Shown: one piece after another, positions 1 to 64,000 of the stretch
Numbering within the stretch: position 1 is the first letter of the stretch
Layout of the letters: each line of letters opens with the position of its first letter
From: Gemmatimonadales bacterium
GTDB lineage: Bacteria; Gemmatimonadota; Gemmatimonadetes; Gemmatimonadales; GWC2-71-9
DNA length: 64,000 nucleotides
Direction: 5' to 3'
NCBI GenBank assembly: GCA_036500345.1
Contig: DASYCE010000031.1
Coordinates: 162,728-226,727, forward strand
Translations under genes and position numbers: made by a program
Notes under the pieces: generated by a model
What the model saw: the letters and a program-made list of their open reading frames with translations, nothing else
What the model was told of the DNA's origin: nothing
Database searches by the model: none

Positions 1-404
1 TCATGGACACCAAGGACATGGGAGATTCCTCCGCGTCGACGACGGAAGCCAAGGCGCTCGGCACCTCCGAAACGATCGCCGGGTACAAGTGCGACGACAT
101 TCAGGTGATCGACAAAGGAAAGCCGTCTTCAACGATCTGCCTGACCCACGACCTCGGGTTCTTCGCGTACGCCGCCATGGGCGCGATGGGGCGCCGTGCG
201 GCATCGCCGAGCTGGACGAGGGTGATCGGCAACAAGCCGGCGTTCCCGCTGAAGGTCACGGATGACAAGGGGAAGGTCGTGATGATCGCCACGTCGGTGC
301 AGAAGGGCAGCGTTCCGGACGACGCGTTCTCGGTCCCGGACGGGTACATGGATGCCAGCGGCGGAATGGCCGGAATGATGGGCGGACGCGGTCCGCAGTT
401 CTGA
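1..404 (+). CDS. DUF4412-like secreted protein, C-terminal part
   Basis: The reading frame is open to the left edge, so the gene is probably cut there; an ATG at 3 exists but need not be the start. The visible part has the features I associate with DUF4412 proteins: a TSETIAGYKCDD stretch (roughly residues 22-33), a central domain, and a closing PDDAFSVPDGY element, followed by a Gly/Met-rich tail. These are usually exported proteins of unknown function. The next gene carries the same landmarks (T-x-V-A-G followed by Cys, then DPAEFQLP), so the two look like tandem paralogues. No catalytic residues are evident. Family assignment is by eye. Confidence 0.7.
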   Translation, partial: MDTKDMGDSSASTTEAKALGTSETIAGYKCDDIQVIDKGKPSSTICLTHDLGFFAYAAMGAMGRRAASPSWTRVIGNKPAFPLKVTDDKGKVVMIATSVQKGSVPDDAFSVPDGYMDASGGMAGMMGGRGPQF

Positions 405-483
405 GAAGAGTGCAACCGATACTGCAGGGACCGTCAACCGTGGCGGCCCCTTGTCCGCTGGTTCACCTGTGCCCGGAGCTCGT

Positions 484-1350
484 GTGAGAATCGCTCGACC
501 GATCGCCATTGGCTGCGCATTCGTCCTTGCAGGCTCGCCGCTCGCCGCACAGGGAGTCCCGGCCGGAAGGGTCGTCCTCTCGGTGACGACGCACCTCCCG
601 GACTCGCTCAAGAGCCGCGTCCCGATCGGCGACAGTATCACCCTCCGGATCTCCGCCGCAACCGACGGCAAGCGCTTCGCCTTCGGCATCACCCCGGGTG
701 AGTTGGCCGCGATGCCGATGCTGAATGGCATCTCGGTGCGGGCGATTTACGACAAGGGCGCCGATTCGCTCCACATCGGGATCCTGGTGCCACCGTCGAT
801 GGCTGCGATGGCCGGTGGCGGCCCCGGGATGCGCATCGACCTGTCGACCTCGACGATCGATTCCGCGTTGAAAACGGTGTCGGGGAAGCTCGATTCGGCG
901 GCGTCGCATGGAATAGACTCGGCAGCGATGCGTGCGATGCATCCCCCGATGCCGGCGATGCGATCGCTCGGCACCACCTCGACCGTGGCCGGGATGCAAT
1001 GCGCCAACTGGGAAACGATCACCGCGAACGATACGGTGATAACCTGCGTGATCCCGACGCCGGCGGCGATCCAGGCATTTCAGGAGCAGTTCAAGGCAAA
1101 GATGGGATTGGCAAAGCTGATGGAGCGGTACCCGCAACTCGCGCAGATGCAGGAGCAGGCGTACGGCGGCAAGCCGATGACGCCGATCCGAATGAGCGAG
1201 TCGCGGCTGGGGATGCACATGGAACTGGTGTCGATCACGCTCGGCGAACCCGACCCGGCCGAGTTCCAGCTGCCGGCTGATCTCAAGCCGATGCCGCTCC
1301 CCGGCATGCCCGGCAAGCCGTCGACGATGGGAGCGCTCAACCAGCAGTGA
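484..1350 (+). CDS. secreted DUF4412-like protein, paralogue of the gene before it
   Basis: 288 residues. I chose GTG at 484 rather than TTG at 451 because GGAG at 475-478 sits five bases upstream and the product then begins with a clean signal peptide (MRIARPIAIGCAFVLAGSPLAAQ region, cleavage after AQ). The C-terminal half holds a TVAGMQCANWE element and DPAEFQLPADL, matching the landmarks of the preceding gene. Its middle is rich in Met, Ala and Pro. Function unknown; probably periplasmic or outer-membrane associated. The last codon overlaps the GTG of the next gene (GTGA), so translation is probably coupled to the BtuF-like lipoprotein, but nothing shows they share a process. Confidence 0.72.
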   Translation: MRIARPIAIGCAFVLAGSPLAAQGVPAGRVVLSVTTHLPDSLKSRVPIGDSITLRISAATDGKRFAFGITPGELAAMPMLNGISVRAIYDKGADSLHIGILVPPSMAAMAGGGPGMRIDLSTSTIDSALKTVSGKLDSAASHGIDSAAMRAMHPPMPAMRSLGTTSTVAGMQCANWETITANDTVITCVIPTPAAIQAFQEQFKAKMGLAKLMERYPQLAQMQEQAYGGKPMTPIRMSESRLGMHMELVSITLGEPDPAEFQLPADLKPMPLPGMPGKPSTMGALNQQ

Positions 1351-2258
1351 TCCGACGCTTCCCGCCGTGCGCGCTGATCGTTCTCGCAGCGTGCACGGCA
1401 CCCGCGCGACCCGCCGCCTCGCACGCTCAGTTCGACGACGCCGAAGGACACCCGGTCACCGTGAGCGATCTCCCGGTGCACCGAATCGTGTCGACGATGC
1501 AGTCGGCCACCGAGTGGCTGGTCCGGATGGGAGAAGGCCATCGGCTGGTGGCACGAACCGATTTCGACCACGAGCCGGAACTCGCCTCACTCCCGTCGAT
1601 CGGCGGCGGCCTCGATCCGAGCGCTGAAGTCGTCGCGGCGCTCAAGCCCGACGTGATCATCGGCTGGCACAATCGCTCAAGTGCCGATCTGGAAACCGCA
1701 CTGCAGCCATTTCACATCCCGGTGCTGTCGTTCGAGACGACTGATACCGCCGATCTCTTCCTGAACCTCGTGCGACTCGGCGATCTCGTCGCGCAACCCG
1801 GGCGTGCAGACTCGCTCGCGAACGCGCTGCGCGCCGACCTGCGGGCGACCCGCCGCGATGCCTGCGCCGATACCACCTCCGCGCGGCCGACCGTTCTCCT
1901 CGTCCTGTGGACCGATCCTCCGATGACCGCAGGCAGCGGCACGTGGATGACGACCGTCCTCGAGACGGCGTGCATGCGCAACGTCTTCGACGACGTGCAT
2001 GCCGCGTGGCCCACGGTGTCGCTCGAATCGATCGCGGCCCGCAACCCGGACTGGATCCTCACGTCGAGGGGTGAACCGGGGCAACGCCTCGCCGACCTCC
2101 GGTCGCGCGTCGGGTGGCGGGACCTCGCCGCGGTGAAGGCGGGCCGCGTCCTCGAGATTCCGGGGGACCTCTTTGCCCGTGCAGGCCCCACCATCGGTGA
2201 CGCCGCCCGCGCGATCGTGGCGGCCCGGCGCACCATCGAGGGACATCCGGCGGGATGA
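1347..2258 (+). CDS. BtuF-like periplasmic substrate-binding lipoprotein (cobalamin/siderophore type)
   Basis: 303 residues, GTG start overlapping the previous stop. The N-terminus has a lipobox, LAAC with Cys16, so it should be a lipid-anchored binding protein. The body follows the class III ABC binding-protein pattern: an early RIVSTMQSATEWLVRMG segment, then a GGGLDPSAEVVAALKPDVII element where this family usually has its link to helix one, and a second lobe with VLLVLWTDPP and LESIAARNPDWILTS. Such proteins bind vitamin B12, haem or ferric siderophores and deliver them to a BtuCD/FhuBC-type transporter. No permease or ATPase gene is adjacent, so the ligand is unknown. Confidence 0.8.
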   Translation: MIRRFPPCALIVLAACTAPARPAASHAQFDDAEGHPVTVSDLPVHRIVSTMQSATEWLVRMGEGHRLVARTDFDHEPELASLPSIGGGLDPSAEVVAALKPDVIIGWHNRSSADLETALQPFHIPVLSFETTDTADLFLNLVRLGDLVAQPGRADSLANALRADLRATRRDACADTTSARPTVLLVLWTDPPMTAGSGTWMTTVLETACMRNVFDDVHAAWPTVSLESIAARNPDWILTSRGEPGQRLADLRSRVGWRDLAAVKAGRVLEIPGDLFARAGPTIGDAARAIVAARRTIEGHPAG

Positions 2259-2283
2259 CACCTCCCAGCGCGTCCGTTATCTT
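2255..2283 (+). promoter_or_regulatory. promoter of tRNA-Ser, overlapping the upstream stop codon
   Basis: ATGACA at 2255-2260 (-35, five of six matches to TTGACA) and TATCTT at 2278-2283 (-10) are separated by 17 bases. Transcription would start near 2290, about six bases before the mature tRNA 5' end. The -35 box contains the stop codon of the BtuF-like gene. Confidence 0.6.
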
Positions 2284-2295
2284 CTCCGTCGTTCC

Positions 2296-2386
2296 GGAGC
2301 GATGGCCGAGTGGCTGAAGGCGGCGGTTTGCTAAACCGTTTTAGGGGGGAAACTTCCTAACGAGGGTTCGAATCCCTCTCGCTCCG
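2296..2386 (+). tRNA. tRNA-Ser(GCU)
   Basis: The acceptor arm GGAGCGA (2296-2302) pairs with TCGCTCC (2379-2385), and G2386 is the discriminator. The anticodon GCT lies at 2330-2332, reading AGC/AGU serine codons. The long variable arm between the anticodon and T arms is the class II form expected of tRNA-Ser. The T loop reads GGTTCGAATCCC. No CCA is encoded, so it must be added after transcription. Confidence 0.95.
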
Positions 2387-2480
2387 CTGGCAGCACGAAG
2401 AGGTCGCGAACCCTGGCCCGATGGGCCGGAGCCCCGCGACCTTCGTCATCTCATCCCCCGAGCTCGGAGTCGCCTCGCCG

Positions 2481-3905
2481 ATGCCTGCACCGCGAGTCCG
2501 GTTTGCCCCGTCTCCTACCGGCTTCCTTCACGTCGGAGGGGCGCGCACAGCGCTCTTCAACTGGCTCTACGCCCGGCAGACCGGCGGCGTTTTCGTCCTG
2601 CGGATCGAGGATACCGACAAGGAGCGAAGCACCGACGCGCACACCCAGGTCATCCTCGACGGACTCTCGTGGCTCGGCGTCACCTGGGATGAGGGACCGT
2701 ACTTTCAGGGTGCCTATGCCGAGCGCCATCGCGCCGATGCCGAGCGGCTCCTTGCCAGCGGCCACGCCTATCGCGACTTTCTCACCGCCGACGAACTCAA
2801 TGCGGCTCGCGATCGTGCCAAGGCGCGGGGCGTCCCGTTCCGCTATCACAAGGCCGAGCTCGAACTCCCCGCCGACGAAGTGCAGCGACGCGCTACCGCG
2901 GGAGCGCCATACACCATCCGCTTCGCCATGCCCGACGAGGAGATCGCCTGGAACGATGCGGTCCACGGGCCGATCTCGTGGCAGGGTCGCGATCTCGACG
3001 ACTTCATCATTCTCCGTTCGGACAGCTCCGCCATCTACAACATGGCTGTTGTATCAGATGATATAGCGATGGGGATCACGCACGTGATTCGCGGCGATGA
3101 CCACGTCTCCAACACGCCGAAGCAGATCGCCCTCTACCGCGCCCTCGGCCACCCGCTCCCCATTTTCGCCCACGTGCCGATGATCCTCGGGACCGACGGG
3201 AAGAAGCTCTCCAAGCGGCACGGCGCCACCGCCGTCGGCGACTATCAGGACATGGGGATCCTCCCCGCCGCGATGCGGAACTTCCTGGCGCTGCTGGGAT
3301 GGTCGCCGGGAGCGAACGAAGAGATCGTCGACGAGGCGACGATGATCTCGCGTTTCTCGCTCGATCACATCCAGAAGAAGCCGGCGGTCTTCGACACCAC
3401 GAAGCTCGAATGGATGAACGGGCAATATCTCTCGGCGCTATCGGCGCACGAGTTGCTCGATCCGGTCAAGCGGCAGCTCGACATCCTCGGCGTCACGACC
3501 GAGCGTGATCTCGACCCGCTGATCGACGCGGTCAAGACCCGCTCGCGCACGGTGACGCATCTCGCCGAACAGGTGGCGGTGCGGCTGGATCGATCCCGCA
3601 TCGTGCTCGACGACAAGGCGCACCAGTTCGCCGCCAAACTTGGTCTCGGAACGTTCGTCGGAAATCTGGAGCTGGTGGCAGATGCGCTGACGCGCGCGGA
3701 ACAATGGACTGCAGCGACGATCGAAGCTCAGCTCAAGTCGCTCGCCGCGGCAAAGAGCGCCAAGCTCGGCGACCTGATGCAGCCGATCCGGATCGCCCTC
3801 ACCGGCGGCACCGTGTCGGAACCGGTGCCGCAACTGCTCGAAGTGACCGGCAGGGATGAATCGCTCGCCCGGATCGCCCAGGCGAAGGGGTCGATCAGCG
3901 CTTGA
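2481..3905 (+). CDS. gltX: glutamyl-tRNA synthetase
   Basis: 474 residues, typical for the family. It charges tRNA-Glu (and possibly tRNA-Gln) with glutamate. I chose ATG at 2481 because the product then starts directly with the class I core, RVRFAPSPTGFLHVGG, holding the HIGH-type site (H17-V-G-G). The second signature is KLSKR at residues 242-246 (KMSKS-type), followed by RHGA. The IEDTDKERS segment fits a bacterial GluRS. The C-terminal half is the helical anticodon-binding region. The gene follows tRNA-Ser by under 100 bases and may be cotranscribed with it. Its 3' end overlaps the convergent M28 peptidase gene by 11 bases. Discriminating versus non-discriminating specificity cannot be read here. 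Confidence 0.96.
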   Translation: MPAPRVRFAPSPTGFLHVGGARTALFNWLYARQTGGVFVLRIEDTDKERSTDAHTQVILDGLSWLGVTWDEGPYFQGAYAERHRADAERLLASGHAYRDFLTADELNAARDRAKARGVPFRYHKAELELPADEVQRRATAGAPYTIRFAMPDEEIAWNDAVHGPISWQGRDLDDFIILRSDSSAIYNMAVVSDDIAMGITHVIRGDDHVSNTPKQIALYRALGHPLPIFAHVPMILGTDGKKLSKRHGATAVGDYQDMGILPAAMRNFLALLGWSPGANEEIVDEATMISRFSLDHIQKKPAVFDTTKLEWMNGQYLSALSAHELLDPVKRQLDILGVTTERDLDPLIDAVKTRSRTVTHLAEQVAVRLDRSRIVLDDKAHQFAAKLGLGTFVGNLELVADALTRAEQWTAATIEAQLKSLAAAKSAKLGDLMQPIRIALTGGTVSEPVPQLLEVTGRDESLARIAQAKGSISA

Positions 3906-5694
3906 GCGTTTCCAGGACGGCGTCGCCCTTGCGGGTGACGCGCGCCTGGGCCGCCGTGACTTCCGCCGTGAGATCCTGGTGCGGCAGGGTCATGTCCGGG
4001 ACCTTCGACAGCGCCGTCACGTAGTAGTCGCGCCATGCCTCGATGATGGTGCGCTGCGTCGAGTCCGCCGGATTTGACGCCAGCGCCGCCCGCGACAGCG
4101 CGCCCTCCGCATCGATCCGCCGCTCGGCGATCCCTGCGAGCTCGTCGAGCGCCGCCTTGGCGTACTCCGCCTTCCCCGATGTGAGAATCAACGACGTCGC
4201 CAGTGCGCAGCGGCCAACATGCTGCAACTCGGCGGCGCTCACCATGTTGATCCGGTCGAGATCGTCGTGATAGTGCTGATCGGTGAAGTGCCACATCAGC
4301 ACGCCGGGAATTCTCGCCTGAATGAACGGCGTGTGGTCGCTGCCGCCCTCATACGGATTCGCCTTCACCACCCAGCTTCCGCCGGTCGCTTCCGACTCAT
4401 CGACGCAGCGCTGCTTGACGAAGTCATTGTACCAGTACGCCCAGATGTCCTTTGCCGTCATCGGCTGGCCGGCGCCCCATTCGGTGTGCTGGTCTTCACC
4501 GCGCACCCAGATCTTCGACGGATCGGGCATCTTCTCGATGAGGAATGTTCCGCCGGTGAGTGCCGTGTTTTCGCCCACCATGTCGAGCGACATCCCCCAC
4601 TTGATCCCCTTGGCGCGGGCGCTGTCTTCGCGGATGTATCGTTGCGTCTGCTGAATCTCGACGCCCCAGAGCATCGTGATCGTGCGCGCCGGATCGATCT
4701 GGTGCGCCTTGAGCATCACCGCCGCGGTGCGCGCCATTTCGGCAAGGAGGCCGACCCCCGTGGCGTTGTCATTGGCGCCCGGTTCCTGGACGTGCGCCGA
4801 GTAGACAAAGCGCTCCTGCGGAGCCACGCTGCCGCGGATCTCGGCGACGAGCGTCCGTTCGGGCCGAGTCTCGAAGACGGTTTCGGTTTGGACGTGCGCC
4901 CGGACCGGCCCGTGCGCGAGCGCTGCATTGAGCGTGTCGCGGGCGGCGAGCGACACGTTGATCACGAAGATCTTCGCGGTGGTGTCGTACGGGACGTTGT
5001 TCGTCTGGAAATTGATCGCGGTCCGATTCTTCTGTTGCTGGTTGTAGCCCGGAAGCGCCTGGCCGAGGAGCGCACCGACAGCGCCGCGCTGAGCGGCGCG
5101 CGCCACGATCCCCGGCGATGCGCCGCCGCGGGCTCTTCCACGCCCCCCGCCACCCGGTGTCTCGCTGTAGATGATCTTGCCGCGGACGTTTGCCTGATCG
5201 AGGTCGGCGTCGCTGCCACCGCCGACATTCACGATCTCCGCATCGACACCGCCGGCCGGTGTCGACCACGACCCGCTCGGCAGCATGTTGTGATTGGTGG
5301 CCCACAGCTCGAGCGGCGACTTCCGTCCCTGGAGCGTGATCGACGCACCGAGCGGTGACCAGACGAGGCCGTTGGTGGGGCGCGACTCGATCCTATAGGT
5401 CAATCGGTCGGACGAGCTTGCGCTCGCCTCGGGGACGTAACCCGCAGCCACGAGGAGATGGACGACGGTATCGATCGACGCATCGAAGCCGCGGCTTGCC
5501 GGGTTGCGATAGAACTGCTGCACGTAGTCCGTGGTCGCGTACGCGTGTTGACCCGACAGCGTCTTCGCTATCGGCCCGGTGATCGAGGCGTACGCCGGGT
5601 TGGGAGCGCGGCTGGAACGGGACTGGGCGGAGAGGACGATCGGAGTGGCGAGCAGGACGACAGCAGACCGCCACCAGCGGCCGGAAACGTTCAC
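3895..5694 (-). CDS. secreted M28-family peptidase with PA domain, general base apparently missing
   Basis: 599 residues. GTG at 5694 is preceded by GGAG seven bases upstream and gives a signal peptide ending near LSAQ (residue 24). Residues about 150-260 form a protease-associated (PA) domain containing a Gly/Arg-rich insert. Residues about 280-520 form the M28 domain: His301 and Asp309 (SAHVQEPGANDNATG), Glu346, Asp371 (LDMVGEN) and the His of SDHTPF match the two-zinc ligands. Active relatives have Glu-Glu before the third motif; here it is Val345-Glu346, so the general base seems to be lost. Last gene of the rsmI-led run. Likely periplasmic; peptide hydrolysis is uncertain. Confidence 0.85.
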   Translation of the reverse strand: MNVSGRWWRSAVVLLATPIVLSAQSRSSRAPNPAYASITGPIAKTLSGQHAYATTDYVQQFYRNPASRGFDASIDTVVHLLVAAGYVPEASASSSDRLTYRIESRPTNGLVWSPLGASITLQGRKSPLELWATNHNMLPSGSWSTPAGGVDAEIVNVGGGSDADLDQANVRGKIIYSETPGGGGRGRARGGASPGIVARAAQRGAVGALLGQALPGYNQQQKNRTAINFQTNNVPYDTTAKIFVINVSLAARDTLNAALAHGPVRAHVQTETVFETRPERTLVAEIRGSVAPQERFVYSAHVQEPGANDNATGVGLLAEMARTAAVMLKAHQIDPARTITMLWGVEIQQTQRYIREDSARAKGIKWGMSLDMVGENTALTGGTFLIEKMPDPSKIWVRGEDQHTEWGAGQPMTAKDIWAYWYNDFVKQRCVDESEATGGSWVVKANPYEGGSDHTPFIQARIPGVLMWHFTDQHYHDDLDRINMVSAAELQHVGRCALATSLILTSGKAEYAKAALDELAGIAERRIDAEGALSRAALASNPADSTQRTIIEAWRDYYVTALSKVPDMTLPHQDLTAEVTAAQARVTRKGDAVLETLKR

Positions 5695-5704
5695 ACGTGC
5701 TCCT

Positions 5705-6148
5705 TCAGGCGAAGATGCCGGCGCGGAAGCGCCAGAGATGATCCAGAAACTCGTCGAGCCAGCCGCGCGAGATGAACGCGTCGACAGCGGCGACGGTACC
5801 GGCGGCGTCGACGCCCCAGAGCGCGGCGCGCTTCGGTCCGTCGCCGAACTCGGCCTGGATGACCGCACGATCGCGATCCGACCAGACGGTTGGAAGCTCG
5901 GTGCCAAATCGCCCGGCGACGCCGTTCACACCGGGACCGCCCACGGTGATTGTCGGGCTGTCGTGAAAGAGGGCGGTGTCGAACCAGGCAAGATCGGTCA
6001 CGATCACCGCACGCCGGTACGGATGCCCCGCGCCACGGCCGTCGACCGCTTCCTTGAGCGTGATGGCGGCGATGTGATCGTCGGACGACGGACCGGCATC
6101 CGCCGAGACCACCAGCACCACGGTTTCGACATTATCGATCAACTTCAT
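5705..6148 (-). CDS. conserved-looking hypothetical protein (147 aa)
   Basis: I do not recognise this family. The product begins MKLIDNVETVVLVVSADAG and shows a hydrophobic beta strand followed by SSDDH, a later YRRAVIVTDLAWFD strand, a glycine-rich VGGPGVNGVAG loop, and a C-terminal helix-rich part. The alternating strands and helices suggest a small Rossmann-like or flavodoxin-like fold, which is inference. There is no signal peptide and no membrane segment, so it should be cytoplasmic. Its ATG overlaps the stop of the upstream gene (ATGA), and the M28 peptidase start follows its stop by ten bases, so the three are probably co-translated. Confidence 0.6.
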   Translation of the reverse strand: MKLIDNVETVVLVVSADAGPSSDDHIAAITLKEAVDGRGAGHPYRRAVIVTDLAWFDTALFHDSPTITVGGPGVNGVAGRFGTELPTVWSDRDRAVIQAEFGDGPKRAALWGVDAAGTVAAVDAFISRGWLDEFLDHLWRFRAGIFA

Positions 6149-6990
6149 TCGAAGTGCCCCGTGTCGGCCGGCGGCGGTGTCATCTGATTCTTCCTGAACT
6201 GCCGCGCGCGCTCGGTCTGTTCATGCAGTTCCTTGACCGACTCCTTGAATTCCTCGTAGTTCGCGGAGCGGCGGGCGGCTTCCATGAGATCGGATCGCAT
6301 CGCCTGCAACTTGTTGTTCATCTCCCATTCGGTCGGATTCGCGTTCATCTTGATCGGCAGTAACGCAATTAACGCCGTCGGGATCTTGAGCGGGCCGAGA
6401 TAGATCCATTTCTGGTCGAGGCCGACGGTCTTGCCGGCAATCTTCGTCGTCCAGCTCGGGAGCGCAGCGGTGTTCTCCGGCCGTTCCGTGGCCATCTCGT
6501 CGAGATAAGTCTGCACCATCGAGTTCACGGCGCTGTCGGTCAGCTCCTTCTGGCTCTTGCCGGTCAGGATGCTGGCGATCTTCCGCGGCGATTCCGGCAG
6601 CGGCTCGACCCAGAGGCGCCCGTCGCCGTATCGCGGGCCGAGCGGCCGAATCCGCCGTGGCGTGTCGACGACAGTGGTGACGGTCTGCGGCGGCGCAGCG
6701 ACAACCGGGGAGTCGATCACCGCCACGGCGGCCGACGGCGGCGGTTGATGCGCCACGGCGATACGATGCAGCGGCGTACCGCTCGCGTGGGGCAGCAGGA
6801 AGTCGCGGGCGTTGTCATGCGTCGCTGGGAGCGAATCGTGCGTGGCGGCGACCATCGGCGTCGGCCCCGGCGCGGGCCGCCGCAGCATCACGGCGACGAC
6901 AATCGCGACAAGCGCGATCGCGGCAAGCGACAGCGTCCAGGTCGCGCGATGCGACCCGGGAAGCTCGAAGCTGCGGTCAGGCCGCGGCAC
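6145..6990 (-). CDS. single-pass membrane-anchored hypothetical protein
   Basis: 281 residues with the GTG start at 6990 (overlapping the aminotransferase 3' end by 14 bases); an upstream start at 7047 is possible but would lie deeper in that gene. A short basic N-terminus is followed by one transmembrane helix (TLSLAAIALVAIVVAVML), a Pro/Ala/Val-rich linker, and a globular C-terminal domain ending in charged helices with many Arg, Glu and Lys. The topology suggests a domain held outside the membrane. Not recognised. It is coupled by ATGA to the small downstream gene, so these two unknowns probably act together. Confidence 0.6.
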   Translation of the reverse strand: MPRPDRSFELPGSHRATWTLSLAAIALVAIVVAVMLRRPAPGPTPMVAATHDSLPATHDNARDFLLPHASGTPLHRIAVAHQPPPSAAVAVIDSPVVAAPPQTVTTVVDTPRRIRPLGPRYGDGRLWVEPLPESPRKIASILTGKSQKELTDSAVNSMVQTYLDEMATERPENTAALPSWTTKIAGKTVGLDQKWIYLGPLKIPTALIALLPIKMNANPTEWEMNNKLQAMRSDLMEAARRSANYEEFKESVKELHEQTERARQFRKNQMTPPPADTGHFE

Positions 6991-8170
6991 CGGCCGTTCC
7001 TTCGCACGCGGCGAGAATGCGGCCGAGACGTACGATCGCCTCGGCAAGCCGTTCGCCCGGGACGGTCAGCGCGATCCGGAAGAATCCTTCGCCGCCCGGT
7101 CCGAACCCGCTCCCGGGGAGGGTGACCACACCTTCTTCTTCCAGCGCGCGGGACGAGAAGGTTGCGGACCTGATTCCGGCCGGGAGCGGAACCCAGAGGT
7201 ACATCGCGCCCCGTGGCGTCTCGACAGTGAACCCCGCGTCGCGCAGTGCCGCGACGCCGGCATCGCGCCGCCGGGCGAGCTCGGCGACCAGCGGCGGATT
7301 CAACTCCTCGGCGTGATCGAGGGTCCACGCGGCTGCCTGCTGCAACGCCAGAAACGGGCCGGTGTCGACGTAACTCTTGACCTTGGTCAGCGCGCCGATC
7401 AGCGTCGCATTGGCGATCGCGAACCCAACGCGCCAGCCGGTCATCTGATACGACTTCGACATCGAGAAGAATTCCACTGCCACATCCCGCGCGCCGGCGA
7501 TCTCGAAAATGCTCGGCGCGACGTACCCATCATACGTGATGTCGCAGTAGGCGTTGTCGTACGCGAGCACGATGTCGTACTTCCGGCAGGTGGCAACCAG
7601 GCGTTCGAGATATTCTCGCGGGGCAATCGCAGCGGTCGGATTGTTGGGATAGTTGACGAAGACGACGCCGATCCGGCGGAGCGTCGCGGCCGGGAGATGA
7701 TCGAGCTCGACGAGAAACTGCGACTCGGGCCGAAGCGGTACGACGAGTGGCTCGCACCCCGAGAGGATCGCACCGCCGATGTACGCCTGGTATCCGGGCT
7801 CGGGGACGACCGCGATGTCGCCCGGATTGCAGACGGCAAGCGGCAGGTGCGACAACCCTTCCTTCGATCCGATCAGCGGCAGCATTTCGGTGGTGGCATC
7901 GAACCGCTGCCCGAAGCGGCGTTCGACCCAGCGCACCGCCGCCTCGCGGAAGGCGGGAAGCCCCTGCTGGAATCCGTACTTGTGCAGCGCCGTAATGCCG
8001 AGAGCCTGATGCAACGCGTCAATCGCCGGTGCCGGAGGCGGCCCGTCGACGTCGCCGGCGCCGAGATCGATGACGTCCATTCCGGCCGCGAGCAAGCGCC
8101 GCTTGATCGACGGAATCTTCGCCAGCGTATACTCGGGCAGCGACGTGACGCGGTCGCTCGGCTTGATCAC
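6977..8170 (-). CDS. PLP-dependent class I/II aminotransferase (DapL/alanine-transaminase-like)
   Basis: 397 residues. Fold type I aminotransferase: substrate-arm region near the N-terminus (VIDLGAGDVDGPPP), GSKEGLSH for cofactor phosphate contact, NYPNNPTA around residues 173-180 (conserved Asn), AYDNAY with the Asp that contacts the pyridine nitrogen, and the Schiff-base Lys239 in SMSKSYQMTGWRVGF. The overall pattern is closest, by eye, to the LL-diaminopimelate aminotransferase and alanine transaminase group; no other lysine-pathway gene is nearby, so the substrate is open. Start codon overlaps the stop of the hydrolase gene upstream (ATGA). Confidence 0.9.
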   Translation of the reverse strand: MIKPSDRVTSLPEYTLAKIPSIKRRLLAAGMDVIDLGAGDVDGPPPAPAIDALHQALGITALHKYGFQQGLPAFREAAVRWVERRFGQRFDATTEMLPLIGSKEGLSHLPLAVCNPGDIAVVPEPGYQAYIGGAILSGCEPLVVPLRPESQFLVELDHLPAATLRRIGVVFVNYPNNPTAAIAPREYLERLVATCRKYDIVLAYDNAYCDITYDGYVAPSIFEIAGARDVAVEFFSMSKSYQMTGWRVGFAIANATLIGALTKVKSYVDTGPFLALQQAAAWTLDHAEELNPPLVAELARRRDAGVAALRDAGFTVETPRGAMYLWVPLPAGIRSATFSSRALEEEGVVTLPGSGFGPGGEGFFRIALTVPGERLAEAIVRLGRILAACEGTAGAAA

Positions 8171-8793
8171 GACGACGCTCCCTCCACCACCGGGTTGCTG
8201 AGCACGCCCACACCCGGGATTTCCACCTCAACGACGTCACCCGCGGCGAGCTTCCCCACACCTTCAGGCGTGCCGGTGAGAATGAGATCGCCCGGCTCGA
8301 GTGTCATGATGTGCGAGATGTAGGAGATCAGCGTCGGAATGCTGAAGATCATGTCGGAGGTGCGGCCGTGCTGCCGCGGTCTGCCGTTGAGGCGCCCGAA
8401 CACTTCGAGCGTCGCGTGATCGAGTGATTCCGCCACGATCGGCCCGACGGCACAGAAGGTGTCGAACCCCTTGGCGCGCGCCCATTGGCCGTCGGTCTTC
8501 TGCAGGTCGCGGCAGGTCACGTCGTTGGCGCAGGTGAATCCCCGGACCAGCGCGAGCGCTTGCTCCGCCGACACCTTGCGCGCCCGCTTCCCCATGACGA
8601 CGCCGATTTCTGCTTCGTATTCGACCTGTTGCGACACGTTCGGGAGTTCGATCGCCTCGCCCGGGCCGATCAGCGAGGATGGCGGCTTGAAGAAGAGGAG
8701 CGGACGGGTGGGAACATCATTACCGAGTTCGCGCGCGTGTGCCGCGTAGTTGCGGCCGACGCAGACGATCTTGCTCGGTTGTACGACGGTCAT
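8167..8793 (-). CDS. fumarylacetoacetate hydrolase family protein
   Basis: 208 residues, the short single-domain form of this family. It begins with KIVCVGRNYAAHARELGN, then FFKPPSSLIGPGEAI. The metal-binding acidic pair appears in YEAEIGVVMGK, with a further Asp in ANDVTCRDLQ and a Lys in RAKGFDTF. The C-terminal LTGTPEGVGKLAAGDVVEVEI element is typical. Members cleave or decarboxylate beta-diketo-type acids (acylpyruvate hydrolases, oxaloacetate decarboxylases). The substrate cannot be assigned. It is coupled by four-base overlaps to the helicase upstream and the aminotransferase downstream, which suggests shared transcription rather than a shared pathway. Confidence 0.92.
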   Translation of the reverse strand: MTVVQPSKIVCVGRNYAAHARELGNDVPTRPLLFFKPPSSLIGPGEAIELPNVSQQVEYEAEIGVVMGKRARKVSAEQALALVRGFTCANDVTCRDLQKTDGQWARAKGFDTFCAVGPIVAESLDHATLEVFGRLNGRPRQHGRTSDMIFSIPTLISYISHIMTLEPGDLILTGTPEGVGKLAAGDVVEVEIPGVGVLSNPVVEGASS

Positions 8794-11291
8794 GTCGCGG
8801 CTCCGATGCCGTGTCTGGCGAAAAAGTCCTCACACTTGGTCCGCACCTGCGCCCACGAGCCGATCACGCGTTCCGCCGGCGGCAATCCTTCGAGCAGCAT
8901 CGCCCCGTATCGCTTCGTTACCACCCGCCGATCGAGCAGGATGACAACGCCGACATCCTCGGCGCTCCGGATCAGGCGGCCAAACCCCTGCTTGAGCTTC
9001 AGCGCCGCGTGGGGAAGGAGGTAGCCGAAGAAGGCGTCTTCTCCCTGCTCGGTCAGGCGCTCCATCCGGGCGGCGGTGAGCGGCTCGGACGGCACCTTGA
9101 AAGGTAGCTTGGCGAGAATCAGCCCACGGAGCGCGCGCCCGGGGACGTCGACCCCTTCCCAGAAGGAATCGGTCCCGAGGAGAATGGCATTGCCGGCTTC
9201 GCGGAAGCGCCGGATGAGGTGGTCACGTTGCCCCTCCCCTTGCACCAGGATCGGAAACCGGTCGCCCAGGTCGGCCCGCACGGCCGCGGCAACGCGCCGC
9301 AGCGCGGCGTGCGAGGTGAAGAGGACGAAGATCCCGCCGTCGCTCGCCCACGCGAGGTCGCGCACCACGGCGGCCACCGCGGCGTCGTGTCCGGCTTCGT
9401 CCTCGCGCGGGTCGGGAACGTCGTCCGGAAGTCCGAGAAGGCAGTGGTCCTCGTAGGGAAAGGGCGACGGAAACACCTCCTGCACCGTCACCGGAGACCC
9501 GTCTCCGGAGAGACCGATCCGCGACGCGATGAACCCGAATTCGCCGCCGGCGGCGAGGGTGGCGCTGGTGAGCGCGACGGTGTCGAGCCGATCGAAGAGG
9601 AGCGCGCGGAGGGTCGGGGCAAGATCGAGCGGCACCGCGGCGAGCTGCAACGCCGGCGTGCGCGTCCCGCTGCGCTCGATCCAGCGGACCTCGGGTGGTC
9701 GGCCGGTGGCGGGGCGAAGCGTGGTGTTGAGACCGTCGGCGGTCGATTCGAGGCGCCGCACAACGCCGCGACATTCGTTGACAAGCTGCTGTTGTCGCTC
9801 GGTCATCTCTCCCTGTTCGAGCCGGTCGGCGACCGTCTCGACCAGCTGCGCCACGGTGCGGAATCCCGCAACGGTGAGGTCGAGGTCGCGCGTCAGTCCC
9901 TCTTCCCACATCGGATGGCGGCCGAAGTCCTCGTCGAGGCGCACCGGGCCGCCGCCCGCGGCTACGTGATCAAAGAGCCGAAGGAAGAGTGCTTCCGCAG
10001 CGCTGCGCGCCTGGATCACCGCGGGCACGAGCCGCTCGCGCACCAGGTCGATCGAGGCGCGATTGAGGAGGTCGTCGGCGCTCCGCAGCACGTACAGCAG
10101 CGATGGGAGGAGTCCCTTCCCCTTGCGTTCGAGGCGATTCAGCAACCGCTGCACGCCGCGCGACGACACCTGCACGCCGAGATGGCCGGCGGCGACATCT
10201 TCGATATGGTGTGCTTCGTCAAGAATCAGCCGCTTGTATGCCGGGAGTACCGCAGCCGACTCCCAGTTGTCCGACGCCTGCCGAACGGCGAGATCAGCCG
10301 AGAGGAGGTGATGATTCACGACGACGATGTCGGCCTGCGCCGCGCGGCGCCGCGCCTGGAAGACGAAACAGTTGTCGAAGTGCTTGCAGCGGAGGCGGGG
10401 GCAGAGATCGGCCTCGGCGGCGACCTCGTCCCAGACGTCGCCCGACGGGGGCGTGGGGAGGTCGGCGAGCGTCCCGTCGGCGGTGTTCGCCGCCCAGGCG
10501 GTGAGGTTGAGCAGCTCGTCGAGCTTGTCACCTTCGAGCAGCGTGTGCTGACTCGCTGCGGCCGTCTCGAGGCGCTGGCGGCAGAGATAGTTGCGCCACC
10601 CCTTGAGGAGCGCGAAGGTCGGCTGATGTTCGTCGTTGCCGAGCGCGCGGGCCAGCAGCGGCAGGTCCTTTCCGACCAGCTGCTCCTGCAGGTTGATGGT
10701 ATTGGTCGATACAACGGTCCGCTCGCCGTTGGCGCGAGCCCAGGCGAGCGCCGGGACGAGATAGGCAAACGACTTCCCCACACCGGTCCCCGCCTCGAGG
10801 AGGAGGACCCCGCCGTCGTTGTAGGCGTCGACGAGATACGCGGTCAGATCGCGCTGGCTTTGCCGATCCTCGTAATTTCCCAGCACCCGCGCAATCGCAC
10901 CGGTTTCGCCAAGCTGCCCGATCACGTCGAACGGATCGAGGGTGGTGATCGGTGTCACGGCGGGGACTTCCACAACGACGTACAACCGTTCGGCGTCGTT
11001 ATCGATGATCCCGAAGCCGATCCCGTCGTCGTGCGCCCGCGCCGCGACCGACAGGTCGGCCATCGATGGTTCGAGGCGGCCGCTGGGGTGATTGTGCAAC
11101 AGCATCTCCCCGCGCCGAGCGACGCCTGGAAGCGCCAGAACCATGTCGACGGTACCGCGTGCTACCGGCCGAGCCGACGTGACGACCCCCTCGGCATCGA
11201 TCGTCGCGACGAACGACACTTCGTTCCCTCCCGCGGCGCGAATCTCCCGCCGGAGAAGCTCGCGCGCGGTGGCGGCGAGTCGCTCGGTCAC
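8790..11291 (-). CDS. DinG/XPD-like iron-sulfur helicase with an N-terminal JAMM (RadC-like) domain
   Basis: 833 residues, GTG start overlapping the upstream stop. Residues 1-115 resemble a JAMM metalloprotease-fold domain: Glu24, then H66-N-H68-PSG, Ser76 and Asp79, matching the H-x-H-x7-S-x2-D metal-site spacing seen in RadC. From about residue 140 it is a superfamily 2 helicase: Walker A GTGVGKS (168-174), DEAH at 358-361, and four cysteines (C237, C297, C302, C308) placed like the 4Fe-4S ligands of DinG/XPD. A 5'-to-3' DNA or DNA/RNA helicase is expected. The domain pairing is unusual: DinG of some Firmicutes carries an exonuclease domain at this end instead. The exact helicase role is inferred. 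Confidence 0.9.
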   Translation of the reverse strand: MTERLAATARELLRREIRAAGGNEVSFVATIDAEGVVTSARPVARGTVDMVLALPGVARRGEMLLHNHPSGRLEPSMADLSVAARAHDDGIGFGIIDNDAERLYVVVEVPAVTPITTLDPFDVIGQLGETGAIARVLGNYEDRQSQRDLTAYLVDAYNDGGVLLLEAGTGVGKSFAYLVPALAWARANGERTVVSTNTINLQEQLVGKDLPLLARALGNDEHQPTFALLKGWRNYLCRQRLETAAASQHTLLEGDKLDELLNLTAWAANTADGTLADLPTPPSGDVWDEVAAEADLCPRLRCKHFDNCFVFQARRRAAQADIVVVNHHLLSADLAVRQASDNWESAAVLPAYKRLILDEAHHIEDVAAGHLGVQVSSRGVQRLLNRLERKGKGLLPSLLYVLRSADDLLNRASIDLVRERLVPAVIQARSAAEALFLRLFDHVAAGGGPVRLDEDFGRHPMWEEGLTRDLDLTVAGFRTVAQLVETVADRLEQGEMTERQQQLVNECRGVVRRLESTADGLNTTLRPATGRPPEVRWIERSGTRTPALQLAAVPLDLAPTLRALLFDRLDTVALTSATLAAGGEFGFIASRIGLSGDGSPVTVQEVFPSPFPYEDHCLLGLPDDVPDPREDEAGHDAAVAAVVRDLAWASDGGIFVLFTSHAALRRVAAAVRADLGDRFPILVQGEGQRDHLIRRFREAGNAILLGTDSFWEGVDVPGRALRGLILAKLPFKVPSEPLTAARMERLTEQGEDAFFGYLLPHAALKLKQGFGRLIRSAEDVGVVILLDRRVVTKRYGAMLLEGLPPAERVIGSWAQVRTKCEDFFARHGIGAAT

Positions 11292-12574
11292 GTCTTCAAT
11301 TCCTTCTTCTTCGCCGCCGGGAAGAGGACGTTGTTCAGGATCAGCCGGTACCCGGGCGAGTGCGGGTGCAATGACAGATCGGTCGGTGCATTCCCGATGG
11401 CATGCTGCGGATCTTCCGGATCGTGCCCACCGAAGAAGGTCCAGGTTCCCTTGCCGTGCTCACCATGGATGTACTTGACCCACGGTGCGCCAGACTCATC
11501 GCCAAGCACGACGACACCGGGCTTCACCCGGCTGCGCCGGAAGGAGGTCGTGAGGCCGTAGAAATCGGGGATGACTTGCCGGTGATTCTGCACCAGCATC
11601 GTCGCGACCGGATCGATCTTCGCGGAGAAGTTGAACAGCTCGAATGCGCCCAGCGGTTGGCGGTTGGGAGTGTTGACCTGGTGGCCATCGATGTCGCTGA
11701 ACGCCGCCACCGCCGGCGACAGTTCAAGCACCGCATCGTGAAAGGCGAGCGCCTTGTCCCAGTGCAGCTTGCTCGACGCATCGGGGTCCATCGGCGTGCC
11801 GTCGGCGTACGCGGCGGCGATGTCGACCCCGTCGCTGGCGAGCGCCAGGTCGATGGTTTCGGTCGCGGTGCACATCGCGAAGAGAAACCCGCCGCGATCG
11901 ACAAATGCCGCGATCTGCTTTGCCACGCCGCGCTTGCAGTCGGCGACGTTGGCAAAACCGAGCCTCGCGGCGGTGGATTGGTTGAGTTGCATCATCGGTT
12001 GCAGCCACGGTGCGCCCGCCGACGTGATGACGAACTTCGAGTACTGGCCGGTGAAGTCCTCGTGATGAAGATGCAGCCAGTCGTACGTCGCCAGCCCGTT
12101 GGCCATGACCTCAGGATCCCAGACACGGACGAACTCGATCCCGGCGTAGTTGAGCGCCATCGTCACGGCGTCGTCCCACGGTGCGGCATCGGGCGGCGCG
12201 TAGACGGCGACCTTCGGCACCTTCTCCAGCGGAATCGCATCCATGTTGCTCTGCGCGATCTGCGCCTTCGCATCGAGGATCGCCGCGTCGTCGACCTGCT
12301 CGACCGTCACACCGGCGAGCGCTGCGTCGCGCATCAGCGCATCGGACGCCGGGAGGAGAAACGCGCCATTGCGATAGTTGAGGAACCACTCCCCCTGCTC
12401 GCCGCGCTGCAAGGCGCGAAAAGCGAGGCCGTAGGCCTTGAGATGCTGCTCCTGCGCGTCATCCATCGGAATCAGCACGTTCGACGCGCGCACGCCGCGG
12501 ATCCACCGGTACCGCGGCAGGAAGAGCGCGGCGCTGGTTCCGGTCCCCCAGCGAAGAAAGTCGCGTCGTCGCAT
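11288..12574 (-). CDS. TAT-type secreted protein of unknown function, GATase-like features
   Basis: 428 residues. The N-terminus has twin arginines (MRRRDFLRWG) before a short hydrophobic stretch, suggesting Tat export. The middle carries WLHLHHEDFTGQYSKF and later GGFLFAMCTATETIDLAL, where a Cys sits in a strand-turn-helix setting resembling the nucleophile elbow of class I glutamine amidotransferases or ThuA-like proteins. I recall relatives being labelled asparagine synthetase B, but no synthetase ATP-binding domain is visible, so I would not use that name. The C-terminus has a KYIHGEHGKGTWTFFGGHDPE motif. It is coupled to the TPR gene upstream by a one-base overlap and to the helicase downstream. 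Confidence 0.65.
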   Translation of the reverse strand: MRRRDFLRWGTGTSAALFLPRYRWIRGVRASNVLIPMDDAQEQHLKAYGLAFRALQRGEQGEWFLNYRNGAFLLPASDALMRDAALAGVTVEQVDDAAILDAKAQIAQSNMDAIPLEKVPKVAVYAPPDAAPWDDAVTMALNYAGIEFVRVWDPEVMANGLATYDWLHLHHEDFTGQYSKFVITSAGAPWLQPMMQLNQSTAARLGFANVADCKRGVAKQIAAFVDRGGFLFAMCTATETIDLALASDGVDIAAAYADGTPMDPDASSKLHWDKALAFHDAVLELSPAVAAFSDIDGHQVNTPNRQPLGAFELFNFSAKIDPVATMLVQNHRQVIPDFYGLTTSFRRSRVKPGVVVLGDESGAPWVKYIHGEHGKGTWTFFGGHDPEDPQHAIGNAPTDLSLHPHSPGYRLILNNVLFPAAKKKELKT

Positions 12575-14337
12575 CAGGGTGCCGATCCCGGCGTCGTGGT
12601 GCCCAGCGAATCGTGCAAGCGCCGCGCTTCGGGAACGACTGCGCTCTCCGGATAGTCGATGATCAACTGCTCGAGTGCATGACGCGCGTCATCGACGTGG
12701 CCTGAGGCGACAGCGATCCGCGCCAGGGCGAGACGTGCCGCCGCAGACGCTGCGGGGGCATTCTTGACGTCCGCACCGCGCAACAGTTCCGTCGCACGCA
12801 CCGTGTCCCGCGCCGCAAGCGCGATCTGCCCGGCGAAAAGCCGGGTTTCGGCCGCGCCCGCGGGACGTACCGTCGCGGCAAGGACGGTGAGGTCGGTGAC
12901 AGCCTTCGACGTGTCGCCCCGTTCGAGGGTGAGGAGCGCCTCGCCGAGGGCAGGAAGCGAATCTGCGCCGATGGCCTGGATCAGCGTCAGCACCGTGATG
13001 CGCTGGAGGGCCTGCTCGCGCTCCTCGTCGTACGGTCCGGCGGCCTTCAGCAGGTCGTTGGCGCCGGCAAGATCGCCGCGGTAGAGGGCGATCCGGCCCC
13101 GCAGGTCAAATCCCGACGTACTCGAATCGCTGGCAACGAGCTGCGTCGCGCGCGCAAAATTCCCGGCGCGAAGCCAGACCATGGCGATCCGCCGCGCAAG
13201 GCGATCGTGTTCGTCGGGGGTGATCGTTGGTCCGAGTTGCGCCAGCACCTTCTCCGCGTCTGCCGCCTTCCCTTCGGCAATCAACACGCCGAGCAGCGTC
13301 GTCGATGCGGTGTTCGCCATCCCCGCCGGGGCATCGGGTCTCGAGCCGACCACATCAAGCAGCCGCCGTGCCTGCTTCTCGTTCCCCGCGTCGGCGTAGG
13401 CTCGCGCAGCGTCCATCAGCGTCTCGACCGCGGCGCGACCGGACTCGCGCGCGGCGATTGCTTCGAGCGTCGCGGCGGCGGCGAGCTTCGAGGGATTGTC
13501 GTCGTGCGCGTGCAGGAGTCCGTAGAGGCGGCGGAGTGCCACGATCGCAGTCACTGAATCGGCCGGGAGTGCACCGCGAACGAGCGACAGCGCTTGCGTC
13601 GATTCCCCCCACCCTGCGAGCAGAAAGCCGAGCAATTGCTTCGCCTCGATCGACCCGTCCTGCATCAGCGCATCGCGAACCTGGGTACGCTGCGACTGCG
13701 CAACCTGCGACAGCACCGTCACGGCGGCGGTGCCGAACGCCGGGGTTGCACGGATCACGGCGACCCATTCGCGGGCCGCGCCACCGAGGTTGCCGGATCG
13801 GCGGAAGAGTTCGGCGCGCTCCACGCCGAGCGCCTCCGGTCCGAGGCGCTGGCGACCGAGATCGAGCGCTCGCTGTGCCTCGCCGATGTCACGCGCCTCG
13901 AGTGCGGCGTTGGACCATTCGCGATACGGGTCTTCGTCGTGCGGCGCGAGTGCGGCCCAGCGCTCCACGTATTTGCGCGCCGAATCGCCTCGATCGGCGT
14001 GCGCGAACGCGCGCACCGCCACTTGGAGCACGCCGATACTGGTCGAATCGATCGCCAGTGCCGCTTTGGAGAGCGTGAGCATCTCGGGGCCACGTCCCAG
14101 TTGCGGCAGCACGTGTTCCATGCCGATGAGGGCGCCGACGTTCGCCGGTTCCGTCTGCAGGATCGCCTGGTAGATCTTCGCCGCATCGCCGTAGGTACCG
14201 TTCCGCTCCGCCATCAATCCGCGGCCGAGTGGCGTCGCGGTGCTGTTGGTCTGGACCTGCGCCGCCGCGACGACAGGCACCGCGGCAATGAGCAGGAACG
14301 TGACCGCGCCACCGAATCGATGGAGGCGGATCGTCAT
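12574..14337 (-). CDS. secreted tetratricopeptide-repeat protein
   Basis: 587 residues with an N-terminal signal peptide (cleavage likely after AAAQ, about residue 27). Most of the protein is Ala/Leu/Arg-rich paired helices typical of TPR repeats, for example the units around NGTYGDAAKIYQAILQTEP and EGKAADAEKVLAQLGP. It ends with a segment like the outer-membrane lipoprotein TPR family (ALEQLIIDYPESAVVPEARR). TPR proteins act as scaffolds, so this one may hold together the neighbouring membrane protein and secreted protein; that is inference from the operon. ATG overlaps the stop of the DUF4175 gene (ATGA). Confidence 0.85.
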   Translation of the reverse strand: MTIRLHRFGGAVTFLLIAAVPVVAAAQVQTNSTATPLGRGLMAERNGTYGDAAKIYQAILQTEPANVGALIGMEHVLPQLGRGPEMLTLSKAALAIDSTSIGVLQVAVRAFAHADRGDSARKYVERWAALAPHDEDPYREWSNAALEARDIGEAQRALDLGRQRLGPEALGVERAELFRRSGNLGGAAREWVAVIRATPAFGTAAVTVLSQVAQSQRTQVRDALMQDGSIEAKQLLGFLLAGWGESTQALSLVRGALPADSVTAIVALRRLYGLLHAHDDNPSKLAAAATLEAIAARESGRAAVETLMDAARAYADAGNEKQARRLLDVVGSRPDAPAGMANTASTTLLGVLIAEGKAADAEKVLAQLGPTITPDEHDRLARRIAMVWLRAGNFARATQLVASDSSTSGFDLRGRIALYRGDLAGANDLLKAAGPYDEEREQALQRITVLTLIQAIGADSLPALGEALLTLERGDTSKAVTDLTVLAATVRPAGAAETRLFAGQIALAARDTVRATELLRGADVKNAPAASAAARLALARIAVASGHVDDARHALEQLIIDYPESAVVPEARRLHDSLGTTTPGSAP

Positions 14338-17300
14338 GGATGCGATCCGGGCGGCGCCGTCAGCCGCTGGAAGTAGTCGAGGACGCGCCGGCGTTCGTCG
14401 GGCGACAAACGCTGCAGCGATTCCCAGCTCGGCATGCGGATATCGGCGGCGCCGTTGCGGATTCGCGGATCGAGCGGCGGAGGGATCGCGGGTGGGGCGT
14501 CCTTCGCCGTTGTCGCCTGTCGCTGCTTGTCGACGTCGTCCTGGTTCCCTTGCAGCGAGCGGCCGGCGTCCAGCATGCGCTTGAACAGCGCCTGCTGACG
14601 TTGCACGACATCGGGATTTAGGCTTCCCTGTTCCAGTGCCCGCGAGAGCGCCGTCGCTTCACGCGCCATGGCGCCGGCACCGGGCATCTGGCCGCCGGCG
14701 CGCATCCGCTCCAGCTGTTGCGCGAGCGCCCGCTGCTGCAGGGCGAGCTGCATCAGCTGCTGCGCGGAGAACCCGCCGCCTTGCATCATTCCCGCGCTCT
14801 GCTGGGCGAGCTGGCCCTGCTTGCCGGCCATCCCCTGCATCTGCTGCATCGCCTCGGGCAACCCGCTTCCGGATTGCGATCCGTTGATCCTGTCCTTCGA
14901 CTGCATCAGCGCAAACGCCGCGACGGCGAGCGCATCGACGGCGTCGCTCGCGTGATCGGTGGCGGCGCGGACATTGGGGTTGACCGACGCGACTGCGTCG
15001 ACTGCGTCCTGCATCGCCCGCCTCGCTTCGGCGAGCGCGACACCCGCCTGCGGCGAGACCAGTGCGTTCATCGCCCCGACGGCGACGACCTGCTGGAGCA
15101 ACTTTCCCGCGCCTTCTGCCACGACACCCTGCTCGGTCCGCGTCGCGGGGAGGAGCGCCCCGTCCTCGAACGCCTGTGCCATCGCCAGCTGACGCTGGGC
15201 GAGCCGTGACGTTTCCTCGAGCGCACGGGTGAGGGCCTCCGTCACCTGGGCGCGCATCTCCGCCTGCATGTTCTGGCGGTTGTCGTCGATCTTCTTCGAC
15301 AGCGGCTTGAGATCTTCTTCGGCCTGCTTCCCCTGCGATTGCGCATCAGAGCTCTTCCCCGTCTCACTCGATTGCGCGGCGTGCTGCATCTGCTGGCTCG
15401 CGGCATGTGCCTCCTGCGCCGCCTCTTTCAATCCCGCACGGGTATCGGCCGCGGGAGTCTGTGCCGCGGCCTTGTCGAGGCGCGCGCCGAGGGAATCGGC
15501 ACGGCGCGCGATCTCCCGTTCCGCCTTCGCGGCAGCACCGCTGTCGTGCTGCGCCAGCTTCGGCGTGAGATCGTGCTGCTCAATGGTCAGCTGATTCGCA
15601 TCCCGCCCGAGGTTCGCGAGCTCGGTTTCGAGCGCCGCCCGCTTGAAGAGCTCGCGCGCCTGATCGAGGGCGCTCTTGAGCTGCGCCTGCTGTTCGGCGA
15701 GGTTCTGCAAGGCGTCGCGAGTCTGGTCGGCGTCCAGTCGTTTGAGCGCGTCCTTGAGCGCCGTGAGATTGTCGCGAAGGTCGGACGAGAGCGCCTGGTC
15801 GAGGAGCTGATTGATCTCGTTCAGCTCGCGCGTGATGGCCGAATCGGGGGCACCGCCGCGCTGCGCGGCATCGCGCAAGTCACGCAGGGACTGCTGCAGT
15901 TTGGTGGCGTCGTCGATCACCTTCTGCTGTGACTGCGCCACGGCGTCGGCTTTACGGGCAGCATCGCTGGTGAGCGGAGCCTTGGCGCCGTTGTCGGTGG
16001 AACTCCCATTCGTGGTTCCGTTGGTCGTCCGGGGCCGCTCGCGTGCAAGATCCTCCTCGGCACGCTGCACCTGTCCAGCCTGTGCGGCGAGTGAATCGAA
16101 GGCGGTCGCCGTGGCGCTCGTCTGTCGCGTCTGCATCGCCCGCAATTCGGCAACCGTCGGAATCCGGACCAGAAACTCCCGCGACCGCCCCACCTGGTGC
16201 GCCGGCGAGTTGTCGGCCGCGTAGGCGGTGTAGTGAAGCGTGTCGCCACCTGCGACGCCGAGCGATCCGAGGTCGATCGTCGTGGTGATCAAGGCGCGGT
16301 CGCCGCCGCCGGGCGGCAGTTGGAGCGAGGATCGATGCACCGCGGACGAGCCGCCATGCCGCGTCTCGATACCGGCCGACACGATCCCGTGGTCGTCGCG
16401 GATTCCCACGACGAGCGCGAGCGACATCGACGCGGTCGCGATCGTGTCGACACCGGGGACCGGAATTTCCACGTGCGGCGCACTGTCGGGCACGACGCGA
16501 ACCGGAAGCGCCGGCACATCGCCCGCCAGGCTGTTCCCGTTGGCGGCCACGACGTCGAGCCGCCAGGTGTTCGATTGCGCCGGCCCGAGTTCACCGTGGA
16601 AGGTGTTCGCCGTCACGGTCAACGCGACTCCACCGGCGTGGTCGATCAGGCGCGCGCGCTGCAGCGGTGCGGTCGCGCGCCCCGACATCCGGAGCAGTGT
16701 GCCCTGCGGAATGATCAGCGTGTCACCGGTGCTCGGGAGAACTTCGTCGTCGAGTCCGAGGTACGCCGGATAGTGGGCCGTCACCACAAACGACCCGAGA
16801 AACGCGGCGAGCGAAATGCCGACATGCACCTCGGCCGAGCGGTGACCGTCGCCTTCCGCGCGAGCGACCAGATCGGCGGTCAGCGGATCGGTGACGACCG
16901 TCGCGTGGCCGTCACGATCGAGCGCGATACGAGTGGTGCGCCACTCTTCTCCGGGCGACCGCGTCAGCAGGTCGGCATGATCCGCGCCGACGGCCGTGAG
17001 ATCGAGGACTGCCCGTTCCCCGCGGGTCACGGTGCGCCGGCGCGCGGTAAGGCGGATCGGTGTCACCAGCGCGCGCAGCGCGGCGACGGGATGCCAGAGT
17101 CGCGCCGGAGCACCGGTCGCGGGACGCGCCGCCGCCAGGAGCAGCAGCATGATCAGGAGCGCGCCGCCGGCGCGACGGCCGTGCCCGCGCTGCACGACGA
17201 GCATCGGCTCGAGTGCGGTGCGCCCGCGCCGCCGCACCTCGTCGGCTTGCGAGGCAGCGGCGGCGGCGTGCAACGACGGACTCGTCCCGGGCGCGGCAGG

Positions 17301-17618
17301 TTCGAGCAGCGTGGTCAACGCACCGCGCCGCCACGCCCCGCCGGCTTCCATCGCCTGACCGACATGGAGCGCCGTCGTCTTCCGCATTGCGCTCCGCGCG
17401 ATCACCACTCCGGCCACGGTCGCGCCGAGTGCGGCGACCCACGCCGCGATCACCCACACCATCGCCGCGGTCGCATCGACGCGATAGATCCATGCCGCGA
17501 TCGCAAACGCCAGGATCGCCGCGGCAACGCCTGCCAGCAGGCGCACCCCGCCGCGCGTCGCGCCGAGGGGGCGGGCGATGTCGTCCAGTGCGACACGAAC
17601 CTGTTCCGGGCGATTCAT
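14334..17618 (-). CDS. DUF4175-type membrane protein with long coiled coil
   Basis: 1094 residues. Two transmembrane helices near the N-terminus (around residues 25-75) and a third near residue 150 are followed by a periplasmic-type beta domain, a long Ala/Gln/Lys/Glu/Asp-rich coiled coil (about 490-800), and a Gln/Met/Gly-rich tail with MQQMQGMAGKQGQLAQQ. This order, and the neighbouring DUF4159 gene, match DUF4175 proteins found beside MoxR/BatA-type envelope clusters. Function unknown; an envelope-stress or structural role is a guess. The repeated Gln-Gln pattern at the C-terminus is unusual and may mediate self-assembly. Confidence 0.82.
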   Translation of the reverse strand: MNRPEQVRVALDDIARPLGATRGGVRLLAGVAAAILAFAIAAWIYRVDATAAMVWVIAAWVAALGATVAGVVIARSAMRKTTALHVGQAMEAGGAWRRGALTTLLEPAAPGTSPSLHAAAAASQADEVRRRGRTALEPMLVVQRGHGRRAGGALLIMLLLLAAARPATGAPARLWHPVAALRALVTPIRLTARRRTVTRGERAVLDLTAVGADHADLLTRSPGEEWRTTRIALDRDGHATVVTDPLTADLVARAEGDGHRSAEVHVGISLAAFLGSFVVTAHYPAYLGLDDEVLPSTGDTLIIPQGTLLRMSGRATAPLQRARLIDHAGGVALTVTANTFHGELGPAQSNTWRLDVVAANGNSLAGDVPALPVRVVPDSAPHVEIPVPGVDTIATASMSLALVVGIRDDHGIVSAGIETRHGGSSAVHRSSLQLPPGGGDRALITTTIDLGSLGVAGGDTLHYTAYAADNSPAHQVGRSREFLVRIPTVAELRAMQTRQTSATATAFDSLAAQAGQVQRAEEDLARERPRTTNGTTNGSSTDNGAKAPLTSDAARKADAVAQSQQKVIDDATKLQQSLRDLRDAAQRGGAPDSAITRELNEINQLLDQALSSDLRDNLTALKDALKRLDADQTRDALQNLAEQQAQLKSALDQARELFKRAALETELANLGRDANQLTIEQHDLTPKLAQHDSGAAAKAEREIARRADSLGARLDKAAAQTPAADTRAGLKEAAQEAHAASQQMQHAAQSSETGKSSDAQSQGKQAEEDLKPLSKKIDDNRQNMQAEMRAQVTEALTRALEETSRLAQRQLAMAQAFEDGALLPATRTEQGVVAEGAGKLLQQVVAVGAMNALVSPQAGVALAEARRAMQDAVDAVASVNPNVRAATDHASDAVDALAVAAFALMQSKDRINGSQSGSGLPEAMQQMQGMAGKQGQLAQQSAGMMQGGGFSAQQLMQLALQQRALAQQLERMRAGGQMPGAGAMAREATALSRALEQGSLNPDVVQRQQALFKRMLDAGRSLQGNQDDVDKQRQATTAKDAPPAIPPPLDPRIRNGAADIRMPSWESLQRLSPDERRRVLDYFQRLTAPPGSHP

Positions 17619-18295
17619 CCGCCGCCGTATCCCACGGCGTAGGCAAAGAGGTTGATCCCCATGCGCAACGCCGCTTCGTGTTTTTCCGGTGGATCGTGAT
17701 AGACGGTCGTGTCTTCCCAGCCGTTGCCGAGATCGGACTGATAGGTGTAGTAGACCACCAGCCGCCCGTTCACGAAGATGCCGAATCCCTGCGCCGGCTT
17801 GCCGTCATGCTCATGGATCTTCGGCACGCCGTGCGGGAAGTCATACACCAGATGGTAGATCGGATGGTCGAGCGGCACGTCGACCAGCGGGTGATCGGGA
17901 AAGAGCCGCTTGATCTCGCGCCGAAATGACTGATCGAGTCCGTAGTTGTCGTCGACATGGAGGAAGCCGCCGGCAAGGAGCCAGCGCCGCAGGATCTCCA
18001 GTTCCTGATCGCTCCAGTGGATGTTGCCGTGGCCGGTGACGTGGAGGAACGCCACATCCCAGAGTTCCGGATCGGTGAGGCGCACCACGACTTCCTGCGG
18101 AGCGACGGGAATGTCGGTCCGCTGCCGGATCGCTGCCAGCAGATTCGGGAGGCTCGACGGATTGGCGTACCAGTCGCCGCCGCCATCGTAGTGGAGGCGC
18201 CCGATCGCGAGCGCCGGAACGTTGCCACTGACCTGGGCGGCAACAGGCACGGCGGTGAGCATCACGAGACACGCCGCAGCGGCGGAACGGATCAC
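17615..18295 (-). CDS. DUF4159 domain protein, secreted
   Basis: 226 residues with a signal peptide ending near AAQ (residue 21). The family core is clear: IGRLHYDGGGDWYANPSSL at the start, VAFLHVTGHGNIHWSDQE, LLAGGFLHVDDNYGLDQSF and a final GINLFAYAVG. DUF4159 resembles a GATase-I/ThuA-like fold, but its activity is not established. It sits directly before DUF4175 with a four-base overlap, a pairing I know from other phyla where the two lie with MoxR and von Willebrand-factor genes; those partners are absent here. It overlaps rsmI upstream (ATGA). Confidence 0.88.
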   Translation of the reverse strand: MIRSAAAACLVMLTAVPVAAQVSGNVPALAIGRLHYDGGGDWYANPSSLPNLLAAIRQRTDIPVAPQEVVVRLTDPELWDVAFLHVTGHGNIHWSDQELEILRRWLLAGGFLHVDDNYGLDQSFRREIKRLFPDHPLVDVPLDHPIYHLVYDFPHGVPKIHEHDGKPAQGFGIFVNGRLVVYYTYQSDLGNGWEDTTVYHDPPEKHEAALRMGINLFAYAVGYGGG

Positions 18296-19131
18296 GGCCG
18301 CTCCATCACCATGCGATACGCGTCGTTGCGCGACACGCCGAAGCGCGCACTCACCATCGTGACCACATCCTTCCGGGACCTGCCGGCGCCGAGTGCATCG
18401 GCGATCGCGGCCGACACCTCCGCCGGGTCCGGCTCGGACTCGGAGACCTCGTCCTGTCGGCCGGAGAGCACCAGCGTCACTTCACCAAGGACATCGTGGG
18501 ACGAGTAGTACGCCGCGAGCGCATCGATGGTGCCGGGCCGGATTTCCTCGTGCACCTTGGTGAGTTCCCGCGCGACCACCGCGCACCGCCCGCGACCGCA
18601 CGCGGAGCCGAGGTCTTCGAGCAATTCCGTCAATCGGCCCGCCGCCTCGAAGAAGACGACCGGCCACGGTTCAGCGGCGGTGCGCTCGAGGAGTTTCCGG
18701 CGTGCTGTCCCTTTGCGGGGGAGAAAGCCGAGAAAGAGATATCGATCGCCGCCGAGCCCGGCGGCCGAGAGCGCTGCGGCGACGGCGGACGGCCCCGCAA
18801 TCGGGACGACCTTGGCGCCGGCGGCATGGGCCGCGGCAACGATTTCGGCACCCGGATCGCTGATGGCCGGCGTCCCGGCGTCGGTCACCAGCGCGACGTC
18901 GCGTCCCTGGAGCAGCGCGTCGACAAGGAGGTCGGTCCGCTTTGCGGTGGAGTGGGCGTGATAGGAGAGGAGCTTTGGGTGTGCGTCGATCGCGGAGAGG
19001 AGCCCGAGCGTGCGGCGGGTGTCTTCAGCAGCGACCGTGTCGACGCCCCTGAGTGTGGCGACGGCCCGGGCGGAAAGATCCTCCAGATTGCCGAGCGGAG
19101 TGGCGACGACGTAGAGCGTACCGGTGGGCAT
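18292..19131 (-). CDS. rsmI: 16S rRNA (cytidine(1402)-2'-O)-methyltransferase
   Basis: 279 residues, normal for the family. RsmI uses S-adenosylmethionine to methylate the 2'-O of C1402 in the decoding centre. The tetrapyrrole-methylase fold is seen in YVVATPLGNLEDLSARA at the N-terminus, AAEDTRRTLGLL, ALVTDAGTPAISDPG with the cofactor loop, and VPIAGPSAVAAALSAAGL. The C-terminal small helical domain (KDVVTMVSARFGVSRNDAYR) is the usual RsmI extension. It heads the eleven-gene coupled run; trxA lies 77 bases upstream with an imperfect hairpin between them. Confidence 0.95.
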   Translation of the reverse strand: MPTGTLYVVATPLGNLEDLSARAVATLRGVDTVAAEDTRRTLGLLSAIDAHPKLLSYHAHSTAKRTDLLVDALLQGRDVALVTDAGTPAISDPGAEIVAAAHAAGAKVVPIAGPSAVAAALSAAGLGGDRYLFLGFLPRKGTARRKLLERTAAEPWPVVFFEAAGRLTELLEDLGSACGRGRCAVVARELTKVHEEIRPGTIDALAAYYSSHDVLGEVTLVLSGRQDEVSESEPDPAEVSAAIADALGAGRSRKDVVTMVSARFGVSRNDAYRMVMERP

Positions 19132-19164
19132 CCCGGAAAGAAACCCGAAAGGGGCCCCGCCGCC

Positions 19165-19202
19165 ACCGTGCTGTGCCCACCCGGGATCCGGGCAGGCACG
19201 GT
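19165..19202 (-). terminator. possible terminator or attenuator hairpin between trxA and rsmI
   Basis: ACCGTGC (19165-19171) pairs with GCACGGT (19196-19202), and inside it CCCGG (19180-19184) pairs with CCGGG (19188-19192). The stem is interrupted by an asymmetric bulge. No T-run follows in the trxA direction, so intrinsic termination would be weak; it could be a processing or attenuation site. Confidence 0.35.
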
Positions 19203-19208
19203 ACTGCG

Positions 19209-19541
19209 TCAGGCGGCGAGATGCTGGTTGATCTTGGCCTCGATCGACGGCCGCGGGTGGGCACCCACCAGCGTATCGACGTGGCGGCCATCCTTGAAGA
19301 ACATCAAGGTCGGGATGGAGCGCACGTTGAACTTGGTGGCTGTTGGATTGTTGGCGTCGACATCCAGCTTCGTGATCTTGATCTTGCCGGCGTATTCCTT
19401 GGCAAGGGCGTCAAGGGTCGGCGCGATCATCCGGCATGGTCCGCACCACGTCGCCCAGAAGTCCACCAGCACCAGCCCCTTCGCATTGGTCACTTCGCCA
19501 TCGAACGTCTGATCCGTCACCGCCACAGTGCTGTCGCTCAT
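19209..19541 (-). CDS. trxA: thioredoxin
   Basis: 110 residues. General dithiol-disulfide reductase, cytoplasmic since there is no signal peptide. The active site WCGPC lies at residues 32-36 (Cys33, Cys36) within VDFWATWCGPCRM, and the cis-proline is Pro77 in RSIPTLMFF. AAGGAG lies seven bases before the ATG, one of the clearest ribosome-binding sites in the window. It is divergent from the methylmalonyl-CoA epimerase gene, sharing a 42-base intergenic region. Confidence 0.96.
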   Translation of the reverse strand: MSDSTVAVTDQTFDGEVTNAKGLVLVDFWATWCGPCRMIAPTLDALAKEYAGKIKITKLDVDANNPTATKFNVRSIPTLMFFKDGRHVDTLVGAHPRPSIEAKINQHLAA

Positions 19542-19569
19542 CCCGCCGCCGCTCCTTGCGATCTCGCGT

Positions 19570-19579
19570 TAAGTTCCGG
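19570..19579 (+). promoter_or_regulatory. possible -10 region of the epimerase gene
   Basis: TAAGTTCCGG lies just before the ATG at 19584. The same ten bases occur at 25012-25021 in the promoter of tRNA-Gln. If it contains the -10 box, the epimerase transcript would be almost leaderless. No convincing -35 box is visible. Confidence 0.35.
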
Positions 19580-19583
19580 TCCC

Positions 19584-19973
19584 ATGCACCCTGTCATCGC
19601 CCATCTTGGCATCGCGGTCGCCGACCTCGATGCCTCGCTCGCATTCTACCGCGACGTCCTCGGTCTGCAGCCGCGCGGTACCGAAGAGGCTGACGGCGCC
19701 CGCATCGCCCATCTCGCGTTCGGCGACTCGGAAGTCGAACTGCTCCAGTCCGTCGTCGACGATTCTCCGATCGCCAGATTCATCGCCCGACGCGGCCCCG
19801 GTTTGCACCACGTCTGCTACCGCGTCGCTGATCTTGATGCGGCCCTCGCGGCCTGCCGCCTCTATGGCTACACCCTGATCGACGAGACCCCTCGCCTCGG
19901 CGCCGGAGGCCATCGTATCGCCTTTGTGCATCCCAAGGCCGGCCAGGGCACCCTTATCGAACTCACCGAATAG
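19584..19973 (+). CDS. mce: methylmalonyl-CoA epimerase (VOC/glyoxalase fold)
   Basis: 129 residues, the usual size. It interconverts (R)- and (S)-methylmalonyl-CoA in propionate metabolism. Two beta-alpha-beta-beta-beta modules start at IAHLGIAVADLDASLAFYRDVLG and LHHVCYRVADLDAALA; the metal ligands are His7, Glu near ELLQS, His in LHHVCY and the final Glu in TLIELTE. ATG at 19584 gives the canonical N-terminus; longer readings upstream overlap trxA. No mutase gene is in the window. Other VOC proteins could look similar, but the spacing and the HHVCYRV motif favour the epimerase. Confidence 0.9.
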   Translation: MHPVIAHLGIAVADLDASLAFYRDVLGLQPRGTEEADGARIAHLAFGDSEVELLQSVVDDSPIARFIARRGPGLHHVCYRVADLDAALAACRLYGYTLIDETPRLGAGGHRIAFVHPKAGQGTLIELTE

Positions 19974-20009
19974 TGCACATGCAACACCGCAAACGCCGCC
20001 AGACCGCCG

Positions 20010-20462
20010 TTAGTTCCCGGGGCGCTGCGCGTGCTGACACGGCTGGTTGATCTTGCTCGCCTGCTCGAGATCGAAGTCGTGCACCAGCCAGCCGGTGCTG
20101 GAATGGACCGTGTTAATCGAGATCGTCGCCTTGCAGCCATTGTGCTCGAGCTCGGTCGTCACGGCGTGAACGCCGTCCTTCGTCGTGATATCGCCATGGG
20201 CCGTGGCATGGACGCCGCGCAGCATCGCCTGCATGATGACGAGTTTCTTCTCGTAGCCAGTGGGGCGGGTCTTGGCGACCGGCCCCTTGGTGTTGCCAAA
20301 GAGCTCGGACATCCGGGTAAGATTGCTGTCGGCAATCGCGTTCATCAGGCCGACCGCGGCGGCGGACGGTGACGAACCACCCTTGCCGGATTGCGCGGCG
20401 AGCGCCGCGGGGGATGCGAGGACGAGTGCCACGATCGATGAACGAACGGCGCGTTCCAGCAT
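20010..20462 (-). CDS. small secreted hypothetical protein
   Basis: 150 residues. ATG at 20462 has GGAG seven to eight bases upstream and yields a signal peptide (RSSIVALVLASPAALAAQ). The mature part starts with a Ser/Gly-rich linker, then AAAVGLMNAIADSNLTRMSELFGN, a pattern like NTF2-like or DUF4878-type lipoprotein domains, with WLVHDFDLEQA near the end. Cys residues near the centre and tail could form a disulfide outside the cell. Not confidently assigned. It is divergent from pdxJ and convergent with mce. Confidence 0.65.
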   Translation of the reverse strand: MLERAVRSSIVALVLASPAALAAQSGKGGSSPSAAAVGLMNAIADSNLTRMSELFGNTKGPVAKTRPTGYEKKLVIMQAMLRGVHATAHGDITTKDGVHAVTTELEHNGCKATISINTVHSSTGWLVHDFDLEQASKINQPCQHAQRPGN

Positions 20463-20515
20463 CGACAATCTCCAGTCCTGGCGTGAAGGGCGAAACGTAA
20501 TACTTCGGAAGCTGA

Positions 20516-21241
20516 ATGCGACCACTCCGGCTGTACATCAATGTGGACCACGTCGCGACGATCCGGCAGGCGCGTCAGACCGACGAACCTGCGCCGCTCG
20601 CCGCGGCGCGTGAGGCAGAACGCGCCGGTGCCGACGGGATCACCGTGCACCTCAGGGAGGACCGCCGGCACATCCAGGACGCCGATGTGCGAGCGATCGC
20701 TGCCGCGGTGGGAACCGTCTGCAATCTCGAGCTCGCTGCCCGCGACGACATCGTCGCGATCGCGTGCGACATCCGTCCCTATCAGGTCACGCTCGTACCC
20801 GAGCGGCGGGAAGAAGTCACCACCGAGGGAGGCCTCGACCTGTCCCAGCGTGATGGCAAGCTTCGTGGCGCCATCCGCCGCCTCGACGAAGCCGGATTGC
20901 ATGTCTCGCTCTTCATCGATCCTGCCACCGAGACGATCGACGCCGCCAAGGACCTCGGGGTCCCGGCGATCGAACTCCACACCGGCCGATACTCCCACCG
21001 GTGGCGTGACGACCCGACCGCGCTCGACGAGCTGACCAGCGCGGCCGAGTACGCCGCGTCGCTCGGGCTTGCGGTGCACGCCGGTCACGGATTGACCTAC
21101 GAGAGCACTGCCGCGGTCGCCAGGATCGCAGCCATCGAGGAGCTCAACATCGGCCACAGCATCATCAGCCGCAGCGTCTTTACCGGTATCGGCACCGCTG
21201 TTCGTGACATGAAGGCGATCCTGGCGGACGCCGGCCGGTGA
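20516..21241 (+). CDS. pdxJ: pyridoxine 5'-phosphate synthase
   Basis: 241 residues, standard length. PdxJ condenses 1-deoxy-D-xylulose 5-phosphate with 3-amino-2-oxopropyl phosphate to give pyridoxine 5'-phosphate. The product starts RLYINVDHVATIRQAR (the VDHVATIR signature with His and Arg), continues GITVHLREDRRHI, and carries the catalytic Glu in CNLEL and His in ELHTGRYSH. The phosphate-binding end has HAGHGLTY and the NIGHSIISR element. It is the only B6 gene here. Its stop overlaps the GTG of the next gene (GTGA). Confidence 0.97.
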   Translation: MRPLRLYINVDHVATIRQARQTDEPAPLAAAREAERAGADGITVHLREDRRHIQDADVRAIAAAVGTVCNLELAARDDIVAIACDIRPYQVTLVPERREEVTTEGGLDLSQRDGKLRGAIRRLDEAGLHVSLFIDPATETIDAAKDLGVPAIELHTGRYSHRWRDDPTALDELTSAAEYAASLGLAVHAGHGLTYESTAAVARIAAIEELNIGHSIISRSVFTGIGTAVRDMKAILADAGR

Positions 21242-23103
21242 GTACCACCTCCCGGCGGGCAGAGTTCTTCACGCTCGAGGCGAGCGAGTACCTCTCCGAT
21301 CTCGAACCGCTCGCCAACGCGCACGACCGCCCCGATGCCGAGCGACTGGTTCGGGGTGCCCGTGCCCTGCGCGGTGCCGCGCTGATGGCCGGCCTCGGGA
21401 CGTACGCCCGCACCGCCGCTGGACTGGAAGCGATCGCGCGGCAGGTTCGCGATCACGCGCTGGCGTGGGAACCGAATGCCCGTGAGGCGTGGATCGAGGG
21501 GCTGGCGACGCTGCGTGCGCTGATGACCCGCGCGGCAAGCTGGGAAGCGGCAGACGATCGGCAGGCGCTGGCGCTCGCCGAGCGTCTCGACCAGGTCCTC
21601 TCGGGCCGCCCGGCACGATCGACGGCACCGGCACCGGCAGCGCTCACACCCGGTGTTCGCGCGTTCATTGCGCGCGAGTCGGCACTCATCGCGGGGTCGC
21701 TGGAACAAGCCTCGCGCGCGCTCGCTCCCGTCCCTCCCACCGCGGCGCTCTCCGCCGTGCTGGAGCGGATGCAGTCGCTCCGCGGTCTTGGCGCGTCCGC
21801 GGAACTGTCGCCGCTGCCCGAATTGCTCGACGCGATGGAAGTGGTGACGCGCACATTGCTCAGTGACGTTCCACCGCCGCCGAATGTCGCCGCGGTCTTC
21901 GGCGATGCGGCGCACGCACTCGCCGCGATGGCGCGCGCAGTGGCTGATTCGGGGCGGATCGTGCCGCCGCCGGAGCTCGACGGGATCGCCAAGCGGCTCC
22001 TGGAGAGCTACGCCGCCGAACAAGACGTCGTCCCGATTGCGACACTGGCGCCGACCGGCGTCGACCCGATCCTGCATCGTGGCACACCGCCGCAGCCGTC
22101 GCCCGAATCGGTGCCGGTACCGGTCGAACTCGTCAGCGTCGGCGATCATCTGCTGCTCGTCGCCGACGCCCTCTCCCGCCCCGCAACGCCGGCGGCGCGC
22201 GACCTGCGCCTCTTCGTGCTGCACCGCACCCTCTCGGCGATGCCGTCGCGGAGCGCCACCGGACGTTTTCTCTCGCCCCTCGCCGACGCGATCACCACCG
22301 CCATCAGCCGCCGCATCGCGATCGAGCGGCCGGAGGCGTTCGTGGCGATGCTGCGGGGATCGGGCCGCTTCCTCGTGGAAGGGGCGAGTGTCACTGACCA
22401 CGCGGCGCTCGCGAATCGGCGCGACGCAATCGCCACGTCGCTGGTGATGGTGTCGCTCGGCGCCCCCGCGGGCGGCATCGATACGACACCGCCAGGGAGA
22501 TCAGTCGCATCGCCGAGCGCCGCCGAGACGCACGCCGAGGAGCAATTGGTTGCGCCGACCGACGCGCAGGTCGAACCCGTACCGCTCGAAGACGCTGCCG
22601 AGGTCGTGCCGATCGCGAGTCTCGTCGTGGACGAGCCGTTCGAGGTCGTGCCGATCGAATCACTTGCGGCGGACGAGGCGTTCGAAGTCGTGCCGATCGA
22701 ATCGCTCGCACCGGACGAAACGTTCGACGTCGTGCCGATCGAGTCGCTCGCACCCGACGACACCGCCGTCGTGTCGATCGAGTCGCTCGCGCCGGATCCC
22801 GTCATATCGATTCCCGACACGGCACCGGGAGATCCGTCGCGGCTCGAACGCGCCTTCGCCGATCGTCGTGGGCGCGGTACCGCGTCATCGGCCGAGGCAC
22901 CATCGTTGAGCGGACTGATCGGCGCGGAGATCGTTCCGATCGCGACGCTGATCTACCGCGGAGCGAGCGCCCTCGCTCGCGCGGCCGAGGTCCGGATCGA
23001 GATCCACGCGGTCCTGGCAGAGCCGAGTGTGTCGCTGGACACCCTCCGGCCGTACATCCACGAATTGCTTGATCTCGTGCCGCTGGCGCGTGACGCCGCC
23101 TGA
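21238..23103 (+). CDS. Hpt-like domain protein lacking the phospho-histidine, with VPIESL repeats
   Basis: 621 residues, GTG start. The N-terminal 120 residues resemble a histidine-phosphotransfer domain, but where a phospho-acceptor His would be expected the sequence reads RGARALRGAALMAGLGTY, with no His. A second helical region follows. Residues 455-521 contain five tandem copies of a 14-residue unit (E-V-V-P-I-E-S-L-A-P-D-E-x-F type); single copies occur near residues 263 and 564. The C-terminal part (IYRGASALARAAEVRIEI) is helical. A docking or scaffold protein of a chemosensory-like system is possible, but no CheA, CheW or kinase is near. Function unknown. Confidence 0.7.
   Translation: MSTTSRRAEFFTLEASEYLSDLEPLANAHDRPDAERLVRGARALRGAALMAGLGTYARTAAGLEAIARQVRDHALAWEPNAREAWIEGLATLRALMTRAASWEAADDRQALALAERLDQVLSGRPARSTAPAPAALTPGVRAFIARESALIAGSLEQASRALAPVPPTAALSAVLERMQSLRGLGASAELSPLPELLDAMEVVTRTLLSDVPPPPNVAAVFGDAAHALAAMARAVADSGRIVPPPELDGIAKRLLESYAAEQDVVPIATLAPTGVDPILHRGTPPQPSPESVPVPVELVSVGDHLLLVADALSRPATPAARDLRLFVLHRTLSAMPSRSATGRFLSPLADAITTAISRRIAIERPEAFVAMLRGSGRFLVEGASVTDHAALANRRDAIATSLVMVSLGAPAGGIDTTPPGRSVASPSAAETHAEEQLVAPTDAQVEPVPLEDAAEVVPIASLVVDEPFEVVPIESLAADEAFEVVPIESLAPDETFDVVPIESLAPDDTAVVSIESLAPDPVISIPDTAPGDPSRLERAFADRRGRGTASSAEAPSLSGLIGAEIVPIATLIYRGASALARAAEVRIEIHAVLAEPSVSLDTLRPYIHELLDLVPLARDAA
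22600..22800 (+). repeat. 42-bp tandem repeat, about five copies, in frame
   Basis: The DNA encodes five consecutive 14-residue units; the fourth is one residue short. The core VVPIESLA is invariant in three of them, and codons differ between copies by synonymous changes, so the array has been there long enough to drift while its protein sequence was kept. Confidence 0.85.
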
Positions 23104-24112
23104 TCGCCGCGGCGCGGCTACGGTGCAGATCGTGGCCGGGATCGCCATCTCTGCCTTGCTGGTCTGGCTGGCATTTCGCCACACCGACTACTCAACGATC
23201 TGGACGCATGTCCAGACGCTGAGTGTTGCGCCGCTGCTCCTCGCCGTAACGCTTGCCACCATTCCCTTCCCGCTTCGCGTACCGCGGTGGCAGCTGCTCC
23301 TCCACTCGGAGGATCGACCAGCGACCACCTTTCGCCCGTTGTGGCAATCGATCGCGATCGGGTTCGCCGCCAACAACACGCTTCCTGCGCGCGCCGGCGA
23401 AGTCATTCGCATCGGCGCGGCAAGCCGCCTCACCGGGATTCCGTTCGGTACGGTACTCTCGAGCGTCGCGATCGAACGGGTCATCGACGCGCTCACCGTC
23501 CTCGCGCTGTTGGGCGCCGGACTGATGACCGCGAATCTTCCGGCGGGCGCCCGGATCGGAAACGGGCCGCCGATCAGCGTCGTCGCGACGCGGACCGGCG
23601 TCGTCTGCGCCGTGGTGCTTGCGCTGGCACTCCTCGCCGCGTGGCGACGCCCGACGGCACTCGCGTTGCTCGAACGAATGCTGCCGTCGGGACGGGTCGC
23701 GACCTGGCTGGTGGGATTTGCCGACAATATCCTTCGCGGCCTCGGCGCGATGCGAGATCCCCGGCGCGCGATTCCGGTCGTGGTCTGGTCGCTGGTGATC
23801 TGGAGCATCAACGCGCTCGGATTCTACCTCGCGTTCAAGGCATTCCATTTCAACGTGCCGATTTCGGCGGCGTTCATCGTCCAGGGTGCACTGATGATCG
23901 TCATCGCCATCCCGTCGACGCCGGGGTACATCGGCGTCTTCGAGACCGTGATCCCCGCAGCACTCCTGCTGTACGGCGTCGACAAGGATGCGGCGCTCGC
24001 CTGCGCCCTCGTCTATCACCTCACCACGTTCGTGCCGATCACCTTCCTCGGCGCGTTCGAGGCGATTCGCACCGGGACGCGACTGCGCGCACCGACGACG
24101 GCGTCGACATGA
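23090..24112 (+). CDS. UPF0104/LPG-synthase-TM-like integral membrane protein
   Basis: 340 residues with GTG at 23090; GTG at 23123 is an alternative and neither has a good ribosome-binding site. About eight hydrophobic helices. The family element is visible in ANNTLPARAGEVIRIGAASRLTGIPFGTVLSSVAIERVID, which matches the conserved (L/N)PxRxGE-xxR-x8 region of the lysylphosphatidylglycerol-synthase membrane domain (YbhN/AglD group), and in TPGYIGVFE near the C-terminus. Members are thought to flip or synthesise lipid-linked compounds. Without the cytosolic aminoacyl-transferase domain it is unlikely to make lysyl-PG itself. The last base pairs overlap ispE (ATGA). Confidence 0.8.
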   Translation: MTPPDRRGAATVQIVAGIAISALLVWLAFRHTDYSTIWTHVQTLSVAPLLLAVTLATIPFPLRVPRWQLLLHSEDRPATTFRPLWQSIAIGFAANNTLPARAGEVIRIGAASRLTGIPFGTVLSSVAIERVIDALTVLALLGAGLMTANLPAGARIGNGPPISVVATRTGVVCAVVLALALLAAWRRPTALALLERMLPSGRVATWLVGFADNILRGLGAMRDPRRAIPVVVWSLVIWSINALGFYLAFKAFHFNVPISAAFIVQGALMIVIAIPSTPGYIGVFETVIPAALLLYGVDKDAALACALVYHLTTFVPITFLGAFEAIRTGTRLRAPTTAST

Positions 24113-24966
24113 CCGATTCGATCGTCCGCGACTGCCCGGCGAAGGTCAACCTCTTCCTGCGCGTCCTCGCCCGCGAGGAGGACGGCTATCACGGGATCGA
24201 GACGTGCTTCTGCCGGGTCGGACTCGCAGACACGCTGGCTGTTGAACGGACGGGGAGCGGGATTGCACTGACGGTCGAAGGCGCCGATGTCGGCCCGGGC
24301 GAAGAGAACCTTGCGTGGCGCGCGGCCGATGCCGTGCTGCAGGTCACCGGCCGGCGGTTTGGCGTGACGATGCACCTGACCAAGCGAATTCCGGTCGCCG
24401 CGGGACTTGGCGGCGGCTCCAGCGATGCCGCCGGCGCACTGCTGGCGGTCAACCAGCTCGCCAACAACGCCGTGCCGCGATCCGAATTGCTGCACGCGGC
24501 CTACCGGCTGGGCGCGGACGTTCCGTTCTTTCTGCTGGAGACCGGATGCGCGCTCGCCTGGGGTCACGGGCAGCGGATGCTGCGTCTGGAGTCGCTGCCG
24601 TCGTTGCCGATCCTGATCCTCGACACCGGCGTGTCGATCTCGACCGCCGATGCGTACCGGCGCGTTGATGAATCGCGCCGATCAGCCGGGCAACGTGGCA
24701 GTGTGGCGCTTGACCTCGAGGTGCTCCACCGCTGGAGCGATATCGCGCGGCTGGCAGGAAACGAATTCGAGAGCGTCGCCTTCGCCGACCATCCCCGGAT
24801 CCGCGCCGGCTTCGAGGCGCTGGCGGCGACCCATCCGATCCTCTGCCGGATGACCGGTTCGGGGTCGGCGCTCTTTGCGGTCTACCGGACCGAGCGCGAC
24901 CGCGATGACGCAGCCGAACGGCTTGGCGGGAAGCATGGCCGGCTGATTTCGACCGTATCCAGCTGA
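24109..24966 (+). CDS. ispE: 4-diphosphocytidyl-2-C-methyl-D-erythritol kinase
   Basis: 285 residues. GHMP-family kinase of the non-mevalonate isoprenoid pathway, phosphorylating the 2-hydroxyl of CDP-methylerythritol with ATP. CPAKVNLFLRV with the catalytic Lys and Asn starts the protein; the phosphate loop is PVAAGLGGGSSDAAGAL; Asp in GADVPFFL is the catalytic base; MTGSGSALFAVY is the C-terminal GHMP motif. The ATG overlaps the previous stop. tRNA-Gln follows about 60 bases later. Confidence 0.95.
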   Translation: MTDSIVRDCPAKVNLFLRVLAREEDGYHGIETCFCRVGLADTLAVERTGSGIALTVEGADVGPGEENLAWRAADAVLQVTGRRFGVTMHLTKRIPVAAGLGGGSSDAAGALLAVNQLANNAVPRSELLHAAYRLGADVPFFLLETGCALAWGHGQRMLRLESLPSLPILILDTGVSISTADAYRRVDESRRSAGQRGSVALDLEVLHRWSDIARLAGNEFESVAFADHPRIRAGFEALAATHPILCRMTGSGSALFAVYRTERDRDDAAERLGGKHGRLISTVSS

Positions 24967-25009
24967 CCGAACCGGGGGTGACCGGCCTCCCCCGGGCACC
25001 AATCGATGG

Positions 25010-25015
25010 TATAAG
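25010..25015 (+). promoter_or_regulatory. -10 box of tRNA-Gln
   Basis: TATAAG lies fourteen bases before the mature 5' end of tRNA-Gln, a normal distance for a short 5' leader. The -35 position is occupied by a C-run, so no consensus box is seen. Confidence 0.5.
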
Positions 25016-25028
25016 TTCCGGGCGCTGG

Positions 25029-25099
25029 TGCCCCTTCGTCTAAAGGCAAGACAGCGGCCTTTGGAGCCGCGAATCTTGGTTCGATTCCAAGAGGGGCAA
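25029..25099 (+). tRNA. tRNA-Gln(UUG)
   Basis: Acceptor TGCCCCT (25029-25035) pairs with AGGGGCA (25092-25098), and A25099 is the discriminator. The D arm is GTC/GAC around TAAAGGCAA, the anticodon stem is GCGGC/GCCGC, the anticodon TTG lies at 25061-25063, and the T arm is CTTGG/CCAAG around TTCGATT. It reads CAA directly and CAG by wobble. No CCA is encoded. Confidence 0.95.
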
Positions 25100-25118
25100 T
25101 CGCTCGACCCCCACCTCG

Positions 25119-25151
25119 TTTGACCGACACCCCGCCACGTAACTATCTTTG
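25119..25151 (+). promoter_or_regulatory. promoter of prs, matching the TTTG / TAnnTTTG pattern
   Basis: TTTG at 25119-25122 (also readable as TTGACC at 25120-25125) is followed after 21 bases by TATCTTTG at 25144-25151. This fits the promoter known from Bacteroidota. Transcription would begin near 25157, just past the first ATG at 25152, which argues for a later start codon. Confidence 0.6.
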
Positions 25152-25163
25152 ATGGCTATCTTT

Positions 25164-26117
25164 ATGGCCGATCTACCGCTGATGCCGAAGCCGATGTTGC
25201 TCCTCTGCGGGTCGGCCAACCGGCCGCTCGCCGAGGAGATTGCGGAGCAGCTCGACACCAAGCTCTGCAACGTGGCGACCCGGCGGTTTGCCGATGGTGA
25301 AGTGTTTGTCAAAATCGATGAGAACGTGCGCGGGCGGGACGTCTACATCATCCAGCCGACCAACCCGCCGGCGGAGAATCTCCTCGAGCTGCTCCTCCTG
25401 ATGGATGCGGCAAAGCGGGCGAGCGCGGCACGGATCACGGCCGTGATCCCCTACTTCGGCTACGCACGCCAGGACCGGAAGGACCAGGGCCGGGTGGCGA
25501 TCTCGGCGAAGCTGATGGCCAACATGGTGTCCACGGCAGGCGCCGATCGGGTGCTGGCGATGGACTTCCATCAGCATCAGCTCCAGGGGTTCTTCGACCT
25601 GCCGGTCGACCACCTCTATGCCGCGCCGGTCTTCACGCAGTACTACCGGCAGATGGGGCTGACCGATGTGGCCGTCGTCGCCGCCGACGTCGGGTCTGCC
25701 AAGATGGCCCGCGGCTTTGCCAAGCGGTTGAACGGGTCGCTGGCGATCATCGACAAGCGGCGCACCACGGCGAACGTGGTCGACGCGGTCAACGTCGTCG
25801 GCGAAGTCGAAGGAAAGAACTGCATCATCCCCGACGACATGATCGATACCGGGGGAACGATGGCGGAAGCAGCCCACGCGCTCAAGAAGCTCGGCGCGCG
25901 GGATATCTACATCTGCGCCACGCATGCGCTCCTGTCGGGACCGGCCGTGGCGCGGCTGTCGCAGGCACCTGTGACCGAGGTGGCGGTCACCAACACGATC
26001 GCACTCCCCCCGGATCGGCATTTTCCGGCGCTCAAGGTCCTGTCGATTGCGGGGCTACTGGCGAAGGTGATTGGCTACACACATAGCGACCAGTCGGTAT
26101 CGTCGCTGTTCGACTGA
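25164..26117 (+). CDS. prs: ribose-phosphate pyrophosphokinase
   Basis: 317 residues from ATG 25164; ATG codons at 25152 and 25182 are alternatives. I disfavour 25152 because the predicted transcription start lies after it. The enzyme makes PRPP from ribose 5-phosphate and ATP for nucleotide, histidine, tryptophan and NAD synthesis. Visible signatures: RRFADGEVFVKIDENVRGRDV, the catalytic-flexible region with YARQDRKDQGR, the metal-binding MDFHQHQLQGFFD, and the PRPP loop PDDMIDTGGTM. It is followed by rplY after 18 bases. Confidence 0.95.
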   Translation: MADLPLMPKPMLLLCGSANRPLAEEIAEQLDTKLCNVATRRFADGEVFVKIDENVRGRDVYIIQPTNPPAENLLELLLLMDAAKRASAARITAVIPYFGYARQDRKDQGRVAISAKLMANMVSTAGADRVLAMDFHQHQLQGFFDLPVDHLYAAPVFTQYYRQMGLTDVAVVAADVGSAKMARGFAKRLNGSLAIIDKRRTTANVVDAVNVVGEVEGKNCIIPDDMIDTGGTMAEAAHALKKLGARDIYICATHALLSGPAVARLSQAPVTEVAVTNTIALPPDRHFPALKVLSIAGLLAKVIGYTHSDQSVSSLFD

Positions 26118-26135
26118 CAAGGACGGAGCAGACCA

Positions 26136-26813
26136 ATGCAGCATGTGAATCTCGCCGCGGAATCGCGGACCGATACCGGCAAGGGTGCCGCCCGCTCGCT
26201 ACGACGCCAGGGGAAGGTTCCCGCCGTGCTCTATGGGCAGGCGCTCGAAGCGCGCCCCCTCACAGTTGAGCATCGTGCCCTCGGCAAGCTGCTCGAACTG
26301 ATCGGCGGCGAAGCGGCCCTCCTCGACGTCTCGATCGATGGTGCCGCGCCGGTGCGGGCCCTGGTGCGCGAAGTGCAGCGCAATCCGGTGCGCCGCAGCG
26401 ACGTGATCCACCTCGACCTCTACGCCGTGGTCGCAGACAAGCCAATCGTCGTCGAGGTCCCGGTGCATATCATCGGCACCGCGGAGGGCGTCCGGAATCA
26501 GGGCGGCGTGCTCGATCATCACCTGCACCGGATCTCGCTCAAGGTCCTCCCGGGCGACATCCCCGATCACATCGAAGTCGACGTGACCAACCTCACCGTC
26601 GGTCACGCGATCCATATCAGCGACATCTCGGTTCTGGTCGGCGAAATCATGAACGACGGCGACGTCTCGGTTGTCTCCGTGGTCGTGACCCGCGCCGAAG
26701 CCTCGGCCGAGACGCCGGAAGCGGCTGCCGGAGAGCCCGAAGTCATCAAGAAGGGGAAGGGCGAAGAGGGCGAAGAGGGCGCAGCGGCCGAGGCCAAACC
26801 CGCCGGCAAGTAA
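26136..26813 (+). CDS. rplY: 50S ribosomal protein L25, general-stress (Ctc) form
   Basis: 225 residues: an N-terminal L25 domain (ESRTDTGKGAARSLRRQGKVPAVLYG) that binds 5S rRNA, and the beta-rich Ctc/TL5 domain (EVPVHIIGTAEGVRNQGGVL, LEVDVTNL-like segment). It ends in a charged tail rich in Ala, Glu, Gly and Lys, likely disordered. GGAG lies eight bases before the ATG. Its stop codon is directly followed by the GTG of pth; the prs-rplY-pth order is common in bacteria, which supports one operon. Confidence 0.95.
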   Translation: MQHVNLAAESRTDTGKGAARSLRRQGKVPAVLYGQALEARPLTVEHRALGKLLELIGGEAALLDVSIDGAAPVRALVREVQRNPVRRSDVIHLDLYAVVADKPIVVEVPVHIIGTAEGVRNQGGVLDHHLHRISLKVLPGDIPDHIEVDVTNLTVGHAIHISDISVLVGEIMNDGDVSVVSVVVTRAEASAETPEAAAGEPEVIKKGKGEEGEEGAAAEAKPAGK

Positions 26814-27380
26814 GTGGGCAAGGCGATCGTCGGTCTCGGCAACCCGGGACCGGAGTACGAACGTTCGCGGCACAACGCGGGCTTCCTCCTCGCCGATCGC
26901 CTGGCTCACCGGTGGGGGTTGCCGGCATTCCGACGGTCGGGCGATGCGATGGCCGCCGCGGGGACGCTCGGCAGCGTCCCCGTTCGCGTCTTGAAGCCGC
27001 AGACGTTCATGAACGCCAGCGGCCAGGTGTTGCGACCGCTGCGCGGGCCCGGGTTCGACCCGGCGGCCGATCTGCTGGTGCTGGTGGACGACGTGGCATT
27101 CGAGCCTGGCGTGTTCAAGCTGAAGGGTGCCGGTTCGCCCGGCGGGCACAACGGGCTCAAGAGCATCGAGGGCGCGCTGCATCGACAGGATTACGCTCGG
27201 CTGCGCATCGGTGTCGGTGCCAAGCCGCAGGAATACGACGACCTGGCCGACTGGGTCCTGGGACGGATGTCGGCGGATGAACGCGCGGCGTTTGACGCGG
27301 CGGCAGACCGGATGGCCGAGGCGGTGGAGTGCTGGGTGAGTGACGGAATCGAACGCGCCATGAATCGGTACAATCGCTGA
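26814..27380 (+). CDS. pth: peptidyl-tRNA hydrolase
   Basis: 188 residues, GTG start immediately after the rplY stop. It recycles peptidyl-tRNAs dropped from the ribosome by cutting the ester bond. VGLGNPGPEYERSRHNAGF contains the conserved Asn10 and the catalytic His (residue 20 or so); PQTFMNASG holds the second conserved Asn; VDDVAFEPG has the Asp that activates the His; GSPGGHNGLKSI is the tRNA-binding loop. All key residues are present. Confidence 0.97.
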   Translation: MGKAIVGLGNPGPEYERSRHNAGFLLADRLAHRWGLPAFRRSGDAMAAAGTLGSVPVRVLKPQTFMNASGQVLRPLRGPGFDPAADLLVLVDDVAFEPGVFKLKGAGSPGGHNGLKSIEGALHRQDYARLRIGVGAKPQEYDDLADWVLGRMSADERAAFDAAADRMAEAVECWVSDGIERAMNRYNR

Positions 27381-27416
27381 GGCACGCTCTGCGCGTGATC
27401 TCCTGAGGAGCCAGTC

Positions 27417-29483
27417 GTGCATCTCGAGCTATACGTCCGTTACATCCCCTTTCTCGGCGCACTCGGCCTCTGCGGCGCCCTCGCGATGTACGTCTACCTC
27501 AAGCGACAGCCGGTCGGCAATCCGCGGATGCGCGAAATCTCCGGATTGATCGAGCAGGGCGCCATGGCGTTCCTGCGCCGTGAATACATCGTCCTTGCGC
27601 CGGTCGTCGTGATCGTCGCGCTGGTGCTGGCGTGGAAGATCGGGGTCGGGATCGCCGCGGCGTTCGTCTTCGGCGGCGTCTGCTCGGTCGCGGCCGGATT
27701 CATGGGAATGAAGTCCGCCACCAAGTCGAACGTGCGCACCACCGAGGCGGCCCGCTCCCACGGACAGGCCCGTGCGCTGGAGATCGCTTTCGACGGCGGA
27801 TCGGTGATGGGGCTCGCCGTGGCATCGCTCGGCCTGCTCGGGCTCGGCATCGTGCTCGACCGCACGCTCGATCTGTCCGCCAGCGGAATCACGCCGCAGA
27901 TGTTCAGCGATTTCGCCGAGACGATGAGCGGCTTCGCGATGGGTGCGTCGTCGATCGCACTCTTCGCGCGTGTCGGCGGCGGGATCTACACCAAGGCCGC
28001 CGACGTCGGCGCCGACCTCGTCGGCAAGGTCGAAGTCGGCATCCCCGAAGACGACCCGCGCAATCCCGCCGTCGTCGCCGACAACGTCGGTGACAACGTC
28101 GGCGACGTCGCCGGGATGGGCGCCGACATCTATGAGAGTTACGTCGACGCAGTCGTCGCAGCCGTGGCGATCGCCTCGACCAGCGCGGTGGTCGATAACG
28201 CATCGCGGGTCAACGCGGTGGCGCTGCCGCTGGCGCTCGCAGCCGCCGGCCTCGTCGCATCGACCATTGGTATCTTCTCGATGCGCCTCTTCAAGAGCGG
28301 CTCGCCCGCCGCGGCATTGCGCATCGTACAGATGCTGGGTGCCGCGCTCTTCGTGCTGATGTCCTGGTTCCTGGTGCGCGACCTTCCGATCGCTGTCATG
28401 GGGACTGATGCCGACGGTCCGTTCGTCGCCATTCTGGTCGGCACACTCGCCGGCGTCGCCATCGGCCTGATCACCGAGCACTACACGTCGGCGGGCCCGG
28501 TGCGCGAAATCGCCGACGCCTCGCTCACCGGCCCGGCAACCAATCTGATCAGCGGGCTCGCCGTCGGTCTCCGGTCGACGGCCGCACCGATTCTCGTCGT
28601 CTGCCTCGCGATCTGGATCGCCAATCATTTCGCGTCGCTCTACGGCATCGGCATCGCGGCGGTCGGCATGCTCGGCACCGTCGGCATCATCATGACCGTC
28701 GACGCGTACGGCCCGATCGCCGACAACGCCGGCGGTATTTCCGAGATGAGCCATCTTGGCCCCGAAGTGCGCAAGATCACCGACAAGCTCGACTCGCTCG
28801 GCAACACCACGGCCGCGATCGGCAAGGGATTCGCCATCGGGTCGGCGGTGCTGACCGCGCTGGCGCTCTTCTCGGCGTACGCGTCGTCGATTGAAGCGCA
28901 CACCGGTCATCCGCTGTCGCTCGACCTCACCGACCACATGGTGGTAATCGGCCTCTTCATCGGCGGCGTCACACCGTTCCTGTTCGGCGCGATGACCATG
29001 ACGGCGGTCGGGCGCGCGGCGCAGGGCGTCGTGATGGAAGTGCGCCGCCAGTTCCGCGAGATCGCCGGATTGATGGAGGGAACCGCGACCGCCGATTCGG
29101 CGCGCGTAGTCGACATCACGACACGTTCCGCGCTAAAGGAAATGGTCGCCCCCGGCGTGCTGGCGGTCGGGATGCCGGTTGTGGTCGGGTCGCTCCTCGG
29201 CGTGCAGGCACTCGGTGGCCTGCTCGCGGGAACGACGTTGAGCGGCGCCCTCCTCGCCTTGATGATGGCCAACGCCGGCGGCGCGTGGGACAATGCCAAG
29301 AAGTACATCGAAGCCGGCGCGCACGATGGCAAGGGATCGCCGGCACACAAGGCCGCCGTCGTCGGCGACACCGTGGGCGACCCGTTCAAGGACACCTCGG
29401 GACCGGGGATCAACATCCTGATCAAGGTGACCGCCGTCGTGGCGCTGGTCTTCGCGCCATGGTTCGCCTCGCTGGGGCGGTAG
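27417..29483 (+). CDS. hppA: membrane-bound ion-pumping pyrophosphatase, K+-dependent type
   Basis: 688 residues with about sixteen membrane helices. It pumps H+ (or Na+) with pyrophosphate hydrolysis. The PPi site is seen as [11 protein letters not shown] (DX7KXE), [20 protein letters not shown], and the C-terminal [24 protein letters not shown] has Ala where K+-independent enzymes have Lys, so a K+-requiring pump is predicted. Whether it moves H+ or Na+ is not settled by eye. GTG start with GAGGAG upstream, spaced six bases. With ychF next door it probably forms its own short transcription unit. Confidence 0.95.
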
Positions 29484-29499
29484 CACACCGCCCCCGCTG

Positions 29500-30597
29500 A
29501 TGCTTTCCCTCGGAATCGTCGGGCTCCCCAACGTCGGCAAGTCGACGTTGTTCAACGCGCTGACTTCCGCCGGCGCGCTGGTGGCGAATTATCCGTTCGC
29601 GACGATCGAACCGAACACCGGCGTCGTCGAAGTTCCGGACGAACGCCTCGCACGGATCTCCGAATTCGTCCATCCGCAGCGGATCGTTCCCGCCACGGTG
29701 CAATTCGTCGATATCGCCGGCCTGGTGAAGGGAGCCTCGCAAGGCGAGGGGCTCGGCAACCAGTTCCTGGCCAACATCCGGGAAGTCGACGCCATCGTGC
29801 AGGTGGTCCGGTGTTTCGCCGACGACGATATCCAGCACGTGATGGGAAGCGTCGATCCGGTTCGCGATCGCGGCGTGATCAACACCGAACTCGCCCTCGC
29901 CGACCTCGCATCGCTCGAGAAGCGGCTCGACAAGGCGCACCGTGCCGCGCGCACCGGCGACCCGCAGGCGAAGATGGAAGCGGGACTGCTCGAACGCCTC
30001 GTCGCCGCAGTGGGAAACGGGCAGATGGCCCGCACCGTCGTGCCCACCGACGAAGAGCGCGCCACCTACCGCAACTTCGGGCTGCTCACGGCCAAGCCGG
30101 TGCTGTACGCGGCGAACGTGCATGAGGACGACCTCGCCACCGGCAATCCTTTCGTCGATCAGCTTCGCGCCGCGATCGCCGCCGACGGCGAGACCGGCGA
30201 CGTCGTCATCTTCTCCGCGAAGGTGGAAGCCGAGCTGGCCGAGCTCCCGCTCGAGGATCGCGCCGCCTTTCTCGAATCGCTCGGCATCAGCGAGTCGGGA
30301 CTCGATCGATTGGCACGCGCCGCGTACCGGTTGCTCGGCTTGCAGAGCTATTTCACCGCCGGCGAGAAGGAAGTTCGGGCGTGGACCGTGCGCCGCGGGG
30401 CGAAGGGACCGGAAGCGGCGGGCGTGATCCACAGCGATTTCGAGAAGGGATTCATCCGCGCCGAGACCGTGGCCTACGATGATTTTGTCCGGGTCGGCGG
30501 CTGGAAGGTGGCACGCGAACAGGGGCTGGCGCGTGCCGAGGGAAAGGAATACGTCGTGCAGGACGGCGACGTCATGCTCTTCCGATTCAATACCTGA
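29500..30597 (+). CDS. ychF: YchF-type GTPase-fold ATPase
   Basis: 365 residues. The Walker A GLPNVGKSTLFNAL and DIAGLVKGAS motifs mark an Obg-family P-loop protein. The base-recognition motif is N-V-H-E (AANVHEDD) rather than NKxD, which explains ATP preference in YchF. A coiled-coil insertion and C-terminal TGS domain (FTAGEKEVRAWTVRRG, EYVVQDGDVMLFRFN) are present. It binds ribosomes and affects stress and translation control. No clear ribosome-binding site before the ATG. Confidence 0.95.
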   Translation: MLSLGIVGLPNVGKSTLFNALTSAGALVANYPFATIEPNTGVVEVPDERLARISEFVHPQRIVPATVQFVDIAGLVKGASQGEGLGNQFLANIREVDAIVQVVRCFADDDIQHVMGSVDPVRDRGVINTELALADLASLEKRLDKAHRAARTGDPQAKMEAGLLERLVAAVGNGQMARTVVPTDEERATYRNFGLLTAKPVLYAANVHEDDLATGNPFVDQLRAAIAADGETGDVVIFSAKVEAELAELPLEDRAAFLESLGISESGLDRLARAAYRLLGLQSYFTAGEKEVRAWTVRRGAKGPEAAGVIHSDFEKGFIRAETVAYDDFVRVGGWKVAREQGLARAEGKEYVVQDGDVMLFRFNT

Positions 30598-30607
30598 GGT
30601 TGGGCCG

Positions 30608-31801
30608 ATGCGGGAACGATTGATCGGGACATCACGGTGGCGCGGTGCTCACGCGATGGCGCCATGGGTGCTGATGCTGGCGGCGCTCGCCGGCTGCAGC
30701 CGGGAGAAGCCGGTCATCACCAGCCATACCCCCGTCGAACGCACCGTCACCGCCGCGCAACTTGATTCCTTGCCGCAGCTCGCCGCCACGGACGGACGGT
30801 TGATCTGCCAGTCCGATGGGGCGTCACCGTGTCCGATCAGCGCCGCGATCGCGAACTGGCTGCGCGACGGCACTTTCGCGACCTGGGAACTTCATCGCCA
30901 GGTGCAGATCTGGAGTCCCGGGAAGGTCGACCCCACGGCCCTGGGCGAAAGCGGCGCGGGCGAAAACAAGTACAACTATGTCGTGTCTGTCGCGGCGACT
31001 CCGAGCGGATACCAGATCATCGACGGCTCCCCGCCACATGTCCTGCTGTACGACCGCGCGGGAAAGTATCTGAGTTCGCGGCCGATTCCCCCGGTCGCTC
31101 TGACGCGGGCGATGGGTTTCTCCGGCACCGTGACGTTCATGCAGTCGGTGCGGGCGTCATCCGCCGACTCGATTTCGCCGGCCACCTTCGAGCTGCGCCA
31201 AATCGATTCCCCGGGTGACACCCTCGGCATCAGCGCGGTGAAGCTCCAGCTCCCCTGGTTGCGGATGAAGCGGATGCAGGCCGTGCAGGACAGCGTGGCC
31301 GGCCCGGTGCCACTCTTTGCGCTCCTGCCACCGTTCACCTTCACCCCCGACAGCGACGTGGTCTGGTCGACCGGCGAGCGATTCGCGATCAAGCGGCAGT
31401 CGTCGCAGGGGGCGTTGCGATGGAGCATCGCCAGCGATGTGGCCGGGCCGCCGGTGGGAGCCGATGAAATCAGCAAGCTTCGCAGTCAGTTCCTGGCGAA
31501 AGCACCGCCGCAGTTGCTGGCAAGTTTTGACTCGAACGCTGCCCATACCGGCAAGACGCATCCGGCGATCGTCGGGTTGCTCGCCGCGCCTGACGGCAGG
31601 GTCCTCGTCGTCGGCCCGTCGATGATCACTCGCGATTCCGTCACCTTCTATACCGTAGACAATGGCGGTATGGTCACGGCGAAGTTCGACCTGCCGAAGG
31701 GCGCGCGGGTCCTCCTCTTTGCAGGAGATTCGCTCGCGGTGCAGCGCGCCGGGGCGAACGCACAGCCGGAGCTGCGCTGGTTGCTTCTCCGCAAGCCGTA
31801 G
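30608..31801 (+). CDS. hypothetical lipoprotein, probable beta-propeller
   Basis: 397 residues from ATG 30608 (weak GAGG eight bases upstream; ATG 30656 possible). A lipobox LAGC at residues 27-30 predicts a lipid anchor. The rest is beta-strand rich, with WELHRQVQIWSPGKV, IIDGSPPHVLLYDRAGKYLSS and LPPFTFTPDSDVVWSTGE, suggesting propeller blades like 6-bladed NHL-type proteins. No enzyme motif. Not recognised further. It ends before the rpsF promoter. Confidence 0.6.
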   Translation: MRERLIGTSRWRGAHAMAPWVLMLAALAGCSREKPVITSHTPVERTVTAAQLDSLPQLAATDGRLICQSDGASPCPISAAIANWLRDGTFATWELHRQVQIWSPGKVDPTALGESGAGENKYNYVVSVAATPSGYQIIDGSPPHVLLYDRAGKYLSSRPIPPVALTRAMGFSGTVTFMQSVRASSADSISPATFELRQIDSPGDTLGISAVKLQLPWLRMKRMQAVQDSVAGPVPLFALLPPFTFTPDSDVVWSTGERFAIKRQSSQGALRWSIASDVAGPPVGADEISKLRSQFLAKAPPQLLASFDSNAAHTGKTHPAIVGLLAAPDGRVLVVGPSMITRDSVTFYTVDNGGMVTAKFDLPKGARVLLFAGDSLAVQRAGANAQPELRWLLLRKP

Positions 31802-31834
31802 CAGAGCTGGCCCGGGGCCGACCGCAGACCTGCA

Positions 31835-31866
31835 TTGGCGCCGGCGCTCGCCCCCGCCTATCTTGG
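31835..31866 (+). promoter_or_regulatory. promoter of the rpsF-rpsR-DUF2232-rplI operon
   Basis: TTGGCG at 31835-31840 and TATCTT at 31859-31864 (extended TATCTTGG) are separated by 18 bases. The transcript would begin near 31871, leaving a leader of about 70 bases. Confidence 0.5.
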
Positions 31867-31904
31867 TGCCGGCTCGCCCATCGATCCTCCTCGGTCGCCG
31901 CACC

Positions 31905-31939
31905 AGCACCGGGGCTACTCCAGACCAAAGGAAGGTGCT
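31905..31939 (+). promoter_or_regulatory. possible rpsF leader stem enclosing the ribosome-binding site
   Basis: AGCACC (31905-31910) is complementary to GGTGCT (31934-31939), which abuts the TTG start codon. The stem would enclose AAAGGA, the likely ribosome-binding site. S6:S18 autoregulatory leaders are known before rpsF in many bacteria; whether this one matches is not shown. Confidence 0.35.
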
Positions 31940-31940
31940 C

Positions 31941-32279
31941 TTGGCTCGTCGTTACGAGGCGGTCTACATCTTCGATTCAGCGCTCGAAGAGGCCGCGGTC
32001 ACCGAAAAACTCAATCGCTTCCACGCTCTCATCCCCCAGTCGGACGGCGCCGCCGTCACAATCAACCATTGGGGCAAGCGGACCCTGGCGTATCCGGTCT
32101 CAGGCCGGGAAACCGGGTACTACGTGATCACCAAGTTCGAGGCGGGGTCGCAGATGCTCCCCGAGTTCGAGCGCGCGCTCAAGCTCGACGAAGGGCTGCT
32201 GCGCCACCTGGTGGTGCTCGACGAAGGTGCCCAGATGGCGCCGACGCCCAGCGCCAAAGACGGTGAGGAGGAGGAATAA
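31941..32279 (+). CDS. rpsF: 30S ribosomal protein S6
   Basis: 112 residues from the TTG at 31941. I chose it over GTG 31935 because AAAGGA then lies eight bases upstream and the product starts [15 protein letters not shown], the canonical S6 N-terminus. The [10 protein letters not shown]-like segment ([12 protein letters not shown]), and [10 protein letters not shown] are typical. The C-terminal tail ends in Glu residues. Pairs with S18 on the 30S platform. Its stop overlaps the ATG of rpsR (TAATG). Confidence 0.95.
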
Positions 32280-32500
32280 TGCCCCGCCCACAGAAGAGTT
32301 GTGCGATCTGCGAATCCGGAGTCCGCGTTGTCGATTTCAAGGATGAACGGCTCCTGACCCGATTCCTCACCGAACGCGGCAAGATGTTGCCCAGCCGCCT
32401 GTCGGGAACGTGCGCGCGTCATCAGCGCCAGCTCAGCACGGCGATCAAGCGAGCCCGTCAGGTCGCGCTGCTCCCGTACATCAAGGGATTCGGCGGCTGA
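32279..32500 (+). CDS. rpsR: 30S ribosomal protein S18
   Basis: 73 residues. It binds as a heterodimer with S6. KSCAICESG with two Cys near the start, plus Cys in GTCARHQ, suggest the zinc-binding (C+) form. [20 protein letters not shown] and [26 protein letters not shown] are family signatures. The one-base overlap with rpsF suggests translational coupling. Confidence 0.96.
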
Positions 32501-32508
32501 ACGGATTC

Positions 32509-33477
32509 GTGCCGGCGTCCGCACTGCGCGGGCGCCGGTCCCAATACCTCCGCCTGCTGGCGGTCGCGGCGATCTTCTACGTCGCGTTCCCGTTTTCCGC
32601 CGCGTTCTTCCTCGGGCCGCTGGCAGTCCTGCTGGTTCTCTCCCGGCCGACGACGTTCCGCGAATGGATCTGGATCGCGGTGTGTGTCACCGCGGTGGTC
32701 ATCTGGCTCCGGCTCCCCGAATCGCTCAGCCAGCAGACGATTCGCGCCGCCGCGGCATTCTACGTTGGCGCGCTCGCCGCGCTGACGCTGGGCGGAAAGC
32801 GCTCGCTGGTCTCGCGTGCCCTGATGGCGGTGACCATCGCGGTCGTCGCCATGATCGGCTGGTTCCTCGTCCTGCATCTCCGGTTTGTCGACCTGCAGAA
32901 CGATCTCGTGGCGCAGACCTGGGGCGCGTGGCGGCAGATCGCGACCAATCTCCCCGCGACGCCGCCGACGGGGACCGGTGACTTTGTCCAGGACGCGCAG
33001 GCGACCGATCTGCCGACGCTGCTGGCGACATCGCTGACCACACTCAAGCTCCTCTTCCCCGCCCTCCTCGCGTTGCTGGCGCTGGGCGGAACCTGGCTCG
33101 CGTGGGACAATTACCAGCGGATCGCCCGCACGCCGCTGGCACCCGGCGCATCACCGCTGCGCGACTTCCGGTTCAACGACCATCTCGTCTGGACGCTGCT
33201 GATCGCGGCCGCCGCCATGCTGCTGCACCTGTCGCCGGCATTGACCATCGTCGGCTCCAACGTGCTGGTGGTGATCGTCGCGCTGTACTGCCTGCGGGGA
33301 ATGGCGATCGTGGCGATGATGATGCGGAACGCTCCGCCCCTCTTCATCGCGCTCCTCGTGGTGATAATGTTCCTCACGCTCGCGTTTGTGCTGGTAGGGT
33401 TCGTCCTCGTCGGCATCGCCGACACGTGGCTTGATTTCCGGCGGCGCGCCGCACCGCCCTCAGGAGTTCGCCCATGA
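32509..33477 (+). CDS. DUF2232-like polytopic membrane protein
   Basis: 322 residues from GTG 32509 (no evident ribosome-binding site). About eight transmembrane helices, starting LRLLAVAAIFYVAFPF. It sits between rpsR and rplI, the place occupied in many bacteria by a DUF2232 (YybS-type) membrane protein, which supports the assignment beyond the composition. Function unknown. Its end overlaps the ATG of rplI by four bases. Confidence 0.7.
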   Translation: MPASALRGRRSQYLRLLAVAAIFYVAFPFSAAFFLGPLAVLLVLSRPTTFREWIWIAVCVTAVVIWLRLPESLSQQTIRAAAAFYVGALAALTLGGKRSLVSRALMAVTIAVVAMIGWFLVLHLRFVDLQNDLVAQTWGAWRQIATNLPATPPTGTGDFVQDAQATDLPTLLATSLTTLKLLFPALLALLALGGTWLAWDNYQRIARTPLAPGASPLRDFRFNDHLVWTLLIAAAAMLLHLSPALTIVGSNVLVVIVALYCLRGMAIVAMMMRNAPPLFIALLVVIMFLTLAFVLVGFVLVGIADTWLDFRRRAAPPSGVRP

Positions 33478-33923
33478 TGGAATTGATTCTGCGTCAGGAT
33501 GTCCCCTCCCTCGGCAAGGCCGGCCAGCTGGTGCGGGTCAAGCCCGGGTATGCCCGCAACTTCCTTCTCCCGCGCGGTCTTGCGTTCGAGGCGACCGACG
33601 GCAACCGGAAGCGGATCGAAGCGGAAACCAAGGCGCGCGACGCCCGCCTCGAAGGGGAGCGGGCCGGCGCGTCGGCGCTGGCGGCCCGGCTCGGAGAAGT
33701 CACGCTCCGCCTCTCCGCCAAGGCGGGGGAAGACGGCCGGCTCTTTGGCTCGATCACCTCGACCGAGATCGCCCGGGAGCTCGAGAGCCGCGGGATCACG
33801 ATCGACCGGCGGCGGATCGAGCTCGATCACCCCATCAAGCAGACCGGCTTCCACTCGATCTCCGTCCGCCTGCATCACGATGTGCAGGGCGAGATCAAGC
33901 TCGACGTCGTTGCGGGCGAGTAA
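33474..33923 (+). CDS. rplI: 50S ribosomal protein L9
   Basis: 149 residues. The N-terminal rRNA-binding domain (LILRQDVPSLGKAGQLVRVK, GYARNFLLPRGLA) joins, by a long charged helix, a C-terminal domain with GRLFGSITSTEIA and IDRRRIEL. The protein begins at ATG 33474, overlapping the previous stop; the second ATG, directly after, is also possible. It closes the rpsF operon. Two palindromes follow directly. Confidence 0.96.
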   Translation: MMELILRQDVPSLGKAGQLVRVKPGYARNFLLPRGLAFEATDGNRKRIEAETKARDARLEGERAGASALAARLGEVTLRLSAKAGEDGRLFGSITSTEIARELESRGITIDRRRIELDHPIKQTGFHSISVRLHHDVQGEIKLDVVAGE

Positions 33924-33930
33924 GCACCGA

Positions 33931-33970
33931 GTGTCCGGAATCCGGACAAAGTGTCCTGAAAACAGGACAC
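33931..33970. promoter_or_regulatory. pair of palindromes, TGTCC...GGACA arms
   Basis: Site one: TGTCCGGA (33932-33939), A, TCCGGACA (33941-33948). Site two: GTGTCCTG (33951-33958), AAAA, CAGGACAC (33963-33970). Both arms are perfect. The centres are about 20.5 bases apart, two helical turns, so both face the same side of the DNA. They lie between rplI and rsfS, about 70-100 bases upstream of the rsfS -10 box. They look like operators for a dimeric regulator; as RNA they could also form hairpins, but no T-run follows. Confidence 0.6.
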
Positions 33971-34036
33971 CTGTCAGGAATCGGTTCAGCGAGCGATTCC
34001 CGCCTCATTTCACCCATCTCCGCCGGAGTGGCCGGG

Positions 34037-34044
34037 TATCTTTG
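34037..34044 (+). promoter_or_regulatory. -10 element before rsfS
   Basis: TATCTTTG, identical to the elements before prs and smc. It lies 38 bases before the chosen rsfS start. No good -35 box is seen, which is compatible with activation from the upstream palindromes. Confidence 0.5.
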
Positions 34045-34081
34045 ACCTGCAACGGCCCCGTCGCGACGTCGGCCCGATCCA

Positions 34082-34459
34082 GTGGGATTGACCCGATTGG
34101 CTGATCGCCGCGGCCCCCGGCTCCCTCCGGCAGTTCGAGCCGTGGTCAACGCGATCGACGATCGCAAGGGTGTCCGGATCCAGGTCCTGGACCTGCGGGG
34201 GCTCTCCGACGCTGCCGATTTCTTCATCATCGCGTCCGGCACGTCTGATGCGCATGTTCGAGGGCTCGCCGATGGCGTGGTCGACGCAGTCAGCCGGACC
34301 GGTCGGAGCCCACACCACGTCGAAGGCGTCTCGGCAGGCCGGTGGGTCCTACTCGATTTCGTGGACTTCGTAGTCCACCTGTTTCACCCGGAGACGAGGG
34401 CGTTTTACCAGCTCGAGCGCTTGTGGCAGGACGCGCCGACGCTCCTCTCCGAACCGTGA
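34082..34459 (+). CDS. rsfS: ribosomal silencing factor RsfS
   Basis: 125 residues from GTG 34082; TTG at 34088 or 34097 would shorten it slightly. RsfS binds L14 and blocks subunit joining when nutrients run out. The domain is recognisable by LDLRGLSDAADFFIIASGTSDAHVRGLADGV and VLLDFVDFVVHLFHPETRAFY (the D-V-V-H-hydrophobic motif). No nadD gene lies beside it, as it often does elsewhere. It is followed within 30 bases by the MA-peptidase fusion gene. Confidence 0.93.
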   Translation: MGLTRLADRRGPRLPPAVRAVVNAIDDRKGVRIQVLDLRGLSDAADFFIIASGTSDAHVRGLADGVVDAVSRTGRSPHHVEGVSAGRWVLLDFVDFVVHLFHPETRAFYQLERLWQDAPTLLSEP

Positions 34460-34488
34460 CCGTCCGATCCGGACGAAAGGTTTCGACG

Positions 34489-37400
34489 ATGCGCCGCCTC
34501 GCGTGGTTGCTCCTCGCTGCTGCGACCGTGGTTCCGGCCGCGCTCCCCGCCCAGTATTTCGGTCAGAACAAGGTTCAGTATTCGCGGTTCAAGTTCAAGG
34601 TCCTCGAGACCGAGCACTTCGACCTGTATTACTACGACATCGAACACAACGCGGCGCTCGATGTGGCGCGGATGGCCGAGCGGTCGTACACCGAGCTCTC
34701 GACCGTGCTGCGTCATCAGTTCCGCGAGCGCAAGCCGATCATCCTCTATGCCTCGCTCTCCGACTTTCAGCAGACCAATACCTCTCCTGATGAAGTCTCC
34801 GAGGGGACCGGCGGATTCACCGACTTCCTGAAGCACCGGATCGTGATTCCGCTCACCGGATCCTACGCCGATGTGCAGCACGTGCTTCAGCACGAAATGA
34901 CCCACCAGTTCCAGTACGATGTCTGGTCGGGCGGGCGCGCCGGCGCCGGCGTGCAAACGCTGATCGCGATCAATCCGCCGCTCTGGTTCGTCGAAGGAAT
35001 GGCGGAGTACATGTCGCTGGGCGGGGTTGACCCGAATACGGCAATGTGGTTGCGCGATGCGGCCCAGGAAGGAAAGGTCCCGACGATCCATCAGCTGGAG
35101 ACCGATCCGCGCATCTTCCCCTACCGCTTCGGACAGGCGATCCTGAGTTACATCGGCCAGCGCTGGGGCGACGAAGCGATCGGTGCGATTCTCTCCGCGT
35201 CGCGCTCCGGGTCGCTCGAGGGCGCCTTTCGGCGGGTCATCGGTCTCGACTTCAAGCAACTCGGCGACCAGTGGCGCGACGCGGTGGACAAGGAATATCT
35301 GCCGCAGCTGAACACGGCGGACCGCGCCGGCCAGATCTCGCAAGTTGTGCTGACGAAGGAACGAAGCGAAGGGACGCTGCATCTGGCGCCGGCGCTGTCG
35401 CCGGACGGAACCCGGGTGGCGTACTTCTCGGAGAAGAACTTCTACTTCATCGATCTCTGGCTCGCGAACGTTGCCGACGGGAAGGCCGACCGGCGGCTCT
35501 TCAAGTCGACCTGGAGCTCAAACTACGAAACGTTCCGGTTCATCAATTCCTCGTCAAGCTGGTCGCCCGACGGGAAGTTTCTCGCGTTCGCCGGGAAGAA
35601 CGGCGCCCACGACGACATCATCATCATCGACGTCGCGTCCAACAAGACCGTTGCCACGATCCGGACCGGATTGAGCGGCGTCACCACTCCCGACTGGAGT
35701 CCCGACGGATCGCGGCTCGTCTTCACCGGATACGATGGCGGGCTCTCGGATCTCTTCGTCGTCGATCGGAACGGCGCCAATCTCAAACGGCTCACCAACG
35801 ACAAATATGCCGACCTGAATCCAGCGTGGTCGCCGGATGGCAAATCGATCGCCTTCACCACCGATCGCGGCCCGGAGACCGACTTCACTACGCTGCACTT
35901 CGGGAATTACCGCCTGGCGCTGTATCACTTCGACTCGAACCAGATCGAAGTACTCAAGGGAATGGACGTCGGCAAGAATTCGGGACCGCAATGGTCGCCG
36001 ACCGGCACTTCGATCGCGTACATCTCGGACCGCACCGGGGTGAGCAACATCTATCTGTACGACATGGCGTCCGGCGATTCGTACCAGATCACCAATTTCT
36101 TTACCGGCGCGCAGGGGATCACGCCGCTGTCGCCGGTGCTGTCGTGGGCCCGGCAGGCCGACAAGCTGGCGTACGTCTATTACGAGAAGGGCGATTACGA
36201 CGTGTACGTGCTCTCCAATCCCGAGAGCCGCAAGAAGGAACCGTGGCGCCCGGTGACCGTGCTCGCCACCAATCGGCCACCGGTGACCAATCCCGCCGCG
36301 CCACCGGCTGATACCACGCACGTGGTGACCGCGGGCGGAACGTCCCTGTACCGGTCGCCAACGGGCTTCCGGCGCGCCGACTCCCTCGGGAAGCAGGCCG
36401 ATACGGCGCGCGTTGCCACCGGCGAGGTATCGATTGCCCGGTTGATCGACTCCAGCAAGATCCCGATGCCCGACACGAACACCTTCTCGGAACGGCCGTA
36501 CAAGACGGTCTTCACGCCGGACTATGTCTCGCGGCCGAGCATCGGCTACGCGCGCAACAATTTCGGCTCAGGCGTCTTCGGCGGCACGTCGGTCCAGATG
36601 TCCGACATGCTCGGCGACCACGAGCTGCTCTTCTCGGGATTCGTCAACGGGCGGATCGATGAGGCACAGGTGCTCGGTGCGTATGTCAACCAGACGCGAC
36701 GAATGAACTGGGCAGTCGGTTTGTCGCAGGATCCGTATTTCTTCTACAACGGCTCCGCGATCGAGGAAGGGACGCCGAGCCAGTTCGAAGACACCTACGT
36801 CACCGAAGTGCGACGGATCGTGCTGCGATCGGCTTTCATCACGGGCTACTACCCGCTGTCGCGGTTCCAGCGGATTGAGACCGGGATGCACGTCACCAAC
36901 GTCGAGGATGCGGTGCTCGACTATCTCGAACCGTTCGATCCGTCGAGCGGGCTGCTGACAGAGGACCCGTCGACGCAGAAGACGGTGCTGAGCGAAAACG
37001 CGTTCGTGCAGCCGTCGCTGGCGTGGGTCTACGACAACTCGATCGAAGGGTACACCGGCCCGTTTCTCGGACGGCGGTCGCGGTTCGAGCTGGCACCGGC
37101 GATCGGCGGCTGGACCTATCTCCAGGCGACGGCGGATTATCGCCGCTACGATCATCTGTTCGGCCCGTTCACGCTGGCAACGCGCGCCCTGTACTACGGC
37201 CGCAGTGGCCGTGATGCCGACAGGTTCGCCATGTATCTCGGCTATCCCGACCTGATTCGCGGCTGGACGTCGGGGTCGTTCGATCGTCACGAATGCGCGG
37301 CGCTGATCGCACCGGACCCGAATACGCAGACGGGGTGCGCGCCACTCGATCAGCTGGTCGGTACGTCGATCGGCGTAGCCAACGCCGAGTTGCGCTTCCC

Positions 37401-37686
37401 GATTCTGTCGCAGCAATACATGCACTGGTTGCCGCAGCTCTTCCCGCCGATCGAGGGGGCGCTCTTCTACGATGCCGGCGTGGCCTGGGCGGGAAATACC
37501 ACCTTCAGCTGGAATCGTGCGGCGGACGCGAACCCGGCACTGGTGCGGACGCCGCTCCAGTCGATCGGGCTGTCGATCAAGATCAACGCGCTGGGCTTTG
37601 TCGTCCTCCGCTTTGATTATGCCAAACCGCTCAACCGACCTGGCGTGAGCCCCTACTGGACGATTTCGTTCGGACCAGCATATTGA
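34489..37686 (+). CDS. fusion of MA-type metallopeptidase, TolB-like propeller and outer-membrane barrel
   Basis: 1065 residues; ATG 34489 has AAAGG about eight bases upstream and gives a signal peptide ending near PAQ. Residues 30-280 hold a zincin: H135-E-M-T-H139 with Glu169 in WFVEGMAEY as third ligand (peptidase MA-like). Residues about 300-590 show five PD40/WD-like blades with WSPDGxxLxF repeats. The C-terminal 400 residues look like a BamA/TamA-type beta-barrel, ending in an aromatic residue after DYAKPLNRPGVSPYW. It should sit in the outer membrane with its peptidase and propeller facing the periplasm or surface. Role unknown; protein or peptide processing at the outer membrane is a guess. 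Confidence 0.82.
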   Translation: MRRLAWLLLAAATVVPAALPAQYFGQNKVQYSRFKFKVLETEHFDLYYYDIEHNAALDVARMAERSYTELSTVLRHQFRERKPIILYASLSDFQQTNTSPDEVSEGTGGFTDFLKHRIVIPLTGSYADVQHVLQHEMTHQFQYDVWSGGRAGAGVQTLIAINPPLWFVEGMAEYMSLGGVDPNTAMWLRDAAQEGKVPTIHQLETDPRIFPYRFGQAILSYIGQRWGDEAIGAILSASRSGSLEGAFRRVIGLDFKQLGDQWRDAVDKEYLPQLNTADRAGQISQVVLTKERSEGTLHLAPALSPDGTRVAYFSEKNFYFIDLWLANVADGKADRRLFKSTWSSNYETFRFINSSSSWSPDGKFLAFAGKNGAHDDIIIIDVASNKTVATIRTGLSGVTTPDWSPDGSRLVFTGYDGGLSDLFVVDRNGANLKRLTNDKYADLNPAWSPDGKSIAFTTDRGPETDFTTLHFGNYRLALYHFDSNQIEVLKGMDVGKNSGPQWSPTGTSIAYISDRTGVSNIYLYDMASGDSYQITNFFTGAQGITPLSPVLSWARQADKLAYVYYEKGDYDVYVLSNPESRKKEPWRPVTVLATNRPPVTNPAAPPADTTHVVTAGGTSLYRSPTGFRRADSLGKQADTARVATGEVSIARLIDSSKIPMPDTNTFSERPYKTVFTPDYVSRPSIGYARNNFGSGVFGGTSVQMSDMLGDHELLFSGFVNGRIDEAQVLGAYVNQTRRMNWAVGLSQDPYFFYNGSAIEEGTPSQFEDTYVTEVRRIVLRSAFITGYYPLSRFQRIETGMHVTNVEDAVLDYLEPFDPSSGLLTEDPSTQKTVLSENAFVQPSLAWVYDNSIEGYTGPFLGRRSRFELAPAIGGWTYLQATADYRRYDHLFGPFTLATRALYYGRSGRDADRFAMYLGYPDLIRGWTSGSFDRHECAALIAPDPNTQTGCAPLDQLVGTSIGVANAELRFPILSQQYMHWLPQLFPPIEGALFYDAGVAWAGNTTFSWNRAADANPALVRTPLQSIGLSIKINALGFVVLRFDYAKPLNRPGVSPYWTISFGPAY

Positions 37687-37690
37687 CCTG

Positions 37691-39151
37691 ATGGCGTTAC
37701 GTCTCACGGTCCCGATCGTCGGATTGGCCGCCGCGCTCGCTGGGTGCGGCGGCCACTCTGTTCCGCCCGCGTCACATCATCTCCCCGCCTCGGTCGCGGC
37801 ACCGCCCAACGACGCGGCGCTGCTGCGCGTTTCCCGCACCGGCGGGACCGCCCAGCTGGTGCAGGCGAAGACGCTGGTCCCGCGCGAATGGATCATCGAA
37901 AGCGGGTTGCCGTCGATCGCGCACCTGGTGGCGACCAGCATTGAAGACCACATCGTCTATGCCACGGACAACAGCGGCAAGCTCGTCGCCATCGATCTGC
38001 TGGCGCGGAGGTGGCGCGTCGTCCCCACGGCGGCGCGCGGATTCGTCGGGGCGCCGGACGGAACGATCGTCGGTCTGGATTCGGCACAGCACCCGATCCG
38101 CTTTTCCGCGCGGACGATGACGGTCGATCGCGGCGCCGTCCCTCGCGGCGCCGTGATTGCGCGAGGCCCCGGCGATGAGGTGCTGGCGATCGGCGGCGGC
38201 ACGCTGTCCGTGTTCGACACGAAGGGCGAGGTCCGTCACATCGCGGTTCCCGACGGTCGCGTGACCACGACCTGGCTCGGTGACCTGGTCGCCATTGCCA
38301 CCGATTCGGGAGTCGCCGTCGCCGATCCGTCGGGGAAGCAGGCGGTGCGATTCCTGCGCGTCCGCGGCGGGGCGATCGCGGCGACCTATTCCCCCTCCGG
38401 ACACCGGCTGTACGTGGCCCGCAAGAAGGGCGGGCTGGTGATGTTCGACCGCTTCAGCCACGTCCAGATCGGCGAACTTGCCGAGCCGGGGATGATCAGG
38501 GCGCTCCGGGTCGATCGCAGCGGGCGCTGGCTGATCGCCGACGCGGTTGGCGGCAACAAGATCTGGGTCGTCGACCTTGGCACCTGGAAGGTCGCCACGA
38601 CGATCGACGCGCCGTGGGCGGATGATCTCCCGCAGGTCGTCGACGGGCGCACACTGTTGTTCCGCGACAAGGCCGACCTCGTCGCGATTGACCTCCTCGG
38701 GACCCCGCAGGGCCAGCGCGCCGTCCTGGTGGGCGGCGCCCCGGAGCTCTACCTGATGTTGCCGTGGGTGCCGAAGACGACGCCGGTCGCCGTGGCTTCG
38801 GCACCGCCGCCACCGCCGCCGTCCGATTCGGCGTCCTCACCCCCGCCGCCGCCGCCGACGACGACAACGGTGACACCGGCGGCCCACCCAGCCGCCGCCG
38901 GCGCGAAGCCGGCAACTGCGGCCAATGTCTATCTCCAGGTGTCGTCCTCGCAGAACAAGGACTGGGCCGACGCGTTTGCCAAACAGCTCAAGGACGCCGG
39001 ATTCCCGGCCAAGGTCCTCGAGCCGCAAAGCGCCGATGAGGGGTATCGCGTCGTGGTCGGACCGTACACGTCGCGGGAGTCGGCTGACTCGGTCGGGAAG
39101 CGCCTCGGCCGGTCGTATTTCATCCTCACGCCGGGGTCCGGCGACGGCTGA
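37691..39151 (+). CDS. SPOR-domain lipoprotein with beta-propeller
   Basis: 486 residues. Lipobox LAGC at 16-19. Residues about 40-350 have repeated strand patterns (YATDNSGKLVAIDLLARRWRV, LYVARKKGGLVMFDRF, WVVDLGTWKVATTID) like a YVTN-type propeller. A Pro/Thr-rich linker leads to a C-terminal SPOR domain (NVYLQVSSSQNKDWADAFAKQL, GYRVVVGPYTSRESADSV). SPOR domains bind septal peptidoglycan lacking stem peptides, so a role at division sites is plausible. It starts four bases after the fusion gene, and both carry propellers. Confidence 0.85.
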   Translation: MALRLTVPIVGLAAALAGCGGHSVPPASHHLPASVAAPPNDAALLRVSRTGGTAQLVQAKTLVPREWIIESGLPSIAHLVATSIEDHIVYATDNSGKLVAIDLLARRWRVVPTAARGFVGAPDGTIVGLDSAQHPIRFSARTMTVDRGAVPRGAVIARGPGDEVLAIGGGTLSVFDTKGEVRHIAVPDGRVTTTWLGDLVAIATDSGVAVADPSGKQAVRFLRVRGGAIAATYSPSGHRLYVARKKGGLVMFDRFSHVQIGELAEPGMIRALRVDRSGRWLIADAVGGNKIWVVDLGTWKVATTIDAPWADDLPQVVDGRTLLFRDKADLVAIDLLGTPQGQRAVLVGGAPELYLMLPWVPKTTPVAVASAPPPPPPSDSASSPPPPPPTTTTVTPAAHPAAAGAKPATAANVYLQVSSSQNKDWADAFAKQLKDAGFPAKVLEPQSADEGYRVVVGPYTSRESADSVGKRLGRSYFILTPGSGDG

Positions 39152-39161
39152 CCGGCCCTGC

Positions 39162-39169
39162 TATCTTTG
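39162..39169 (+). promoter_or_regulatory. -10 element before smc
   Basis: TATCTTTG at 39162-39169, followed by CGCCTTGCAACGGCC. The same layout follows the -10 element before rsfS. No -35 box is convincing. Confidence 0.5.
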
Positions 39170-39232
39170 CGCCTTGCAACGGCCGGGACACCCTCCGGCT
39201 GACTCGCTCCACCACTCAATACCACGCAGGCG

Positions 39233-42200
39233 ATGAAGCTTACCAGGCTGGAACTCTCGGGGTTCAAGTCCTTTGCAGATACGGTCACGCTCTCCTTCGA
39301 GGACGGCGTCACCGCGATTGTCGGCCCCAACGGATGCGGCAAGTCGAACGTGTCGGACGCGGTGCGCTGGGTCCTGGGCGAGCAATCCGCGCGACTGCTT
39401 CGCGGCGGGAAGATGGAGGACGTCATCTTCCAGGGCGCGGCGACTCGCAGGCCGGTCAACGTCACGGAAGTGTCGCTCTACCTTGATAACAGCGACGGCC
39501 AGCTGCCGACGCCATATACCGAAGTCGTCGTCACGCGACGCCTCTCGCGCTCGGGACAGAGCGACTACCTGCTCAACAACGCTCCCGCGCGCCTTCGCGA
39601 CATCCAGGATCTCCTTCGCGGCACCGGGCTCGGCGGCGATGCCGGGGTCGTGATCGAAGCGAAGATGATCGACCTCCTTCTCTCGGATCGAGCCGACGAA
39701 CGTCGGTCGCTGTTCGAAGAGGCGGCCGGCGTCGGACTCTACCGGGATCGCCGGCACACGACGTCCCGACGCCTGGAAGAGACCGCCGGCGATCTGCAGC
39801 GCCTTGAAGACCTGATCGCCGAGGTGCAATCGCAGCTTCGCTCGCTGGCACGACAGAAGGGGAAGACGGAGCGGCACACCTCGCTCACCGAGGAGAAGTT
39901 CGCCGTCACCGTGACGCTGGCGCGCAAGCGGCTGGAGCAGCTCGCCGAAGATGCCAGCGCCTTCGAGCGGCGGCACGGCGAACTGACGGCGGCGCTGCCG
40001 ACACAGCGCGAAGCGCTCGCAGCCCATACCAGTACCCGCGAGGAATCGGTCGTCCGGCGCAACGCCGCCGAACGCCACCGGACTGCAGTCGCCGACGAAC
40101 TTGGCCAGGTGCGGGTCGCGCTGGGAAAGCTTGACGGCGATCTGGCGGTTGCAGCCGAACGGCTCGGCAATGCGGCGGAACGCCGGCGCCGTGCCGCCGA
40201 CGAACGAGGCGACGCCGAAGTACGGATCCAGCAGGCGTCTCGTGAGCTGCAGAGCGCCGAGGGAGAGCAGGCATCGGCGCAGGTCGAGCATGCCAGAGTC
40301 CAGGAAGAGCTCGCTGGTCGTGCCGCGGTCGAAGAAGGGGTGCGTACCCGCCTCGGCGCTCAGCGCGACGACGTCCGCCGGATCGAACACGAACTCCAGA
40401 CCGCGGCGGAACGCCTTCGCTCGCTCGAAGGCGAACGGACGGCGCTCGACGGCGAAATGGCGTCGATGCGCGAACGGATCGGCGAGGAAGAGGCGCATCG
40501 AGGTCATCTCGCCCAGGAGCGGCAGAGCGCCGGCGACCGACTGACCGACACGTCGGCGATTGCCGAGCGGCAGGGAGAAGATGCACGGCACCGCGTCGCC
40601 GAGGCAGAACAGGCTCGACTTCGCCTTCGCGAAACCCGCGACCGCGAAGCGCGCGAAGTCGCCGAGCGGCGCGCGCTTGAGGAAGAAGTTGCAGTCCTCT
40701 CCGCCCGCCGGGCTGCCATCGAAGCGCTGGAACGCGACCGCGTGGGACTTGCCCCCGCCGCCGCCGCGCTCCTGGCGGTTCGCGACCGCTTTGGCGGCCG
40801 CGTCATCGGCCCTCTCGCCGATTACATCACCACCAGCGGCGAAGCGGCTGAAGTCGCCGAGCAGCTTCTCGGCGATTTCGCCCACGCCGTGCTGGTCCGT
40901 GATGCAGAGACGGTCGAGGAGATCCGTCGCTGGCACGCGTCGGAGCATCCCGGTGCGCTGGTGTTGCTGCCGGTGTCACCCGGTCCCGCTGCGACCGGCG
41001 GCCAGATCGATCCCCGGCTTCGCGTCGACCCCGTCGCCGCCGACTGGATTGCCGCGCTGGTGGGCGGGTCCGAAGTCATTGAGCAGAGCGGCCACGCGCT
41101 GCGTCGCGCCAATGGCGCGATCTATCTCACCGGCCCGTCGGCCGCGACCGGACCGATCCGGCGCCGCGCCGAGCTCAAGGGGCTCGGTGAGCAGATCGAC
41201 AAGGCGACCGCCGCGCTCGCCGCCGTGGGAGCGCGCGCCACCAGCACCGCCGCCGAACTCGCGACGCTTGATGCGTCGTTCGCCACCGCCGAGGAATCCG
41301 CGGACAAGGTTCGCGAAGCCGAGCGCAACGCCGTCGCCGCGCGTGAAGATGCCGCGCGCCGCGTCGCGAATGTCGACCGGGAACTCGCCGAGGCAACAAC
41401 ACAGCTCGAGCGCCTCAATGATCGCCTCCGCCGCGCCGAAGCGCGACGCGCCGAAGTCGAAGCGGCGATCCTCGCCGACGGAGCCCGGCGTGAAGCGCTC
41501 GACGAATCGCTCCGCACCGCGCGCAGCGGCCTCGCGGTGCTCGAGGCCGAGCAGGAACAGGCACGGGACGATCGCTCCGCGTGGCAGGTCCAGGAAGCGC
41601 ATCTTGGTGCGCGACTGCGGTCGGCCCACGACGCGATCGCGCGCGCGCGGCAGATCATCGCCAGTGCCGAAGAAAGTGGTCGCGCGCGCGCCGAGGAAAT
41701 CGCCGCACTCGACCTCGATCGTACCCGCCTCGAGAGCGAACGAGCGCGATGGGTCGCCGAGAGCGAAGCAGCTCGTGAGCGGGCAGCTGCGCTGGAGACC
41801 GCCGTGGCCGAGGCAGAAGAAGCACTCGCCGGCGCGGATGCCGACCTCACCGAGGCGGAAATGGTGCTGCACGAGGCGCGCGCGACCACCGAAGCGATGA
41901 GCGAGGAGCATCACCGGCTGCAACTCGACGTTGCGGAAACCACCGCGCAACGCGGCCGAATCGTCGAGCGTGTCGAGGCCGAATGGAAGCGCTCGTTCGA
42001 CGCGCTGGTCGAGGCTGCACCGATCCTTGATCTCGACCTCGACTCCCTGGAGCTCGAGGCGGAACGGATCGTCAACGCGCTGGAGGCGATCGGTCCGGTC
42101 AACGCCCTTGCCCTCGAAGAGCACGCGGAGGAGAGCAAGCGTCTCGCCTTCCTGCAGGCGCAGCGCGACGATCTGGTCGCGGCGCGGCAATCGCTGCTGC

Positions 42201-42700
42201 AGGCGATCAAGGAAATCGATGGTACCGCGCGAGCTCTGTTCGTCGAGACATTCGCCGCCGTGAGCACCAACTTCGTCCACGTGTTCCAGACGCTGTTCGG
42301 CGGCGGCGAATGCGAACTGCGACTCAGCGACCCCAATGATCCGCTTGAGGCGGAGATCGAGATTCACGCCGCGCCGCGCGGCAAGCGCACCCAGCGGATT
42401 CATCTTCTGTCATCGGGCGAGCGGACCCTGGTCGCCGTGTCGCTGCTCTTCTCGATCTATCTGACCAAGCCGAGTCCGTTCTGCCTGATGGACGAAGTCG
42501 ACGCGCCGCTCGACGACGCCAACGTCGGCCGCTTCCTGCGGCTCCTAGACGAATTCAAGGCCCAGACCCAGTTCCTGGTCATTACACACAATCCGCGGAC
42601 GATGCAGGCCGCTGACAGCGTGTATGGCGTCACCATGCAGGAGCCGGGCGTTTCGACCATCGTGGGAGTACGGATCGCGGACCATACCGCCGCGGTGTAA
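39233..42700 (+). CDS. smc: chromosome segregation protein SMC
   Basis: 1155 residues. SMC dimerises at a hinge and folds the chromosome with ScpA/ScpB. Walker A is GPNGCGKSNVSDAV near residue 32-40, with WVLGEQSARLLRGGKMEDVIF. Two long coiled coils flank a hinge near 500-640 (GRVIGPLADYI). The C-terminal head has the signature LLSSGERTLVAVSLLF and Walker B CLMDEVDAPLDDANV. The signature is LSSGE rather than LSGGE. ATG 39233 lacks an obvious ribosome-binding site. scpA/scpB are not in the window. Confidence 0.97.
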   Translation: MKLTRLELSGFKSFADTVTLSFEDGVTAIVGPNGCGKSNVSDAVRWVLGEQSARLLRGGKMEDVIFQGAATRRPVNVTEVSLYLDNSDGQLPTPYTEVVVTRRLSRSGQSDYLLNNAPARLRDIQDLLRGTGLGGDAGVVIEAKMIDLLLSDRADERRSLFEEAAGVGLYRDRRHTTSRRLEETAGDLQRLEDLIAEVQSQLRSLARQKGKTERHTSLTEEKFAVTVTLARKRLEQLAEDASAFERRHGELTAALPTQREALAAHTSTREESVVRRNAAERHRTAVADELGQVRVALGKLDGDLAVAAERLGNAAERRRRAADERGDAEVRIQQASRELQSAEGEQASAQVEHARVQEELAGRAAVEEGVRTRLGAQRDDVRRIEHELQTAAERLRSLEGERTALDGEMASMRERIGEEEAHRGHLAQERQSAGDRLTDTSAIAERQGEDARHRVAEAEQARLRLRETRDREAREVAERRALEEEVAVLSARRAAIEALERDRVGLAPAAAALLAVRDRFGGRVIGPLADYITTSGEAAEVAEQLLGDFAHAVLVRDAETVEEIRRWHASEHPGALVLLPVSPGPAATGGQIDPRLRVDPVAADWIAALVGGSEVIEQSGHALRRANGAIYLTGPSAATGPIRRRAELKGLGEQIDKATAALAAVGARATSTAAELATLDASFATAEESADKVREAERNAVAAREDAARRVANVDRELAEATTQLERLNDRLRRAEARRAEVEAAILADGARREALDESLRTARSGLAVLEAEQEQARDDRSAWQVQEAHLGARLRSAHDAIARARQIIASAEESGRARAEEIAALDLDRTRLESERARWVAESEAARERAAALETAVAEAEEALAGADADLTEAEMVLHEARATTEAMSEEHHRLQLDVAETTAQRGRIVERVEAEWKRSFDALVEAAPILDLDLDSLELEAERIVNALEAIGPVNALALEEHAEESKRLAFLQAQRDDLVAARQSLLQAIKEIDGTARALFVETFAAVSTNFVHVFQTLFGGGECELRLSDPNDPLEAEIEIHAAPRGKRTQRIHLLSSGERTLVAVSLLFSIYLTKPSPFCLMDEVDAPLDDANVGRFLRLLDEFKAQTQFLVITHNPRTMQAADSVYGVTMQEPGVSTIVGVRIADHTAAV

Positions 42701-42716
42701 CACGCCGCCGCCGCGC

Positions 42717-42745
42717 TTTCTTCTCCCGCCGTCCCGCGGTATTCT
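42717..42745 (+). promoter_or_regulatory. possible promoter of the DAHP synthase gene
   Basis: TTTCTT at 42717-42722 and TATTCT at 42740-42745 are 17 bases apart; the ATG is only six bases past the -10 box, so the message would be leaderless or nearly so. Confidence 0.4.
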
Positions 42746-42751
42746 TCGATC

Positions 42752-43789
42752 ATGCTGATTGTCATGAAGCCGGACGCCACGCCCGATGAGATATCCGGCG
42801 TGGTATCACTCATCGTCTCCATGGGGTACGAGGCGCGCCCGATGCCCGGGCGGCAGCGCACCACCGTCGGACTGGTCGGAAATGACGGCCGGGTCGATTC
42901 GTCCACCATCGGCGGGTTGCCGGGGGTGGCCGAGATCATCCACGTCTCGAAACCGTACAAGCAGGTGTCGCGCGAGTGGAAGCCCGAGCCGACGCGAATC
43001 GCGCTGGGCGACGGCACCACGATCGGTGATCGCGAAGTCGTGGTGATGGCAGGGCCATGCTCGGTCGAGAACGAGGAGCAGATCATTGCGTCGGCCCGAC
43101 TGGTGAAGGCCGCCGGTGCGACGGTGCTACGCGCTGGAGCGTTCAAGCCGCGGTCGTCGCCGTATTCGTTCCAGGGTCTCGGCGCCCGCGGGCTCGACCT
43201 GCTCGAGCGCGCCCGCGAGGAGACCGGGCTGCTGATCGTCACCGAGGCGATGGACGTCGACGGCCTTGAACTCGTGGCACGGACCGCCGACATCATCCAG
43301 ATCGGCGCGCGCAGCATGCAGAACTATCCGCTGCTCAAGGAGTGCGGCCGCCTGCGCAAGCCGATCCTCCTCAAGCGCGGCCTCGCTGCGACGATCACCG
43401 AACTCCTGCTCTCGGCAGAATACATCCTCTCCGAAGGGAATCCCAACGTGATTCTCTGCGAGCGCGGGATCCGTTCATTCGACACCACGACACGCAACCT
43501 CTTCGACATCGCCGCGATCGCCGTCGTCCACGGCCTGTCGCACCTGCCGATCATCGCCGACCCGAGCCACGGAACGGGTCATCGCGACATGGTCATTCCG
43601 ATGGCCCGTGCCGCGATCGCAGGCGGCGCCGACGGATTGATCGTCGAGGTACACCCCAACCCGGAGCGCGCGATGTCGGACGGCGCGCAGAGCCTCTACC
43701 CGGAACAATTCGAACGGATGATGCGCGAGGTCGGTGCCATCGCCGAGGTGATCGGTCGCTCGCTCGCCACCGTGGGAAGCGCGGTTTGA
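42752..43789 (+). CDS. aroF: 3-deoxy-7-phosphoheptulonate (DAHP) synthase, type I-beta
   Basis: 345 residues. First enzyme of the shikimate pathway: phosphoenolpyruvate plus erythrose 4-phosphate. The N-terminal 80 residues form a ferredoxin-like regulatory domain (MLIVMKPDATPDEISGVV) typical of the I-beta group. The barrel shows MAGPCSVENEEQI, RAGAFKPRSSPYSFQGLG, QIGARSMQNYPLL, ILLKRG and DPSHGTGHRDMV, covering substrate and metal ligands (Cys, His, Glu, Asp). Feedback by tyrosine or phenylalanine through the extra domain is possible. Its stop overlaps the ATG of lolA. Confidence 0.95.
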   Translation: MLIVMKPDATPDEISGVVSLIVSMGYEARPMPGRQRTTVGLVGNDGRVDSSTIGGLPGVAEIIHVSKPYKQVSREWKPEPTRIALGDGTTIGDREVVVMAGPCSVENEEQIIASARLVKAAGATVLRAGAFKPRSSPYSFQGLGARGLDLLERAREETGLLIVTEAMDVDGLELVARTADIIQIGARSMQNYPLLKECGRLRKPILLKRGLAATITELLLSAEYILSEGNPNVILCERGIRSFDTTTRNLFDIAAIAVVHGLSHLPIIADPSHGTGHRDMVIPMARAAIAGGADGLIVEVHPNPERAMSDGAQSLYPEQFERMMREVGAIAEVIGRSLATVGSAV

Positions 43790-44454
43790 TGATGCGGCGC
43801 CTCGCCTCGTGGATCGGTGTGGCGCTCGTGACGGGACTCCCGGTGGCTGCGCTGGCGCAGTCGGGCGGAGACGCCGGGGTTCCGGTGGTCCGCCGTGCGT
43901 CTCAGGCATACCAGTCGCTGTCGAGCTTCCAGGCGAATTTCCATCAGCATTTCGAAGACAAGGCCGTCGATCAGCCGGACCAGAAGGGCGTGCTCTACCA
44001 GCAGGGGACCAACCTCTTCGCGATGCGCTTCACCGATCCGCCCAAGGACGCCATCGTTTCCGACGGCAGCAAGCTCTGGGTCTACACGCCGAGCGAAACG
44101 CCGGGCCAGGTGCTCCAGTACCCGCTACAGAACCATCCAACGTATGGCAGCAACCTGCTGGCGATGTTTCTCGACAATGCCACCGACCGGTATCGCATCA
44201 CCTACCTCCGCTCCGAGCCGATCGACGGCCACATGACCGACGTCGTGCTGATGGAACCACTCGAAAGCGATCTACCGTTCCGCCGCGCCACGATCTGGTT
44301 CGACCGCGACAATCACATGCCGCGAAAGCTCGACATCGAGGAAATGCACGACCGTCGGCGAATCCTCCAGCTGTCGCAGTTGCAGCTCAACCGGTCGATC
44401 GACCCCTCACTCTTTCGCTGCAAGACCCCGCTCGGTACCAGGATCGTCAACTAA
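43789..44454 (+). CDS. lolA: outer-membrane lipoprotein carrier LolA-like protein
   Basis: 221 residues with a signal peptide (GVALVTGLPVAALAQ). Periplasmic carrier taking lipoproteins from LolCDE to the outer membrane. The LolA fold is seen in YQSLSSFQANFHQHFED, GVLYQQGTNLFAMRFTDPPKD, SDGSKLWVYTPSE and the strands that follow. The 3' end overlaps the convergent DUF2520 gene by 48 bases. Start ATG 43789 shares a base with the previous stop (TGATG); a second ATG follows directly. Confidence 0.9.
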   Translation: MMRRLASWIGVALVTGLPVAALAQSGGDAGVPVVRRASQAYQSLSSFQANFHQHFEDKAVDQPDQKGVLYQQGTNLFAMRFTDPPKDAIVSDGSKLWVYTPSETPGQVLQYPLQNHPTYGSNLLAMFLDNATDRYRITYLRSEPIDGHMTDVVLMEPLESDLPFRRATIWFDRDNHMPRKLDIEEMHDRRRILQLSQLQLNRSIDPSLFRCKTPLGTRIVN

Positions 44455-45285
44455 CGCACGACGCAACGCGTCTGCGCTCGACCGATCGAGACCGGCACGC
44501 ATGGCAATCGCCAGCGCCTCCCGACCCAGTGCCAGGTAGAGCGCACGATCTTCGCCCGCCAGCACCTCCAGATGACGTGAGACCGTTCCCCCATCGCCGC
44601 GACGGATCGGTCCAGTCAGCGCCGCGAGCCTGCCGCCCTCGAGATTGCTGATCGTCCTGCGCATCAATGGCAGGAAGAGCGTCTCGGCGACGTCGCCGAG
44701 ACCGGCGTCGCGCCCGAGGCGCCCGGCAATGGCGGCGAGGACCACCGGGTAATTGGAGGCAAACACCGCAGCGGCGTGGTAGAGCGGCTTCTTGTCCGCC
44801 TCGATTTCCACCACCGGTGTGAGGCGAAGCATCGAGGCGACACGTCGAGCGACGGCGAGGGCACGCGGGTCGCCTTCGATCACCGCCGGCGCGCCGGCGA
44901 GTGCATCGGGATCGCCGTCGGGATCGGCGAAGGTCTGCAATGGATGGATCGAACCGAGCGCCGCCCCCGAACTGTTGAGGGCGGCCAGCGACGAACGATC
45001 GCAGAGCCCGGAGGTGTGGAGGACGGCGTGATCGGCGGTGATCAACCGGGAGCGGGCCAGCTCGAGCGCCACTGCACCGATGGCATCGTCAGGCACCGCA
45101 ACGATCACCAGATCGCAGGCAGCGAGCGCGGCATCCCAGACCGGCGACGCCGGCTCGAGCGGTTCAGGTATTGCCTGCGCTTCGCGGCCGAGAACGGCAA
45201 TCGACTCTCCGGCACGAAAGAGCGCGCGGGCGAAGGAGAGACCGACACGGCCCGGCCCGATGACCGCGATGTGATCGAATGTCAC
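44407..45285 (-). CDS. Rossmann-like protein with DUF2520 domain
   Basis: 292 residues. The N-terminal Rossmann motif HIAVIGPGRVGLSFARAL and VIVAVPDDAI resemble NAD(P)-binding reductases of the ProC/PanE kind. The C-terminal helical half (ADKKPLYHAAAVFASNYPV, TGPIRRGDGGTVSRHLEVL) is the DUF2520 signature. Probably a reductase, substrate unknown; in other genomes it lies near panthothenate or shikimate genes. ATG overlaps the stop of the carboxy-terminal protease (ATGA). Its 3' end overlaps lolA by 48 bases on the other strand. Confidence 0.88.
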   Translation of the reverse strand: MTFDHIAVIGPGRVGLSFARALFRAGESIAVLGREAQAIPEPLEPASPVWDAALAACDLVIVAVPDDAIGAVALELARSRLITADHAVLHTSGLCDRSSLAALNSSGAALGSIHPLQTFADPDGDPDALAGAPAVIEGDPRALAVARRVASMLRLTPVVEIEADKKPLYHAAAVFASNYPVVLAAIAGRLGRDAGLGDVAETLFLPLMRRTISNLEGGRLAALTGPIRRGDGGTVSRHLEVLAGEDRALYLALGREALAIAMRAGLDRSSADALRRALVDDPGTERGLAAKE

Positions 45286-46886
45286 TGGATCGACGGACCG
45301 CCGGAAACTTGCGACAGCAGCGCGGCCTGCGTCGCGCCGTTCTGGAATAATCGCAACGCGGCGCGCACCTGCGGATCGTCTTCGGTGCGACGCCGCAGCT
45401 GAGCCGCTCGGCCGAAGACGTAGGCATCGACTTCGTAGGCGAGCTGTTGATCAACAAGCTTGGTCCCCGCGGCGACCTGTTGCGGCGTCAACGTCACCTT
45501 CTTCGCGCGAAGGCGGTCGAGCACTGCCTGACGCATCGGATCGGTGACCTGGAAGTCGGGCGAACTCACCGAGTGCTTCGCCTTGACGTCGAGCGCAACG
45601 GCCACGAGTGCGTCCCGGAATGCCGCGACGTTCGACCCGATCCCCTTGGCGAAGTCCTTTTCACCATCGGTCAATGTGTCGGTCCGCACCAGGCGATCGG
45701 GGACGATCCCGCCGCCACCCTTTACGATCCTGCCGCTCACCGTCTTGAACGAGGGAAGCGAATCGAGCCACCGCGAACCCGCCCGCGTCGCTTCGTCGTT
45801 GGCCAGTTTCACCTGATCGGCCTGGCTCGATGCGGTGCGCTGAATGGTGCGGCCGCTCGGCGTGTACCACCGACCGGTGGTGAGCTTGAGGCCGCGCCCG
45901 TTGCCGAACGGCCAGAGGGTCTGCACCAATCCCTTCCCGAACGTCGCGTTGCCGACGATCACCGCGCGGTCGTTGTCCTGCAGCGCGCCGGCGATGATCT
46001 CAGCCGCGCTGGCGGTGTATTCATTGACCAGGACGACGATCGGAAGTGCTGGCCACGGTTGCGGCATCTGGTCGACAAACCGGTGATTCATGTCCGGCAT
46101 GCGACCGCGGGTTTCGACGATCTTCCGCCCTGGATCGAGGAAGAGATCGGAGACCGAAGCGCCCTGGGTGAGCAGTCCGCCGGGATTCTCCCGGAGGTCG
46201 AGGATCAGCCCCTTCATTCCCTGCTTGAGGAGCCCGCTGATCTCGCTGCGCAACTCGCTGGCAGAGCTGTCGCTCACCGTGCTCAGCGCGACGTATCCGA
46301 TGGTGCCGTCGAGCATGGTCCCCGGTTGGACCGACCGGTTGTGAATCACTTCGCGCACCAGCGAGAACGGCAGAAGCTCCGTCGTTCCCGGTCGGCGGAT
46401 CCTGACATCGACCCGCGTGCCGGGCGCGCCCCGCAGCAGCTTGATCGCCTTGTCCTGCGTGATGTTGTCGGTCGGGTGGCCGTCGACTTGCTCGATCTGG
46501 TCGCCGGCCTGGATGCCGGCGCGTTCCGCCGGCGTGCCCGGCAGCGGCGCGACGATGGTGATGACGCCGTTGCGCACGTCAATCTGCATGCCGAGTCCGC
46601 CGTAATTCCCGGTCGTGACTTCGCTCAGCGCCTTGTAGTCTTCCTGATCCTCGAGGACGGAGTACGGATCGTTCAGCTCCTTGACGGCGCCTGCGGCAGC
46701 CATGTCGTAGAGCGAATCGGGGCCGACGGAATCGACGTAGAACCGGTCGATGTACTGCATGACGGTCTGCAACAGTTCGGGGCCACTGACATCGGTCCGA
46801 TTGCGCGCGCCGCGCAGGAGCCAGCCGCCGCTCAGGAAGGAGACGATGGCCACCAGTACGATCAGACCCCAGCGCTGCTTCACCAT
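45282..46886 (-). CDS. S41-family carboxy-terminal processing protease
   Basis: 534 residues with one N-terminal membrane helix (GLIVLVAIVSFLSGGWLL). A PDZ domain (GGLGMQIDVRNGVITIV, AGIQAGDQIEQVDG) precedes the S41 core. The catalytic Ser lies in TASAAEIIAGAL and the Lys 25 residues later in TFGKGLVQ. An additional C-terminal domain of about 150 residues is shared with the truncated S41 gene at the right edge. Such proteases process or degrade periplasmic proteins. Located between tmk and the DUF2520 gene. Confidence 0.94.
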   Translation of the reverse strand: MVKQRWGLIVLVAIVSFLSGGWLLRGARNRTDVSGPELLQTVMQYIDRFYVDSVGPDSLYDMAAAGAVKELNDPYSVLEDQEDYKALSEVTTGNYGGLGMQIDVRNGVITIVAPLPGTPAERAGIQAGDQIEQVDGHPTDNITQDKAIKLLRGAPGTRVDVRIRRPGTTELLPFSLVREVIHNRSVQPGTMLDGTIGYVALSTVSDSSASELRSEISGLLKQGMKGLILDLRENPGGLLTQGASVSDLFLDPGRKIVETRGRMPDMNHRFVDQMPQPWPALPIVVLVNEYTASAAEIIAGALQDNDRAVIVGNATFGKGLVQTLWPFGNGRGLKLTTGRWYTPSGRTIQRTASSQADQVKLANDEATRAGSRWLDSLPSFKTVSGRIVKGGGGIVPDRLVRTDTLTDGEKDFAKGIGSNVAAFRDALVAVALDVKAKHSVSSPDFQVTDPMRQAVLDRLRAKKVTLTPQQVAAGTKLVDQQLAYEVDAYVFGRAAQLRRRTEDDPQVRAALRLFQNGATQAALLSQVSGGPSIQ

Positions 46887-46908
46887 TCGTTCCGATCCCT
46901 TCGGCGCG

Positions 46909-47547
46909 TCACGACGGCCGCGATTGGAATCGGGCGACGTCGCTCTGTATCAGCGCGCGCCACGACGCTTCGAGGACACTCTCCGCACTGCCATCCGCCT
47001 GAATATGACGAACCCCGGGGCCGGCCGCAGCACGATACGCACCGGCGACACGACGGTGAAATTCGGCAGACTCGCGCTCCACACGATCGAGTCCCTTCCC
47101 CGCCCGCTGCTGTCGCTCCAGGGCGATCGCGGGATCCACATCGAGCACCAGGGTGAGATCGGGGACCAGACCACCGGTCGCCGCCTGATTGACCCAGCGC
47201 ACGTGGTCGAGCGGAAGTTCGCGGCCGGCGCCCTGATAGGCGATCGTCGAGAGATCGTATCGATCGGAGAGCACCACGCGACCTGCGTCGAGCGCGGGCC
47301 GGATCACCCGCGCCACGAGATCGGCGCGCGCCGTGACCATGTAGAGGAGTTCCACGCCAGCCGACAGGGTGCCGGTTGCGTTCAGGAGTTCGTGCCGAAG
47401 CGCCTCCGCGACCACCGTTCCGCCGGGTTCCCGAACCAGCACCGGATCGATGCCGACGCCGCGCATCCGCTCGGCCAGGCTCGCGGCAAGGGTGGTCTTT
47501 CCCACCGCCTCGGGCCCTTCGAGAACGACAAAGAGCCCGGGTGCCAT
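46909..47547 (-). CDS. tmk: thymidylate kinase
   Basis: 212 residues. Phosphorylates dTMP to dTDP. The P-loop is GPEAVGKTT, unusual in its EAV but same spacing. LSDRYDLSTIAYQGAG holds the DR(Y/H) motif, and LVLDVDPAIALER is followed by a lid region (QRAGKGLDRVERE). The one-base overlap with the YlbF-family gene suggests coupling. Confidence 0.94.
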   Translation of the reverse strand: MAPGLFVVLEGPEAVGKTTLAASLAERMRGVGIDPVLVREPGGTVVAEALRHELLNATGTLSAGVELLYMVTARADLVARVIRPALDAGRVVLSDRYDLSTIAYQGAGRELPLDHVRWVNQAATGGLVPDLTLVLDVDPAIALERQQRAGKGLDRVERESAEFHRRVAGAYRAAAGPGVRHIQADGSAESVLEASWRALIQSDVARFQSRPS

Positions 47548-47900
47548 CAGAGGGTGATGATCCCGCTGGTCGCGCCGCGTTCCATCCCTTCGGCGATCAT
47601 CTGATTGACGCGGCTCATCAACTTGTCGACGTTGGCGCGGGCCACGAGGTAGTTCTGTCCGATCGGTGACAGCTCGAATTCGCGCAGCGTCGTCTCGTAC
47701 TCGGTGGCCTTCGCTTCATCGGGCGGCTGCCCCTGCGCCATCGCCTGGTCGAACTCCCGCGTCAGTCGGGAAATCGTCTCCAGCCGCTTCTGCGCTTCGG
47801 AGTCATCTCGCAGCGCCTGTTCGGCGCGCCGCAGCGCCTGATACTCCGGCGCCTGACCGATCAGCCGACCAAGCTCCTGCGCCTTGTCCTCGATCATCAC
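47547..47900 (-). CDS. YlbF/YmcA-family protein
   Basis: 117 residues, all helical: MIEDKAQELGRLIGQAPEY, RRAEQALRDDSEAQKRLETI and ANVDKLMSRVNQMIAEGM match the YlbF/YmcA domain. In Bacillus subtilis YlbF, YmcA and YaaT form a complex with an Fe-S cluster that alters RNA processing. Only one member is here. The four-base overlap with prmC points to cotranscription. Confidence 0.8.
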   Translation of the reverse strand: MMIEDKAQELGRLIGQAPEYQALRRAEQALRDDSEAQKRLETISRLTREFDQAMAQGQPPDEAKATEYETTLREFELSPIGQNYLVARANVDKLMSRVNQMIAEGMERGATSGIITL

Positions 47901-48742
47901 TCCGTCCCCCGTCGCGCGAGCAGATAGCGCGCACGACCAAAAAGGTCATCCTCGATGACGATATCGCGCCAGCCACCGTCACTCGCACTGGCGGCCGCGG
48001 CATCAGCCCGGCGGCAATCGACCTCCATCGCGATCCACCCCCCCGGCTTCAGGGCCTCCTGGGCCCGCTGCAGGAGTCGGCGCGTCGCGTCGAGCCCATC
48101 CGTGCCGCTCCGGAGCGCGAGTTCCGGTTCGTAATCGCGGACCGATGATGGCAAGGTGTCATACTCATTCGCCGTAAGATAGGGCGGATTCGACACGATC
48201 AAGTCGACGCGTCCCCTCGCGATCGGGTCCAGGAGATCTCCATGCACCCAGCGCACGGAGATCCCCGTCGACGTCCCGTTCTCCGCAGCCAGCGACAAGG
48301 CGTCGCCCGACAGATCGATTCCCCAGACCTCATCGAATCGCCCCTCCATTGCCAGCGAAAGTGCGATCGCTCCGGTGCCGGTCCCGACGTCGACGGCGAT
48401 GCCGGTCGAGACGCGGGAAAGCGCCCGTTCGACCAGCCCCTCGGTTTCGGGCCGGGGAATCAGGGCGCGCCGGTCACAGCGAATCGTCAGGTGGCGGAAA
48501 CCGGTCCACCCGGTGACGTAGGCGAGCGGCGCGCCGGCGGCGCGTGCGGCTACCGCAGCGAGATAGCGGTCGGCGTCGGCCGCGGCAACCGATGCGTCGG
48601 TGCGGAGCAGATGGGCCGTCGGAAGTGCCAGATCAGACCAGAGGCGGAGCGCGTCGCGGCGAGGCTCGTCGATCCCGGACGCGCGGAACGCGGCGGTCCC
48701 CTGCGCGATCAGCGTCGCGATCGTTGCCGGCGCCTCAACCAT
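47897..48742 (-). CDS. prmC: peptide chain release factor N5-glutamine methyltransferase
   Basis: 281 residues from ATG 48742 (an upstream ATG 48748 is possible). Methylates the Gln of the GGQ motif in release factors. VDVGTGTGAIALSLAM is motif I, IVSNPPYLTANEYDTLP the NPPY catalytic region, and the N-terminal helices (RRDALRLWSDLAL) bind the factor. Its start overlaps the end of prfA, its natural substrate gene. Confidence 0.94.
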   Translation of the reverse strand: MVEAPATIATLIAQGTAAFRASGIDEPRRDALRLWSDLALPTAHLLRTDASVAAADADRYLAAVAARAAGAPLAYVTGWTGFRHLTIRCDRRALIPRPETEGLVERALSRVSTGIAVDVGTGTGAIALSLAMEGRFDEVWGIDLSGDALSLAAENGTSTGISVRWVHGDLLDPIARGRVDLIVSNPPYLTANEYDTLPSSVRDYEPELALRSGTDGLDATRRLLQRAQEALKPGGWIAMEVDCRRADAAAASASDGGWRDIVIEDDLFGRARYLLARRGTE

Positions 48743-49793
48743 CGGCATCTTCGTTGCGCGCGGCGAGGCGAAGCGCATCGACCAGTTCGTCGAGCTTTCC
48801 GTCCACGACGTCGGCAAGATTGTGCACCGATACGTTGATCCTGTGATCGGTGACCCGGCTCTGCGGGAAGTTGTAGGTCCGGATCTTGGCCGATCGATCG
48901 CCGCTGCCGACCATCGATCGCCGCTCCGCAGAGCGCGCCGCTTCGTGCTCCGCGATCATCCGGTCGAGCAGGCGGGCGCGCAGCACTTCCATCGCCTTGA
49001 GCTTGTTCTGCAACTGCGATTTCTGGTCCTGTTGCTGCACCACGATCCCGCTCGGCAGGTGCGTGATGCGCACCGCCGAATCGGTGGTATTGACGCTCTG
49101 ACCGCCGGGCCCTGATGAGCGGAAGACGTCGATCTTGAGGTCGTTCTGATCGATCCGGACGTCGATCTCTTCCGCCTCGGGGAGGGCCGCAACAGTCGCC
49201 GCCGAGGTGTGAATCCGTCCCTGCGTTTCGGTGGCCGGAACGCGCTGCACGCGATGGACTCCCGATTCACGGCGGAGAAGCCCGTACGCGCCGGCGCCTC
49301 GAATCGCGACGACCGCTTCACGGATTCCGCCCATCGTCCCGGAGTGGACCTCGATCGGTTCGACGCGCAGCCCACGCCGCTCGGCGAAACGCGTGTACAT
49401 CCGGAGCAGGTCGCCGGCGAAGAGCCCGGCCTCGTCGCCACCGGTTCCGGCGCGAATCTCCAGGATGACGTCGCGGTCGTCGTGGGGATCGGGCGGCACG
49501 AGGAGTTCCTGCACCAGCGATCGCACCGGCTCGACCTCGACCTCGAGCCGGTGGAGCTCCTCGAGTGCCATCGCGGCAATCTCGGGGTCACCGGACGAGG
49601 TCATCTCCTGCGCGCCGGCAATCTCACGATCGAGGCGCTGGAGCGACTCGGCCGCGCGCACAAGCGGTACCAGCCGTGAATGCTCGCGGCCGAGGGATCG
49701 CAATCTGGCGGGGTCTGCTGCAGTCGCGGGCTCGGACATCTCCCGCGCGACCTCCTCCGCCCGCGCGAGCGCCTGGCGGAGTCGGAGGTCCAT
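48735..49793 (-). CDS. prfA: peptide chain release factor 1
   Basis: 352 residues. Reads UAA and UAG: the recognition tripeptide is P-A-T (RVPATETQG), which is RF1-type rather than RF2's SPF. The GGQ motif (GPGGQSVNTTDSAVRITHLP) triggers peptide release. It begins two bases after rpmE ends and is followed by prmC with overlap. Confidence 0.97.
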   Translation of the reverse strand: MDLRLRQALARAEEVAREMSEPATAADPARLRSLGREHSRLVPLVRAAESLQRLDREIAGAQEMTSSGDPEIAAMALEELHRLEVEVEPVRSLVQELLVPPDPHDDRDVILEIRAGTGGDEAGLFAGDLLRMYTRFAERRGLRVEPIEVHSGTMGGIREAVVAIRGAGAYGLLRRESGVHRVQRVPATETQGRIHTSAATVAALPEAEEIDVRIDQNDLKIDVFRSSGPGGQSVNTTDSAVRITHLPSGIVVQQQDQKSQLQNKLKAMEVLRARLLDRMIAEHEAARSAERRSMVGSGDRSAKIRTYNFPQSRVTDHRINVSVHNLADVVDGKLDELVDALRLAARNEDADG

Positions 49794-49795
49794 GC

Positions 49796-50020
49796 TCAGG
49801 ACTTGGCGGGTTCCGCCGCGGCGGCGCCGGAATACTTGCGCCGGAAGCGATCAACCCGGCCCGCGGTATCGACCAGGCGCTGCTTGCCGGTGAAATACGG
49901 GTGGCACTGCGCACACACTTCGACGTTGATCGACTTGGCGGTGCTGCGGGTTTCGAACGAATTGCCGCACTGACAGTGCGCGGTGATCGTCTGATAGACG
50001 GGGTGCAGATTCGGCTTCAC
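49796..50020 (-). CDS. rpmE: 50S ribosomal protein L31
   Basis: 74 residues from GTG 50020, chosen over ATG 50047 because GAGGA lies six bases before it and the product then begins MKPNLHPVYQTI, as L31 does. Cys16, Cys18, Cys37 and Cys40 (CQC and CAQC) form the zinc-binding site, so this is the zinc-containing type. The tail is Ala-rich. Confidence 0.93.
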   Translation of the reverse strand: MKPNLHPVYQTITAHCQCGNSFETRSTAKSINVEVCAQCHPYFTGKQRLVDTAGRVDRFRRKYSGAAAAEPAKS

Positions 50021-50044
50021 TGGATTCCTCACAGTTTGTTGAGC

Positions 50045-50068
50045 CATGGCCGCTGGACGCAGGCCATG
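50045..50068 (-). other. inverted repeat upstream of rpmE
   Basis: CATGGCC (50045-50051) and GGCCATG (50062-50068) form a seven-base stem with a ten-base loop in the gap between the DUF4105 stop and rpmE. It could be a weak terminator or a leader element of rpmE; no T-run follows. Confidence 0.35.
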
Positions 50069-50081
50069 ATAGCCATCCAAC

Positions 50082-51356
50082 CTAAACGGGGAGGGGTCCG
50101 GATTCCACTGGTCGGAACCGGCCTGGAGCCATTCTCCGCCACCCCACCAGCGCCGCTGCCGCCAGCGTCGGGGGCGCGGTCAGCAGGACGATCGGCAGGG
50201 TTTCCTGTCCGGCTGCCGCCGGGAGGAGCGCCAGGACGACCGCGACACCGGTCGTGGCCAGGACGACCTGCGACACCCGCCGCACCCATGAGGACGGCGC
50301 GACGCGGCCCACCCGCCAGCACGGGACGATCAGCAGGAGCGCCAGTGGTGAAATCACCAGAAGATTGTGATTGGCGTGAGTCGCGACGTTCGCGCTCACC
50401 GTCCAGAAAAAGACCAGCAGCAGCCCCCCCACTCCCATCAGCAGCAACCAGAGACTCCCCACCAGCCGTCCGATGACGCCCGGTGGCCCGGCGATCGTGG
50501 CGAAACCGATGACGAGTGCCAGCGCGATACCGATCAGCAGGAAGTCGAACGTCCAGTGCGGGGGCGCCGGGTCGACGTGGAAGGTGCCGATGGTGAGCAA
50601 CCCCTGCTCGCGAATCACCAGTGGCGATTCCGACCCGTTGGGGCCAGGGACACGCAGCGTGCGGATATGCTGCTGCACCTTGATCGGCAGGAACATTTCG
50701 TCCCATTGATCGAGCGGTTTGTCGACCTGCGGCCCGAGCGCGGCATCGATCCCGACGAACAACAGCTTGTCGTTGGTGATCGAGCGCAAGGTATGAAATC
50801 TGAGGGTTCCCTCTGCGGGCTTCCCAACCGTCACCTCCCGGAGCGAGCCGCCGAGCACCGCATCGAGCAGATCCCGCACCCGCGTCGAGCAATTGTCTCT
50901 ATAGTAATCGTAGATATAGGTGCGATTCTCGGGGAGCGCGTTGCGGGCGAGACGGGCGGCGATGTCCTCACGCTGGGCATACGAGAGATTCAGCAGCTGG
51001 ACGGTGACGTCCCGGCGAAAGAAGGCGTATTCCTCCAGCACGTTGGTCAGCGAGCTGTCGACGCCGAGCCAGTAGCGCGGTTTCCCGCTCGCGAAGTCGG
51101 CGACAAAGCCGAGCATCCCCGCCACCGTGTGCGGAAACTCGAAGGTACCGAAATTGTAGATCAGGTCGGTGTGGGCCGCGGTGTCGCGAATCCAGATCGC
51201 GTTGTGATCGAACCGTTCGTAGATCTCGGCGCCCGGCCCCATCGTCATCAGGTAGACCTGGAGGTTCTCGCCGTTCGATCCCTGTGCCTGCGCCGAGACC
51301 GACGTTCCGGGAATGACGAACGCCGCCAGCGCGGCAAGCCATCCTGCAAGCTTCAC
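50082..51356 (-). CDS. DUF4105 (Lnb-like N-terminal domain) membrane protein
   Basis: 424 residues, GTG start overlapping the Gfo/Idh stop. Signal peptide, then the DUF4105 domain: MTMGPGAEIYERFDHNAIWIRD, FNFGTFEF-type YNFGTFEFPHTVAG, and the YYRDNCSTRVRDLLD motif with conserved Cys. The C-terminal third has five membrane helices. Function of the domain is not established; the Cys and His/Asp pattern suggests an enzyme (NlpC/P60-like) acting outside the cytoplasmic membrane. Confidence 0.83.
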   Translation of the reverse strand: MKLAGWLAALAAFVIPGTSVSAQAQGSNGENLQVYLMTMGPGAEIYERFDHNAIWIRDTAAHTDLIYNFGTFEFPHTVAGMLGFVADFASGKPRYWLGVDSSLTNVLEEYAFFRRDVTVQLLNLSYAQREDIAARLARNALPENRTYIYDYYRDNCSTRVRDLLDAVLGGSLREVTVGKPAEGTLRFHTLRSITNDKLLFVGIDAALGPQVDKPLDQWDEMFLPIKVQQHIRTLRVPGPNGSESPLVIREQGLLTIGTFHVDPAPPHWTFDFLLIGIALALVIGFATIAGPPGVIGRLVGSLWLLLMGVGGLLLVFFWTVSANVATHANHNLLVISPLALLLIVPCWRVGRVAPSSWVRRVSQVVLATTGVAVVLALLPAAAGQETLPIVLLTAPPTLAAAALVGWRRMAPGRFRPVESGPLPV

Positions 51357-52366
51357 AGCGTCACGGCTCGCTGCTCCTCCGCCGCCTGGTAGATCGCCTC
51401 CATCACCTTGACCAGTGTGACCTGTTCCTGCAGCGATGGCGCTGTCGAGTCGCCGCGAACCGCTGCAACGAAGTGCGCCCACTGGGCGCGCAGGCCGAGG
51501 GCGAACGGCGTTTCGCGCGAGTGCGCCCCCGACGAGACAACGTCCCGGGCCATGCCGTGGAAATCCTTCCAGATCGCCAGCGGATTGATGCGAGCCGATC
51601 CGCGGGCCGCCCTCACCGCGAGCCCGAAGCGCTCACCCGGTCCGACGAAGCGCCACGACACATCGATGTGGACCGAGGCGCCACCCGCCAGCGCGATCAT
51701 CGCGGTCCCCGACGGTTCGACCCCCTTCTCGCGGCCGCGATCGGGGAAGACCGCCATCACCCGCTCCGCCTCGGCAAACCCTGCCATCCAGAGCGCCAGG
51801 TCAAGCGTCCCAAGGCCCAAGTCGAGCATCGCGCCGCCGCCGGCGAGCTCCTTGCGCTGGCGCCACCCGAGGCCGTCCCGTCCGGCGCGCGCCATGAACC
51901 ACCAGGCGCGAATCGATTCGAGGTCGCCAAGCTCCCCGCTCTGCACGAAGGAGCGGATCTGCTGCACATCGGGGCGATAGCGATGGTTCGCACCGACCAT
52001 GAGGACGCGGCCATGCCGCTGCGCCGCCTTCACCGTCTTCTGGACGCCGGCGTGGGTCAGCGCGAGCGGCCGCTCGACGAAGACGTGAAGCTTCGACGCA
52101 AGTGCCGCCTGGATGTGTGATTCATGCAGATGACTCGGCGTGCAGATCAGCAGGGCATCGAGTCCTTCCTCGAACTCGACGAGTTCCTCGATGTCGGTGA
52201 AGGCATCCTGCACGCCGAAGCGATCGGCCAGCGCGCGCGCCTTGGCGAGGTCGGTATCGCAAATCCCCACGACCTCGATCTCCTTGATGCGCTTGAGGGC
52301 CGGGAGATGCCCCACCTGGGTCACCGCACCTGCGCCGACGATACCGAGCCGCAACCGCTCCGCCAT
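51353..52366 (-). CDS. Gfo/Idh/MocA-like protein lacking key catalytic residues
   Basis: 337 residues. NAD-binding Rossmann GIVGAGAVTQVGHLPAL and DALLICTPSHLHESH are clear. The Lys of the usual EKP motif is Arg99 (ERP at 98-100), and the later D-x-G-x-H motif reads D-L-G-L-G, without the His (GGAMLDLGLGTLD). Both residues normally support hydride transfer, so this is likely a binding or sensing protein rather than a dehydrogenase, unless it uses other residues. Coupled to the DUF4105 gene by GTGA. Confidence 0.85.
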   Translation of the reverse strand: MAERLRLGIVGAGAVTQVGHLPALKRIKEIEVVGICDTDLAKARALADRFGVQDAFTDIEELVEFEEGLDALLICTPSHLHESHIQAALASKLHVFVERPLALTHAGVQKTVKAAQRHGRVLMVGANHRYRPDVQQIRSFVQSGELGDLESIRAWWFMARAGRDGLGWRQRKELAGGGAMLDLGLGTLDLALWMAGFAEAERVMAVFPDRGREKGVEPSGTAMIALAGGASVHIDVSWRFVGPGERFGLAVRAARGSARINPLAIWKDFHGMARDVVSSGAHSRETPFALGLRAQWAHFVAAVRGDSTAPSLQEQVTLVKVMEAIYQAAEEQRAVTL

Positions 52367-52380
52367 GACGATCTCTCTGC

Positions 52381-53628
52381 CTAGTAGGCTGGTTCGATTT
52401 CCGTGCCCGGAAAGTAGCTCGCCAGGATGGTTTGGTAGTCTTCCCCCGCGCGCGAACGCCCGATCGCGCCCCACTGGCACATTCCGACGCCGTGCCCATT
52501 CCCCTGCCCGTCGATGTCGACGCGCTCGATCCGCCCGCCGGTGCGGCTGATCCGGATGGTGAATGATGTGCTGCGAAGGATGCCGCCCTCGGGCGGCGAA
52601 AGGACCCGCCGGATCGCCTGCCCGCTCACCGGCGTGGCGCCGTTGCGACCGACGAATTCGACGGTCGCCACGCGTCCGCTGGCGGTGTGCGCCGCAACCC
52701 GGACGTCGGTGATCTCGCCGGCGCGCCCCCCGGGGAGTCCTTCGGCGGTGAGAGTGCGCCGCAGGATGGTCGCGAGCTGGCTGGCGCTCCATCCCGCGGT
52801 CCACTGGAATCGCGGCGAGATCGCACACCATGGTGTGCCGTTCGGATCGACGTCGTCGACCGCGCGAAGATAGGGATGCCGCGCGCCGGCGAACGCTGCC
52901 GAGCCGTCCTCGGTGCGGCCGCCGCAGGTCGACGAGAAGAAGGCGTCGATCGGTTCGTGATTGAAGGTGATGATCTGTCCGCGTGTGGCGACCACCGCGG
53001 CGCTCGCCAGCGAATCCTCCGCCGATGCGCCGGCGTAGACCTGATCGCTGGCATCGGCGTTGAGGTCATACCCGCGATCACGCCAACGAGTCTGGTTGCG
53101 GATCGCATACGTGCGCGAGACCACCGCCTGCGCCTTGAGTGCCTCGAAGTCGGTGTTGGATCGCGTGCCAAGCTCCGCGGCAACGACGCCGCCGAGATAC
53201 GCCTCGAGTGAGACGGTGTTGATCACCGTCACGCCGCTGTCGGATCGGCGCAGCTCGAGGGTACCGCGGTATTCCCGACCGTTGAGCCGCAGCGTCGAGC
53301 CGACGTTGACCGGCTCGATCAGGAGGATCTGCCGGGTGACCGGGCCGCGGGTATCGAGGAGCGACACATCGGCACCGCGCACGACCGCATCGGCGCTGGC
53401 GCCGTCCGCGGTGGTGCGGAGTTCGCCCTCCATCGGATCGCTGATCCGGAGCCCGCCGCCGCCGCCGATCGTGACGCGCCGTGCGTTGAGGATCACGCCG
53501 ATGCGGACCTGCGGATCGGGTGCCACCGCGACGGGGACCGGTGTCGGATTGGGTTCGGGGGGAGCACACGAGCCGGCGAAGAGCAGAATCGCCGCGACAC
53601 CGCTCCAGGCCCGCGGGGCGCCGGTCAC
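52381..53628 (-). CDS. SpoIID/LytB-domain protein
   Basis: 415 residues, GTG start overlapping the YajQ-family stop. A signal peptide with a possible lipobox (AGSC, Cys21) suggests a lipoprotein. The SpoIID domain is clear: LEAYLGGVVAAELG, EALKAQAVVSRTYAIRNQ, FFSSTCGGRTEDG, and GHGVGMCQWGAIGRSRAGE. SpoIID-type proteins cut peptidoglycan glycan strands as lytic transglycosylases. In a non-sporulating bacterium this would be for wall remodelling or division. Confidence 0.92.
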   Translation of the reverse strand: MTGAPRAWSGVAAILLFAGSCAPPEPNPTPVPVAVAPDPQVRIGVILNARRVTIGGGGGLRISDPMEGELRTTADGASADAVVRGADVSLLDTRGPVTRQILLIEPVNVGSTLRLNGREYRGTLELRRSDSGVTVINTVSLEAYLGGVVAAELGTRSNTDFEALKAQAVVSRTYAIRNQTRWRDRGYDLNADASDQVYAGASAEDSLASAAVVATRGQIITFNHEPIDAFFSSTCGGRTEDGSAAFAGARHPYLRAVDDVDPNGTPWCAISPRFQWTAGWSASQLATILRRTLTAEGLPGGRAGEITDVRVAAHTASGRVATVEFVGRNGATPVSGQAIRRVLSPPEGGILRSTSFTIRISRTGGRIERVDIDGQGNGHGVGMCQWGAIGRSRAGEDYQTILASYFPGTEIEPAY

Positions 53629-54128
53629 CCGCGATAGTTGCCGAACTTGAGTTCGACCTCGAAATCCTGGCCGCGGAGGAAGGCGATCACGCCCTGCAGT
53701 TCGTCGCGGGAAGGCGACGTCACCCGCAGCTCGTCTCCCTGGATGCTCGCCTGCACCTTCTTGAATCCACCGTCCTTGATGGCGCGCTGGATCGCCTTCG
53801 CGGCGTCGGCGGGAATCCCCTGCGTCAACGTGAGCGTGCGGCGAACCGAGCCAGCGCTGCCGACAATCGGATCTCCGACCTTGAGGTTCTTGACCGGAAC
53901 GCCACGCTTGATCAGGCGGCCCTGCACCACGTCGAGCAGTGCATCCATCCGGAATTCGTCATCGGCGTGCAGCGCAATGGTGGCATCGGCGCGCGTGAAC
54001 TCGATGGTGCAGTGCGTTCCCTTGAAATCGTAGCGCCCGGCGATCTCCTTGACCGCCTGGTTCACCGCGTTGTCGACTTCCTGCAGGTCGGCACCGGTCG
54101 AGATATCAAATGAGGGATTGGCAGCCAT
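53625..54128 (-). CDS. YajQ-family nucleotide-binding protein
   Basis: 167 residues. PSFDISTGADLQEVDNAVNQ starts the family; GRYDFKGTHCTIEF, then two similar ferredoxin-like halves with KKVQASIQGDELRVTSPSRDELQGV. Some members bind cyclic di-GMP and influence transcription. GTG of the SpoIID gene overlaps its stop. The sigma factor lies six bases upstream. Confidence 0.94.
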   Translation of the reverse strand: MAANPSFDISTGADLQEVDNAVNQAVKEIAGRYDFKGTHCTIEFTRADATIALHADDEFRMDALLDVVQGRLIKRGVPVKNLKVGDPIVGSAGSVRRTLTLTQGIPADAAKAIQRAIKDGGFKKVQASIQGDELRVTSPSRDELQGVIAFLRGQDFEVELKFGNYRG

Positions 54129-54134
54129 GCGGAG

Positions 54135-55004
54135 TCATCCGAGGAAGGAGTCGAGTGCTCTCGCCTGGCTCGCGAGACGGAGCCGGAGGAGCGCCTTGTC
54201 CTTGATCTGGCGAACCCGTTCGCGGGTGATTCCCATCATCACACCGATCTCCTCCAGGGTCATCGCTTCGCCGGCGTCGAGCCCGAAGTAGAGTCTCACC
54301 ACCCGCGCCTCGCGCTCTCGCAGCGACCCCAGCACTTCGTCGAGGCATTCGGTGAGGGCGTGTTCCATCGCGTCGGCATCGGCGCCGCGTTCCTGGGCGT
54401 CGGGGAGGTAGTCGAGGAGTCGCGATTCGTCGCCGGGAACCGCCGGCGCGTCGAGGGAGAGATGCTCGCGCGACATCGCGAGGGCGCGCTCCACCTCACC
54501 CACCTCGAGGCCGGTCCCGGCGGCGATCTCGTCGGCGGTCGGCTCGCGGCCGAGTTCCTGCTGCAGCTGTGCCGTGTGGCGGCCGATGCGGTGCAGTGCT
54601 CCGGCCTGGTTGAGCGGGAGGCGCATGATTCGTCCCTGATCGGCAAGTGCCTGCAGAATCGATTGGCGGATCCACCACACGGCGTAGGAGATGAACTTGA
54701 TGCCGCGCGTTTCGTCGAAACGTTGCGCGGCCCGGAGCAACCCCAGATTTCCCTCGTTGATCAGGTCGGCGAGGGAGACGCCGCGATTCTGGTAGCGCTT
54801 GGCGACCGACACGACGAAGCGGAGATTGGCGCGAATCAGTCCGTCGAGCGCCTCAACATCACCACGCCGAATCCGCGCCGCGAGTTCCTGCTCTTCGGCG
54901 CGGGTCAGCAACGGATAGCGGGCGATGTCGTGGAGATAGAGGTCGAGCGAACCCTCGTCAGGGCCGCCGGTGTGTCTGCTGCCACCAGTGCGCAGTGGTT
55001 GCAT
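54135..55004 (-). CDS. primary-type sigma-70 factor without region 1.1
   Basis: 289 residues from ATG 55004 (no clear ribosome-binding site). Region 1.2 (LDLYLHDIARYPLLTRAEEQELA), region 2 (NLRFVVSVAKRYQNRGVSLADLINEGNLGLLRA, YAVWWIRQSILQAL), region 3 and region 4 (TLEEIGVMMGITRERVRQIKDKA) are all present; region 1.1 is absent. It ends LDSFLG. Size and ends match the main sigma of Bacteroidota and relatives. It may be the housekeeping sigma here, consistent with the TATCTTTG promoters, but a second rpoD elsewhere cannot be excluded. Confidence 0.93.
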   Translation of the reverse strand: MQPLRTGGSRHTGGPDEGSLDLYLHDIARYPLLTRAEEQELAARIRRGDVEALDGLIRANLRFVVSVAKRYQNRGVSLADLINEGNLGLLRAAQRFDETRGIKFISYAVWWIRQSILQALADQGRIMRLPLNQAGALHRIGRHTAQLQQELGREPTADEIAAGTGLEVGEVERALAMSREHLSLDAPAVPGDESRLLDYLPDAQERGADADAMEHALTECLDEVLGSLREREARVVRLYFGLDAGEAMTLEEIGVMMGITRERVRQIKDKALLRLRLASQARALDSFLG

Positions 55005-55054
55005 GACTGAAAGCTGGACGGACGCGTACCGAACAGCAAGAGCAGCCCGCGAAT

Positions 55055-56545
55055 TCACACCTCATACGTATCGATCTGCGCACGCTGCAGCGAGCCGGAA
55101 TAGTCGACATAGCAGACCTTCGTCTCGGAATAGAAATCGAAGACTTCCCAGCCACCTTCACGGTGACCATTCCCGGTCTGCTTCACGCCACCGAACGGCA
55201 GATGAGCCTCTGCGCCGATCGTCGGCGCGTTGACGTAGGTAATGCCGTTCTCCAGATCTTCCATCGCGCGGAAGGCGAGATGGACATTCGCGGTATAGAT
55301 CGAGCTCGAGAGGCCGTAGCGCACCTCGTTGTTCACCTTGGCGGCCTGGTCGTACGAGCCAACGCGAATCACGCTCAGCACCGGTCCGAAGATCTCTTCG
55401 GTGGCGAGCCGCGTTCCCGGCTTCACTCCGGCGATGACCGTGGGCCGGTAGAAGAAGCCCTTCGACGTCCTGGCCCCGCGCGGCCGCGCCCCGCCGCACA
55501 CCACCTCAGCCTCGCCGATCACTTCCGGTGCGAGGTAGCTCTCCACCTTGTCGCGCGACGCGGCGTGGATCAATGGTCCCACCTGCGTGCGCTTCTCGCG
55601 GCCGTCGCCGAGGACGAGATCGTTCGCCGCGTCGGTAAGGCGGGCGAGGAATCGATCGTGGACCTTGCGGTGAATGATCAGCCGCGATGTCGCGGTGCAC
55701 CGCTGGCCGGTGGTCCCGAATGCGCCCCAGAGGACGCCATCGAGCGCCAGGTCGAGATCGGCGTCGTCCATCACGATCATCGCGTTCTTGCCGCCCATTT
55801 CGAGCGACAGCCGCTTGTGCATCCGCCCGCAGACGGCGCCGATCGCCGAGCCGGTTGCGGTCGATCCGGTAAAGGAGATCACCGGCACGCCAGAATGTTC
55901 GACCAGCGCTCGCCCTGCCGCCTCGCCGCCGTGGACGAGCTGGATCACCTGCTCGGGAATCCCCGCTTCGAGGAGAATCTCGACGAGCAGCGTCGCCGTG
56001 TGGGGAACGTCTTCCGACGGCTTGAGAATCACGCTGTTGCCGGCGAGGAGTGCGGGGAACGCTTTCCAGGTCGGGATCGCCATCGGAAAGTTGAACGGCG
56101 TGATCAGGCCGCAGACGCCGATCGGACGTCGGACCGTCATCGCCCACTTCCGGCGCAGCTCGGATGGCACCGTCCGCCCAAAGAGCCGCCGCCCTTCCGT
56201 GGCCGCGTAGTACGCCGTGTCGATTCCCTCCTGCACATCGCCACGCGTCTCGGCGAGGACCTTCCCCATCTCGCGCGTCATTGCGTTGGCGATCTCTTCC
56301 TTGCGGGCAACCATCAGGTCGCCGACGCGCCGCAGCACGTCGCCGCGGAGCGGCGCCGGCGTTCGCGACCACCGTTCGAATCCGCTCTGCGCCGACCGCA
56401 CCGCCGCCGCGACATCGACGGCGCCGGAGTCGGGAAAGCGTCCGATCAGGTCATCGGTGTTGGCGGGATTCCGATTGTGGAAATACCGGCCGGTGCTGGG
56501 AGCGGCCCACCGCCCCGCAATGAAATTCTTGTAGGTCTTCGCCAT
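55055..56545 (-). CDS. NAD(P)-dependent aldehyde dehydrogenase
   Basis: 496 residues from ATG 56545. The fold motifs are PFNFPMAIPTWKAFPALLAGNS, SFTGSTATGSAIGA, LEMGGKNAMIVMDDADLDLA (catalytic Glu), FGTTGQRCTATSRLIIH (catalytic Cys), and EEIFGPVLSVIR near the end. It resembles the alpha-ketoglutaric or betaine/succinate semialdehyde group; substrate not assignable. The start has no strong ribosome-binding site. Confidence 0.95.
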   Translation of the reverse strand: MAKTYKNFIAGRWAAPSTGRYFHNRNPANTDDLIGRFPDSGAVDVAAAVRSAQSGFERWSRTPAPLRGDVLRRVGDLMVARKEEIANAMTREMGKVLAETRGDVQEGIDTAYYAATEGRRLFGRTVPSELRRKWAMTVRRPIGVCGLITPFNFPMAIPTWKAFPALLAGNSVILKPSEDVPHTATLLVEILLEAGIPEQVIQLVHGGEAAGRALVEHSGVPVISFTGSTATGSAIGAVCGRMHKRLSLEMGGKNAMIVMDDADLDLALDGVLWGAFGTTGQRCTATSRLIIHRKVHDRFLARLTDAANDLVLGDGREKRTQVGPLIHAASRDKVESYLAPEVIGEAEVVCGGARPRGARTSKGFFYRPTVIAGVKPGTRLATEEIFGPVLSVIRVGSYDQAAKVNNEVRYGLSSSIYTANVHLAFRAMEDLENGITYVNAPTIGAEAHLPFGGVKQTGNGHREGGWEVFDFYSETKVCYVDYSGSLQRAQIDTYEV

Positions 56546-56560
56546 GTCGGTCAACCAGGT

Positions 56561-57022
56561 TCAGGGACAGATCCAGGTACGGTGCACTGCTGCAAATCCG
56601 GAACGCTCGAGTATCTCCAAGGCCATGAGGCCGAGGCCGGCGAGGAAAATCAGCACGCCGACGGAATGTGCAACGCCGCGCCGGTGCGTCCACGAGCCGC
56701 GCATCGTCCAGATCCCGGCGGCGGCAACGGCACCGGCTCCAAGCAGATAGAGGCCGAGGAGCGGCCCGCAACTCCGCGAATACGGCCAGAATGGAAGCGC
56801 CACTGCGCCGGCAACACCAAGGAGTGCGCGAAGCCAGACGCCGACCGTGTGGCGGCGACGTGTCACGACCACCGGCGCTCCGGGCGGAAGCGCCGCCGTA
56901 GCCGCCGGACCGGGTGCATCACGCCGGACCACGGGCGCCGGACCTGGCGCCGCCTGCTTGTCGGCCGCCATCAGGCGATCGATTTCGGCCATCTCCTTGT
57001 CCCAGTCGCGTGGCCCGGTCAT
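56561..57022 (-). CDS. hypothetical three-helix membrane protein
   Basis: 153 residues. The N-terminal 50 are charged and Pro/Ala-rich (MTGPRDWDKEMAEIDRLM), likely cytoplasmic; two or three helices follow (VWLRALLGVAGAVALPFW, LLGLYLLGAGAVAAAGIW, VLIFLAGLGLMALEIL). Not recognised. Coupled to the NtrC-type regulator by ATGA. Confidence 0.6.
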   Translation of the reverse strand: MTGPRDWDKEMAEIDRLMAADKQAAPGPAPVVRRDAPGPAATAALPPGAPVVVTRRRHTVGVWLRALLGVAGAVALPFWPYSRSCGPLLGLYLLGAGAVAAAGIWTMRGSWTHRRGVAHSVGVLIFLAGLGLMALEILERSGFAAVHRTWICP

Positions 57023-58407
57023 CCAGGGTTCTCCCTCTCGATTTCGTATCGTTCGAGCAGGGCGTAGAGATTCGATCGGGGGACGCCGAGCGCTTTCGCG
57101 GTTTCGGTGATGTTCCAGCGGTGTTCGACGAGGCGCGCGATCAGGAACGCCCGTTCTCCGGCGCCACGAAAATCATCCAGCGTCCGCTCGGAGCTCGCCG
57201 TGGCCTGTTTTGCCTCGACCATCGCCGCCGATTCCGGCGGCAGCGCGTGGCCCACGTCGACATCGGTGACCTCGGGGCTGCTGCTGAGGATCAGGATTCG
57301 CTCGACCGCGTTGCGCAACTCGCGAACATTCCCCGGCCACGACCGTCGCTGCAGCCGGCGGATCGCCGCCGACGAAAAACGCTTCGTCACCATCCCGGGC
57401 CCCAGGGAGAGCGCACTGACAAAGTGCGCCACGAGCGCCGGAATGTCGTCGATCCGATCTCGCAGCGGCGGGACGCGGATCGGCATCACGTTGAGGCGGA
57501 AGAAAAGATCCTCGCGAAAGCGCCCCTCCGCGATCTCCTGGGCGAGGTCGCGATTGGTCGCCGAGATCACTCGAACGTCCACGTTGATCGGCTTGGTGCC
57601 GCCGACGCGAACGACCACGCCCTCCTGAAGCACCCGGAGGATCTTCGCCTGCGCGTTGAGCGCCAGGTCACCGATTTCATCGAGAAAGAGCGTCCCGCCG
57701 TCGGCGACTTCGAACTTCCCTGCCTGATCAGTGGCAGCACCGGTGAACGATCCTCGCATGTGCCCGAAGAGTTCGCTTTCGACCAGTTCGGAGGGAATCG
57801 CGGCGCAATTCACGTCGACGAACGGGTCGCGCCGCCGGTCCGATCCGTCATGAATCGCCCGCGCCACGAGTTCCTTGCCGCTGCCGTTCTCTCCGCTGAT
57901 CAGGACGCGAGCATTGGTCGGTGCCACCCGCGCCACCAGTTCGCGAATGTCCTCGAGCGCCTTGCTCTTCCCGACCATCGCGTAGCGCGATTCGTTGGCG
58001 CGCTGGAGTCCCTCACGGAGCCGCGCATTTTCTCCCACCAGCCGCCGGTGATCGAGTGCGTGCTGTACCGTCACGAGCAACCGGTCGGAATCGAGCGGCT
58101 TCTCGAGGAAGTCGAAGGCGCCCTGCTTGACGGCCTGGACCGCGGTGGAAATCGACCCGTGTCCCGAGATCATCACCACGCGGACGTTGGGATCCTCGGC
58201 GCGAAGTTGCTGGAGCGTGTCGATGCCGTCGATCCCCTGCATCTTGACGTCGAGAATGATCAGATGGAATGGCTGAGCACGGTGCGCGGCGATCGCCTCG
58301 CCCCCGGAACCTGCGGTGATGACCTCGTACCCCTCGTATCCGAGCACCTGTGCCAGGACATCGCGAATCGACCGCTCGTCGTCGACGACGAGGATGCGCC
58401 CTTTCAC
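57019..58407 (-). CDS. sigma-54-dependent NtrC-family response regulator
   Basis: 462 residues. Receiver domain with Asp53 as phosphorylation site (IILDVKMQG). AAA+ domain: Walker A GENGSGKE (172-179), sigma-54 contact loop G-S-F-T-G-A (219-224; most relatives have GAFTGA), Walker B LFLDEIGD. The C-terminal Fis-type helix-turn-helix is ITETAKALGVPRSNLYALLER. GTG start overlaps the upstream stop. No histidine kinase gene is adjacent, so it is an orphan in this window. Its DNA targets are unknown. Confidence 0.95.
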   Translation of the reverse strand: MKGRILVVDDERSIRDVLAQVLGYEGYEVITAGSGGEAIAAHRAQPFHLIILDVKMQGIDGIDTLQQLRAEDPNVRVVMISGHGSISTAVQAVKQGAFDFLEKPLDSDRLLVTVQHALDHRRLVGENARLREGLQRANESRYAMVGKSKALEDIRELVARVAPTNARVLISGENGSGKELVARAIHDGSDRRRDPFVDVNCAAIPSELVESELFGHMRGSFTGAATDQAGKFEVADGGTLFLDEIGDLALNAQAKILRVLQEGVVVRVGGTKPINVDVRVISATNRDLAQEIAEGRFREDLFFRLNVMPIRVPPLRDRIDDIPALVAHFVSALSLGPGMVTKRFSSAAIRRLQRRSWPGNVRELRNAVERILILSSSPEVTDVDVGHALPPESAAMVEAKQATASSERTLDDFRGAGERAFLIARLVEHRWNITETAKALGVPRSNLYALLERYEIERENPG

Positions 58408-59036
58408 TGGTTTCCTCCCGCCCGATAGACGGTGACTCCATCGTGCCGCACCCGGAATCCTCCGACTGACGCCGGCAGCGGAATGTCGATCCGTTCCCCA
58501 CCCGCGCGACCCGTCACGCCGGCAATGACCCTGGCCGCCATATCGACCGGCACCGGGACACCATTCGCCGACAGGCGATCGACCGTGAACTCACCGAGCC
58601 CGGCGCGCACCGGTGTCATCGCCCCGTGCACGACGACACTGGCGTAGCGACCGCCGCGCAGCGTCAGGAGCTTGCGCCACGGGTCGGGGATCGTCGCGGT
58701 ATCAACCACGGTGCGCACCCGCACGTCTCCATCGCCCAGTTCCACGGTCAGCGAATCCCGCGATAGGCCCGGGAGAATGTGGACACCGTCAACGAGGAGT
58801 GAGGCGAGTTCCGACGCCGACAGCGTGGTCGAATCGCGCTCCGCCGCCCCCATCCGCTGGAGCTTCGTCGTCGCGTTCGTGAGCGCCGCCGAGGTGGGGT
58901 GACCGGTCTCCACCGCTGCACTGCGCGGGTGCAGTCGCTCGTTGACCACCCGGCGGAGGTCGTTCCGGAACAGCCACGCCGCCAGCGCCACGACGGCGAT
59001 GAAGGCGAGCACCAGAAGACGGCCGAGGCAGCGCAT
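58404..59036 (-). CDS. membrane-anchored hypothetical protein
   Basis: 210 residues. One N-terminal membrane helix (LLVLAFIAVVALAAWLF), then a domain with a run of beta strands (LTVELGDGDVRVRTVVD, YASVVVHGAMTPVRAG, GEFTVDRLSANGVPV) like a lipid-binding barrel half. Looks distantly like LmeA/DUF2993 proteins, but I do not assign it. Coupled to the response regulator by GTGA, which hints at shared control. Confidence 0.55.
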   Translation of the reverse strand: MRCLGRLLVLAFIAVVALAAWLFRNDLRRVVNERLHPRSAAVETGHPTSAALTNATTKLQRMGAAERDSTTLSASELASLLVDGVHILPGLSRDSLTVELGDGDVRVRTVVDTATIPDPWRKLLTLRGGRYASVVVHGAMTPVRAGLGEFTVDRLSANGVPVPVDMAARVIAGVTGRAGGERIDIPLPASVGGFRVRHDGVTVYRAGGNQ

Positions 59037-59106
59037 GGTTCAAACGTAACCGGGGGTGGACGCCGCTTGGCTTCATTCCACTCGACCGGCAGGTTACCCT
59101 CCACCC

Positions 59107-59541
59107 ATGGCCGAGCACGACGCGATCGAGGTCAACGCTGCCGTGACGATCCCTCGCGAGGAACTGCTGCTTCGCGCGTCACGCAGCGGCGGCCCCGGTG
59201 GCCAGCACGTCAACACCTCGTCCAGTCGGATCGAACTCGTCTGGGACGTCGCGGGATCTCCGTCGATCGATGAGACGCAACGTCGTCGGCTTCTCACCAG
59301 ACTGGCGTCACGGCTCGACTCGCACGCTCGTCTCCGCCTCGTCGCCCAGGACGAGCGAAGCCAACTGCGCAATCGTGAAGCGGTGATCGAGCGGTTCCGG
59401 GAGATCGTCGCCGCGGCTCTCGTCGTTCCGCGGACCCGCCAGCGGACCCGCGTCCCATCGCAATCGAAACGTGCGCGCCTCGATACGAAGCGAAAGCGTG
59501 GCGAACTCAAGCGAGAGCGCCAGCGCCCCAAGGAGGAGTGA
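59107..59541 (+). CDS. arfB: alternative ribosome-rescue peptidyl-tRNA hydrolase ArfB
   Basis: 144 residues. SRSGGPGGQHVNTSSSRIEL holds the GGQ motif of the release-factor family; there is no stop-codon recognition domain. The basic C-terminal tail (SKRARLDTKRKRGELKRERQ) is the part that enters the empty mRNA channel of stalled ribosomes. It releases nascent chains from non-stop complexes. Its TGA overlaps the GTG at 59538 of the following gene's frame. Confidence 0.95.
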   Translation: MAEHDAIEVNAAVTIPREELLLRASRSGGPGGQHVNTSSSRIELVWDVAGSPSIDETQRRRLLTRLASRLDSHARLRLVAQDERSQLRNREAVIERFREIVAAALVVPRTRQRTRVPSQSKRARLDTKRKRGELKRERQRPKEE

Positions 59542-59969
59542 TGCGCCGCCTGCTGCTGCAGTCAATCGTCGCTGCTGTCGCGATCGTCGCGCTGCCCGCG
59601 GTCGCGCGCGCGCAGGGAGTCGAGCAGGAGATGATGAACGGCCGATGGCAAGGGTGGATCCAGGAAGCCGACCAGGACAGCATCCGCGTGTCGTTCGCAG
59701 TGCAGCACGTCGACAAGCACATCCTCATCACGATGAGCGGCCGGAGCGGCATCTCCTATGACATGTCGGGCGCCAAGGTCAAGGCCGACGTGCTGACGTT
59801 CGACTGGGCAATGGGACTCAACTCGTTTCTCTTCTGCCGCCTCACCCGTCGTGACGGCAAGACCTTCGAAGGGACGTGCAACGATCGCTCCCCGGGCGAG
59901 ACCGGGAAACCGGTCCGCGTCTGGATGATCATGACCCCTCCCGATACGACGTCGCGCCCGCACGGCTGA
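59541..59969 (+). CDS. small secreted hypothetical protein
   Basis: 142 residues from ATG 59541 with AGGAGG just upstream (GTG 59538 is an alternative). Signal peptide RLLLQSIVAAVAIVALPAVARAQ. The mature part is beta-rich (GRWQGWIQEADQDSIRVSFAVQ, ILITMSGRSGISYDM) with two Cys that could pair (FCRLTRRDGKTFEGTC). It resembles a lipocalin-like or META-like small barrel. Not recognised. A strong hairpin follows. Confidence 0.65.
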   Translation: MRRLLLQSIVAAVAIVALPAVARAQGVEQEMMNGRWQGWIQEADQDSIRVSFAVQHVDKHILITMSGRSGISYDMSGAKVKADVLTFDWAMGLNSFLFCRLTRRDGKTFEGTCNDRSPGETGKPVRVWMIMTPPDTTSRPHG

Positions 59970-60000
59970 TTCGCCCGGCAGATTCTCTCGGAGTCAATGC

Positions 60001-60032
60001 AACGCGGGCCGCCATCATCGGCGGCCCGCGTT
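60001..60032. terminator. bidirectional terminator hairpin
   Basis: AACGCGGGCCGCC (60001-60013), a six-base loop, then GGCGGCCCGCGTT (60020-60032): a perfect 13-base stem between two convergent genes. It is followed by TG and only short T-runs, so it may act as a Rho-aided or bidirectional terminator for the small secreted gene (+) and the M14 gene (-). Confidence 0.65.
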
Positions 60033-60078
60033 GTTCAGTAGCGACACGACGTCAGTGGCAACAGCGGGCCTGCTCGCG

Positions 60079-63000
60079 TCACTTCCCCGCGTCGAGATGA
60101 TTCCAGTTCACGATCGCATTGAATCCCATCGCGAAGGTCCCCTGCGTCTGCCACCGCCAGTACGGCCGGAAGGCGAACATCACGATGTGCCCCTTCCCCA
60201 CGGTTTCGTCGACGAGCTGCGCCTGTCCTGACAGCGGCTCGGCGTTGGCAAGCGTCCCCGACAGCAGCATCGCCGACGTATCCTCCGGAAACCGCATCAC
60301 GACGCGCGCGCGCGAGTTGGGATCGGCGGTGACACCCGGAAGTCCTTCGGCTGCGGCACCGCCGCGACCACCAGCTCCGCCACGCCCGCCGGCGGCTCCT
60401 CCGGCACCCGCGCCACCGCGGCCACCCGCTGCTCCGCCGCCCCCACCGCCCCCAAAACCACCACGCCCGCCGCGCCCGCTTTGCGCAAAGAGCGAGTCAG
60501 TCCTGAGCTGAGTCTCGTCGAATGGCATGCCCGAATGCGCTGGATCCCAGCGCGACAGATTGAGCAGCGTCGCGTTCGGCGTGGTGTTCTGACTCTCACT
60601 GCTACCGCGCCCACCACGTCCACTCGCAGCAACGGTACTGCTCGACGGCGCAGCGGCATTGGTGGTGAGGACCGGGCCATTGCTGAAATAGACCGGCACC
60701 TCGTTGTACTGGTAGCCGTAGACCAGCGGGCTCGTCGGGTCGGCAATCGTCCCGCGCAGGATCGTACCGTGCGCAAAGAGTGCGGTCCCCGCAGTTGACT
60801 CGACGGTAATGCCGGGAGTGAGCGCCAGGTTCGGGAAGATCGACGCGGTCCCGCCCTCCGTGATGAGGGTCCCGCCCTGCTGCACGAACTCGTAGAGCGC
60901 CTTCATCGCTTCCGGTCCCGCGGTCTCCCGCAGGTTGTCGGTCGAATCGGGCGTGCCGAACGACGGAAACTCGGCGGTCTTCTTGTACGGAATCGGATTG
61001 TTCCCGCCACCCGCTCCGCCTCGGCCCCCCCCGCCGCCGCCGCCGCGACCGCCGGCACCTCCAGCGCCGGTACCACCGGTGGGATAGATGATGACGTCGT
61101 ACTTCGCACGGAGATTCCCGTCCTTCAGCTTCGGCTCACCGAAATAGGTGAACGGCACGCCGTAATGATCGAGCGCCCCGCGCACCCAACCTTCGTCCTG
61201 CGTGCTGGTCCAGCTGTGCACGAAGCCGATCCGGGGAATCGTGATGTCGTGTGCCTTCACCGCTGGCGCCGACGACATGGCATACCCCGAGAGGCCAAGA
61301 TCGCGCAGCACCGGCTCGAGTACCGCCGCGCTGGCATCGCGGATGATGAACGCACCCGCACCGAAGTGATGGCCCGCGGCGTCGAACGGCTCTTCCGCCG
61401 CCGCGATCGAGAGATTCGGTTCCTTGAACCGGAAGGTGACGAGATTGTTGTCCTGGTCGTTCTCGACCACCACGATGGGCCCGGTACCCGTGACGCCGCC
61501 GGTGGCACGGACATCAGCGGTGATCGGCGTCATCGGTTCCTTGAGCAGGGACGCGTCGGTGATCTCGTCGATGGTGAGATTCCGCATCAACGGAAAGGTC
61601 CATCCGGTGTCATCGTACGGCGCCGGGTTGTCGGGCGGAAAGTTCTGCAGCGAGAAGTACATCTGCGCGAGCGTGCGGTATGGCTGGTCGCCGCGAACGA
61701 TGTAGTCGCCGGCGTTTACCGTCACGGCGCCGGCCTTGAAGCTCGTGGTCGCGCGCTGGAATTCGAGCCCCTGCGCGCGAAGGTCGTTCACCGCTTCGGC
61801 CGCGTTCGCCTTGGCATGCTGTGTGGCCGGAATCACCCACCCGTAGACCGGGCCGTTTCGCCCCTTGTTCACCGCGTTCCGGTTCTTGATCCAGTAATCC
61901 TCCAGGAACGTCACCCGATCGTTGGCGAAGCGGTTGAGCGACAAGAGGATCGCCGATTCCTGGATGTTGGTGTTGGCGCGCGGTCCCCATTTGATTGACG
62001 GCAGTGGCGGATTGGGGCGATACCACTCGCGACTGTTCGTTGTCGGTCCCGGCGTCACCATGTTGGTGTCGGTGTAGCTCTGCACCTCGTAGAAGCGCCC
62101 GGTCGCATTGTGCGTGTGCGCGATGAAGAACATGTAGTTCGGGACCCAGCCGTCGTAATAGTTGTAGGTCCAGACCCCGGGCACGCCACGCTTCGCCATC
62201 TCCATCAGGTCGTTCTCGGCCATCAACCACCATTCGTCGACGGTGATCGGATCGAGGGCATCGTTGTACGGTCCGGTGCCGGTCGAGACGTACAGATATG
62301 TGACCGACTCGTGCAGGTCGTGGAGCACCTGCGGTGTCCACTCGAGAAAGGTCTTCGTGATGTACTTGGTCAGGTCGAGCATCTGCCCCATGCCGTCACG
62401 ATTGTCGTCGTGCTCGACATAGTTCCCCCAGTACGGGGTGTTCATCCGGCCGACCGTGGCGCCATACTTCTTGTTGAAATCATATGCGTCAACGATCCGG
62501 TCGCGACCATCGGGTTCCACCACCGGAGTGATGAAGACGATGACATTGTTTCGGATGTTGCGGATCAGCGGCGTATCCTCGACGACCAGACGGTAGGCAA
62601 GCTCCATCAGCATCTCAGGGCCGCCGGTCTCGGTCGAATGCATCCCGCTGGTGATCCAGTAGATCGGCTTCGCCGTGTGCAGCAGCTGCTGTGCGCGCGC
62701 TTCGCTGGTCTTGCGCGGGTCGGTCAGTTCGTGGAGGTACCCCTTGTACTTGTCGAGTTGCGCGATCGTCTGCTCGTCGGCAACTGCCATCACCACCATC
62801 TCGCCGCCGCCCTCGGTCTTCCCCATGCTCCAGATCTTCGCTCTGGGCGACGCCTTGGCGATCGAGCGAAGGTAGGTGTTGATCGTCCCGTTGTGATCAA
62901 GGACACCCGGTGCGCCGATGATATGCCCCAACCCCTTGAGCGGCGTCGGCACCGTGGCGGAAGCGGGAAGATGATCAACGAGTTCGGTCGAGATCCGCGG

Positions 63001-63174
63001 ATCGGAAAGGTCCTTCCTGATCTGTGCGGTATACTCGGCATCGTCCTTCTGCGCCGGCGCGGCGACCGCCTTGCGGGCCGCCGATCCCTGCGCGGCGAGC
63101 GGCGTGGCCTGGACCAGTGCGCAACCGATGACCACGAGGGTGCCGGCACGCAGCGACCCGATCATACGGGACAT
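60079..63174 (-). CDS. secreted M14-type zinc carboxypeptidase with Gly/Arg-rich inserts
   Basis: 1031 residues, GGAGG about five bases before the ATG. Signal peptide ending near LAAQ. The M14 domain lies in the first half: H-S-T-E (GMHSTETGGPEML) and a later His (LHDLHES) match the zinc ligands. A beta-sandwich and GATase-like region follows (PTGGTGAGG tract near 697-725). Gly/Arg-rich tracts with RGG units occur at about 697-725, 855-860 and 898-943. The enzyme should trim C-terminal residues from peptides outside the cell. The role of the tracts is unknown. Confidence 0.9.
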   Translation of the reverse strand: MSRMIGSLRAGTLVVIGCALVQATPLAAQGSAARKAVAAPAQKDDAEYTAQIRKDLSDPRISTELVDHLPASATVPTPLKGLGHIIGAPGVLDHNGTINTYLRSIAKASPRAKIWSMGKTEGGGEMVVMAVADEQTIAQLDKYKGYLHELTDPRKTSEARAQQLLHTAKPIYWITSGMHSTETGGPEMLMELAYRLVVEDTPLIRNIRNNVIVFITPVVEPDGRDRIVDAYDFNKKYGATVGRMNTPYWGNYVEHDDNRDGMGQMLDLTKYITKTFLEWTPQVLHDLHESVTYLYVSTGTGPYNDALDPITVDEWWLMAENDLMEMAKRGVPGVWTYNYYDGWVPNYMFFIAHTHNATGRFYEVQSYTDTNMVTPGPTTNSREWYRPNPPLPSIKWGPRANTNIQESAILLSLNRFANDRVTFLEDYWIKNRNAVNKGRNGPVYGWVIPATQHAKANAAEAVNDLRAQGLEFQRATTSFKAGAVTVNAGDYIVRGDQPYRTLAQMYFSLQNFPPDNPAPYDDTGWTFPLMRNLTIDEITDASLLKEPMTPITADVRATGGVTGTGPIVVVENDQDNNLVTFRFKEPNLSIAAAEEPFDAAGHHFGAGAFIIRDASAAVLEPVLRDLGLSGYAMSSAPAVKAHDITIPRIGFVHSWTSTQDEGWVRGALDHYGVPFTYFGEPKLKDGNLRAKYDVIIYPTGGTGAGGAGGRGGGGGGGRGGAGGGNNPIPYKKTAEFPSFGTPDSTDNLRETAGPEAMKALYEFVQQGGTLITEGGTASIFPNLALTPGITVESTAGTALFAHGTILRGTIADPTSPLVYGYQYNEVPVYFSNGPVLTTNAAAPSSSTVAASGRGGRGSSESQNTTPNATLLNLSRWDPAHSGMPFDETQLRTDSLFAQSGRGGRGGFGGGGGGGAAGGRGGAGAGGAAGGRGGAGGRGGAAAEGLPGVTADPNSRARVVMRFPEDTSAMLLSGTLANAEPLSGQAQLVDETVGKGHIVMFAFRPYWRWQTQGTFAMGFNAIVNWNHLDAGK

Positions 63175-63236
63175 CCTGCCTCCATTGGGTGTGACAAGAG
63201 GAAACGGAGCATCGCATTGGAGTTGTGGGGCGGCTG

Positions 63237-63242
63237 AATATA
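63237..63242 (-). promoter_or_regulatory. possible -10 box of the M14 peptidase gene
   Basis: Reading the minus strand, TATATT lies about 63 bases before the ATG at 63174. No matching -35 box at the usual distance, so it is only tentative. Confidence 0.3.
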
Positions 63243-63245
63243 CGA

Positions 63246-63293
63246 CAACGACCAGCCGACTGCCGATCGATCCGGCGCGCGGGCTGGTCGTTG
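63246..63293 (-). terminator. inverted repeat after the S41 protease gene
   Basis: CAACGACCAGCC (63246-63257) and GGCTGGTCGTTG (63282-63293) are exact complements around a 24-base loop, between the S41 stop and the M14 start. It probably terminates or processes the S41 transcript. The loop is long and no T-run is present. Confidence 0.45.
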
Positions 63294-63314
63294 CGAGGAA
63301 CCGGCGAGGGAGAG

Positions 63315-64000
63315 CTAGGCGCCGAGCTCCTTGATCAAGTCGATCTGCGTGGCCGCCTTGCGGAGCATGTCGACGGCACGGCGCATCTGCGGATCTTCGG
63401 TGAGCCGGTGACGCGTCGCGGCGGAATCGCCGAGGGCCAATCCCAACGTCTGCTGCGTCAGCAATTCGTCGAGATATGACGAACCACCAGTGAACACCGT
63501 GTCGGAGAAGGTGATTCCGCCCTTCGCCAGCCGCTGGCGGAGGTCGTCGCGCAACGCGGGGGTGACCTGGAAGGTCGACGCCACGCGGCCGTGCTGATCG
63601 CGGGCCTCATCAAAAATCGCCGCCCGGAACGCTCCGGCATGCGGGATCGCCACGCGAACCAGCGCCTGCTCGCGGGTCGTCAGCGTGTCGGGCTGCACAG
63701 CCACGTCAGGCGAAATCCCGCCACGACCGACGAGGCGCCGCCCGGCGTCGGAGTGGGTGATCTGCACCGCGGTGGTGTCACCGGTGGTGTCTTCGAGAAC
63801 CAGGCGCCCGTCAACCAGCTTCCGGTCACGATGTATCGACCGTCCGCTCGGCGTGTACCACTTCCCGGTGGTGATCTTGAGCGCGAAACCGCCGTCAAGA
63901 TTGTAGACCGCCTGCACCAGCCCCTTGCCGAAGGTGCGCGTCCCCACGATCAGCGCGCGATCGTGATCCTGCAGCGCGCCAGCGACAATCTCCGAGGCCG
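63315..64000 (-). CDS. S41-family protease, C-terminal part (gene runs off the window)
   Basis: About 228 residues are visible; the start lies beyond base 64000. The first full codons give [19 protein letters not shown] and then TFGKGLVQ with the catalytic Lys; the catalytic Ser would be the residue just cut (its codon ends in CG at the edge). The C-terminal domain ([51 protein letters not shown]) is shared with the S41 protease at 45282-46886, so they are paralogues. The M14 peptidase follows after about 140 bases. Confidence 0.9.

Follow-up and report, generated by a model that had tools for sequence, protein, structure and literature searches.

Tandem palindromes between rplI and rsfS

In the window (the whole 64-kb stretch of DNA analysed here), the gene for ribosomal protein L9 is followed on the same strand by the gene for the ribosome silencing factor RsfS, which blocks ribosomal subunit joining in starvation, and two perfect palindromes lie in the spacer between them (Table 1). 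Relatives suggest that rsfS starts at the TTG codon at 34097, compared to the GTG at 34082 listed by the ORF tool. Site 1 (TGTCCGGA-A-TCCGGACA, centre 33940) begins 8 bases downstream of the rplI stop codon, and site 2 (GTGTCCTG-AAAA-CAGGACAC, centre 33960.5) begins 27 bases downstream of it. Both are present exactly as described in an earlier, sequence-only reading of this DNA, which had noted their shared TGTCC/GGACA half-site and the 20.5 bp between their centres. The repeated unit can be written as TGTCC-N7-GGACA-N3-TGTCC-N8-GGACA, with 20 bp from start to start, and a third block (TGTCAGGAATCGGTTCA) starts 20 bp after the start of site 2.

Table 1. Location of the genes, sites and arrays discussed in the text (window positions; arrays by locus).
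Feature	Position	Strand	Basis
rplI, ribosomal protein L9	33474..33923	+	ORF, Pfam L9
Site 1, TGTCC-N7-GGACA palindrome, odd, 8+1+8	33932..33948	+	sequence; N7-then-N8 unit elsewhere
Site 2, TGTCC-N8-GGACA palindrome, 8+4+8	33951..33970	+	sequence; half-sites conserved in G076 and G081
Third block TGTCAGGAATCGGTTCA, degenerate copy in phase or another factor's site	33972..33988	+	conserved in G076 and G081
TATCTT, candidate sigma-70-type -10 of rsfS, without recognisable -35	34037..34042	+	inference
rsfS, ribosome silencing factor	34097..34459	+	Pfam RsfS; ORF; relatives
NtrX-like response regulator with sigma-54 activation domain, binder proposed by the sequence-only reading	57019..58407	-	profile scores
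21-bp-period arrays	L011 850-1460; L075 995-1140 (minus strand); L004 1060-1375; L010 1047-1410

The palindrome pair exceeds chance. Each exact pattern occurs once in the window, where a scan allowing one mismatch gave two hits, the number expected from shuffling. In the complete assembly (hereafter G000; 3,319,001 bases in 32 contigs), TGTCC-N7-GGACA and TGTCC-N8-GGACA were each found at 7 places, and a backwards control pattern at 0 places. As the six other spacings N9–N14 of the same half-sites total 6 places over G000, the excess is specific to N7 and N8; with one occurrence expected per spacing, the Poisson probability of at least 7 is 8e-5 for a single spacing.

Scans for the composite of both sites (19 fixed bases) in named genomes gave 12 stretches, most of them without the arrangement, and in viral contigs 3 stretches sharing one near-identical repeat region; both collections may leave out the genome under study. 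One Bacteroidaceae match (L063) has TGGCACATGTATTGC 21 bp downstream. Elsewhere in the window, a 42-bp in-frame repeat (EVVPIESLAPDE-like) at 22599–22796 lies within the ORF at 21238–23103, and its reading as a 21-bp array was rejected in favour of an in-frame protein repeat. SOS or other stress operators were considered on the basis of their motifs and dropped as candidates.

Conservation of the site at rsfS

A search of 31 genomes located rsfS in 30 of them, and the comparison of its locus covers the closer relatives (leaving out L113, L114, L120, L119, L122, and L124–L134). The gene directly follows rplI in G000 and three congeners (G076, G081, and G083). In two of these, G076 and G081, the corresponding position before rsfS is occupied by an exact N8 site, and the site is absent in G083. 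Site 1 is absent in G076 and G081 and precedes rsfS in no genome other than G000 among those compared. Conservation upstream of rsfS in relatives, on which the sequence-only reading had depended, thus holds for the N8 site in two congeners but not for site 1.

In an alignment of the G000, G076, and G081 spacers, the blocks TGTCC, GGACAC, TGTCAGGA, and GGTTCA are invariant (25 of 25 columns), compared to 34 of 143 columns in the rest of the rplI–rsfS spacer, and eight columns in the palindrome interior vary. The third block (TGTCAGGAnnnGGTTCA) is kept together with the N8 site in two of the three congeners that have rplI directly before rsfS. Among 102 family genomes, 3 have its pattern in the rplI–rsfS spacer, a single further occurrence seems to lie in coding sequence, and the composite with at most two mismatches is found in one of the 102, G000 itself.

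Five further congeners (G077, G078, G079, G080, and G084) have an open frame directly behind rplI, with rsfS further on. The intervening gene has DAK2, FakA-like, and DegV matches in the two genomes tested (G077 and G084), and its counterparts in G078, G079, and G080 look similar by sequence to this DAK2-FakA-DegV fusion. No such gene lies between rplI and rsfS in G000, G076, G081, or G083. Similar sequence just before rsfS in several other genomes of the family (f1) suggests that the presence of the DAK2-DegV gene is the older state.

Several sites elsewhere in the genome precede sigma-54-like elements

The 14 exact places in G000 comprise the rsfS pair (n = 2), five apparently intragenic sites without a promoter (L001, L002, L005, L007, and L008, judged by reading the sequence rather than by gene call), and seven sites upstream of genes (L003, L004, and L009–L013). 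The full unit is found at L009 and L010, where an N7 site with one mismatch is followed 20 bp on by an exact N8 site. The two-site unit with 20 bp from start to start is hence present three times in G000, and the rsfS pair is its only mismatch-free composite. Related arrangements are two N7 sites 20 bp apart at L004 and, at L003 and at L076 of a congener, a first site that is weaker and lies 20 and 21 bp upstream, respectively.

TGGCAC-type sigma-54 elements lie downstream of the site at six of the seven gene-upstream loci; at L012, which represents the same gene as L075, the sigma-54-like element is weak (score 3.8). Five of the seven loci encode members of one helical-looking family of approximately 240 aa, an association that is circular within G000, as the family was built from five genes found via the sites. 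The two members tested have no Pfam match. The L003 product is a small protein that is rich in Tyr and Arg and looks secreted, and the 246-aa product of L009 matches phrog_19005, a family of unknown function. Among other helical-family members of G000, L135 scores 15.1 for sigma-54 and has a site with two mismatches, and L136 has neither site nor element.

The scan of the whole genome for the half-site pair, as called for by the sequence-only reading, thus shows that the sites recur and that seven loci other than rsfS have them ahead of genes. The genes so preceded encode helical-family proteins, the secreted protein, and the phrog_19005 protein; five other sites look intragenic. The sites recur in G000 and in the genus, and the unit recurs in G000, which excludes that they occur nowhere else.

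Site-to-promoter distances and a wider test in the family

The distance from the site start to TGGCAC was obtained for 19 promoters using a looser pattern with some mismatches allowed (L139 gave none). Eight promoters have values of 66, 68, 69, 70, 70, 71, 71, and 71 bp, four have 127, 129, 129, and 129 bp, and the other seven have 139–218 bp, placing a predicted, promoter-like sigma-54 element within a few hundred bp of the site in 19 upstream regions (66–218 bp). Two such tight distance classes across species are hard to explain unless the site and the predicted promoter work together.

A protein search found the helical family in 33 of 298 genomes of the phylum. In other f1 genomes, 13 of 22 helical-family upstream regions reach a sigma-54 score of at least 12, compared to a maximum of 11.0 in the window; the matrix was derived from 12 of the regulon's promoters, whose own scores are circular, and as 7 of the 13 regions belong to the training set, the untrained share is 6 of 15. 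In 5 of the 22 regions, an exact N8 site is located no more than 300 bp ahead of the best-scoring sigma-54 position, and counting sites with up to one mismatch gives 10 regions, whereas the N9–N14 rate predicts approximately 2e-4 exact N8 sites per region. Outside f1, in family f2, none of the 12 helical-family upstream regions scores 12 or more.

At the genus level, 34 exact N8 sites occur in 10 genomes, compared to 4 for the backwards control. Excluding those already described at rsfS and helical-family genes, 20 congeneric regions (21 sites) were examined. Most have no sigma-54 element, and five (L161, L167, L170, L174, and L175) score at least 11.9 facing the downstream gene. In four of these, each from a different congener, the downstream protein resembles the secreted L003 protein by eye and the site lies 70–71 bp from TGGCAC (L161, L167, L170, and L174; the L170 frame is visible in the DNA and absent from the ORF list). 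L175 drives a helical-family protein. The L003-type secreted-looking Tyr/Arg-rich protein, two members of which were tested and have no Pfam match, stands behind the operator and a sigma-54-like element in five species, and the site-plus-promoter arrangement is also found in five congeneric genomes. A separate tandem pair of exact N8 sites, spaced 21 bp, is present at L163 (G080:C198:13522-13560) within an extended open frame; it has no promoter element and may be coding or chance.

Long diverged arrays with a 21-bp period (42, 41) were also seen upstream of helical-family genes, ending near the palindromes. With a top lag of 20–22 or 41–43 and an excess of at least 0.10, such arrays are detected in 30 of 41 helical-family upstream regions, compared to 10 of 70 window tiles. 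At an excess of at least 0.15, the numbers are 25 of 41 and 1 of 70, the single tile being the in-frame protein repeat mentioned above. As 21 bp corresponds to two helical turns, these may be phased binding arrays.

Taken by sequence, the half-sites, their spacings, and the 20-bp unit stand at set distances upstream of sigma-54-like elements in G000 and its genus. With a probability that we put at roughly two in three, the two palindromes together form the operator at which a dimeric sigma-54 enhancer-binding (NtrC-like) regulator binds in tandem. The three occurrences of the two-site unit in G000 match the tandem palindromic dimer sites of such enhancers, and the position of the sites upstream of sigma-54-type promoters supports an NtrC-type binder, as proposed in the sequence-only reading, at the level of the class. 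Its further suggestion of one dimeric regulator on paired sites is backed by the recurring 20-bp unit and by the N8 site conserved in two congeners, but not by site 1, which at rsfS is confined to G000.

The rsfS promoter and alternative explanations

The rsfS copy of the operator differs from the others in its promoter. The best sigma-54-like scores near rsfS are -1.0 on the plus strand (33960–34300) and 0.9 on the minus strand, whereas most regulon promoters score 12–26, and in relatives the best are -4.3 (G076) and 2.2 (G081). Control of rsfS by the regulator is thus putative, as no sigma-54 promoter was found near the gene. A scan with the sigma-70 consensus before rsfS found no promoter either. 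The candidate -10 element TATCTT belongs to a GTATC block that aligns in G000, G076, and G081, and its distance from site 2, counted manually, is approximately 67, 60, and 71 bp in the three species, so one helical phase is not kept. Some members of the enhancer-binding class activate or repress sigma-70 promoters, and the regulator might do so at rsfS, or the site might be inert there.

The operator could be a relic or decoy of the same regulon at this locus, with rsfS transcripts arising as read-through of the rplI operon. The missing sigma-54 promoter would fit this, as would G083, which does without the site, and the five congeners that place rsfS behind a gene starting close to the rplI stop. 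However, the 25 invariant columns persist in three species while the rest of the spacer has diverged, and the pair is the one composite in G000 free of mismatches; we regard this explanation as unlikely.

Less likely still is a dimeric regulator outside the enhancer-binding class that serves several kinds of promoter and adjoins sigma-54 promoters because it modulates them. A site at rsfS with no sigma-54 element, and the long and variable distances at the seven promoters with 139–218 bp, would suit such a protein. However, the tight classes of 66–71 and 127–129 bp are what an enhancer site requires, sigma-54 promoters depend on an enhancer-binding activator anyway, and an unsystematic look between sites and promoters revealed no other conserved palindrome.

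Finally, although both palindromes fold strongly just after the rplI stop in G000, a role as hairpins in the 3' end of the rplI mRNA, serving end protection, termination, or rsfS attenuation, is improbable. The terminator scan found no T run behind them, compensating changes were not seen, the best Rfam hit (14.5 bits) stays below the gathering score of 50, and the spacer folds with an unremarkable energy (z -1.64). G081 keeps only 5 pairs with its half-site letters unchanged, no more than 3–5 of 15 sites have complementary inner positions, and unrelated genes are preceded by the same half-sites. Fixed half-sites combined with a variable stem length are the pattern predicted for a dimer that reads sequence, and half-sites that stay invariant while the interior drifts favour a protein site over an RNA hairpin.

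Candidate regulators and comparison with known systems

G000 encodes eight full regulators of the enhancer-binding class, all with NCBIfam scores below the cut-offs among the matches listed, and these eight activators make it likely that rpoN is encoded as well. The NtrX-like regulator in the window, named as a possible binder by the sequence-only reading, has its best NCBIfam score for NtrX (464 bits, cut-off 600 bits). Its 3.5-kb locus contains no site with at most one mismatch, nor do any of the eight regulator loci, and nothing singles it out from the other seven. Another of the eight, L020, has its own sigma-54-like element (12.2) without TGTCC sites, which suggests that it may itself be sigma-54 controlled. 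A further, strong sigma-54-like element (TTTGGCACGCTGCTCCGAC, score 13.9) was noted on G000 C16 (L196), between the regulator L016 and a downstream gene whose product looks like an NYN-type nuclease.

Paired palindromic sites for an NtrC-like regulator have been described for NmpR of Myxococcus xanthus, where binding to paired GCGCA-N5-TGCGC sites was shown by gel shift and the spacing between sites matters for binding (PMC11841059). The systems share the regulator class and two nearby palindromic sites upstream of sigma-54 promoters, but the half-site here is TGTCC instead of GCGCA, the gap is 3 nt instead of mostly 14–15 nt, binding is predicted from sequence instead of gel shifts, and the rsfS copy lacks a sigma-54 promoter (PMC11841059). 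The Legionella pneumophila rsfS has its own promoter, which varies with growth phase and temperature and is slightly raised in an rpoS mutant, and, in contrast to the operator described here, the passages available mention no enhancer-type operator (PMC12977618).

NtrX-like regulators resemble the putative binder as enhancer-binding response regulators encoded in the genome, but no link to the TGTCC sites was seen. PilR of Pseudomonas aeruginosa, a sigma-54 activator, reportedly recognises repeated sites of the TGTC type; TGTC is thus a shared part of the recognition sequence, although these are repeats and not TGTCC palindromes. Searches of literature text found no TGTCC-N7/N8-GGACA strings as written, no study of sigma-54 promoters in Gemmatimonadetes/Gemmatimonadota among the papers listed, and just two papers for rsfS promoters or operons, one of which concerns the rsfS gene; the text available from PMC3333781 has no TGTCC-type string. 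Overall, the paired enhancer-type site is known in kind, and the unusual part is that it stands in front of rsfS where no sigma-54 promoter is present.

Proposed mechanism and significance

Returning to the tandem enhancer operator, we propose that one of the eight full enhancer-binding regulators would be the putative binder, with its dimers sitting side by side on one face of the DNA. At rsfS, the dimers may modulate a promoter independent of sigma-54, perhaps the one with the TATCTT element, or loop to an unrecognised promoter. The operator may have appeared on loss of the DAK2-DegV gene, giving rsfS a control of its own. A wider and rather doubtful extension is that the operator belongs to a lineage-restricted, Gemmatimonadota-like enhancer system consisting of an NtrC-type regulator, two-turn tandem palindromes, and 21-bp arrays, one copy of which came to lie before rsfS after the DAK2-DegV loss and acts there without sigma-54. 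If true, the signal that governs an envelope or stress regulon would also reach ribosome silencing.

An operator common to rsfS and a sigma-54-type regulon makes the control of rsfS testable. In addition, a regulon defined by a conserved site, a promoter, and proteins without Pfam matches offers a handle on regulation in a bacterial group for which no sigma-54 promoter study was among the papers listed.
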